From: an uncultured Actinomycetes bacterium
GTDB taxonomy: Bacteria; Actinomycetota; Actinomycetes; Nanopelagicales; Nanopelagicaceae
NCBI GenBank assembly: GCA_903954055.1
Contig: CAJBMC010000156.1
Coordinates: forward strand, 1 to 39,235
Direction: 5' to 3'
DNA: 39,235 bases
Every line of letters starts with the position of its first letter. Position 1 is the first letter of the stretch. A program made the position numbers and the translations under genes. Below the pieces are notes generated by a model. It ran no database searches. It was not told where the DNA came from and saw nothing but the letters and a program-made list of their open reading frames with translations. Positions 1 to 39,235 of this stretch are shown here, piece by piece.

Positions 1-1
1 A

Positions 2-1786
2 GATTGGCTGACTAACAATATTGATTGGGCGCTTGCGCGTAAGCGATATTGGGGCACTCCCCTTCCCATCTGGCGATGCGAGAACAAGCATGAAATCTGT
101 ATCTCATCGCTCAAAGAGTTAGGTGAGCTCACAGGTCAAGAGCTTTCAAACCTTGATCCACATCGCCCATTTGTTGATGACATTACCTTTGCATGTAATG
201 AGTGTTCAGAGACTATGACACGAATTCCTGAGGTAATCGATTGTTGGTATGACTCTGGCGCTATGCCATTTGCGCAGTGGGGCTATCCGCATAAGGAAGG
301 TTCAGTCGAGAAATTTAAGGCGGCCTACCCAGCAGACTTCATCTGCGAAGCAATCGACCAGACTCGCGGGTGGTTCTACACCTTGATGACTATTGGCACC
401 CTCGTCTTCGATCAGAGCTCTTACGAGAATGTTCTCTGCCTCGGACATATTCTTGATAAAGATGGGCGAAAAATGAGCAAGCATCTCGGCAATGTATTAG
501 AGCCGATGGCGCTGATGGATCAACATGGCGCCGATGCGGTCCGTTGGTACATGCTTGCCGCAGGATCACCATGGGCATCACGTCGAGTAGGCCACGAAGC
601 TATATCCGATGTAATCCGTAAGACTTTACTTACCTACTGGAACACAATTTCATTCCATGCTCTCTATGCGAATGCATCAGATTTCACGCTCGCAAAGAGC
701 CCTGCAGTCGAGCAGCGTTCAACGATGGATAAGTGGATTCTCAGCGAGCTCAACACTCTTATCGTTGAAGTTGATAAGGCTTATAGCGAATTCGATTCGC
801 AGACCGCCGGCAAAGTTCTCGCCACATTTATCGACGATCTCTCCAACTGGTATGTGCGACGTTCGCGTCGTCGCTTCTGGGATGGAGATGTTGCAGCTCT
901 AGCAACGCTGCACGAATGTCTAGAGAAGCTCACCCAACTCCTTGCGCCGATGATTCCTTTTATCTCTGAACAGGCCTGGCAAGAGTTAATTCGCGTTGCA
1001 AATCCGAGCGCCGCTACATCTGTACATATGACGGACTTTCCAATTGCAGATACAGCACTTATCAATGCCGATTTAAATAAGCAGGTTGCGATGACTCGTC
1101 GCGTAGTTGAGCTTGGACGCTCTGCACGTGCCGAATCAGGGGTGAAGATTCGTCAGCCACTACAGCGTGCGCTGATATCTGCATCCGGTTGGGCAACCCT
1201 GCCAGCTGAGATGAAGGAGCAAATCTCAGACGAACTCAATGTGCTTGATCTCGCCGATATTGCAGATGCCGATGGAGATTTGGTTGATGTATCAATCAAG
1301 GCAAACTTCAAATCTCTCGGTGCCAAGTACGGCAAGTCAGTCCAGGATGTTGCGAAGTTGATTGCAGCAGCTGATGCAGTTGGGCTAGTCAAAGCCCTTC
1401 GCACAAATAGCACGACAACTATTGGTGAGTATGAGATTGCACTTGAGGACCTTGTCATTACTGAGGTACCGAAGAGTGGCTGGATGGTGGCAAGCCATGA
1501 CGGCGAGAGCGTTGCATTAGACCTTGAACTATCTCCGGAATTAATAGCCTCTGGAAATATCCGTGAGGTTATCCGCGCGATTCAGGAACGTCGCAAGAGC
1601 GATGGCTTTGAAATCTCAGATCGCATCTCAATCAAATGGAATTCTCTCGATGAGCATTCACAGACCATTGAAGATGGGATTTCACATATCTCTGCAGAGG
1701 TTCTTGCTACATCGATGGTGCGAGACACGACTCTGACGGTAAGTGAAGTAGAGCTTGGCTTAACCTTTACTATTGAAAAGGCTTAA
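2..1786 (+). CDS. ileS: Isoleucyl-tRNA synthetase, C-terminal part (5' truncated by window start)
   Basis: Frame open from base 2 (DWLTNNIDWALARKRYWGTPLPIWRCE...), upstream of the ORF-track start at 215; class I KMSKS-type motif KMSKHLGN; anticodon-binding region NWYVRRSRRRFW. Confidence 0.96.
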   Translation, partial: DWLTNNIDWALARKRYWGTPLPIWRCENKHEICISSLKELGELTGQELSNLDPHRPFVDDITFACNECSETMTRIPEVIDCWYDSGAMPFAQWGYPHKEGSVEKFKAAYPADFICEAIDQTRGWFYTLMTIGTLVFDQSSYENVLCLGHILDKDGRKMSKHLGNVLEPMALMDQHGADAVRWYMLAAGSPWASRRVGHEAISDVIRKTLLTYWNTISFHALYANASDFTLAKSPAVEQRSTMDKWILSELNTLIVEVDKAYSEFDSQTAGKVLATFIDDLSNWYVRRSRRRFWDGDVAALATLHECLEKLTQLLAPMIPFISEQAWQELIRVANPSAATSVHMTDFPIADTALINADLNKQVAMTRRVVELGRSARAESGVKIRQPLQRALISASGWATLPAEMKEQISDELNVLDLADIADADGDLVDVSIKANFKSLGAKYGKSVQDVAKLIAAADAVGLVKALRTNSTTTIGEYEIALEDLVITEVPKSGWMVASHDGESVALDLELSPELIASGNIREVIRAIQERRKSDGFEISDRISIKWNSLDEHSQTIEDGISHISAEVLATSMVRDTTLTVSEVELGLTFTIEKA

Positions 1787-2067
1787 AGGAAAGCAACAAC
1801 AAGCGAACGAAGTACTCCCACAGCTAGCAACAGCACTATGAATGAGAGATCTAGCGCAACGCCACCAAGGCGAAGTGGTGGCACAAATCGTCGAACGAAC
1901 GCCATCGGCTTTTCGGTGATTGCATAGATGACTTCAAAGATTCCCATCACAAATGTGTTTGGGCGCCACGAGCGCGCAAACATGCGAATGTAATCAACGA
2001 TGATGCGGAGAAAGAGCGCAATCTTAAAGAGACCTAAGAGTTGCAGAAGTATGTTACGTAAGAACAT
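1783..2067 (-). CDS. YggT family membrane protein
   Basis: 94 aa hydrophobic protein, position directly after sepF in the dcw cluster; FLRIIVDYIRMFARSWRP...YAITEKPMAFVRRFVPPLRLGGVALDLSF is YggT-like. Confidence 0.88.
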   Translation of the reverse strand: MFLRNILLQLLGLFKIALFLRIIVDYIRMFARSWRPNTFVMGIFEVIYAITEKPMAFVRRFVPPLRLGGVALDLSFIVLLLAVGVLRSLVVAFL

Positions 2068-2075
2068 AAAATAAA

Positions 2076-2546
2076 TCAGCTCTGGTTATAGAAAGTTGCT
2101 TGCGCAGCGGTGCGATCTTCGTTGCTGACATTGACGTTCGCTGGAGAGAGTAAGAAGACCTTCAGGCTGATGCGCTCGATGCGACCATGGAGACCAAAGA
2201 CCAAACCTGATGCAAAATCAACGAGTCGCTTGCGCTCTGACTCTTCCATATCATCGAGATTGATGATCACTGGATTGCCTTCGCGGTAATACTCTCCAAC
2301 TTTGCGAGCTTCAGAGTAAGAACGTGGCTGCAAGGTAACGATGTTGTAAGAGGCGCCCTCTTCGATAAATGGATTCTCGGCAACAACTGGCTCTGATCGA
2401 CCAACAACAGTCACACCTGTGCGATCTGGTGTGCGAGGAGTAATTGCTCGTGGCTCTGCCTTCTTAATTGGCGCTTCGGCAACTTCATACTCTTCATCGG
2501 TATCGACTAGGCCAAGAAAGCCCATCATCTTATTAAGTGCTGACAT
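2076..2546 (-). CDS. sepF: Cell division protein SepF
   Basis: Likely start MSALNKMMGFLGLVDTDEEYE; conserved PRSYSEARKVGEYYREGNPVIINLDDMEESERKRLVDFASGLVFGLHGRIERIS; ORF track begins 11 codons upstream. Confidence 0.95.
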   Translation of the reverse strand: MSALNKMMGFLGLVDTDEEYEVAEAPIKKAEPRAITPRTPDRTGVTVVGRSEPVVAENPFIEEGASYNIVTLQPRSYSEARKVGEYYREGNPVIINLDDMEESERKRLVDFASGLVFGLHGRIERISLKVFLLSPANVNVSNEDRTAAQATFYNQS

Positions 2547-2559
2547 GGGATAAAGGTTA

Positions 2560-3216
2560 CTAGTGGTACTGGCGCGCACCGAGGATTTTGCTCCCTACCC
2601 GAATATGTGTCGCACCATGATTGAGGGCAATCATGTAATCACCACTCATTCCAGCAGAGAGATATGGTGAACCTGGGAACTCTGCGATAAATCGTTGATG
2701 TACCTTGGAAATCGCGGCAAAAGCTGAGGCCACATCCATGGAAACTGGGGGGACGGACATAATTCCTAGTAGCGAAATTGTCGGCATCATTGAGACCGCC
2801 TCGGCTAACTCAAAGAGCTCTGACTCTCTGACTCCTCCGCGTTCTGGATCACCATCGAGTGAAAGCTGCAGAAAGACTTCGATCGGTTTGCTGACTTCGG
2901 CCCGCGCGATTTTCTCTGCGTGAGCCAATGTATCGAGCGAGTGGATGCAATCGGCCCAGCCCACAATATCTTTAATTTTCTTACTCTGAATCTCGCCTTG
3001 ATAATGCCATCTCGCATTGACTGATGCGGATTTAGCTAGACCTTCATCACTCCGATTCTCGCCGAAGTTCTCTGCACCTAAAGAGCGAAGAATCTCAACA
3101 TCACTGACTGGATATGTCTTCGTCACAACAATCAAAGTTGGGTTAAAAGGCGAGACCTCTGCCTCAACCGAACGGAGGTTCAATTCAAGTTCATCGCGAC
3201 GGGTACTCATAGCCAT
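2560..3216 (-). CDS. YggS family pyridoxal-phosphate-dependent protein (PLP homeostasis)
   Basis: 218 aa; LIVVTKTYPVSDVEIL, FGENRSDEGLAK, WHYQGEIQSKKIK, LSAGMSGDYMIALNHGATHIRVGSKILG motifs. Confidence 0.93.
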   Translation of the reverse strand: MAMSTRRDELELNLRSVEAEVSPFNPTLIVVTKTYPVSDVEILRSLGAENFGENRSDEGLAKSASVNARWHYQGEIQSKKIKDIVGWADCIHSLDTLAHAEKIARAEVSKPIEVFLQLSLDGDPERGGVRESELFELAEAVSMMPTISLLGIMSVPPVSMDVASAFAAISKVHQRFIAEFPGSPYLSAGMSGDYMIALNHGATHIRVGSKILGARQYH

Positions 3217-3869
3217 ACCAATCCCACCTGTCGCCCAGTAACTCCATCTCGTCGATATGAAAAATAATCGTGATTCTCTACCGTGCAGTGAGATTCATCT
3301 TCAATGGTGATGCCCTCATCGCGCAGGACTGACTGCAACGCTGCCGGAAGATTAAGAGCATAGGTGCCGGATGGAGTGCGAGATTCCGAAGCGGGGTGGA
3401 GAGCGACGACTTCGTTAAAGATCTCTTCCGAGACTTCATAACAATCTCCGCAGATCGCAGGACCTACAACTGCCTTAATTGTGGTTGCTCCCATATCGCG
3501 CATCACCGAAATAGTCTTTCGGGTAATTTCGTTGACCAACCCTCTTCGACCTACATGCACCGCAGCGACTGATTCGGCAGATATCAGCAAGAGTGGGATG
3601 CAATCTGCCACCATGACTGCAACTGTGATTCCAGGAATTCCAGTTACGAGCGCATCGGCGGTTGGGATCTCGTCGGTAATCTCTTCAATCAATGCAATTC
3701 GATCGCCATGGACTTGATTCATAAATTGAATCGCACCAAATTCACTTTCGAGAATTGCTCGATTGTCGAGTACATCGCTGAGCTCATCCCCCACGTGAGT
3801 TCCGAGGTTGAGAGATGCAAACGCACCGTGGCTTACGCCTCCGGTGCGTTTGGTGAAACGAGTTGGCAT
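3207..3869 (-). CDS. pgeF: Polyphenol oxidase/laccase-domain protein (PgeF/YlmD family)
   Basis: TKRTGGVSHGAFASLNLGTHVGD, MNQVHGDRI, ADCIPLLL, AVHVGRRGLV, GPAICGDCYEV motifs; position after ftsZ. Confidence 0.92.
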   Translation of the reverse strand: MPTRFTKRTGGVSHGAFASLNLGTHVGDELSDVLDNRAILESEFGAIQFMNQVHGDRIALIEEITDEIPTADALVTGIPGITVAVMVADCIPLLLISAESVAAVHVGRRGLVNEITRKTISVMRDMGATTIKAVVGPAICGDCYEVSEEIFNEVVALHPASESRTPSGTYALNLPAALQSVLRDEGITIEDESHCTVENHDYFSYRRDGVTGRQVGLVWL

Positions 3870-4999
3870 TACTTCATGAAGTCTGGAACGTCGATCTCAT
3901 CCTCAGAGACGAGTTCTTCAAAGGTGATCTTCTTCTTTGGAGATGATGAATCGAGATCAAGGGCCACTGACAAAGGGTCATTGGCTGGAATTGGATCTGC
4001 CACTCCGGAGAGCGTCGCAGCGTTAATCGAAGGCATCTCAACCTTCTTCGGCTCTCCCCCAGCAAAACCAGCTGCGATAACGGTGATGCGAACTTCATCA
4101 CCTAACGCATCATCGATAGTGGTACCGAAGATGATGCGAGCATCTGGATGTGCTGCTGCCTGTACGAGTTCGCACGCTTCATTTATTTCAAAGAGACCAA
4201 GGTCAGATCCACCAGCAACTGAAAGGAGTACGCCCATCGCACCATCGATAGATGCTTCCAATAGCGGGCTTGAGATTGCTAGCTCTGCCGCACGTGATGC
4301 ACGATTTTCGCCGCGCGCTGAACCGATTCCCATAAGAGCAGAACCTGCATCAGTCATAACTGTCTTCACATCAGCAAAGTCGAGATTGATCAAACCAGGC
4401 TGGGTAATAATTTCAGTGATTCCCTGCACGCCAGAGAGGAGAACCTGGTCTGCACTCTTAAATGCATCCATCGCCGTGATGTTGCGATCAGAGATTGCAA
4501 GGAGGCGATCATTAGGAATCACAATCAAAGTATCAACATGTTCGCGGAGCGCTTCGATTCCTTCATCTGCTTGACGTGTGCGAATTTTTCCTTCAAATGA
4601 GAATGGGCGGGTAACTACACCGATAGTAAGTGCACCGAGATCGCGTGCAATCTTTGCAACGATAGGAGCGCCACCTGTACCTGTGCCACCACCTTCGCCC
4701 GCGGTTACGAAGACCATATCTGCACCGCGAATAATTTCTTCAATTTCTTCAGTGTGATCTATTGCCGCTTGACGACCTTTTTCCGGAGCAGCACCTGCAC
4801 CGAGACCCTTTGTAGATGCACGACCAATATCAAGCTTTACATCTGCATCACTCATCAAGAGGTGTTGTGCATCAGTATTGATTGCAATGAACTCAACGCC
4901 TTTGAGTCCAACTTCAATCATGCGATTGATCGCATTAACTCCGCCACCGCCGATGCCGACGACTTTAATTACGGCGAGATAATTCTGTGGTGCAGCCAC
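3869..4999 (-). CDS. ftsZ: Cell division protein FtsZ
   Basis: [27 protein letters not shown] tubulin signature, C-terminal peptide [13 protein letters not shown] start preceded by AGGAGG. Confidence 0.99.
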
Positions 5000-5146
5000 C
5001 TGGAGCCTCCTTAAGAACTGTAAACCCTCTCTTGAGAGTCACATTTCTATTCACTTTGATGGTGGCAAGGTATGTGCATCTGAGCACTGAATCAAAAACC
5101 AACACGAAGAAATACCTCTACCTACTATAGAGAGTTTTTCCGGCGG

Positions 5147-5185
5147 TCTTATTTCACAAGTCTTATTTCACAAGTCTTATTTCAC
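5147..5185. repeat. 14-bp tandem repeat (about 2.8 copies) spanning the ftsQ stop codon
   Basis: tcttatttcacaag tcttatttcacaag tcttatttcac; minus strand repeats GTGAAATAAGACTT. Confidence 0.85.
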
Positions 5186-5839
5186 GATAGGTGCATGTGG
5201 CGCGGATAAATCGATGCTGCTTATATTTTTATTTTCAGGAAGTGCCAGAAGAGCCCGATAAACACTGACTTTAAGTTCTATCTGCGATACCGCACCCCAC
5301 GTTACTTTCACTTTTCGCCCGGTCACTAGCTGCCATGAGGAGATTGAAGATTCATTTGTGGCGGAGATTGAAATCAGTGAGTCCCTTAAATCGGTCGGGA
5401 GCGCCGTGAAGAGGGAGATTGCCTGCAGGCCAAGGGCTGGCGATGCTGCGCTCACTGTGGGCAATCCACTCGGCGTATTTCCAGGGAGGTCGAAGAGGGT
5501 GCCAGTTGAATCGATCGCCTTACCTTCGTAGAGGCCAAGTGGAATTCGTGGCGCCATTGCAATAACTACTGTGCCGCGAATCCAATTTCGTTTGACCGAG
5601 ACGGACTTTACCCAGGAGAGTTCGCTGAGGTTCTTCTCTATTGATCGTGGCTCGATACGCGCTAGCTTCTCTCCGATGGTGATGTGAGTCTTGGTGATAA
5701 TACTGGCGGCGGAAACTTCTGCAGGTTGGCCATTGACCTCAATATTCTTCACTGAAAATACAGAAGACCAGGCGATGAGATAGGTAAGGCCTGCGAAGAG
5801 AATTATCGAAAGTGCTATCGCGCGCGTACGTTTATTCAC
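5177..5839 (-). CDS. ftsQ: Cell division protein FtsQ/DivIB (POTRA domain)
   Basis: Single N-terminal TM, POTRA-like VKNIEVNGQPAEVSAASIITKTHITIGEKLARIEPRSIEKNLSELSWVKSVSVKRNWIRGTVVIAM; located between murC and ftsZ. Confidence 0.93.
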   Translation of the reverse strand: MNKRTRAIALSIILFAGLTYLIAWSSVFSVKNIEVNGQPAEVSAASIITKTHITIGEKLARIEPRSIEKNLSELSWVKSVSVKRNWIRGTVVIAMAPRIPLGLYEGKAIDSTGTLFDLPGNTPSGLPTVSAASPALGLQAISLFTALPTDLRDSLISISATNESSISSWQLVTGRKVKVTWGAVSQIELKVSVYRALLALPENKNISSIDLSAPHAPIVK

Positions 5840-5845
5840 GCTTCA

Positions 5846-7249
5846 TTATCCAAAGCGCTTTGCTAGACCATCGGCGATGATTGGCGCTAAAGAATTAACA
5901 TCTCCCGCACCCAGTGTGAGAATGACATCGCCCGGTTGAGCAATTTCAACAATATGTTCAGCTGCCTCGGCAAAATTAGGTATAAATCTTCCATGCTTCA
6001 TCTTCTCGGCAATTAATTGGGCACTCACACCTGCAATGGGTTTCTCGCTCGCCGCGTAAATTTCCAGGAGCGTCACATCATCTGCGACATCGAGTGAAGT
6101 TGCGAATTGGTCTAGGAATGCTTGGGTGCGCGAATAGCGATGAGGTTGGAAGATCACCAAGACTCGACCGGTATCGGCATATCGTTTTGCGGCATCGAGG
6201 GTCACCGAAATCTCCGTTGGGTGATGGCCATAATCATCGATGATTCGAATGCCATTAATAGTCGCTTTCAATTCGAAACGGCGGCCGGCCCCTCGGAATG
6301 AATGAAGGCCGCTCAAGAGCGATGTGGGATTGAGTCCAAATGTAAGACCGAGCGTGAGAGTTCCGGCAGCATTGAGGAGATTGTGATGGCCAGGAACCTG
6401 TAATTCAATGGTGCCAATTGTGCTCCCCTTCCAGATGGCTCGAGCACGAGAACCTTGGGCCATCAATTCAATCTGATCAATTTTAAGATCAGAGTCTGCG
6501 CGTGTTCCGTAGGAATAAGTAGTGCAGTGAGTTACTGCTTCGCCCAGTGCGCGCGAACCGGCATCATCATGGCAGTAGATCAAGAATCCATCACCTGGAA
6601 TCGTCTCTGCAAAATTGCGGAAGACATTAACTACATCTTCTGCGGTAGCGAAATAATCAACGTGGTCGTGCTCAACATTTGTCACAATCGCAGCTAGCGG
6701 GTGATACGCAACGAAAGAACCATCTGATTCATCTGCCTCAGCGATAAAGAACTCACCTGAACCGCGGTGCGCATTGGACCCGGATGCAGTCAAGGTGCCA
6801 CCAATTGCAAATGAAGGGTCGGTGCCACACGCTTGGAATGCGACCGTAGCCATTGATGATGTAGTGGTCTTTCCATGTGTTCCCGCGATTGCAATGCTCT
6901 TAAGCCCATGCATCAAAGTTGCTAGCGCGTTAGCCCGAGTCATGATCGGAATGGAGCGTTCGATTGCTCGCACCATCTCGGGATTACTCGGAGAAATTGC
7001 AGTTGAGTAAATGACGACATCGGCGTTCTCGACATGTTTGGCTTCATGGCTCTTATAGATGGTGGCGCCAAGTGCGCTGAGCGCGGTGAGGACCGATGAA
7101 TCTTTTGCATCTGAACCTGATACCGAGATTCCATCAGCGAGAGCAATGCGGGCTAGACCACTCATCCCTGAGCCACCGATACCGATGAAGTGAATCTTCT
7201 TTCCGAGAAACGACTCCCCCGGAATGGGTAGAGAGGTTGGGGTTGTCAT
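5846..7249 (-). CDS. murC: UDP-N-acetylmuramate--L-alanine ligase
   Basis: HFIGIGGSGMSGLARI, AGTHGKTTTSSM, VEHDHVDYF motifs. Confidence 0.98.
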   Translation of the reverse strand: MTTPTSLPIPGESFLGKKIHFIGIGGSGMSGLARIALADGISVSGSDAKDSSVLTALSALGATIYKSHEAKHVENADVVIYSTAISPSNPEMVRAIERSIPIMTRANALATLMHGLKSIAIAGTHGKTTTSSMATVAFQACGTDPSFAIGGTLTASGSNAHRGSGEFFIAEADESDGSFVAYHPLAAIVTNVEHDHVDYFATAEDVVNVFRNFAETIPGDGFLIYCHDDAGSRALGEAVTHCTTYSYGTRADSDLKIDQIELMAQGSRARAIWKGSTIGTIELQVPGHHNLLNAAGTLTLGLTFGLNPTSLLSGLHSFRGAGRRFELKATINGIRIIDDYGHHPTEISVTLDAAKRYADTGRVLVIFQPHRYSRTQAFLDQFATSLDVADDVTLLEIYAASEKPIAGVSAQLIAEKMKHGRFIPNFAEAAEHIVEIAQPGDVILTLGAGDVNSLAPIIADGLAKRFG

Positions 7250-8334
7250 TGAACTCCAGATGCTTGCTTAATAATTGCAATAATCTTATCGACTGCATTC
7301 ACACCAGTTGTATCACCTGACTCGGAACGTCGCGCACTTTCGGCTAACAATCGTTCGATATTTGCGCAGAACCACTCGGAGGTGAAGTTCTTCTGCTCAA
7401 TTATCTCTGCCCGATCTGCGCGTACCAACGCTTGTGCATTGAGCGCCTGTTCACCATTGCCCACCGGCAACGGAATAAAGAGGTTAAATCGGGAGAGGGC
7501 TGCAGCCTCGGCGCAGGTAACGGCGCCACTTCTAGCGATTAATAAATCAGCGGCGAGATAAAGATCTGCCATCTCATCAATATACGAAAGCGCCTTGTAG
7601 GAATCTGATGATTCAGGGAGCGGATTATTTCTTCCGACACCATGAATTACTGAGATGTCGTGAGATTCCAAATATTGCCTCGATGACTCGATGATCTGAT
7701 TAATTGCCTGCGAACCCTGCGAACCGCCAAAGATAAATATCAATGGGTTGCTCGCTTTGACGAGATAACGGGCAGCAACTTTTGCCTTCGCCTTTGTACG
7801 AGCTGATTTCCAATTTGATTCTGCCGCTTCAATTGCCTGCAATACGTCGCGTCGTAGCGGCAGACCAGTGAGCTCTGCCTTTGCCAGTGCACCACTTTCT
7901 ACCGGGTAACTGATGGCAGCAAATGGTGTGAGTCGAGCACCCATGCGATTGGCCCACCCTGGGCGTGCATTCTGTTCATGGATTACAAATGGAATGCGCT
8001 TTAGCTTTGCTGCGATATAGAGCGGCCCAGAAACATAGCCACCAAATCCAATGGCGCAATCAACGCCATCTAGATATTTCATCGTAGTAGTGATCGCAGC
8101 AATCAGCTGAAATGGGACTTTTAAGAGTGAAGGCGAGAGTGAGCGCGAAATTGCAACTTTTGGAATATTGCGCAGAGTAAATCCTGCTGCCGGCACCAAA
8201 GTTTGTTCTAGTCCGGTCTGGGTCCCGATAAAAATAAGTTCGTCGAGAGGTCGCTCTAAATTCCATCCACGAGCCACGGCAAGTGCAGGCTCAATATGTC
8301 CCGCAGTACCGCCACCAGCGAAGAGAAGTTTCAT
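7246..8334 (-). CDS. murG: UDP-GlcNAc:undecaprenyl-pyrophosphoryl-MurNAc-pentapeptide GlcNAc transferase
   Basis: LFAGGGTAGHIEPALAVA, GFGGYVSGP, IHEQNARPGWANR, FGGSQGSQAIN, ARSGAVTCAEAAA motifs. Confidence 0.98.
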   Translation of the reverse strand: MKLLFAGGGTAGHIEPALAVARGWNLERPLDELIFIGTQTGLEQTLVPAAGFTLRNIPKVAISRSLSPSLLKVPFQLIAAITTTMKYLDGVDCAIGFGGYVSGPLYIAAKLKRIPFVIHEQNARPGWANRMGARLTPFAAISYPVESGALAKAELTGLPLRRDVLQAIEAAESNWKSARTKAKAKVAARYLVKASNPLIFIFGGSQGSQAINQIIESSRQYLESHDISVIHGVGRNNPLPESSDSYKALSYIDEMADLYLAADLLIARSGAVTCAEAAALSRFNLFIPLPVGNGEQALNAQALVRADRAEIIEQKNFTSEWFCANIERLLAESARRSESGDTTGVNAVDKIIAIIKQASGVQ

Positions 8335-8349
8335 CGAACCAACCTCCCC

Positions 8350-9522
8350 TTACTTCTTCACAAATCGCCTAATAAGTTCCTTAGAGACTTCTTTATCACG
8401 AAGTGCTACGCCGGCAACAAAGCCTAAGGCGCAGATGGTCGTCAATAGCGCCGAACCACCGTAGGAGACCAACGGGAGGGTAACTCCCACCACAGGTAGG
8501 ACGCTAATTGCAGTGCCGATATTCAGAATTGCTTGCACGCCAATCCAGCATCCGATTCCGGCGCAGACGTAGCGCGAGAAGGGATCTTTCGCTCGCAAAG
8601 CAATTCGGAAAATTGAATATATGAGTGTTCCAATCAAGATGAGCACAGAGAGAGTCCCGAATAGTCCGAGCTCTTCACCAATCACAGAGAAGATAAAGTC
8701 GGTATGCGCTTCCGCCAAGTTGCCCCATTTTTGGCGACTACCACCGAGGCCGACTCCAAAGAGTCCTCCACTTGCAAGTCCGAGCAAGCTATGTGCAGGC
8801 TGCCATCCAAAATTTTTATACTCATTTGGAGCAAAGGGATTGAGAAAAACGAGAAAGCGTGCGCGACGATAATCCGAGGTAACAATTCCGGCTGCTAGTG
8901 CAACAAATCCCGCTGCCGCCACCCACCCTAACTTTCGAAGTTCTACTCCAGAGACAAAGAGCAGTCCGGCTGCGATGGCAGCAATGACCGAGGTAGTACC
9001 TAAATCGCCACCCCGCATGATGGCCGCAATTACAAGGAGGAAACCGGGGCCGATGAGAGCGATGACATTGAATTGTGTGCGTTCAGATGTTTCTTTTCGA
9101 GCCAACATATATGAGGCCCATAAAATCAAGAAGAATTTCACAAATTCACCTGGCTGAACATCAATGACCTTGAGATCAATCCAGTTGCGGTTTCCATTTA
9201 CTTCTTTACCGACACCAGGAATCATGACAATAACAACAAGAATTAGTGAAATCACTAATCCAAGGCGGGCTGCGGTTGTCCAATATTTTAAGGGTGCGCG
9301 AGCTAGCCAGATTGCAAAGGGGACTCCCGCAAGGAGAAAGATGAATTGTCTGAGAACTACAGCGAAGGCGTAGCCCTTAGTGTCGATTGCATGGATTGAT
9401 GATGCCGAGAAGACCATGATTAGTCCCAAGACCACCAAGACAGAGGTACTGATAATCATCATATAAAAATGGTTTACCGGGCTATTGAGAAAACGAGCTC
9501 GCGCCGCTGCTTTACTTGCCAT
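8350..9522 (-). CDS. ftsW: SEDS peptidoglycan polymerase FtsW
   Basis: Polytopic SEDS protein; QPGEFVKFFLI, AHTDFIFSVIGEELG, LPVVGVTLPLVSYGGSALL motifs. Confidence 0.97.
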   Translation of the reverse strand: MASKAAARARFLNSPVNHFYMMIISTSVLVVLGLIMVFSASSIHAIDTKGYAFAVVLRQFIFLLAGVPFAIWLARAPLKYWTTAARLGLVISLILVVIVMIPGVGKEVNGNRNWIDLKVIDVQPGEFVKFFLILWASYMLARKETSERTQFNVIALIGPGFLLVIAAIMRGGDLGTTSVIAAIAAGLLFVSGVELRKLGWVAAAGFVALAAGIVTSDYRRARFLVFLNPFAPNEYKNFGWQPAHSLLGLASGGLFGVGLGGSRQKWGNLAEAHTDFIFSVIGEELGLFGTLSVLILIGTLIYSIFRIALRAKDPFSRYVCAGIGCWIGVQAILNIGTAISVLPVVGVTLPLVSYGGSALLTTICALGFVAGVALRDKEVSKELIRRFVKK

Positions 9523-10945
9523 TGATGATTACTTCCTTTACCGCTTGTGCAAATCGATTTCCGCGATCTGAGTATGAGATGAATTGATCCATCGATGCAC
9601 AGGCAGGTGCGAGCAGGACAACGTCACCCTCTTCGGAAATCTCCCCCGCTGCACGAACAATTGACTCCATAAAGAGATTGTCGGCACTTCCTTTTTCATA
9701 ACCAACTGGTGGATCGATGAAAAATACTGGTACCTCTGGCGCTGAATGAGCGAGTGCATCGGCGATCAACTGGCGATCTTCACCGATTAATATCGCAGCT
9801 TTGAGTCGAGACCAAGTTCGTTCCACAAGTGGTTGCATCGCAGCACCTTTAGCCAAACCTCCGGCAATCCAAATAACTGAGAAGTGAGAAAGGATTGATG
9901 CAGTCGTTGCATGCGGGTTGGTCGCCTTCGAATCGTCAACCCATCTCACTTCATTAACTACTGCTACTTCCTCGATTCGATGCTTGCCTGGCTTAAAGCT
10001 CTTCAACGCCTCACGAATGACTTCTCGATCAACCCCAACCGTCGATGCCAATCCCGCCGCGGCAAGCGCATTAGAGATGTGATGCGGAACGGTAGGAATA
10101 ATCTCTGAAAGTTCTGCGAAGAGCGCCGCCTCCTGAGTGTCGGCTACAAAAGCACGATCGACCAGCAACTCTTCGACAATTCCAATTTCGCCAGGACCAG
10201 GGGTATCTAGTGAATAGAAAATCTTTCTACCTAGCCAATGTGAAGTACGACCGACTACTTCTCCATCATCTCCATTGAGAACCGCTGTCGTGCACTTATC
10301 AAGAATAGAAATCTTATCTTTGGCGTAGGCATCGAAAGAGCCGTGCCAATCAACGTGATCATCAGCGATATTGAGAATCGCGGCAGAGGTAAATTGAGCA
10401 TCTACTAGCCAATGCAACTGAAAGGATGAGAGTTCGAGTACCAGATAATCGAATTTCTCTGAACTCAATACTGATTCAATAACCGTTGTTCCCACATTTC
10501 CGCATGCCGTTGCATTAAGTCCAGCACTTTTGAGAATGTGCGCCACCATCTCGACGGTGGTGGTCTTTCCATTTGTACCAGTGAGGGCTAACCATTTCTG
10601 GCCGGGATGTTTCTCGCTCTTCATATGCCAAGCAAAATCAACCTCATTAAGAACCGGCTTATCGCCCTGACGCGCAATAGCCACAAGTGGGTGATCTTCT
10701 CTCCAACCTGGCGAAACGAAGAGATAATCAAATGAATCTTGTGTAACTTCGTCTGGCCGCTTGACTTCAAAACCCTCTACCTCGCTTACCTTTTCATCTG
10801 CGAAGGTCACGACTGCGCCTTTTGCCTGAAGTGCGCGAGCGACAGCAACTCCAGTGACTCCAGCGCCTGCAACAAGGACTCGACGCTCTTCCAAATTCAA
10901 ATAAGGATTGAAATTTGGATTGAAGTTTGTGCTGTTATCTTTCAT
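9512..10945 (-). CDS. murD: UDP-N-acetylmuramoylalanine--D-glutamate ligase
   Basis: ALTGTNGKTTTVEMVAHIL, NIADDHVDWHGSFDAYAKDK, VDDSKATNPHAT, LLAPACASMDQFISYSDRGNRF motifs. Confidence 0.98.
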   Translation of the reverse strand: MKDNSTNFNPNFNPYLNLEERRVLVAGAGVTGVAVARALQAKGAVVTFADEKVSEVEGFEVKRPDEVTQDSFDYLFVSPGWREDHPLVAIARQGDKPVLNEVDFAWHMKSEKHPGQKWLALTGTNGKTTTVEMVAHILKSAGLNATACGNVGTTVIESVLSSEKFDYLVLELSSFQLHWLVDAQFTSAAILNIADDHVDWHGSFDAYAKDKISILDKCTTAVLNGDDGEVVGRTSHWLGRKIFYSLDTPGPGEIGIVEELLVDRAFVADTQEAALFAELSEIIPTVPHHISNALAAAGLASTVGVDREVIREALKSFKPGKHRIEEVAVVNEVRWVDDSKATNPHATTASILSHFSVIWIAGGLAKGAAMQPLVERTWSRLKAAILIGEDRQLIADALAHSAPEVPVFFIDPPVGYEKGSADNLFMESIVRAAGEISEEGDVVLLAPACASMDQFISYSDRGNRFAQAVKEVIINGK

Positions 10946-10958
10946 AAGAATTCCGAAA

Positions 10959-12020
10959 CTAGCCAGCTACCCATTGGGTATAGAAGAGCCCAAGCCCAAG
11001 CGCGACAGATAAGCCGGCGATGATCCAGAAGCGAAGAACAATAGTGACCTCGCCCCACCCCAATAATTCAAAGTGGTGTTGTAGCGGCGCCATCTTAAAT
11101 AGACGCTTTCCGCCGGTGATTCGAAAATATGCAACCTGTAGCGCAACCGAGAGCGTAATGATGACGAATAGCCCACCTAGTGGAACCAGAAGTAGCTCTA
11201 CTCGTTGCGAAGCGGCAATTCCTGCAAGTGCACCACCTAGCGCGAGTGAACCTGTATCTCCCATAAATATTTTTGCTGGAGATGCATTCCACCAGAGGAA
11301 CCCGGTACATGAACCGGCAAATGCTGCTGCGAGTACTGCTAAGTCGAGTGGATCACGAACTGCGTAGCAATTACTTCCTGCGATCTCTGCTGCACAGGTC
11401 TGGCTAAATTCCCACACACCAATAAGGACGAAGGCCAGAAAGGCCATAACTGAAGCTCCGGTGGCGAGTCCATCAAGTCCATCGGTGAGATTGACGCCAT
11501 TACTTGTTGCGGTGACCATGAAAGCAATCCATATAACAACTGCGACGACGCCAAGCGTTAATGAGGTATCTCGAACGGTAGATAACTGCAAACTCAGTGG
11601 AGTTAAGCCATCTGAATCCGCAAATTGAAGACCGAGATAACCGAAAATTGAGGCAGCCAATACTTGACCAATGATCTTCTGCTTTCCGCTAATACCTCGT
11701 GAGTTTTGTCGTGAAATTTTCATATAGTCATCGAGAAAACCAACAAAGCCAAGCGCAACAACAAGTCCTAGTACTAAGAGAACGGAGACCGTGATGTCGT
11801 TACCAGTGACAAGGTGCGCGATCAGGTAAGCAAGGATTACTGAGAAAATAATGATGATGCCGCCCATGGTGGGCGTACCGCGCTTGGTATGGTGCGAAGA
11901 AGGTCCATCATCTCTGATGAATTGACCATATCCGCGACGTGCAAGCGCCTTGATGAGAAGCGGTGTTCCAAAGAGCGAGAAGAAGAGTGCTAGAGCACCC
12001 GATACTAAAATTTCCTTCAT
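10959..12020 (-). CDS. mraY: Phospho-N-acetylmuramoyl-pentapeptide-transferase
   Basis: [56 protein letters not shown] motifs. Confidence 0.98.
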
Positions 12021-13405
12021 TTCTTATCGCCCTCTTCTTTCGCAATCTTGGTATTCCACAAATCTTCAAGTCCCTCTGCAACGACTTCCAACTTATCTGA
12101 ACGAGATGCCTTGCAGAGAATGACATCCCCTCGGTTGATAAATTTAACGAATTCAATCGCCTCGTCTACTGATGCGCATTCGTGCAACATAGTCGTTGGA
12201 CCAATCCCAGACTTGTAATCTGGTGCTGCGATTGCAACCAGGTGATCAACGCCTAATTGTGAAGCAAGAGCTGCGATTTCGGCATGTGCCTTGCTTGAAG
12301 TTGCTCCTAGTTCTCGCATGTTTCCGAGAAAAGCCCACGACTCACCGCCTCGCTCTTGCGTTAAGTGGGTGAGAGTGGTGAGTGCAGCCGCCATTGAGTC
12401 AGGGCTCGCGTTATAGGCGTCATTGATAATGACTAGGTCTTCAAGTTCGCGAACTTCCATACGCCAGCGCGCATGCACCTCTGCCGTCGATAGTGAACCT
12501 GCAATATGGTCGGTAGAAATACCAACTGCATGAGCTACAGCTGCCGCTGCGAGAGCATTTCCAATTTGGTGAATTCCATACTGTCGTAGCGCAACCGTGC
12601 TTCGACCTTCTGGAGTTACCAGATCAAAATGAGCACGGCCATCCCTGAGTTCAATATCTGTCGCACGAATTGTGGCGGATGTATTTTCGCCGAATGTAAT
12701 CGTTCTTCCATGATGGAGTGAGGCCATTGCGGGCGTGTAATCATCATATGTTCCTAGGATTGCAATATCGTCTTGAGAGAGCGATTGAATCATCTCTGAT
12801 TTTGTCTCAGCAATCTTCTCAATACTTCCAAATTCTCCGATATGGGCTGCGGCAACACGAAGTACGACTCCAATGTGGGGTTGAGCAATCGCCGCCAAAG
12901 CTGCGATATCGCCTTGATGGCGTGCCCCCATCTCTGCAATGCAAAATTCTGTCTTCTCATCACATTGCAGAACGGTAAGTGGTACACCTAACTCGTTATT
13001 GTGATTACCTTTAGGCGAGACCGTGAGGCCCTTTGCAGATAGCACCGATGCCAATAATTCTTTTGTCGTGGTTTTACCCTGTGATCCGGTAATTCCAATA
13101 ACGGTGAGGTTCTTCAGTTGGGAACGAACATGCGCCGCAAGTAAACCAATCGCACGTGTTACATCGGCGACTACTACACAGTTACCCGGAACGACGCGAG
13201 AGGTAATCGATATTGCTGCTCCTCGAGATGCGGCATCACCGACAAAATCGTGGCCATCGACATTTTCACCTTTGATTGCAAGAAAGATCGAACCCGGTAG
13301 GCAGTCGCGCGAGGAGAGAAATGCCGGTGCGCTGATAACGGTGTCATCACCATGGAGTACTCCCCCAACAATTGCAGCGATCTCGCTCGCCTTCATTGTG
13401 ATCAT
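12017..13405 (-). CDS. murF: UDP-N-acetylmuramoyl-tripeptide--D-alanyl-D-alanine ligase
   Basis: [45 protein letters not shown] motifs; 4-bp overlap with mraY. Confidence 0.97.
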
Positions 13406-14886
13406 CGTTTAGCCTCGATTGCTCTCGCTAATTGAAGTCGGTCATCAAATGGAGTAATCACTCCGGAAATCTCTTGCCCAGTCTCATGGCCTTTTCCAAG
13501 AACAATTACCGTATCGCCTTCAATAGCCAATCCGACCGCATAGGTAATCGCTTCTGCGCGATCTACGATCACAGTAGATGGTTGCGCGAGGATTTGGCTA
13601 CCGACCATCTGCTCCAATATCTCAACTGGATTTTCGCTACGTGGATTGTCGCTGGTAAATACAGCGACATCACTTCCCTCGCTGAGCGCATTACCCATTA
13701 AAGAGCGCTTTGAAGCATCTCGATCACCGCCACAGCCCAGAACTGCAATGACGCGACCGCTAGTAAATTCTCGAACCGCCTTCAATACATTTGTTACCGC
13801 ATCTGGCGAGTGCGCGTAGTCCACTAGGGCTTTAAAATTTTGCTGAAGTGAGATGGCTTCTAGCCGACCTGGAGCACCGTTGAGCTGCGGAATGAGCATT
13901 GCCATCTCTAACGGATCCACGCCACATTCATAGGCGATTGCAACTGCGAGCAAGAGGTTATCAAGGTTAAAACCGCCATGTAATGGTGTGCGGGATTCGA
14001 TTAAAATTCCGTCGCGGCCACGAATTGTAAATTCGGCCCCTCCAACTGTTGGAGTGATTTCCGAGAAATACCAGGTCGCCTTCGTGTTGTCTCGCGAGAC
14101 AGAATGCTTCTCAATCGATACCTCTTCAAATAATCGACGGCCGTAAGCATCATCGATATTGATAAAGCAACTCTGAGCATACTCATGAGTGAAGAGCTTC
14201 GACTTGGCTTTGAAATATGACTCCATATCCTTATGGAAGTCGAGATGATCCTGGGTGAGGTTGGTAAATCCAACAATCGAGAAGAAAGAGCCGACCAATC
14301 GCTGCAGTTCTAGCGAGTGGCTTGAAACTTCCATAACCAGGTGGCGCATGTGGCGTTCACGCATCGTTGCTGCAAGTGTCTGCAAATCTGCAGCTTCCGG
14401 AGTGGTCCGCTCACTCTTAATTGCATCACTACCGATACGTGTCTCTACCGTTCCAATTAATCCGGTTTCGCGTCCAATTCCGGAGAGGAGTTGATAAAGC
14501 AAGGTGGTGACTGTGGTCTTACCGTTGGTGCCGGTGATTCCAATACTCTGCATTTCTCGAATGGGATCTCGATAGAAATGAGATGCAAGTTGCGCCCCTG
14601 CCTCTCGCACATTATTTACAACTAATGTCGGCAACTCAGCGGAACTCTTTGCGCCTGCCGCATCGGTGAGCACAGCTACCGCTCCATTAGCAATTGCTGA
14701 ATCTAGAAATTGAGCTCCGTGAAATTTTGCACCTGGAAATGCAAGGAAGAGATCTCCCAGCTGAACATCAGAATCCTTATAGGCAATTCCGGTGAATTGA
14801 AGCTCTTTAAAATTTACTTCTTCAGCACCCAGTAACTCTCTAGCCTGCTCCAGAGAGAGTGAGAATGGATTAAACGGGCGAATCAT
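13402..14886 (-). CDS. murE: UDP-N-acetylmuramyl-tripeptide synthetase
   Basis: GITGTNGKTTVTTLLYQLL, NLTQDHLDFHKDMESYFKAK, VDYAHSPDAV, TSDNPRSENP motifs. Confidence 0.98.
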   Translation of the reverse strand: MIRPFNPFSLSLEQARELLGAEEVNFKELQFTGIAYKDSDVQLGDLFLAFPGAKFHGAQFLDSAIANGAVAVLTDAAGAKSSAELPTLVVNNVREAGAQLASHFYRDPIREMQSIGITGTNGKTTVTTLLYQLLSGIGRETGLIGTVETRIGSDAIKSERTTPEAADLQTLAATMRERHMRHLVMEVSSHSLELQRLVGSFFSIVGFTNLTQDHLDFHKDMESYFKAKSKLFTHEYAQSCFINIDDAYGRRLFEEVSIEKHSVSRDNTKATWYFSEITPTVGGAEFTIRGRDGILIESRTPLHGGFNLDNLLLAVAIAYECGVDPLEMAMLIPQLNGAPGRLEAISLQQNFKALVDYAHSPDAVTNVLKAVREFTSGRVIAVLGCGGDRDASKRSLMGNALSEGSDVAVFTSDNPRSENPVEILEQMVGSQILAQPSTVIVDRAEAITYAVGLAIEGDTVIVLGKGHETGQEISGVITPFDDRLQLARAIEAKR

Positions 14887-16688
14887 TAGTTCTTTGCACT
14901 CGCTTGCGTAATCTTGACTGATTGTAATTCTGCTTGAGTAAGTGCAACGGGCAGCACCTTTGTACCTGTTGGCGCTACATGCTCTGATTGAAGAACAAAT
15001 GTCATCACCTTTTTAAAGACTGGGCCGCAGAGAGCTCCACCGAAGTGTCCATTGCGAGGACGCTGCAAAGTTACGCTAATGACGTATCGAGGGCTATCTG
15101 CCGGAGCGAAGCCAATAAATGATGCGGTGTATCCGCTGTACTTACCTGTGAGCGGATCGACTCGTTGCGCGGTACCGGTTTTGCCAGCAACTCGATATCC
15201 AGGAATCGCAGCACTTGGAGCAGTTCCGTTTGCTGACACCACGCTCTCCATCATGATGCGAAGTTTTGCAGCTGTCTCTTCGCTTACGACTCGAACTGAC
15301 TCGCGATTACCTGCTGGCGTGAAATGACCAGATGAATCACTTGTACCTGCAATAACAGTTGGAGAAACGCGAACACCGGCATTTGCAATCGTCGCAAAGA
15401 CGCTTGTCGCTTGCATTGCAGTCAGCGAATACCCCTGACCGAAAGCGACCGTTGGCGCAGTGGTTCCAGACCAGTTATTTACTGGGCGAAGTAATCCTAC
15501 AGATTCGCCTGGCAAGCCTGAACCAGTCTTACTTCCAATTCCAAATTTTGTCAGGTACTCATAGAGTCGATCGCTTCCCAACGTCTCGCCCACTTGAATT
15601 GAACCAGTGTTGCTTGATACGGCAAGAATTCCAGTAGTCGTAAGTTGTTCAGTCGCATGGCGCTCATGATCGTGGAAAGTTTTTCCAGCGCGATAGAGGC
15701 CGTAGGGGACCGAGAAAACGGTTGTCGGAGTGATTGTCTTCTCTTCCAACGCCGCCGCCATGGTCATAACTTTTCCGGTGGACCCTGGTTCGTAAACATC
15801 TTGTACAGAAGGGTTGCGCATCAAATCTAGTGAGACACCCTTTGTATTGTTGGGATCAAATGTTGGCGCAGTTGCATGAGCGATGATCGCACCAGTCTTA
15901 GGGTCCATCACGATTACCGTACCGTTTGCAGCGCCAGAGCTTTTAACTGCATCAGCGATTGCCTTGGCGGCAATCCATTGAACATCGCGATCAATTGTCA
16001 AACGGATTGTTGTGCCAGCTTTAGGAGCGATGATTTCGCTCTGTGATCCAGGTATCTCTGCACCGTTAGCACGGGCATATGAATACTTTCCAGATGTTCC
16101 AGTGATAAGCGTGTTCATGCTCGATTCAATACCGGCGGCTCCAACACCATCGGCGCGGACAAAACCAACGAGTGATGAAATTAATTGACCCGATGGATAC
16201 TCTCGAATGTATGAACGCTCTGGGAAGAATCCAATAATGCGCTTATCAATCTCTTTGCTTCCTAGAGTTGAGTTGTAGGCATCCATAGCCGCTGTGAGTT
16301 TCTCCCAGAGCGCAGGTCGACCGTTCTTCAACACGATTGCGTATTTACGAGTTCCAGTGATGCTTGCTTGAACTTCAGCCGTTGTAAGCCCCAAAATCGG
16401 CGCAACAAAAGCTGCAGTCTTGGCTGGATCGCTAATTTGGGTTTGATCGACCACGATACTGATAGCTGAGACGCTGCGGGCAAATGCGACGCCATTGACA
16501 TCTGTGATATCTCCACGCGGTGCTTGCACTGTACGAGTTGTCTCCATCTCATCTACGGCGCGAAGTTTGTAATTCGAAGCTTCGAAAATTTGTACTCTAA
16601 ATAGTTGCAAGCTCAAAAGCGCTAAGACAATTGTGAAGACAAGAGCAAGAATTCGAATACGAGACTTTGCTAGCGAGAGATCACCCAT
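14886..16688 (-). CDS. ftsI: Penicillin-binding protein 2 / FtsI transpeptidase
   Basis: PBP dimer domain, transpeptidase motifs STGK (SxxK), SSN, KTGT. Confidence 0.96.
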   Translation of the reverse strand: MGDLSLAKSRIRILALVFTIVLALLSLQLFRVQIFEASNYKLRAVDEMETTRTVQAPRGDITDVNGVAFARSVSAISIVVDQTQISDPAKTAAFVAPILGLTTAEVQASITGTRKYAIVLKNGRPALWEKLTAAMDAYNSTLGSKEIDKRIIGFFPERSYIREYPSGQLISSLVGFVRADGVGAAGIESSMNTLITGTSGKYSYARANGAEIPGSQSEIIAPKAGTTIRLTIDRDVQWIAAKAIADAVKSSGAANGTVIVMDPKTGAIIAHATAPTFDPNNTKGVSLDLMRNPSVQDVYEPGSTGKVMTMAAALEEKTITPTTVFSVPYGLYRAGKTFHDHERHATEQLTTTGILAVSSNTGSIQVGETLGSDRLYEYLTKFGIGSKTGSGLPGESVGLLRPVNNWSGTTAPTVAFGQGYSLTAMQATSVFATIANAGVRVSPTVIAGTSDSSGHFTPAGNRESVRVVSEETAAKLRIMMESVVSANGTAPSAAIPGYRVAGKTGTAQRVDPLTGKYSGYTASFIGFAPADSPRYVISVTLQRPRNGHFGGALCGPVFKKVMTFVLQSEHVAPTGTKVLPVALTQAELQSVKITQASAKN

Positions 16689-17091
16689 GTGTCACCTCAC
16701 TAGAAGCGTTGAGATTGAGGAAGATTGGAGTATCAGATTGCTTCATTCCTAACGCAGCAGCTGCATTAGCAAGGGCATCTGGATCTGCATGATCATCAAT
16801 CTGTCGATTGATTGCATCGCGCTGATCTGCAACTAACTTCGCCTCAACTTTTAACTTTGACAAAGTGAAGGCATCTTGTGCCAACAAGGTATTGATACCC
16901 AAGAGCGCCATAAATCCTGCAACGCTGATTGAGGTCACAAAGATTGCAAAATACTTACGACTTGCCTGTTGCGCGACTGTGACTTGTGGGAAAGCTCCCT
17001 GAATCACCTTCGCCGTTGTCTCGACAACTTGACGCTTTAATCCAGAGGTGAGTGTTGTCGAAATTCCTTTGCGAGCGAGAGCTGTTGCCAT
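16681..17091 (-). CDS. FtsL-like small bitopic division protein
   Basis: 136 aa, one TM segment followed by coiled-coil-like stretch, located between rsmH and ftsI; identification mainly positional. Confidence 0.75.
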   Translation of the reverse strand: MATALARKGISTTLTSGLKRQVVETTAKVIQGAFPQVTVAQQASRKYFAIFVTSISVAGFMALLGINTLLAQDAFTLSKLKVEAKLVADQRDAINRQIDDHADPDALANAAAALGMKQSDTPIFLNLNASSEVTHG

Positions 17092-18032
17092 TATGCGGCC
17101 ACCCTCTCGATTGCGCGCAGTCGTACAGATGCAGCGCGAGAATTTTCAGCAATCTCCGCCTCACTTGGCTTCTCGCTTGAGTTAAAGACGAGTTTGAACT
17201 TCGCTGCATACTCTGGAAGTTCAATCGGTAATTCACGTGGGCTCTTTGAAGTTGAGGCTTCAGCAAATTTCTCTTTAACGATGCGATCTTCGAGTGATTG
17301 GAAAGACATCACAACGACACGTCCGCCGATAACAATTCGATCGAGCGCCTCTGGGATTGCTCGCTCGATTGCTCCGAGTTCATCATTGACGGCGATCCGA
17401 AGCGCCTGGAATGTCCGCTTAGATGGATTGCCACCAGTGCGACGAGTCGCCGCAGGAATGCTCTCCTTCACAAGTGCAGCTAGTTGAACTGTTGAATTCA
17501 TAGGCGAGATAGCTCGCGCTTTCACAATATTTTCGACGATTCGAGTAGCAAATTTCTCTTCGCCGTAGACTCGCAAAATTCGGACGAGCTCTCCAGGTTC
17601 ATAAGTATTTACGATTTCACCGGCTGTGATACCTCGGCTCTGATCCATCCGCATATCTAGCGGAGCATCATGTGAATAAGAGAATCCGCGCACACCTTCA
17701 TCTAGCTGCATCGATGAAACGCCGAGATCGAAAAGCACCCCATTGACATTGGTGAGACCGAAGCTTTCAAGAACTTCAGAGAGCTGGTCAAAGATTGAAT
17801 GTGCTGATTTAAACCGCTCACCAAAACGCGCGAGGCGAGCTCCAGCTTTAGCTAGCGCATCCTTATCGCGATCGATTCCGATAACAGTTAATTGCGAGAA
17901 CTGCTCAAGGAGAGCTTCGCTATGTCCACCAAGGCCAAGAGTTGCATCAATAACTACAGGGTTTTCGGTAGCAAGAATTGCAGGTGCGAGTAGCTCGACG
18001 CATCGATCGCGCATTACTGATATGTGTTGCAT
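17091..18032 (-). CDS. rsmH: 16S rRNA (cytosine1402-N4)-methyltransferase
   Basis: HISVMRDRCVELL, DATLGLGGHSEALL, FDLGVSSMQLDEGVRGFSYSHDAPLDMRMDQ motifs. Confidence 0.98.
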   Translation of the reverse strand: MQHISVMRDRCVELLAPAILATENPVVIDATLGLGGHSEALLEQFSQLTVIGIDRDKDALAKAGARLARFGERFKSAHSIFDQLSEVLESFGLTNVNGVLFDLGVSSMQLDEGVRGFSYSHDAPLDMRMDQSRGITAGEIVNTYEPGELVRILRVYGEEKFATRIVENIVKARAISPMNSTVQLAALVKESIPAATRRTGGNPSKRTFQALRIAVNDELGAIERAIPEALDRIVIGGRVVVMSFQSLEDRIVKEKFAEASTSKSPRELPIELPEYAAKFKLVFNSSEKPSEAEIAENSRAASVRLRAIERVAA

Positions 18033-18059
18033 CTACTCCCCCACTTCTCACTTACTCGT

Positions 18060-18110
18060 GCCTTTAATGAGCTCTTGCCTGTAATTAACTTTTGCCTTTA
18101 ATGAGTACTG
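18060..18110. repeat. Three imperfect 17-bp tandem repeats
   Basis: gcctttaatgagctctt / gcctgtaattaactttt / gcctttaatgagtactg, contiguous, just upstream of rsmH (minus strand). Confidence 0.75.
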
Positions 18111-18112
18111 CC

Positions 18113-18223
18113 CACTCATCTCTGGTCACCGCCGGCCGACGGATTTGTTAATCATCGATAGCGGCGTCGGGGAAGAGACGCCGCTGTCGGCCTATTAAGG
18201 TCGGCGGTGGCCACAGATGAGTG
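18113..18223 (-). other. Large composite hairpin (inverted repeat) in the mraZ-rsmH intergenic region
   Basis: Outer arms 18113-18133 / 18203-18223 (19 of 21 positions pair Watson-Crick), middle stem GGCCGAC 18134-18140 / GTCGGCC 18186-18192, inner 9-bp stem AGCGGCGTC 18160-18168 / GACGCCGCT 18177-18185 with 8-nt loop. Strand assigned from flanking genes. Confidence 0.8.
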
Positions 18224-18289
18224 CGGCCTATTTAGTTTTTTTACTGCTATTCAGTTCTGACGTGCTCTTCAATATTTTTTGCTGATGTT

Positions 18290-18721
18290 CTAGAAAAGTC
18301 CCGGAAAAACTTCTTCAGAGACATCAGCAAAACTCTTTTCGCGATCGGCGAGGTATTCAGCCCAGGCACCGCTATCCCAAATTTCAACGCGAGTATTTGC
18401 GCCGATAACAACGCACTCTTTTTCAAGATCTGCATAAGTACGAAGTCCTTGTGGAATCGTGATGCGACCTTGGCGATCAGGAATTTCATCGTGCGCGCCG
18501 GCAAACATCACGCGCTGGTAATCACGAGCGGCTTTAGCTGTCACTGGCGCTTGGCGCAGGGTCTCTGTGATGTGGGCAAATTCAGTTGCAGGAAATACGT
18601 AGAGGCAACGCTCTTGACCCTTGGTAATAACAAGGCCTGGCGAGAGCTCTTCACGGAATTTGGCGGGAAGGATCAAACGCCCCTTCTCATCAAGCTTTGG
18701 CTCGTGAGTTCCAAGAAACAT
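18290..18721 (-). CDS. mraZ: Transcriptional regulator / division protein MraZ
   Basis: [47 protein letters not shown] motifs. Confidence 0.98.
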
Positions 18722-18768
18722 TTTTCACCACCTTCCCCAAGGTATGAGCGTGATTTCCACGCTCAATT

Positions 18769-18805
18769 CCCCACTTTACACCACTTTCCCCCTTTTTACA
18801 CCACT
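18769..18805 (-). promoter_or_regulatory. Putative MraZ-box array upstream of mraZ
   Basis: Minus strand reads AGTGGTGTAAAAAGGGGGAAAGTGGTGTAAAGTGGGG: AGTGG at offsets 0, 20 and 30 with a degenerate copy at 10. Confidence 0.65.
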
Positions 18806-18890
18806 ATTCTCCAAATATTTCCCTTTCTCACCCACCTCCCCCCACCGCTCTTGCGGGCTCACCGAGCGATACCGGAAAGGAAAAAGGGCA

Positions 18891-18919
18891 GAAAAAAACC
18901 CGGCCGATTGGGCCGGGTT
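18891..18919 (-). terminator. Intrinsic terminator downstream of the DUF3040 gene
   Basis: Minus strand AACCCGGCC-caatc-GGCCGGGTT followed by a T-run and CTGCCC. Confidence 0.85.
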
Positions 18920-18937
18920 GAGCTTTGATTCGAGGAT

Positions 18938-19306
18938 TTATTCGAAGGTGCGGCGATCCCAACGCTCTTGGAGGCGAGCGCTCATCGAGCGTGGTGATTT
19001 GAAGGTACGGGGCGCTGAGATGCCCTTTCCTGCGAGCAAGCGCAACAACATCAATAGCCCCGCAAGGGCGACGATGAAACCTGCAACTCCAAGGAGCGTT
19101 ACCTGTGCAATCAATCCAGCGAAGAGAATTGCAATGCCGGTGGCGATCAGGGCGATACCAAGGAGGGCGCCACCAGGTGCCTTTCGTATCAAGGTAGCTG
19201 TATCTGAGCCTGCCAGCGTTGATTGCAGGCGTGGATCGTCAGAGGCGAGCGCCGCCTCCATCTCCGCTAGTAAGCGGCGTTCCCGATCTGAAAGTGCCAT
19301 ATACAC
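18938..19306 (-). CDS. DUF3040 family membrane protein
   Basis: MALSDRERRLLAEMEAALASDDPRL N-terminus typical of actinobacterial DUF3040, two TM segments, position upstream of mraZ. Confidence 0.88.
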   Translation of the reverse strand: MYMALSDRERRLLAEMEAALASDDPRLQSTLAGSDTATLIRKAPGGALLGIALIATGIAILFAGLIAQVTLLGVAGFIVALAGLLMLLRLLAGKGISAPRTFKSPRSMSARLQERWDRRTFE

Positions 19307-19318
19307 ACAATAGAACAG

Positions 19319-20500
19319 TTATGACTTTCCGTCATCTCCATCGGGGGTTGATGGTCGAATCAGCCGTCCTGGCCGGACGCTCGAGCTGCCAAAGCGAGCG
19401 CGGGCCTTATCGATTGCGCTATCTGCATCCCGCCACCCCTTTTCGCGCGAGCCTAGGAGCATCTGTTCATGGGCCGCCTCTTGCAGGTTCTCGAGCGATA
19501 CCGCAACAAGTCGTAATCGAGCGCCATTAATTTTCAAGGCCTTATAAAGGGTACGGACAACCTCGTAGATATCTTGAGTGCTATCGATTGCCAGGGGAAG
19601 AGTCTTGCTGCGATTAATCGTAGTGAAATCTGCGAAACGGACTTTGATTCCGACCGTCTTTGCAAAGAGGCCTCGATCTCGTAAGCGCGCCGTCGCCTTC
19701 TCTGTCATGCGTAAGAACTCGCGGAGAATCTCTTCTGGGTTATCTAAGTCGTATGCAAAAGTCTCTGCATTACTGATGCTCTTATCGGGTTCGTCGTTAC
19801 TGACATCGCGCAGATCTCGACCCCATGCAAGTTCATAGAGCGAAGCTCCTGTGGAATCACCGAGGGCTCGAATGAGAGTCGAACGCGGGGTATTGGCGAT
19901 ATCGCCAATCGTATGAAGTCCTAAGCGATCGAGCGCTTCGCCGGTCTTAGGGCCGACTCCCCACATCGCACCAACAGGAAGCGGATGTAAAAACTCTAAT
20001 AACCGTTCATCTAGAATCTCAAGCATTCCATTGGGTTTGCAATGTTGTGATGCAAGTTTTGCAATGAACTTATTTGATGCGATTCCTACCGAACAGGTAA
20101 TGCCCTCTTGTGCCTGGACCTCATCGCGAATCTTCTGCGCAATTTCGCGACCAGTACCTAATAATTTTAAGGCCCCCGTCACATCGAGAAATGCCTCATC
20201 GAGTGAGATGGGTTCTACCTTCGGTGTGTAGGTAGAGAAAATGTTCATTATACGTTCGGAGATTTCAGAATAGCGATGATGTTCTGGGGCGATAAAGATT
20301 GCTTGCGGCGCCATCCGCTGCGCTCTACCCACTGGCATAGCTGCTCGGATTCCAAATTTACGTGCCGCGTAATTAGCAGAGAGCACTACCCCTCGAGCAC
20401 CTGCGCCAACTACAACTGCTTTACCTCGCAACTCTGGGTGATCGAGCTCTGCTACAGATGCGTAGAACGCATCCATATCTACATGCAGGATTGTGCTCAT
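19319..20500 (-). CDS. dinB: DNA polymerase IV (Y-family)
   Basis: ILHVDMDAFYASVAELDHPELRGKAVVVG, YSEISERIM, PISLDEAFLDVTG, CSVGIASNKFIAKLAS motifs. Confidence 0.97.
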   Translation of the reverse strand: MSTILHVDMDAFYASVAELDHPELRGKAVVVGAGARGVVLSANYAARKFGIRAAMPVGRAQRMAPQAIFIAPEHHRYSEISERIMNIFSTYTPKVEPISLDEAFLDVTGALKLLGTGREIAQKIRDEVQAQEGITCSVGIASNKFIAKLASQHCKPNGMLEILDERLLEFLHPLPVGAMWGVGPKTGEALDRLGLHTIGDIANTPRSTLIRALGDSTGASLYELAWGRDLRDVSNDEPDKSISNAETFAYDLDNPEEILREFLRMTEKATARLRDRGLFAKTVGIKVRFADFTTINRSKTLPLAIDSTQDIYEVVRTLYKALKINGARLRLVAVSLENLQEAAHEQMLLGSREKGWRDADSAIDKARARFGSSSVRPGRLIRPSTPDGDDGKS

Positions 20501-23500
20501 ATCGCCACACTACCTTTCTTGAGATTCCATTCTTGATAGGCGCTTCGTAGATCCCAGACACCTGTTGCGCGAATTGAGATTCCACGTTCGCCGGTGCGGC
20601 GAGTAACGCCCCGTACGAGAAATAGTGAGGTCGCATAGAGGGTCTGCGCATATTCGCCGCTACCCGATTGCAGTACATCGGGGAAGAAGGTGGCATCGCT
20701 ACACCCATAACCATCATCGAGAGAGAGGAAGAGAACGCGCTTACCTGAACGCACTGGTGGGGATTGCAATGCGACTTTAACCCCGGCGATAAGAACAGTG
20801 CTATTGCTCCGCTGTTGTAATAAATCACAAGAACGCGTAGCGCCGATGGCGTTGAGAAATTCGGCATATGGTGAAATCAGATGCTCTGAGAGATCCATAC
20901 CGAGACGCGAAAGTTCGTGTGCCATTTTTTCACTACTGGTCATAGCCGGTAGTCCACTCGCCTCTAAGAGCGGTGGCGCAAGTCCAAGTGACATCTGCCC
21001 ACCTGATAACGCTGGCGTAGAGCTCTTCTGTAAATCAGCTAAGTGCAATAACAAATCGCGATGAGTAATTTCATTATTGATATGGAGTGCATCGAGAGCG
21101 CCGGTAAGAATCAAGGTCTCGATTGTCGGCGCAGCAGCACCAGACCTGCGATAGAAATCTGCTAAATCAATATATGGCTGACCTGCTGCAATATTTGCAA
21201 TCTCTCGCTCGCTTGCACCAGAGACTGCCGATAGCGCGATGCGAATTGCCGGCCTATCCCCTGTTAACTCAACTCGATAATCACTACCTGAGTAATTAAT
21301 ATCCAACGGCGCAAGTGGCACGCCCATCTGACGCGCTTCATCAATCATCAACCGCTTGGGGTACATACCCGGATCATGGGTAAGAACGCCTGCGATAAAT
21401 GCCGCAGGGTAATGAGTCTTTAACCATGCAGATTGATAGGTAGGTAAGGCAAATGCGGCAGCGTGTGCTTTACAGAAACCGAAGGATGCAAATGCGCGCA
21501 AAATTTCCCAGACTGTTGTAATTGTTGAAAGCTCGTAGCCATTTTCAGTTGCTGCAGGGAAGAACCAATCGCAGACCTCTTGCTGTCCTTCTTTACTGCC
21601 GAGCGCGCGACGCTTCTCATCGCCTGCCGCTAATGAGATACCTGTCATCACAGAGATAATCGATATGACCTGTTCGTGAAAGACGACAACACCTTCAGTC
21701 TCAGCCAATATCGGGGCGAGAGTGGGATGAATTAACTGTGGGGCGGTAAAGCCACCACGGGCCTCAAGGAAGGGGCGAATCATGTCGCTCTTAACTGGCC
21801 CTGGTCGAAAGAGCGAGATATCGATGACGAGATCATTAAAGGTGCGCGGCTGTAGCTTGCCGACGAGTTCGCGTTGTCCTGGGCTCTCGATCTGAAAGAG
21901 ACCGAAGGTCTGCGTTGATTGAATCAATTGATATGTAGCAGGATCATCGAGCGGAACAGCATCGATATCGAACTCTGGATCTGCAGTACGTCTAATCTCT
22001 TCGACGGCGTGAGCGATAGCAGATTGCATACGCACACCTAAGACATCGAGCTTTAGTAATCCAATATCTTCGACATCATCTTTATCAAATTCGAGCATTG
22101 GATATCCGCCCGCGCTGATCTGTAGCGGAGTGCGATCAAGCAAGGTCGCATCTGAGAGAGCGATGGCACAGGGATGCATTGCAAGGTGGCGCGGTAGACC
22201 ATCGAGGCGTTGCGCCATTGCAATAGTCATCGCCATCAAGGGTGCAGATGTATTGAGCGACTTTAACTCTGGCAGCGATGCAAGCGCTGCCTCAATATTG
22301 GCGGCGCGAATATGGGGCATCGACTTTGCGAGAAGATCAATCTCGACTGCAGGGAGGCCGAGCGCAGCGCCAGCATCACGAATTGCATGGCGTGCACGGT
22401 AGGTCTCAACCATCGCAACCGTGGCACAGCGAGAGATCGCGCTAGGTACAGTAAAAGATGGCGCTCCATATCGAGCAAAGGTGGCGTCGTAAATCTCTAA
22501 CCGTCGTGCGGATTCGACATCGATATCGATATCAGGAAGTGCGCGACGTAGCGGTGAACAGAAACGTTCCATCAAGAGGCCATGTTCGATGGGATCAACG
22601 CCAGATATTCCAAGTAAGTGACAGATGAGAGAACCGGCGCCGGAACCACGAGCTGCAACGCGGATGCCTTTTTCGCGCGCCATAGCGGTGATATCGGCAA
22701 CGGTGAGAAAGTAGGACTCGAAGCCAAGTGTTGCCACCGTCGCAAGTTCATCATCAAGCCGGGCGCGTGCAGTGCGAATGCGATCGCTATCGGTATAACG
22801 CCAATGCAACCCTGATTCGGTACGTTCGCGTAATACCCGCCGCATATCTGCAGCGTTAGCTGCCCCCACCACATCTGCCTCAGGGAGATGAACGTCGCCT
22901 AAACCGATATCGCGCTGCGGTGATAATAATGATCGCTCTGCCCATTCGCGGGTCTTCTTTAATAATAATCGTGGTGAACCTTCGCCGGCAGCGCGCGCAA
23001 TCTCTGCCGCAAGAGCCTGCATCTCACCGCTACTCTTCAAAAATCCCTCTGCATTACGGCGTTCGAGATGGCGTCGATCGAGTGGAACTAATTGCCGCGC
23101 ACAATCGAGAATATCGGCTACTGGACCATCGCTGCGATCGCGCATGCGTACAGCATTGGTAATTACTGCATCAATATCGTGTTCGCGAGCAAAGACCAAT
23201 GACCTTGCTGCATGAGCTGTCGAGCGCGCTCCATTACCGGCGACTAAATGTGAGACACATTCGATAGCGTGGTCAGCAAAGTAGGGGCGGGTCTTATTGA
23301 AGATATCCATTGCCATATCGAAGCGATGAAGTGCAATCGCCTCAGATACTGGCGACTCAGGGCCATGTAATAAATAGAGCTGCGTGCTGTGCTCGGAGAA
23401 TTTTTCGAGGATATCCATAGTGATGACTGGAATGCGATCTGGTGAGTTAAAGGTAATACCGCGGTAGAGGTGCATGAGATTGCGATATCCCCCATCGCTG

Positions 23501-23781
23501 CCAGCGAGAATTGTGACGCGAGGAAAATTTTTTCGATCTGATGCGATACCTACAGATTCAGAGTTAATGAGATCGATCTGAAGGTTGATGCCGATAATCG
23601 GCGCGATGCCGTATTGGAGACAACTCTTTGCAAAGCGAATCGTGCCGGCAAATGAATCGCGATCAGTCAAGCCAATCGCAGGCATCTCAAATTCAGCAGC
23701 GCGCGCAACTAAGTCGTGCGGCATTGTTGTGCCGTACTTAAATGAGTATGCACTTGTAGTGCGGAGATGGATAAAGCTCAT
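20497..23781 (-). CDS. dnaE2: DNA polymerase III alpha-type, error-prone DnaE2-like
   Basis: 1094 aa C-family polymerase; LPDIDIDVESARRLEIYDATFARYGA, RPGPVKSDMIRPFLEARGG, VVVFHEQVISI, CKAHAAAFALPTYQSAWLKTHYPAAFIAGVL; DnaE2-like size and 4-bp overlap with dinB. Confidence 0.9.
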   Translation of the reverse strand: MSFIHLRTTSAYSFKYGTTMPHDLVARAAEFEMPAIGLTDRDSFAGTIRFAKSCLQYGIAPIIGINLQIDLINSESVGIASDRKNFPRVTILAGSDGGYRNLMHLYRGITFNSPDRIPVITMDILEKFSEHSTQLYLLHGPESPVSEAIALHRFDMAMDIFNKTRPYFADHAIECVSHLVAGNGARSTAHAARSLVFAREHDIDAVITNAVRMRDRSDGPVADILDCARQLVPLDRRHLERRNAEGFLKSSGEMQALAAEIARAAGEGSPRLLLKKTREWAERSLLSPQRDIGLGDVHLPEADVVGAANAADMRRVLRERTESGLHWRYTDSDRIRTARARLDDELATVATLGFESYFLTVADITAMAREKGIRVAARGSGAGSLICHLLGISGVDPIEHGLLMERFCSPLRRALPDIDIDVESARRLEIYDATFARYGAPSFTVPSAISRCATVAMVETYRARHAIRDAGAALGLPAVEIDLLAKSMPHIRAANIEAALASLPELKSLNTSAPLMAMTIAMAQRLDGLPRHLAMHPCAIALSDATLLDRTPLQISAGGYPMLEFDKDDVEDIGLLKLDVLGVRMQSAIAHAVEEIRRTADPEFDIDAVPLDDPATYQLIQSTQTFGLFQIESPGQRELVGKLQPRTFNDLVIDISLFRPGPVKSDMIRPFLEARGGFTAPQLIHPTLAPILAETEGVVVFHEQVISIISVMTGISLAAGDEKRRALGSKEGQQEVCDWFFPAATENGYELSTITTVWEILRAFASFGFCKAHAAAFALPTYQSAWLKTHYPAAFIAGVLTHDPGMYPKRLMIDEARQMGVPLAPLDINYSGSDYRVELTGDRPAIRIALSAVSGASEREIANIAAGQPYIDLADFYRRSGAAAPTIETLILTGALDALHINNEITHRDLLLHLADLQKSSTPALSGGQMSLGLAPPLLEASGLPAMTSSEKMAHELSRLGMDLSEHLISPYAEFLNAIGATRSCDLLQQRSNSTVLIAGVKVALQSPPVRSGKRVLFLSLDDGYGCSDATFFPDVLQSGSGEYAQTLYATSLFLVRGVTRRTGERGISIRATGVWDLRSAYQEWNLKKGSVAI

Positions 23782-23809
23782 GAGGTATCAGAGTGAGGGG
23801 TAGCAACAA

Positions 23810-24088
23810 CTAGATAGTTGTGACGATCCACTGTCCTGTCGCTTCATCACGTTCGAGTTGAAATGTTGTCAGCGTGCCAATCGGTGCAGCCTCAACCCGC
23901 CATAAGGCGCGCGCCTGATCATCGGGGCGATACTTGCCATCGCTGACTCGGTTCCACCACCCACCGGATTCGCACCATCGCGAGAGAACTGCATGGATTC
24001 GGAAGCGCTTTCCGCGGAAGGTGAATTCGATAGGAGTAGTCGGTCCATCAATCAGGACTTCTCCTGCAGGGATTACTTCGCTCGCCAT
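23810..24088 (-). CDS. DUF6504-like small protein
   Basis: TPIEFTFRGKRFRIHAVLSRWCESGGWW...RALWRVEAA; strong SD AGGAGG; upstream of dnaE2 as in other actinobacteria. Confidence 0.7.
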   Translation of the reverse strand: MASEVIPAGEVLIDGPTTPIEFTFRGKRFRIHAVLSRWCESGGWWNRVSDGKYRPDDQARALWRVEAAPIGTLTTFQLERDEATGQWIVTTI

Positions 24089-24121
24089 GGTGATCCTCCT
24101 TTGTAATAGGTGTAATAGATA

Positions 24122-24139
24122 TTCGAACAGATGTTCGAA
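24122..24139. promoter_or_regulatory. LexA/SOS box upstream of DUF6504-dnaE2-dinB
   Basis: Perfect palindrome TTCGAAC-AGAT-GTTCGAA matching the Gram-positive/actinobacterial consensus CGAACN4GTTCG, 33 bp upstream of the start codon. Confidence 0.9.
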
Positions 24140-24218
24140 AAATAGCCCACCCCACTGACAAGGGCAACGCTCGACTTCTCCTTGAGGGTTGCCGGCGTGT
24201 TACGAGCGTAAAGTAATT

Positions 24219-24230
24219 GAAATTTCAACT
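24219..24230. promoter_or_regulatory. Perfect 12-bp palindrome upstream of DoxX gene (putative operator)
   Basis: TTGAAATTTCAA; function unknown. Confidence 0.35.
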
Positions 24231-24290
24231 ACATCCCCTACCCTTTCATTGTGCTCAGCAGAAGTGCTGCTGCAAGAGAAATCAAGCGAA

Positions 24291-24722
24291 ATGGAGAATC
24301 AATTGAACGTACTACTCATCATCGGCCGCCTCTTCTTTGGTGCGCTCTGGATCGGCGCTGGCTTTGGCCACTTTAAGAACCTCGAAGCAATGACAGGTTA
24401 TGCAAAGTACAAGAAGCTTCCAGCTGCAAAGCTCGGAGTTCTCGGCTCAGGTCTGACATTTCTTATCGGCGGAATCCTCGTCGTGCTTGGAACATGGGTT
24501 GATCTCGGTGCGCTTCTTATCGCTATCACAGTGATTCTCGCTGCACTTATCTTCCACCAGTACTGGAAGGAGACGGATACCAATGCAAAGATGCAGGAGA
24601 CAATGGCATTTAATAAGGACATCGCACTTGGTGGCGCTGCACTTATCTTGTTCGCTCTCGTCGCTGGTGGCCTCGTGACAGATTTCGGTCCACACGTTGG
24701 AACGCTCGCACTCTTTGGCTAA
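24291..24722 (+). CDS. DoxX family membrane protein
   Basis: NVLLIIGRLFFGALWIGAGFGHFKNLEAMTGYAKYKKLPAAKLGVLGSGLTFLIGGILVVLG; start may be ATG 24291 or TTG 24303 (GGAGA upstream). Confidence 0.88.
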   Translation: MENQLNVLLIIGRLFFGALWIGAGFGHFKNLEAMTGYAKYKKLPAAKLGVLGSGLTFLIGGILVVLGTWVDLGALLIAITVILAALIFHQYWKETDTNAKMQETMAFNKDIALGGAALILFALVAGGLVTDFGPHVGTLALFG

Positions 24723-24737
24723 GGTAAAAATTCACCG

Positions 24738-24768
24738 AAAAGCCCCTCGAGAAATCGGGGGGCTTTTT
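24738..24768 (+). terminator. Intrinsic terminator after DoxX gene
   Basis: AAAAGCCCC...GGGGCTTTTT hairpin with T-tract. Confidence 0.85.
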
Positions 24769-24791
24769 CCTTTCTACGAGAGGATGCAGCC

Positions 24792-25535
24792 ATGGAAATT
24801 GTTGGTGCACTTTTAGCCGGATCCTTTATTGGTGCAGTTTTAGGATTTGTTGGCGCAGGCGGCGCAATGCTCTCGGTTCCAATTTTGATTTACATCTTTG
24901 GTTACACACCTCACCATGCCACTACCGCTGCACTGGCCGTTGTCTTCCTGGCATCATTTTCGGGAGCAGTTCCGAAGATGCGATTGAAGGAAGTTCTCTA
25001 CCGTGATGCATTGGTTATTTGGGGAATTGGGCTAGTCACTAATATTGGATTTTCGTCAATCTCAGATTCGCTCCCTGAATCATTTATTACCACCGGCTTT
25101 GCAGTCGTGCTGACAGTTGCCGGACTATCAATGCTCCGCAATCCTTTTACCGATATCCATAAGAGAATTCCAGTTTCAGTTCTCATACTGGTCTCTCTCA
25201 TAATTGGAGCGATGACAGGTTTATTTGGCATCGGAGGAGGATTCTTAGCAATACCGATTCTCGTTCTCTTCTTTGGTACGCCACAGAAAGTTGCGGCCGG
25301 TACTTCGCTCTTAATTATTAGCCTTAACTCCATCACTGCCCTGATCGGTCACTACCATCTCTGGAATGAGGTCAAGTGGCGTACTCCAGCTTTAATGGCA
25401 GTGAGTGCAATCTATGTCGCACAAATGGCTTCTCGAAAAAATTCTGGAGCGTCTCCGATTGCGGTAAAGAAAGCCTTCTCGGTACTGCTCTTTAGTATTG
25501 CGCTCTTTACTCTGGCAAAAACCTGGCTGCTGTAA
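24792..25535 (+). CDS. TauE/SafE family sulfite exporter-like permease
   Basis: GFVGAGGAMLSVPILIYIFGYTPHHATTAALAVVF and GLFGIGGGFLAIPILVLFFGTPQKVAAGTSLLII duplicated motifs. Confidence 0.9.
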   Translation: MEIVGALLAGSFIGAVLGFVGAGGAMLSVPILIYIFGYTPHHATTAALAVVFLASFSGAVPKMRLKEVLYRDALVIWGIGLVTNIGFSSISDSLPESFITTGFAVVLTVAGLSMLRNPFTDIHKRIPVSVLILVSLIIGAMTGLFGIGGGFLAIPILVLFFGTPQKVAAGTSLLIISLNSITALIGHYHLWNEVKWRTPALMAVSAIYVAQMASRKNSGASPIAVKKAFSVLLFSIALFTLAKTWLL

Positions 25536-26732
25536 TTATTCTCTAATTGCGCGAGACATATATCCAGCGAGAATCATCATTCCCACTGGATAAGCCATCG
25601 CCCACGATAGTGATGTCGCTTGTGCAAGCAGCCCTGTGACAGTTGGGCCGATAAAGAATCCGGCAATACCAATGACTCCCACACGCGCAATTGCAACCGC
25701 GGGTGCGATTCCTTTCAGTCGACTCGCTGCCAAGATAAATGCTGGAAACATCGGTCCGATGCCAAGACCGGCGAAGATAAAACCACAATTGACAATAATC
25801 AATGCGGGGATCGTAGCAACGCTCGATAACGGAATTGCGATCGCCAAAGAGACCGCCCATCCGCCGCCTCCTAAGATTCCGCCATATCGCACCGTGTTGC
25901 GTGCTCCAAATTTTTCCAGCGCCTTATCACCTAAGAAACGACTTGTGATCATGGCAAGCGCAAAGCAGGCAAAAGCGGATGCATACACACCCTTGGAAAT
26001 ATTCATATTTTCTCGGAGCAAGATTGCGCCCCAATCACTTGCCGCACCTTCGGCAACCATCCCTGCAATTAGCCCTAAGCCAATTGCCCAGAGCGGGAGG
26101 ACAGACTTTCCAAAGAATGGGATCTTCGCCTCTGTTATTTCGCCACCAGCCCCCGCATGTTCATCAAATTCAGGTGCGAGCAGATAAATATTTGCTGGGA
26201 TAAAGGCGATGATTGAGAGAACTGCGACTGCCGTTAAATTTGCACGTGGTGAGAGATAAGAAATCATGACACCACCAAATACGGTTGTGGCGAAAGAGCC
26301 GAGGCTCCACATGCCATGGAATGAAGACATCCACTTCTGATCAAGAATTTTCTCAACAACAACTGCTTGTGTATTGACCGACATATCAGTAAGCGCATAC
26401 CCAAAGCCCATCAACATCAGCGCGAGGAAGAGTTCCAGAGCGCTCCGTGAATAGGCCACTGCAATGAGCCCGACCGGCATCAGGATGGATGAGATATTTA
26501 CTATGGGGCGAGATCCATATGTATGGACAGCTCTTCCTGCAACTTGTGCACCAAGCACGGCGCCGATTGTGGCACCGATAAATACAAAGCCGAATTGGCC
26601 GTTGCTGACACCGACGGCATCTTTAATCTCAGGAATACGTGCGACCCATGCCATCGATGTTATTCCCATGATGAAGAAGGAAGCCCAGAGCGAATTACGA
26701 GCGCGAATTCCACGCTGAACGGCTGTAGTCAC
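25536..26732 (-). CDS. Major facilitator superfamily transporter
   Basis: 398 aa, about 12 TM; RGIRARNSLWASFFIMGITSMAWVARIPEIKDAVGVSNGQFGFVFIGATIGAVLGAQVAGR; GTG start. Confidence 0.88.
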   Translation of the reverse strand: MTTAVQRGIRARNSLWASFFIMGITSMAWVARIPEIKDAVGVSNGQFGFVFIGATIGAVLGAQVAGRAVHTYGSRPIVNISSILMPVGLIAVAYSRSALELFLALMLMGFGYALTDMSVNTQAVVVEKILDQKWMSSFHGMWSLGSFATTVFGGVMISYLSPRANLTAVAVLSIIAFIPANIYLLAPEFDEHAGAGGEITEAKIPFFGKSVLPLWAIGLGLIAGMVAEGAASDWGAILLRENMNISKGVYASAFACFALAMITSRFLGDKALEKFGARNTVRYGGILGGGGWAVSLAIAIPLSSVATIPALIIVNCGFIFAGLGIGPMFPAFILAASRLKGIAPAVAIARVGVIGIAGFFIGPTVTGLLAQATSLSWAMAYPVGMMILAGYMSRAIRE

Positions 26733-26763
26733 GAGAGAAACTTATCCCTTAACCTTTCGCTCT

Positions 26764-27033
26764 ATGGAACACATCCTCGAGAAGTCGGCAGTAAAAAGAT
26801 CTGAACTTATTCGAGTTGATGCAAATTTTGTAAAGGATTTCTCTGGATTCTCAATCGGTGGTGTGAGTCCCATTGGTTGGATCAATGGCGCAGATATCAT
26901 CTTGATTGATGAAGCGCTCAACGATTATGACGTTATCTGGGCCGCCGCTGGACATCCCCACGGTGTTTTTCCCACAACTTTTGGCGAACTATCTGCTGCA
27001 ACTGGCGCGCAACCAACCTGTGTTGGTGAATAA
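26764..27033 (+). pseudogene. YbaK/EbsC-type aminoacyl-tRNA deacylase domain, N-terminally truncated
   Basis: 89 aa matches only the C-terminal half of the family (GFSIGGVSPIGW...DEALNDYDVIWAAAGHPHGVFPTTFGELSAATGA); no room upstream for the N-terminal half because the MFS gene starts at 26732. Confidence 0.6.
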
Positions 27034-27034
27034 G

Positions 27035-27463
27035 TTAACTCAACGAGGCGAGCAGAGCGCCAATCACAATAAGTGAAATACCGAGCCAATTAAGCTTTGA
27101 ATATTTCTCATGAAGAATGACGACTGCAAGCAAGACCGCCAGCGGCATACTTAATTTATCGATCGGCGCAATCTTTGAAACGTTGCCGATTTGAATCGCC
27201 TTAAAGTAAAAGAGCCACGAGACTGCGCCGGCCACACCTGAGGCGCCAATCCAAAAGAGCGGCCAACCCCGTACCTGGATAACTTTGGCACCAAGGCCAG
27301 ATGCGAATAAAACTGCGACAAGAAAGAGCGTCATCACTGAACTGCGAATGGCAGTTGCCACCGTCGAATCAACGCCACCTAGTCCAAGTTTTCCGAAGAT
27401 CGCAACAAGTGATGCAGATGCCGCAGAAATAAGGGCGTATATGAGCCAGCGATAATCGGTCAT
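27035..27463 (-). CDS. Half-size EamA-family (DMT) transporter
   Basis: 142 aa, about 5 TM; LIYALISAASASLVAIFGKLGLGGVDSTVATAIRS...IDKLSMPLAVLLAVVILHEK. Confidence 0.88.
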   Translation of the reverse strand: MTDYRWLIYALISAASASLVAIFGKLGLGGVDSTVATAIRSSVMTLFLVAVLFASGLGAKVIQVRGWPLFWIGASGVAGAVSWLFYFKAIQIGNVSKIAPIDKLSMPLAVLLAVVILHEKYSKLNWLGISLIVIGALLASLS

Positions 27464-27528
27464 TCCGGTAGGTTACTCCTAAAGATTAACGCTCACTAGT
27501 ATGAAATCTTAAAAGTCGGAGATAAAGC

Positions 27529-27945
27529 ATGAACGCACCCGTGAAAATTTCACTCGGAATGATTGCCATTGTGGTCGACGATTACGACTTCGCAATCAAG
27601 CACTACATTGAAGATCTCGACTTCACTCTCATCGAAGATACCCAACTTTCGCCAGATAAGAGATGGGTCGTCGTTTCACCCGGCCATGATGGGGCACGAA
27701 TTTTGCTTGCTAAGGCTAGTAATGCAGAACAAACCGCAGCAATTGGAAATTCAACCGGTGGACGCGTTGGCTTCTTTCTCTACACAAACTCTTTCACTTC
27801 AACCTATGAAAAATACCTGGCTCGAGGTGTTGAATTCACAGAGAAACCTCGCAGCGAAACCTTCGGTCAGGTTGTTGTATTTAAAGATAAATATGGAAAC
27901 AAGTGGGATCTCATCGAGAATCAGACGTTAGGTCAATCCCACTAA
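27529..27945 (+). CDS. VOC/glyoxalase-fold family protein
   Basis: 138 aa; GMIAIVVDDYDFAIKHYIEDLDFTLIED...FKDKYGNKWDLIE. Confidence 0.88.
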   Translation: MNAPVKISLGMIAIVVDDYDFAIKHYIEDLDFTLIEDTQLSPDKRWVVVSPGHDGARILLAKASNAEQTAAIGNSTGGRVGFFLYTNSFTSTYEKYLARGVEFTEKPRSETFGQVVVFKDKYGNKWDLIENQTLGQSH

Positions 27946-28631
27946 TGGAATTGCGAAGCGTTCAGCAGCAGGTGTTGATTTATATCTTCACCGTTCGAAA
28001 GGGCGCGATTCCCTTTGCATTTATGCAGATGGCGATTGGTCGCCGGCTCGCTCGAAAAATCCCCGGCGTCTCGTTCGCCAAGTTGATGGGGACAGGTACC
28101 GGAAAGACCTTCACTCCCTCCGATGCTGATTTACATCAATGGGCAATTCTCTTCGTTACTGAAGATTTGAAGAGAGTTGAAAATTCAAAGTTTCTTTCGC
28201 ATTGGCGGAAGCGAAGTACTGCAGTTGAAACCTTAATTCTCAATACCGTCTCTTCTCATGGAAAGTGGTCGAAGCGCGAACCGTTTGAGATTTCAACTGC
28301 ACCTCGATTAGGTGGACCGGTAGTTGCCATTACCCGAGCCCGACTCAAGTGGAGCCAAGCTATTCGATTCTGGCGATCTATTCCCCCGGTAGTTCTCGAT
28401 CTTCATCAATCACCTGGTTTGAAGTTCTCCATTGGAATCGGTGAGGCGCCAATCGGCCTGCAAGGAACGCTCTCGATCTGGGAATCCGAATCTGCGTTAC
28501 GTGATTTCGCATACAAGAATGCACCTCACCGAGCAGCGATTGCGGATACGAAGAAATTCAATTGGTATAGCGAAGAGCTCTTTGCCCGCTTTGACCTCGT
28601 CAATACGGCAGACTTCCCCCATGTCCATTAG
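27945..28631 (+). CDS. CrtA-like (spheroidene monooxygenase family) carotenoid oxygenase
   Basis: Start at 27945 (TAATG overlap with the VOC stop; ORF track starts 14 codons earlier). GTGTGKTFTPSDADLHQWAILFV, AITRARLKWSQAIRFWRSIPPVV, GIGEAPIGLQGTLSIWESESALRDFAYKNAPHRAAIADTKKFNWYSEELFARF. Confidence 0.82.
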   Translation: MELRSVQQQVLIYIFTVRKGAIPFAFMQMAIGRRLARKIPGVSFAKLMGTGTGKTFTPSDADLHQWAILFVTEDLKRVENSKFLSHWRKRSTAVETLILNTVSSHGKWSKREPFEISTAPRLGGPVVAITRARLKWSQAIRFWRSIPPVVLDLHQSPGLKFSIGIGEAPIGLQGTLSIWESESALRDFAYKNAPHRAAIADTKKFNWYSEELFARFDLVNTADFPHVH

Positions 28632-29421
28632 GCACTACACCCCTCGCAGACGACGTCACGGTATCTCTCAACGTGCGCGTATCGTCCTAGGTGGCGCGCT
28701 TGCGACAACGATTCTGCTTCAGATTTCTTATCCACTAGTGCACGGCACTGCATTGCAATACATCACGATCGCAACGGTCTACATCGGTGCGATCTCTATG
28801 CTGTTACACGCATATCTATCTTTTGGAATTAAATATGCATCCGGCTATCTAATCTTGACCGCTTTATTTGGATATTTCATTGAGTTAACAGGTGTTCATA
28901 GCGGATGGCCATTCGGCGTTTATAGCTACGACTCATCATTGGGAATCGCAATATTCGGAGTTCCAATCGTGGTTCCATTTGCATGGGTGATGATGGTGCA
29001 TCCGGCGCTAGTCGCTGCCCGCAGCATTACAAGTAAGTGGACATTTCTTTACGGCGGTGCGCTCCTTGCAGCGTGGGATTTATTTCTTGACCCACAGATG
29101 GTTGCAGCCAATCGGTGGCGATGGGAGGTCACTGGATCTCATATTCCATTTGTACCGGATGTGCCGCTCTCAAATTTCTTTGGCTGGTTATTAGCCGGAT
29201 GTGCGATTGTCGCCTTACTCAATCGCATCCTTCCATTTGATAGAAGAAAAGAGAGTGCGAGTCTACGTGCAGTGACAATTCTGCTCGCTTGGGTGCTCTT
29301 CTCTGGACTCATCGGAAATATCTTCTTCTTCCATCGTCCAGGGCTTGCCCTCTTTGGGACATTTATCTACGGAGCACTAGCTGTGCCATTTATCTTTAAG
29401 AGCTCTCTCGGCGAAGCCTAA
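28621..29421 (+). CDS. cruF: CruF-like carotenoid 1',2'-hydratase (DUF422 membrane protein)
   Basis: Start MSIRHYTPRRRR at 28621; TGVHSGWPFGVYSYDSSLGIAIFGVPIVVPFAWVMM, AWDLFLDPQMVAANRWRWE, VPLSNFFGWLL motifs. Confidence 0.85.
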   Translation: MSIRHYTPRRRRHGISQRARIVLGGALATTILLQISYPLVHGTALQYITIATVYIGAISMLLHAYLSFGIKYASGYLILTALFGYFIELTGVHSGWPFGVYSYDSSLGIAIFGVPIVVPFAWVMMVHPALVAARSITSKWTFLYGGALLAAWDLFLDPQMVAANRWRWEVTGSHIPFVPDVPLSNFFGWLLAGCAIVALLNRILPFDRRKESASLRAVTILLAWVLFSGLIGNIFFFHRPGLALFGTFIYGALAVPFIFKSSLGEA

Positions 29422-29426
29422 CCATC

Positions 29427-30497
29427 ATGGTCTTTGCAGTTTTTCTTCTCAATCTATTCCTACTTATTCTTACGCTCATTAATTTCGCGACCATGAGAAG
29501 ACCGCTCGCCTTTGAAGAGATTGATGCTTCTATCTTGGTACTTCTGCCAGTGCGAAATGAAGAAGAAAATATCGAGCGGATTTTAACGGAGCTGAGAGAG
29601 CAATCAGGGTTAAGCAACTATCAAGTCCTCGTCATCGACGATAGCTCTGAAGATCGAACCCACCAACGTGCAGCAAAATTTGAATCCGCCACAATTTCAA
29701 TAATGAGTGCGCCAGAACCTGCTCCGGGTTGGCTAGGTAAGGTTGGAGCGCTACAAGCTGGCTTTAGATCAGTATCAAATTTTGATTATGTGATTTCGGT
29801 AGATGCAGATGTGCACTTTGAAAGAGATGCAATTGCCCGTGCGGTAAAGACTCTCAGCAGGAGTGGACTTGATTTCATATCTCCCTATCCACGCCAGATT
29901 GCAATTTCGTGGAGTGAGCGCCTCATCCAGCCGCTTCTGCAATGGTCTTGGATGAGCACGGTTTTGTTGCGCGGGACCGAGAAAATACCGATGAAATCTA
30001 CCGTGATTTGTAATGGTCAATTCCTCGTGATGAAAGGTAAATCTCTTCACGCTATCAATGGCTTTGAGAGCGTTTCACATAAAGTTCTTGACGATATCGA
30101 ACTCGGACGCTCCTTTGTTGCCGCTGGATTTCGCGGCGCAGTTATTGATGGTTCCGCTATCTCGTCGACTCGAATGTATTCATCGTTATCGCAAATCCGA
30201 GCCGGGTATGGGAAATCTTTACATGTTGCCTTTGGTTCTCTCTTTGGATCACTGATTGCCGGATCTTTTATTCTCTTTACCGGAGTATTTCCGCTCTTTG
30301 CCGCACTAGCTGGAAATATCCTTGGATGGGCGGCGTTGATTGCCATTATTGGCACACGAGTCTTAAGTGCGACTGCATCCTCATCTCGAATTCGTGATGC
30401 CTTTGCACATCCCGCATCATCGCTACTCTTTATCTATCTGCTCTACTCTTCATGGGTTAATCGCGGAAAGATTGAGTGGAAGGGGCGCACCGTATGA
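29427..30497 (+). CDS. Family 2 glycosyltransferase, CruG-like (carotenoid glycosyltransferase)
   Basis: LVIDDSSEDRTHQRA, YVISVDADVHFERDAI, NGQFLVMKGKSLHAINGFESVSHKVLDDIELGR; directly follows cruF. Confidence 0.8.
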   Translation: MVFAVFLLNLFLLILTLINFATMRRPLAFEEIDASILVLLPVRNEEENIERILTELREQSGLSNYQVLVIDDSSEDRTHQRAAKFESATISIMSAPEPAPGWLGKVGALQAGFRSVSNFDYVISVDADVHFERDAIARAVKTLSRSGLDFISPYPRQIAISWSERLIQPLLQWSWMSTVLLRGTEKIPMKSTVICNGQFLVMKGKSLHAINGFESVSHKVLDDIELGRSFVAAGFRGAVIDGSAISSTRMYSSLSQIRAGYGKSLHVAFGSLFGSLIAGSFILFTGVFPLFAALAGNILGWAALIAIIGTRVLSATASSSRIRDAFAHPASSLLFIYLLYSSWVNRGKIEWKGRTV

Positions 30498-32020
30498 CCG
30501 GACAAGTTGGCAAGGTGAAGAACCCTCAAAAAATTATTGTTATCGGTGCAGGTATCGGCGGCATGTGTGCGGCAGCGCGACTTGCACGCGCCGGACATCA
30601 CGTTGAAATCTTTGAAGCTTCGGATCGACCAGGTGGCAAGTGCCGCACCGAGTGGATTGGACGTTACGCCTTCGACACCGGGCCATCGCTACTTACAATT
30701 CCGGCCGTCTATCGTGACTTCTTCCAGCGCACCGGCAAGCAGATGGCTTTGGAGATGGAGATTCAGGCTGTCGATCCATCATTTGATTACAGATTTCACG
30801 ATGGAAAATCGGTGAAGTTCTCAAACTTATCGCGGAAGAATACTTTGGCACAGATTACTGAAGCCTTCGGTATCGAAGCCTCCGAACAATGGGATGCAGT
30901 ACTTAATCGCGCCGAAAGAATGTGGGATGTCTCGCGCGAACCATTTGTGGAATCTGAACTCAAGAGCCCGCTCTCGCTCTTAAAGCGACGACATATCTTG
31001 CGTGATTTGCGAATCATCGCACCACGGGCAACCTTACGTGACTTTGGACTGAGCAATCCTTATCTGGCGAAAATCATGGATCGCTATGCAACGTATAGCG
31101 GCTCTGATCCCCGTAAAGCACCCGCTGTGCTCTCTACTATTGCATTTATCGAAGAGGCATTCGGCGCCTGGCATATCAAAGGCGGAATCGGAACTCTCTC
31201 CAACCATATTGCCACTCGTTGTGAAAAAGTTGGAGTGAAAATTCACCTGAACTCCCTTGTTCAATCAATTAACCTCAAGGGCAACAAGGCGACCGGCATC
31301 ACTCTTGCAACAGGAGAAAAACTCGATGCGGATATCGTAATTTCCAATGCCGATGCTGCCTTTACCTATAATCAATTAATTTCTCAATCAACTCGCAAGG
31401 TAAGAAAAATCAGGAAGGAACAAGCGAAGCTTGAGCCATCACTTGCCGGATTCTCATTGCTCTTAGGATTACGACCAAGTAGCCATCCCAAGCTCTCGCA
31501 TCACACAATTCTCTTTCCCGATGATTACGATGCTGAATTTGATTCAATCTTTACCAAGAAATTGCCAGTTACGAAGCCCACTATCTATATCTGCTCACCT
31601 CACGACCCCACCATGGTTAAAGGCGAAGGTCACGAATCACTCTTTGTGCTCGTAAATGCCCCACGGCATAGCACCGAAGCGCACGAAGGATTCGATTGGA
31701 GCGATCAAGATTTTGCACAGAGGTACGCTCATTCAATTATTGATCAGATCGAAGCTCAAGGAATTTCGATTCGCGATCGACTCGACCTCCTTGAAATTCG
31801 CACACCACTCGATTTACAGAATTCGGTCAATGCACCAGGGGGTTCTATCTATGGGACATCGAGTAATGGTCCCCGTGCTGCATTCTTACGAGCAAAGAAT
31901 CGCTCGCCCCTGAAGAACTTATTTCTCGTAGGAGGTTCGGCACACCCTGGCGGAGGATTACCTCTTGTTGGACTTAGCGCTGAAATTGTTGCGAACGCGA
32001 TATTAATTAACGAAGAATAG
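30494..32020 (+). CDS. Phytoene desaturase family protein, CrtD-like (hydroxycarotenoid 3,4-desaturase candidate)
   Basis: IIVIGAGIGGMCAAARLARAGHHVEIFEASDRPGGKCRTEWIGRYAFDTGPSLLT; C-terminal GSAHPGGGLPLVGLSAEIVANAI; ATGA overlap with preceding gene. Confidence 0.85.
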   Translation: MTGQVGKVKNPQKIIVIGAGIGGMCAAARLARAGHHVEIFEASDRPGGKCRTEWIGRYAFDTGPSLLTIPAVYRDFFQRTGKQMALEMEIQAVDPSFDYRFHDGKSVKFSNLSRKNTLAQITEAFGIEASEQWDAVLNRAERMWDVSREPFVESELKSPLSLLKRRHILRDLRIIAPRATLRDFGLSNPYLAKIMDRYATYSGSDPRKAPAVLSTIAFIEEAFGAWHIKGGIGTLSNHIATRCEKVGVKIHLNSLVQSINLKGNKATGITLATGEKLDADIVISNADAAFTYNQLISQSTRKVRKIRKEQAKLEPSLAGFSLLLGLRPSSHPKLSHHTILFPDDYDAEFDSIFTKKLPVTKPTIYICSPHDPTMVKGEGHESLFVLVNAPRHSTEAHEGFDWSDQDFAQRYAHSIIDQIEAQGISIRDRLDLLEIRTPLDLQNSVNAPGGSIYGTSSNGPRAAFLRAKNRSPLKNLFLVGGSAHPGGGLPLVGLSAEIVANAILINEE

Positions 32021-32624
32021 AGCGCGCCATTCGCATTACTAATAGCACGCTGATTGCCTGCAGCACGGTAAAGCCAATAGCTATCGGTGTTGCCACGTCG
32101 TAACCAAACCAGAAGGTCAGAGTTACTGCGATAACAAATATTGCGCGTACCGGGCGTTCAGTCGGTGTAACGACTCCGATCTCCGCATAACCAAGTGATG
32201 CTAAGCGAGCTCGTGCATATTCTTGAGTTGCACCTAGCACCCAAATCGCAAGCACCCAGCGCACTGGGACTCCGACAAAGCTCGCTCCCATTAACCAAAA
32301 TACTTCAGAGATTCGATCAGCCAAAGAATCGTAGAGCTCACCAAATTTACTTACTTTGCCGCGATAGATAGCAAGTGAACCATCGACCCCATCGCAGATC
32401 AATGAGAAGAGCACAAGTGCGAGTAGTTGACTTGTGTACATTGTGAAATAGATGGCGACTGAAGAGAGTAGCCCGATTGTTGTTACAAGATTTGGAGTCA
32501 ATCGTAGAAAAGCGAGTGCTCGCGCAATCCAGTAGGAAATTCCGAGCCATAATGCAATAGCGCCTTGAATCTCAACTCCCCCGTGAAGGTCACTCCACTG
32601 ACGGTTAAATTCTTGACGACTCAT
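32007..32624 (-). CDS. CDP-alcohol phosphatidyltransferase family protein
   Basis: CDGVDGSLAIYRGKVSKFGELYDSLADR resembles D-G-x2-A-R-x8-G-x3-D-x3-D; multiple TM. Confidence 0.85.
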   Translation of the reverse strand: MSRQEFNRQWSDLHGGVEIQGAIALWLGISYWIARALAFLRLTPNLVTTIGLLSSVAIYFTMYTSQLLALVLFSLICDGVDGSLAIYRGKVSKFGELYDSLADRISEVFWLMGASFVGVPVRWVLAIWVLGATQEYARARLASLGYAEIGVVTPTERPVRAIFVIAVTLTFWFGYDVATPIAIGFTVLQAISVLLVMRMARSILR

Positions 32625-33490
32625 CGAACACCTTTGATTCTTTCGAAAATTTCGCGCGTTGCAGTCGATGTATTCATCGTATAAAAGTGAATGCCCGGGG
32701 CGCCAGCTGCGATTAACTTCTCACACATCTCGGTAGCGATATCAACGCCAACTTTTCGCACATCGTCCGGATTATCTTCCACCTTTTCAAAACTTGATGT
32801 GAGTTTGGATGAGAGTGGCGTGCCAGTCAGCTCAGCCATCCGCTTTAATTGTTTTACATTGGTAACCGGCAGGATTCCAGGAATCACCGGCATCGTCGAA
32901 CCTTGAGCAGCTAAACTTTCTACCAACTCAATCCACTTCTCTACCTCGAAGAAAAATTGTGTTGTGGCAAAGGTTGCACCTCGGCGCTCCTTTTCGAGGA
33001 GTACATCAATATCCTTTTTAAAATCTCCACCTGATGCTGGATGGCCATCCGGAAATGCAGCAACCCCGATGGTAAAGCCACCGATCTTAGATGCGAGTGC
33101 AACTAATTGATCTGCATGATCAAAACCGCCGGGAGTCGTCTGCCACGGAGAACGTGGGCCACCGACTGGATCGCCCCGAAGCGCCAAGATACTTGTAATA
33201 CCAGCTTCTCGATATTTGCCAAGAATTTCGATGAGCTCTTCTCGAGTTGAACCGACACATGTCAGGTGTGCAACAGTTGGAATTTTTGTCCTGGCAGTGA
33301 TCTCAGAAGTAATTCGAATCGTGCGGTCACGAGTTGAACCACCGGCGCCATAGGTGACAGAGATGAAATCTGGGGAAATTGATTCCAGGCTTTCAATAGC
33401 ACTCCAGAGACGTGTCTCACCCTCTACATCTTTAGGCGGAAAAAACTCAAAGGAGAAGGTCGGCTTACTGCCGTCGGCTAGGTTCGTCAT
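32621..33490 (-). CDS. metF: Methylenetetrahydrofolate reductase
   Basis: PTFSFEFFPPKDVEGETRLW, VTYGAGGSTRDRTI, LALRGDPVGG motifs; start MTNLADG preceded by GGAG. Confidence 0.95.
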   Translation of the reverse strand: MTNLADGSKPTFSFEFFPPKDVEGETRLWSAIESLESISPDFISVTYGAGGSTRDRTIRITSEITARTKIPTVAHLTCVGSTREELIEILGKYREAGITSILALRGDPVGGPRSPWQTTPGGFDHADQLVALASKIGGFTIGVAAFPDGHPASGGDFKKDIDVLLEKERRGATFATTQFFFEVEKWIELVESLAAQGSTMPVIPGILPVTNVKQLKRMAELTGTPLSSKLTSSFEKVEDNPDDVRKVGVDIATEMCEKLIAAGAPGIHFYTMNTSTATREIFERIKGVR

Positions 33491-33524
33491 GCGCATCTCC
33501 ACGGTGTCAGGGTACCGTTGCCGC

Positions 33525-34604
33525 GTGGCAACCGAGGTCAAGACAACAATCGAAGAGGTCCGTTCGCAGATTCGTAGCGAATTAGCGGATTACCTTGCAG
33601 GTCAACGTACCTACCTGACTTCGATCGCTTCCGAACTCGTTCCGGTATGTGATGCGCTCGATGAATTCTTACTCGATGGCGGCAAGAGATTGCGCCCTCT
33701 CTTTGCATATGCAGGTTTGATTGCCTCTGGTGCATCGCCTACTCGCGAAATTATCCGCGCAATATCAAGTCTCGAACTTTTGCAGGCATGTGCCCTTATC
33801 CACGACGACCTGATGGATCGCTCGGATACTCGTCGCGGAAAGCCCGCGATCCATCGCCACTTTGAAAACCTCCACCAATCTCAGGCGATGAATGGCTTGG
33901 CAACTCAATTCGGTGAAGCGGCAGCAGTTCTATTGGGAGATCTCGCACTTGTCTGGTCCGATCAGATGCTCAATACATCTTCGATTTCAACTGAATCACT
34001 TCTTGCTGCTCATCTCATTCACGATGAAATGCGCGTTGAATTGATGGCCGGTCAATACCTCGATGTTCGAGAAGCTGGCGAGAAAAGTTATAGCGCTGAA
34101 CGCTCGCTGCGAATTGCGCGATACAAATCTGGCAAATACACAATTGAGCGCCCGCTTCATATCGGCGCCGTTATTGGAAAACCTGCCGGAAATTCCGAGC
34201 TCCTCAACGCTCTCTCTCGTTACGGTCTTCCACTCGGTGAAGCCTTCCAATTGCGTGATGACCTGCTGGGAATTTTTGGAGATCCTTCTGTCACTGGCAA
34301 GCCAGCCGGCGATGACCTTCGTGAAGGAAAGCGCACCGTCCTCATTGCTATGACACTTGAGGCGCTCGGTGAGGTTGAAAAATCAGAGCTACTCGCACAT
34401 CTAGGAAAATCTAATCTCTCACCAGCAAAGATTGAAGAACTTCGCACAATCATCACCAACTCTGGTGCAGTTGAAAAAGTTGAAAAGCTGATTGAAAAAT
34501 TAACTCAAGAATCACTCTCCGCAATTGAAGATCCTGCAATTCACCCATCGTCGAGAGAATTTCTCACTTACATTGCGCTGAGCGCAGTAAAACGGAGCGC
34601 ATAA
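33525..34604 (+). CDS. crtE: Geranylgeranyl diphosphate synthase (polyprenyl synthetase)
   Basis: ALIHDDLMDRSDTRRGKPAIH (first DDxxD), LRDDLLGIFGD (second); likely GTG start VATEVKTTIEEVRSQ rather than ORF-track ATG 33354 inside metF. Confidence 0.93.
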   Translation: MATEVKTTIEEVRSQIRSELADYLAGQRTYLTSIASELVPVCDALDEFLLDGGKRLRPLFAYAGLIASGASPTREIIRAISSLELLQACALIHDDLMDRSDTRRGKPAIHRHFENLHQSQAMNGLATQFGEAAAVLLGDLALVWSDQMLNTSSISTESLLAAHLIHDEMRVELMAGQYLDVREAGEKSYSAERSLRIARYKSGKYTIERPLHIGAVIGKPAGNSELLNALSRYGLPLGEAFQLRDDLLGIFGDPSVTGKPAGDDLREGKRTVLIAMTLEALGEVEKSELLAHLGKSNLSPAKIEELRTIITNSGAVEKVEKLIEKLTQESLSAIEDPAIHPSSREFLTYIALSAVKRSA

Positions 34605-36088
34605 TGGCTGCACGCATCAAAGGTCCATCTCAGAAAGTTGTCGTCGTCGGAGCAGGGCTCGCAGGTCTGAGCGCTGCGCTTCGACTCGCTGGCGCAGGTC
34701 GCGATGTCACCGTCATCGAACGCGAAACCGTTCCGGGTGGACGTAATGGTCTACTCAATAAGGATGGCTATGCCTTTGATACTGGCCCAACAGTGTTGAC
34801 CATGCCATCACTTATTCAAGATGCATTCTCGGCAGTTGGTGAAGATATGAAGGATTGGCTTGAACTCATGCCAGTCTCACCGCTCTATCGCGCCTTTTAT
34901 GCAGATGGCTCACAGATTGATGTCCATGCAGATACAACGGCGATGGAGCAAGAGATTCGCGAGAAAGTTTCGGCAACCGAAGCTGCTGGCTATCGGGATT
35001 ATGTTGACTTTGTTACCAAGCTCTACAAGTACGAGATGAATGACTTTATCGATCGCAATATCGATTCACCACTTAATCTCTTGACGCCAAATCTCGCAAA
35101 ATTGATCGCCATCGGTGGTTTCAGACATTTGCAGCCAAAGGTAAATCAATTCTTGAAAGATCCGCGCTTGCAGAAGGTCTATTCATTCCAAGCTATGTAT
35201 GCAGGCGTCAGTCCTCAACAAGCTCTCGCAATCTACGCCGTTATTGCATACATGGATTCAGTTAATGGCGTCTTCTTCCCTAAGGGTGGAATGCATGCTG
35301 TTCCACGCGCACTTGCCGCTGCCGCACAGAAGCATGGCGTTAAGTTTGTCTACGGCTCTTCTGTCACATCACTAGAAAAACAAGGTTCGCGAGTCACCGC
35401 CGCAATTACCGATAAGGGCGAACGTTACGAGTGCGATGCAATCGTGATGAATCCAGATCTACCGGTTGTCTGGAAGGACCTGCTCGGTAAAGAACCACTC
35501 TCAATTAAGCGATTGAAGTACTCGCCATCATGTGTGACTTTGCTCGTTGGATCTTCCAAGCACTATGACCACGTTGCACATCACAATATCCATTTTGGTG
35601 AGTCATGGGATGGGGTCTTCGATGAGCTCATCAAGAAGAAGACACTTATGTCAGACCCATCCGTACTAGTCACAATTCCTTCTCACGATGACAAGTCGCT
35701 CGCACCCGCGGGCAAAGAGTCGTACTACGTACTGTTCCCAACGCCTAACCTCGATGCAGATATCGATTGGAACAAGGAGAAGTCACGTTATCGTGATGAA
35801 ATGATTCGAGTTTTAGAGTCACGTGGCTACACAGGTTTTGGAGATGCAATCGAGACCGAACACATGACGACTCCGCTGGACTGGCAAGCCCAAGGCATGG
35901 AACGTGGTGCTCCATTTGCGAGTGCACATACCTTCTTCCAGACCGGACCATTTCGTCCACGTAATATTGCAGCTGGCTTTGAGAATGTTGTTTTTGCTGG
36001 AAGTGGCACCCAACCAGGTGTTGGAGTTCCTATGGTTCTTATCTCAGGTCGACTTGCAGCAGAGCGCATTGTGGGACCCGTTAAGTAA
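34604..36088 (+). CDS. crtI: Phytoene desaturase
   Basis: VVVVGAGLAGLSAALRLAGAGRDVTVIERETVPGGRNGLLNKDGYAFDTGPTVLTMPSL; TGPFRPRNIAAGFENVVFAGSGTQPGVGVPMVLISGRLAAERI; TAATG coupling to crtE. Confidence 0.96.
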   Translation: MAARIKGPSQKVVVVGAGLAGLSAALRLAGAGRDVTVIERETVPGGRNGLLNKDGYAFDTGPTVLTMPSLIQDAFSAVGEDMKDWLELMPVSPLYRAFYADGSQIDVHADTTAMEQEIREKVSATEAAGYRDYVDFVTKLYKYEMNDFIDRNIDSPLNLLTPNLAKLIAIGGFRHLQPKVNQFLKDPRLQKVYSFQAMYAGVSPQQALAIYAVIAYMDSVNGVFFPKGGMHAVPRALAAAAQKHGVKFVYGSSVTSLEKQGSRVTAAITDKGERYECDAIVMNPDLPVVWKDLLGKEPLSIKRLKYSPSCVTLLVGSSKHYDHVAHHNIHFGESWDGVFDELIKKKTLMSDPSVLVTIPSHDDKSLAPAGKESYYVLFPTPNLDADIDWNKEKSRYRDEMIRVLESRGYTGFGDAIETEHMTTPLDWQAQGMERGAPFASAHTFFQTGPFRPRNIAAGFENVVFAGSGTQPGVGVPMVLISGRLAAERIVGPVK

Positions 36089-36967
36089 ATGTCAGACCTG
36101 CTTCAGCAATCCTATACAGAATGTAAGCGACTCAATGCGCTTCATGGAAAGACTTACTACCTAGCAACACTTTTGTTGCCGGCTAAGAAGCGACCACCAG
36201 TGCATGCCCTCTATGGATTCGCCCGCTTTGCCGATGAGATTGTCGATGATCTCGCCTCAACTTTGAGCGACCAAGAGAAGGCTGATGCGCTTCATATCTG
36301 GGGCGAGTCAGTGCTTGCTGATTTACGTAAAGGTGAAAGCAACGACCTTATCGGGCGAGCTCTCGTCGATACTGTAAAGACTTACTCGATTCCGCTGGAG
36401 TACTTTGAAGCATTTATGAGATCGATGGAGATGGACCTTACTGTCACTCGATATAAAAATTACCAAGAACTCATGACTTACGTTTACGGATCTGCAGTTG
36501 TTATCGGACTTGAGATGCTTCCCATCCTTGGTTTTAGCGATCCGCGAGCTATTGAAGCGGCAACTGCGCTCGGCACCGCCTTTCAATTAGCCAACTTTAT
36601 TCGCGATATTGATGAAGATATCGAGCGTGGCCGTATTTACATGCCGTTAGATGAATTTGCTCGCTTCGGAGTCTCGGAAGAGATGTTGCTTGCGCGCAAG
36701 CTCACTCCTGAAATCATCGAGGCAATTAAGTTTCAGATTGCACGAGTTCGTGAACTCCAGGCAAAAGCCGAAGCCGGCATCCAATACTTAGATCCAATTT
36801 CGCGTCCATGCATTAGAGCTGCCAGTGAGTTGTACTGCGGAATTGTTGATGAAATAGAAGCAAATGGTTACGACGTCTTTACCAAGCGAGCTACAACATC
36901 TACATGGCGCCGACTTCGAGTGGCGGGAATTGCATTTATCCAGACTCTCTTCCTCCGCATGCGCTAA
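36089..36967 (+). CDS. crtB: Phytoene synthase
   Basis: FARFADEIVDDLA, FMRSMEMDLTVTRYKNYQELMTYVYGSAVVIGLEML, ANFIRDIDEDIERGRIYMP motifs. Confidence 0.97.
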   Translation: MSDLLQQSYTECKRLNALHGKTYYLATLLLPAKKRPPVHALYGFARFADEIVDDLASTLSDQEKADALHIWGESVLADLRKGESNDLIGRALVDTVKTYSIPLEYFEAFMRSMEMDLTVTRYKNYQELMTYVYGSAVVIGLEMLPILGFSDPRAIEAATALGTAFQLANFIRDIDEDIERGRIYMPLDEFARFGVSEEMLLARKLTPEIIEAIKFQIARVRELQAKAEAGIQYLDPISRPCIRAASELYCGIVDEIEANGYDVFTKRATTSTWRRLRVAGIAFIQTLFLRMR

Positions 36968-36974
36968 GGTTTAT

Positions 36975-37060
36975 ATATCGGGAGCCAAATCGGCTGAGAG
37001 GGTCTTATAAATAAGACCGACCGTTTGACCAGTTCGGTAATGCGAACTGAGAATGCTTGA
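36975..37060 (+). ncRNA. TPP riboswitch (THI element)
   Basis: tcGGGAGCCaaatcgGCTGAGAGGGTCttataaataaGACCgaccgttTGACCAGTTCGGTAATGCGAACTGAGAAtgc: conserved GCTGAGA, GGTC/GACC stem, CAGTTCG-GTAATG-CGAACTG P4/P5 arm; 5' of a PnuC-family gene. Boundaries approximate. Confidence 0.88.
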
Positions 37061-37068
37061 GGTTAATA

Positions 37069-37659
37069 ATGTCATCAATCTTCTTTACCGCCTGGGGATA
37101 TCACGTCTCATATCTCGAATTCATCGCGTCGATTGTTTCCTTTATCGGCGTCGGACTTGGAATCACTGGAAAGAGAATTACCTGGCCTTGGTGGGGCATC
37201 AGTAGCGCGCTCTATCTCGTCCTATTTATTCAATGGGATCTCTTAGCAAGTGCGTTGCTGCAAATCATCTTTATTGCAGCAGCTGTGATGGGTTGGTTTG
37301 GCTGGGAAGTATCTGGTGCAAAACCTGGACCTTTCGCAAATAAGTATCGCCTCTTGACCATAGTTGCGATTTTTCTCGCAACATTTATCTTTGCGCCAAT
37401 TTTGACTCACATCGGCGCTGTTGCAGCATTTCCTGATGCGCTCCTACTCTTTGGCAGCCTTGCGGCACAGTTATTGATGGTCTATGAAAAATATGACAAC
37501 TGGCCGCTATGGCTCATTGTTGATGGCGGTTACACAGCGCTCTACGCATCACAAGGGCTACTCTTTACATCACTGCTATATGTTGCATTCACGATTATGG
37601 CTGCATTTGGATGGAGCGCTTGGTATGGAACTCACCGCCGCGCTATTAGATCTCTGTAA
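37069..37659 (+). CDS. pnuT: PnuC-family transporter, probable thiamine transporter PnuT
   Basis: About 7 TM PnuC-like protein (SYLEFIASIVSFIGVGLGITGKRITWPWWGISSALYLVLFIQWDLLASALLQIIFIAAAVMGWFGW, EKYDNWPLWLIVDGGYTALYASQGLLFTSLLYVAFTIMAAFGWSAW); TPP riboswitch upstream. Confidence 0.88.
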   Translation: MSSIFFTAWGYHVSYLEFIASIVSFIGVGLGITGKRITWPWWGISSALYLVLFIQWDLLASALLQIIFIAAAVMGWFGWEVSGAKPGPFANKYRLLTIVAIFLATFIFAPILTHIGAVAAFPDALLLFGSLAAQLLMVYEKYDNWPLWLIVDGGYTALYASQGLLFTSLLYVAFTIMAAFGWSAWYGTHRRAIRSL

Positions 37660-38161
37660 ACCATTTGATCGCCCCATCATTGCGATAGATGGTCCTGCCG
37701 GCGCCGGAAAAACAACCTTGGCTGAACATCTCAGCGCCGCTCTCTCACTTCGTTATAAGTGCACGACCCTACATATGGATAATCTCTATAACGGTTGGAA
37801 CAACTCCTTCGACTTCCATCTCAGTGATGCCTTGCTCTTGGCTTGCACCGCTCATCGAGATGCGAAAAAGTATTCGCTCTCACAGTTTGATTGGATAAAC
37901 GGTGCCTATGGGCCGGCGACCGAAATACCGGATGCGCAACTGCTTATCCTGGAAGGTGTAGGTGCATCGCTTCCAGTTATCAGACCATTTCTCGCTGCTT
38001 CAATCTGGATCGATATCGACCCACATCAAGGTTTAGAGCGAGTGATTGCTCGCGATGGTGATTCAATCTCAGCAGAGATGCAGCAATGGCTCAGTAAGCA
38101 AGAGCAACTTTTTCGCGATAACGACTCACAGAACGCCGCTGATTTCGTACTCACTACCTAG
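37625..38161 (+). CDS. Uridine-kinase-like P-loop NTPase/kinase
   Basis: IIAIDGPAGAGKTTLAEHLSAAL Walker A; LHMDNLYNGW; LILEGVGASLPVIRPFLAASIWIDID; start MELTAALLDL overlaps the pnuT 3' end by 35 bp. Confidence 0.8.
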   Translation: MELTAALLDLCKPFDRPIIAIDGPAGAGKTTLAEHLSAALSLRYKCTTLHMDNLYNGWNNSFDFHLSDALLLACTAHRDAKKYSLSQFDWINGAYGPATEIPDAQLLILEGVGASLPVIRPFLAASIWIDIDPHQGLERVIARDGDSISAEMQQWLSKQEQLFRDNDSQNAADFVLTT

Positions 38162-38170
38162 AATATCGCC

Positions 38171-39235
38171 GTGTCAGATCTCACCGGCGAACTCATCGAT
38201 GGGCGTTATCAGCTCATCCGCCAAATTGCCACAGGCGGAATGGCGAGTATCTACGAAGGTTTCGATACACGTCTTGACCGCAAGGTCGCAGTCAAAATCA
38301 TGCATCCCCACCTTGCACAAGATGAACAATTTGTAGAACGTTTCATTCGCGAAGCAAAAGCTGCCGCGGCGCTATCTCATCCCAATATCGTTGCAGTTCA
38401 GGATCAAGGATGGAACCAGAGCGGAACGCCTGCCGTCTTTATTGTGATGGAGATGATTGAGGGACATACGCTTCGCGAATATCTCAACGAACAAGGCCAC
38501 CTCTCATTCCGAGATGGCATCAGATTCTTGCTACCAGTATTAAGCGCACTTGCAGCCGCCCATAAACAAGGCATTGTGCATCGAGATATCAAGCCAGAAA
38601 ATATCTTGGTATCAAAAGAGGGGCGAATAAAGATTGCAGATTTTGGCTTAGCGAAGGGGCCGCTGCTCGGTTCGACCATGACGGCAGAATCCAGTGTCAT
38701 TCTTGGAAGCGTTTCATATTTATCACCGGAGCAAGTTCAGCGAGGCGTTGCAGATTCGCGTTCAGATGTCTACGCCGTTGGAATCACTTCATTTGAGTTA
38801 TTTACTGGAAAGAAGCCATTTGATGGAGATGCGCCAATCCAAATTGCTTATATGCATGTTAATGAGCGAGTGCCTCGAGTAAGCACTCTCATCTCTGATT
38901 TTCCACACGAGTTAGATGAGCTCATCTACCGAGCGACTTCGGCCGATCCAGATGAACGCCCACGAGATGCATCCGAATTTCATTCACAGCTCTCAGCCAT
39001 TAGCGCCAAACTCAATCCAAAAGAGAATCAGCTCAGTCTCGAGCTCGATATCCCGATCCAGCCGATGCGCCCAAAGACAAAGAAGAAATCTTTGCGAAAT
39101 CGAGTTAAGGAGTTAACGACTCAACTTCCAACTAGCACCGAAACGTCACCTGTTGAAACACTTGCTGAAAAGGTTTCGGTACCCGAAGGTGAAACCACCG
39201 CTCAAATTGCACGCCGAAAGAAGATCAGCAAGCGA
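38171..39235 (+). CDS. Serine/threonine protein kinase (PknB/Stk type), 3' truncated by window end
   Basis: GTG start VSDLTGELIDGRYQLIRQIATGGMASIYEGFDTRLDRKVAVKIMHPHLA; HRDIKPENIL, ADFGLAKG, GSVSYLSPEQ motifs; open to 39235, absent from supplied ORF list. Confidence 0.95.
   Translation, partial: MSDLTGELIDGRYQLIRQIATGGMASIYEGFDTRLDRKVAVKIMHPHLAQDEQFVERFIREAKAAAALSHPNIVAVQDQGWNQSGTPAVFIVMEMIEGHTLREYLNEQGHLSFRDGIRFLLPVLSALAAAHKQGIVHRDIKPENILVSKEGRIKIADFGLAKGPLLGSTMTAESSVILGSVSYLSPEQVQRGVADSRSDVYAVGITSFELFTGKKPFDGDAPIQIAYMHVNERVPRVSTLISDFPHELDELIYRATSADPDERPRDASEFHSQLSAISAKLNPKENQLSLELDIPIQPMRPKTKKKSLRNRVKELTTQLPTSTETSPVETLAEKVSVPEGETTAQIARRKKISKR

Follow-up and report, generated by a model that had tools for sequence, protein, structure and literature searches.

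A variant THI-box leader without the J4/5 loop precedes a pnuT-kinase pair, a candidate thiamine acquisition operon of Nanopelagicales actinobacteria

In E. coli, ThiK and ThiL salvage thiamine in two kinase steps, from thiamine to thiamine monophosphate (TMP) and from TMP to TPP, and ThiK is a member of the APH-like kinases. In Bacteroides, pnuT-tnr3 operons follow a THI element and pair a PnuC-family carrier with a phosphorylating enzyme, a thiamine pyrophosphokinase (PMC5613172). The highly conserved nucleotides of the TPP aptamer are U39-A43, U59, G60, C77, G78 and A80, of which G60, C77 and G78 sit at the pyrophosphate and its metal ion, and loop L5 docks on P3 in the canonical aptamer (PMC3764141). 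The thiM riboswitch binds thiamine about 1000-fold more weakly than TPP (50 uM vs 50 nM, quoted in PMC4112796), and its switching is said to require the pyrophosphate contact (PMC4112796). For acI actinobacteria, the consulted part of Kang et al. 2017 (PMC5301498) reports a probable PnuT behind a THI element together with thiamine auxotrophy, and describes nearly all enzymes of thiamine synthesis and salvage as missing. The locus described here has the same operon leader, transporter and inferred thiamine auxotrophy as those acI genomes; the present analysis adds a kinase, a retained ThiL and the loss of a riboswitch loop, none of which is mentioned in that part of the paper. PnuT with a THI element in acI has been known since 2017; the loop loss and the kinase/ThiL logic were met in none of the papers searched, and full-text searches of open-licence papers returned none on TPP variants without J4/5 or on the kinase described here. 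As in Bacteroides pnuT-tnr3, a PnuC-family carrier stands behind a THI element and beside a phosphorylating enzyme, but the enzyme here has the uridine-cytidine kinase (UCK) fold and is not a thiamine pyrophosphokinase. Two kinase steps ending with ThiL are proposed here as in E. coli, with the difference that the candidate for the first step is a P-loop kinase and not an APH-like one.

We analysed a stretch of 39,235 nucleotides (the window) from a Nanopelagicaceae bacterium. A small genome and its gene content, taken together with published acI genomes (PMC5301498), assign it to acI / Nanopelagicales. The initial annotation had read a THI-box core, a PnuC-family ORF and a P-loop kinase starting 35 bp inside pnuT, and all three were confirmed in the sequence (Table 1). 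The order crtI-crtB-pnuT-kinase-pknB was found again in about 30 genomes of the same genus, and crtB-[RNA]-pnuT-kinase-pknB is kept over about a dozen genera; in loci from about 12 genera this RNA recurs, usually together with the pnuT-kinase pair. All same-genus copies with sequence upstream of pnuT have the THI-box core there, the element also stands before pnuT across the family, and the kinase was found in 191/201 genomes of an order-wide sample. The overlap of pnuT and the kinase gene is 20-35 bp in most of the window's genus (35 bp in the window, kinase ATG at 37625), which is consistent with translational coupling there; many other genera have only about 4 bp of overlap or a short gap. 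Away from the crt genes, a Nanopelagicales MAG outside the studied genus (L115:5322-7266) carries pnuT-kinase with the variant RNA next to an SDR gene and a large gene resembling 2-oxoglutarate dehydrogenase E1, a TPP enzyme. In a related MAG (L114:5926-7224) the kinase occupies that place and no pnuT adjoins it.

Table 1. Features of the pnuT-kinase locus, in positions of the window
Feature	Position	Strand	Evidence
crtB, upstream neighbour, outside the putative thiamine unit	36089..36967	+	PF00494 match; order kept among relatives
Variant THI-box (TPP-class) aptamer, pnuT leader	36979..37062	+	RF00059 33.5 bits; 40-sequence alignment with covarying P3, P3a, P4-P5
CUGAGA, J3-2 pyrimidine (HMP-ring) sensor	36994..36999	+	UGAGA invariant; role per PMC3764141
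P4-P5 hairpin, J4/5 replaced by two base pairs	37029..37050	+	Compensatory changes in family alignment
L5 loop GUAAUG	37037..37042	+	UAAUG invariant in 40-leader alignment
GAGG immediately 3' of the aptamer, probable pnuT Shine-Dalgarno	37059..37062	+	Sequence; inference
pnuT, PnuC-family membrane transporter, 196 aa	37069..37659	+	PF04973 120 bits, 1.5e-34; best start ATG 37069, stop codon ends 37659
Candidate thiamine kinase, 178 aa, UCK-like P-loop fold, PRK06547/NF005115 type	37625..38161	+	
pknB-like Ser/Thr protein kinase gene, downstream neighbour, cut off by the window end	38171..39235	+	PF00069; order kept

The leader shares with TPP riboswitches (RF00059) P2, P3, the UGAGA T-loop, P3a, the L5 sequence GUAAUG and a place just ahead of a thiamine gene, and its THI-box core reads CTGAGA (36994-36999) and GGTAATGCG (37036-37044). 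In contrast to those riboswitches, the J4/5 pyrophosphate-sensor loop is replaced in the variant by two covarying base pairs. A search at the RF00059 gathering threshold (54.3 bits) gave no match to the leader; it scored 33.5 bits (E 3.8e-5, over 36968-37070), and it was the only RF00059 match in the window genome. Orthologous pnuT leaders across the family scored about 30-46 bits, so that all family copies seen fall below the RF00059 cut-off. The RF00059 check proposed in the initial annotation was therefore only weakly favourable (33.5 vs 54.3 bits), although the same element stands before pnuT across genus and family. Since nothing matched at the gathering threshold, we dropped the plain statement that a TPP riboswitch is confirmed; a chance resemblance to a THI-box was also dropped, because the element is conserved across genera and covaries. 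The family alignment shows a structural variant of the TPP aptamer and not a typical member: the pnuT leader is derived from a THI-box but is not a standard TPP riboswitch, as J4/5 is gone. The replacement of the J4/5 pyrophosphate-binding loop in this lineage accounts for the low RF00059 score. The segment 37015-37078 also resembled an animal lncRNA model (RF01933, 14.6 bits, below threshold), which looks like chance.

The loss of the loop was seen in an alignment of 40 pnuT leaders of the variant type, compared with an alignment of 15 TPP elements that lie at other genes in the same class, sister genera included. All 40 variants and all 15 canonical relatives carry UGAGA (J3-2; U39 G40 A41 G42 A43) unchanged, and the four P5 pairs, counted outwards from the L5 loop, were kept in variants and canonical elements alike. 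The canonical U62/C77 and A61/G78 layers were unpaired in 15/15 and 14/14, whereas the variant positions adjoining P5 were paired in 40/40 (GU 24, GC 12, AU 4) and the second positions out from P5 in 36/40 (AU 23, CG 8, GC 4, GU 1). Compensatory changes on both sides occur at these two pairs, and shifting the partners by one column lowered pairing over the whole structure from 96% to 42-44%. In the window copy, A37031-U37048 and G37032-C37047 occupy the place of canonical U59 G60 A61 U62 / C77 G78 U79 A80. The canonical G60/U79 and U59/A80 layers have no counterpart in the 40-leader alignment; beyond the replaced layers come the two C-G positions of P4, which pair in 21/40 and 33/40 variants and show an unpaired U in many copies of the window's genus, and then the conserved A. 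The net change is from four J4/5 layers to two ordinary base pairs, and the pyrophosphate sensor U59 G60 C77 G78 A80 (J4/5 and flanking P4) is absent from the family's pnuT leaders. Because the first canonical set had been chosen by a pattern that favours canonical sequences, we rechecked all RF00059 loci. The canonical C-G-N-A-G-G (J5/4) motif was present in 33/34 TPP elements at other genes, sister genera included, and in none of the pnuT elements, three seeming matches in the pnuT set lying hundreds of bases from the riboswitch and being discounted. The loop-less variant was found at pnuT only.

Canonical elements occur elsewhere in the family, at genes whose names are our own reading of translated ORFs. 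In the genera g31 and g38 they lie upstream of thiO-like genes (with thiS next in g38), in g31 also ahead of a CytX-like permease, in genome G065 upstream of thiC, and in G158 and G179 upstream of a thiB-like gene. The ThiE-bearing family members at loci L255, L256, L259, L282 and L283 and at L257 and L281 have canonical riboswitches before thiO-like genes and a CytX-like permease and carry no kinase. At L260 and L261, the spacer between a TPP riboswitch and the thiB-like genes is longer and includes CCCGTG, the complement of CACGGG on the P2 side of the aptamer, and a separate GGAGG precedes the start codon; these leaders possibly use a mode of control other than that of the short pnuT leaders. 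At the window's pnuT, GAGG stands 6 nt ahead of the ATG, and in relatives GGAAAGGAG comes straight after P4. A Shine-Dalgarno that abuts the aptamer, with the start codon a few bases on, suggests control of translation start. A P1 or switching helix common to the leaders was not found, and their single-sequence folds disagree.

The TIGR01528 score of the window's PnuC-family protein was above the cut-off. A PDB search with the single PnuT sequence found nothing, and the family profile matched the PnuC structure 4qtn (E 1.5e-11). The gene is linked to a (variant) THI element in a genus with the gene content of a thiamine auxotroph, and we infer that the protein is PnuT with thiamine as its transported substrate. 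The choice of PnuT over PnuC in the initial annotation, and its reading of the locus as an uptake-and-trapping unit, are supported by the THI-box-derived leader, by the absence of thiC, thiE and TPK from the genus and by the retention of ThiL. Several genomes of the same genus (L009, L011, L015, L016 and L018) carry a second PnuC paralogue behind a full-score FMN riboswitch (RF00050, 91-101 bits), which is probably the riboflavin transporter PnuX/RibM; such a paralogue was reported earlier for one acI strain (PMC5301498).

For the kinase, the best family match was PRK06547/NF005115 ('hypothetical protein'), a nearly full-length alignment (residues 8-176) whose 78.4 bits are well below the NCBIfam cut-off of 173 bits. 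The pnuT-linked kinases tested against PRK06547 scored 78-97 bits, and relatives outside the family up to 155. The protein matches AAA_18/PRK P-loop models and has no PF04263 TPK catalytic domain. The AlphaFold2 model (pLDDT 94.9) is closest to solved folds of uridine-cytidine kinases, with uridine kinase 3asz as the best PDB match (TM 0.75 for the model). The catalytic Asp and Mg-binding Glu of UCK correspond to D52 and E110, both invariant. In the sequence alignment of 26 family members, the position of the base-reading His117 of UCK2 is never His, being mostly G, N, S or M. With the UCK fold and the Asp/Glu pair kept and the His absent, the enzyme resembles kinases that transfer a single phosphate to a small molecule, not necessarily a pyrimidine nucleoside.

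The gene content of the genus points to the step at which such a kinase could act. TPK (PF04263) and ThiC were not found in 37 genus genomes (the window genome and 36 others), so that the canonical TPK that would have spoken against a thiamine role was not seen. ThiE was found in none of 25 genus genomes tested, G010 giving one weak match far below the cut-off. In contrast to these losses, ThiL (TMP kinase) was strong in 20/25, both single-contig genomes included, in agreement with NCBIfam. The genus thiL adjoins ddlA; for the window genome the search gave no ThiL, and the syntenic match stops 237 bases from a contig end, just inside ddlA. A true loss of ThiL there was rejected, as this gap at the contig end is probably an assembly gap. 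ThiE was found in 6/36 family genomes (G065, four of g31 and one of g38). The kinase was missing from 5/6 of these and present in 26/30 without ThiE, the other four being 73-86% complete (Fisher p=0.0018 over 36 genomes, with independence overstated since there are only two or three independent lineages). The exception is G065, which has thiC, thiE and the kinase together. In G158, G143 and G179, a thiB-like gene lies behind a TPP element and the crtB-kinase-pknB locus stays without pnuT. The kinase is not confined to pnuT or to the THI box, and occurrence with pnuT alone was rejected; it tracks thiamine import rather than one transporter. With ThiL retained, conversion of thiamine to TMP is the likely reaction: the kinase stands as the thiamine kinase candidate it was proposed to be, and its alternative role as a replacement for ThiN/TPK becomes unlikely. 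Retention of ThiL and the phyletic pattern suggest that thiamine to TMP is the step lacking in the genus, and the UCK-fold kinase fits it.

We consider it somewhat probable that the locus is a thiamine acquisition operon of auxotrophic acI-type (Nanopelagicales) actinobacteria, which are tiny and abundant in fresh water, made up of PnuT, a trapping kinase and a leader that likely senses thiamine or TMP. Thiamine would diffuse in through PnuT, the overlapping UCK-fold kinase would trap it as thiamine monophosphate, and ThiL, encoded elsewhere in the genome, would make TPP. The leader would be a TPP-riboswitch descendant that has kept L5 and the pyrimidine-binding half (P2-P3, UGAGA) and lost the pyrophosphate-binding loop; a response to thiamine (or TMP) rather than TPP is therefore most likely. 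It would decide whether ribosomes can reach the adjacent 3' Shine-Dalgarno, and would shut uptake when imported thiamine outruns the kinase.

The ligand is the part of this proposal with the strongest competitor. The RNA may still be a TPP sensor that gives the pnuT-kinase pair ordinary regulation, its shortened P4-P5 helix reaching the pyrophosphate otherwise, e.g. through a groove Mg2+. We give this a real chance, though one short of even: TPP is the pathway product, P2, P3, UGAGA, L5 and the A of J2-4 are retained, and the RF00059 model still detects the leader. However, the family has lost each of the five highly conserved nucleotides on the pyrophosphate side (U59, G60, C77, G78, A80), the replacement positions covary as a helix, and thiM switching needs the pyrophosphate contact (PMC4112796). 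Given the thiM gap of about 1000-fold between thiamine and TPP, a leader that lacks the pyrophosphate side should have given up most of the TPP preference, and with J4/5 gone TPP is not to be assumed as the ligand. Against the reading as a thiamine or TMP sensor stands that no solved TPP-class RNA without J4/5 was found that would show ligand binding by such a fold.

The kinase itself might serve an unrelated ancestral substrate, a nucleoside or other small molecule, between crtB and pknB, with pnuT inserted upstream. The kinase sits at that locus with or without pnuT, its fold is nearest to uridine-cytidine kinases, and the PRK06547 proteins of Microbispora, Nocardioides and Aquiluna lie beside no evident thi genes, so that an unrelated ancestral role is possible. 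We still hold it unlikely, as the kinase was not found in ThiE-bearing g31 and g38 and is kept in thiamine importers of both kinds, ThiL would have no identified source of TMP without it, and the His117 position lacks His in 26/26 family members. That it is instead a new thiamine pyrophosphokinase making TPP in one step, like the TPK/Tnr3 beside Bacteroidetes pnuT, is improbable: such operons are known (PMC5613172) and the genus has no TPK, but ThiL, retained across the genus, would be superfluous and the fold is that of single-phosphate kinases. Least probable of all, and set aside, is uptake of the thiamine precursor HMP or of nicotinamide riboside with a matching kinase, which PnuC family membership (TIGR01528 above cut-off) would allow; there is no ThiE to use HMP, the leader is a THI-box, and the genus's other PnuC paralogue carries the FMN riboswitch.

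Returning to the thiamine acquisition reading, we tentatively suggest, as a possibility short of an even chance, that the leader represents a natural variant riboswitch class that arose from the TPP aptamer by turning a loop into a helix, senses thiamine or TMP, and controls a transporter and an unrecognised P-loop thiamine kinase supplying ThiL in a major lineage of freshwater bacteria. The ligand pocket of the TPP riboswitch is regarded as nearly invariant; here one half of the pocket is gone and the other untouched in a whole family that is very abundant in lakes. Thiamine-making sister genera keep the standard riboswitch, which offers a clean natural test of a shift in riboswitch specificity. 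The kinase is a concrete candidate gene for thiamine to TMP in bacteria that have ThiL and lack ThiE and TPK, and such a kinase would explain vitamin B1 activation in these auxotrophs.
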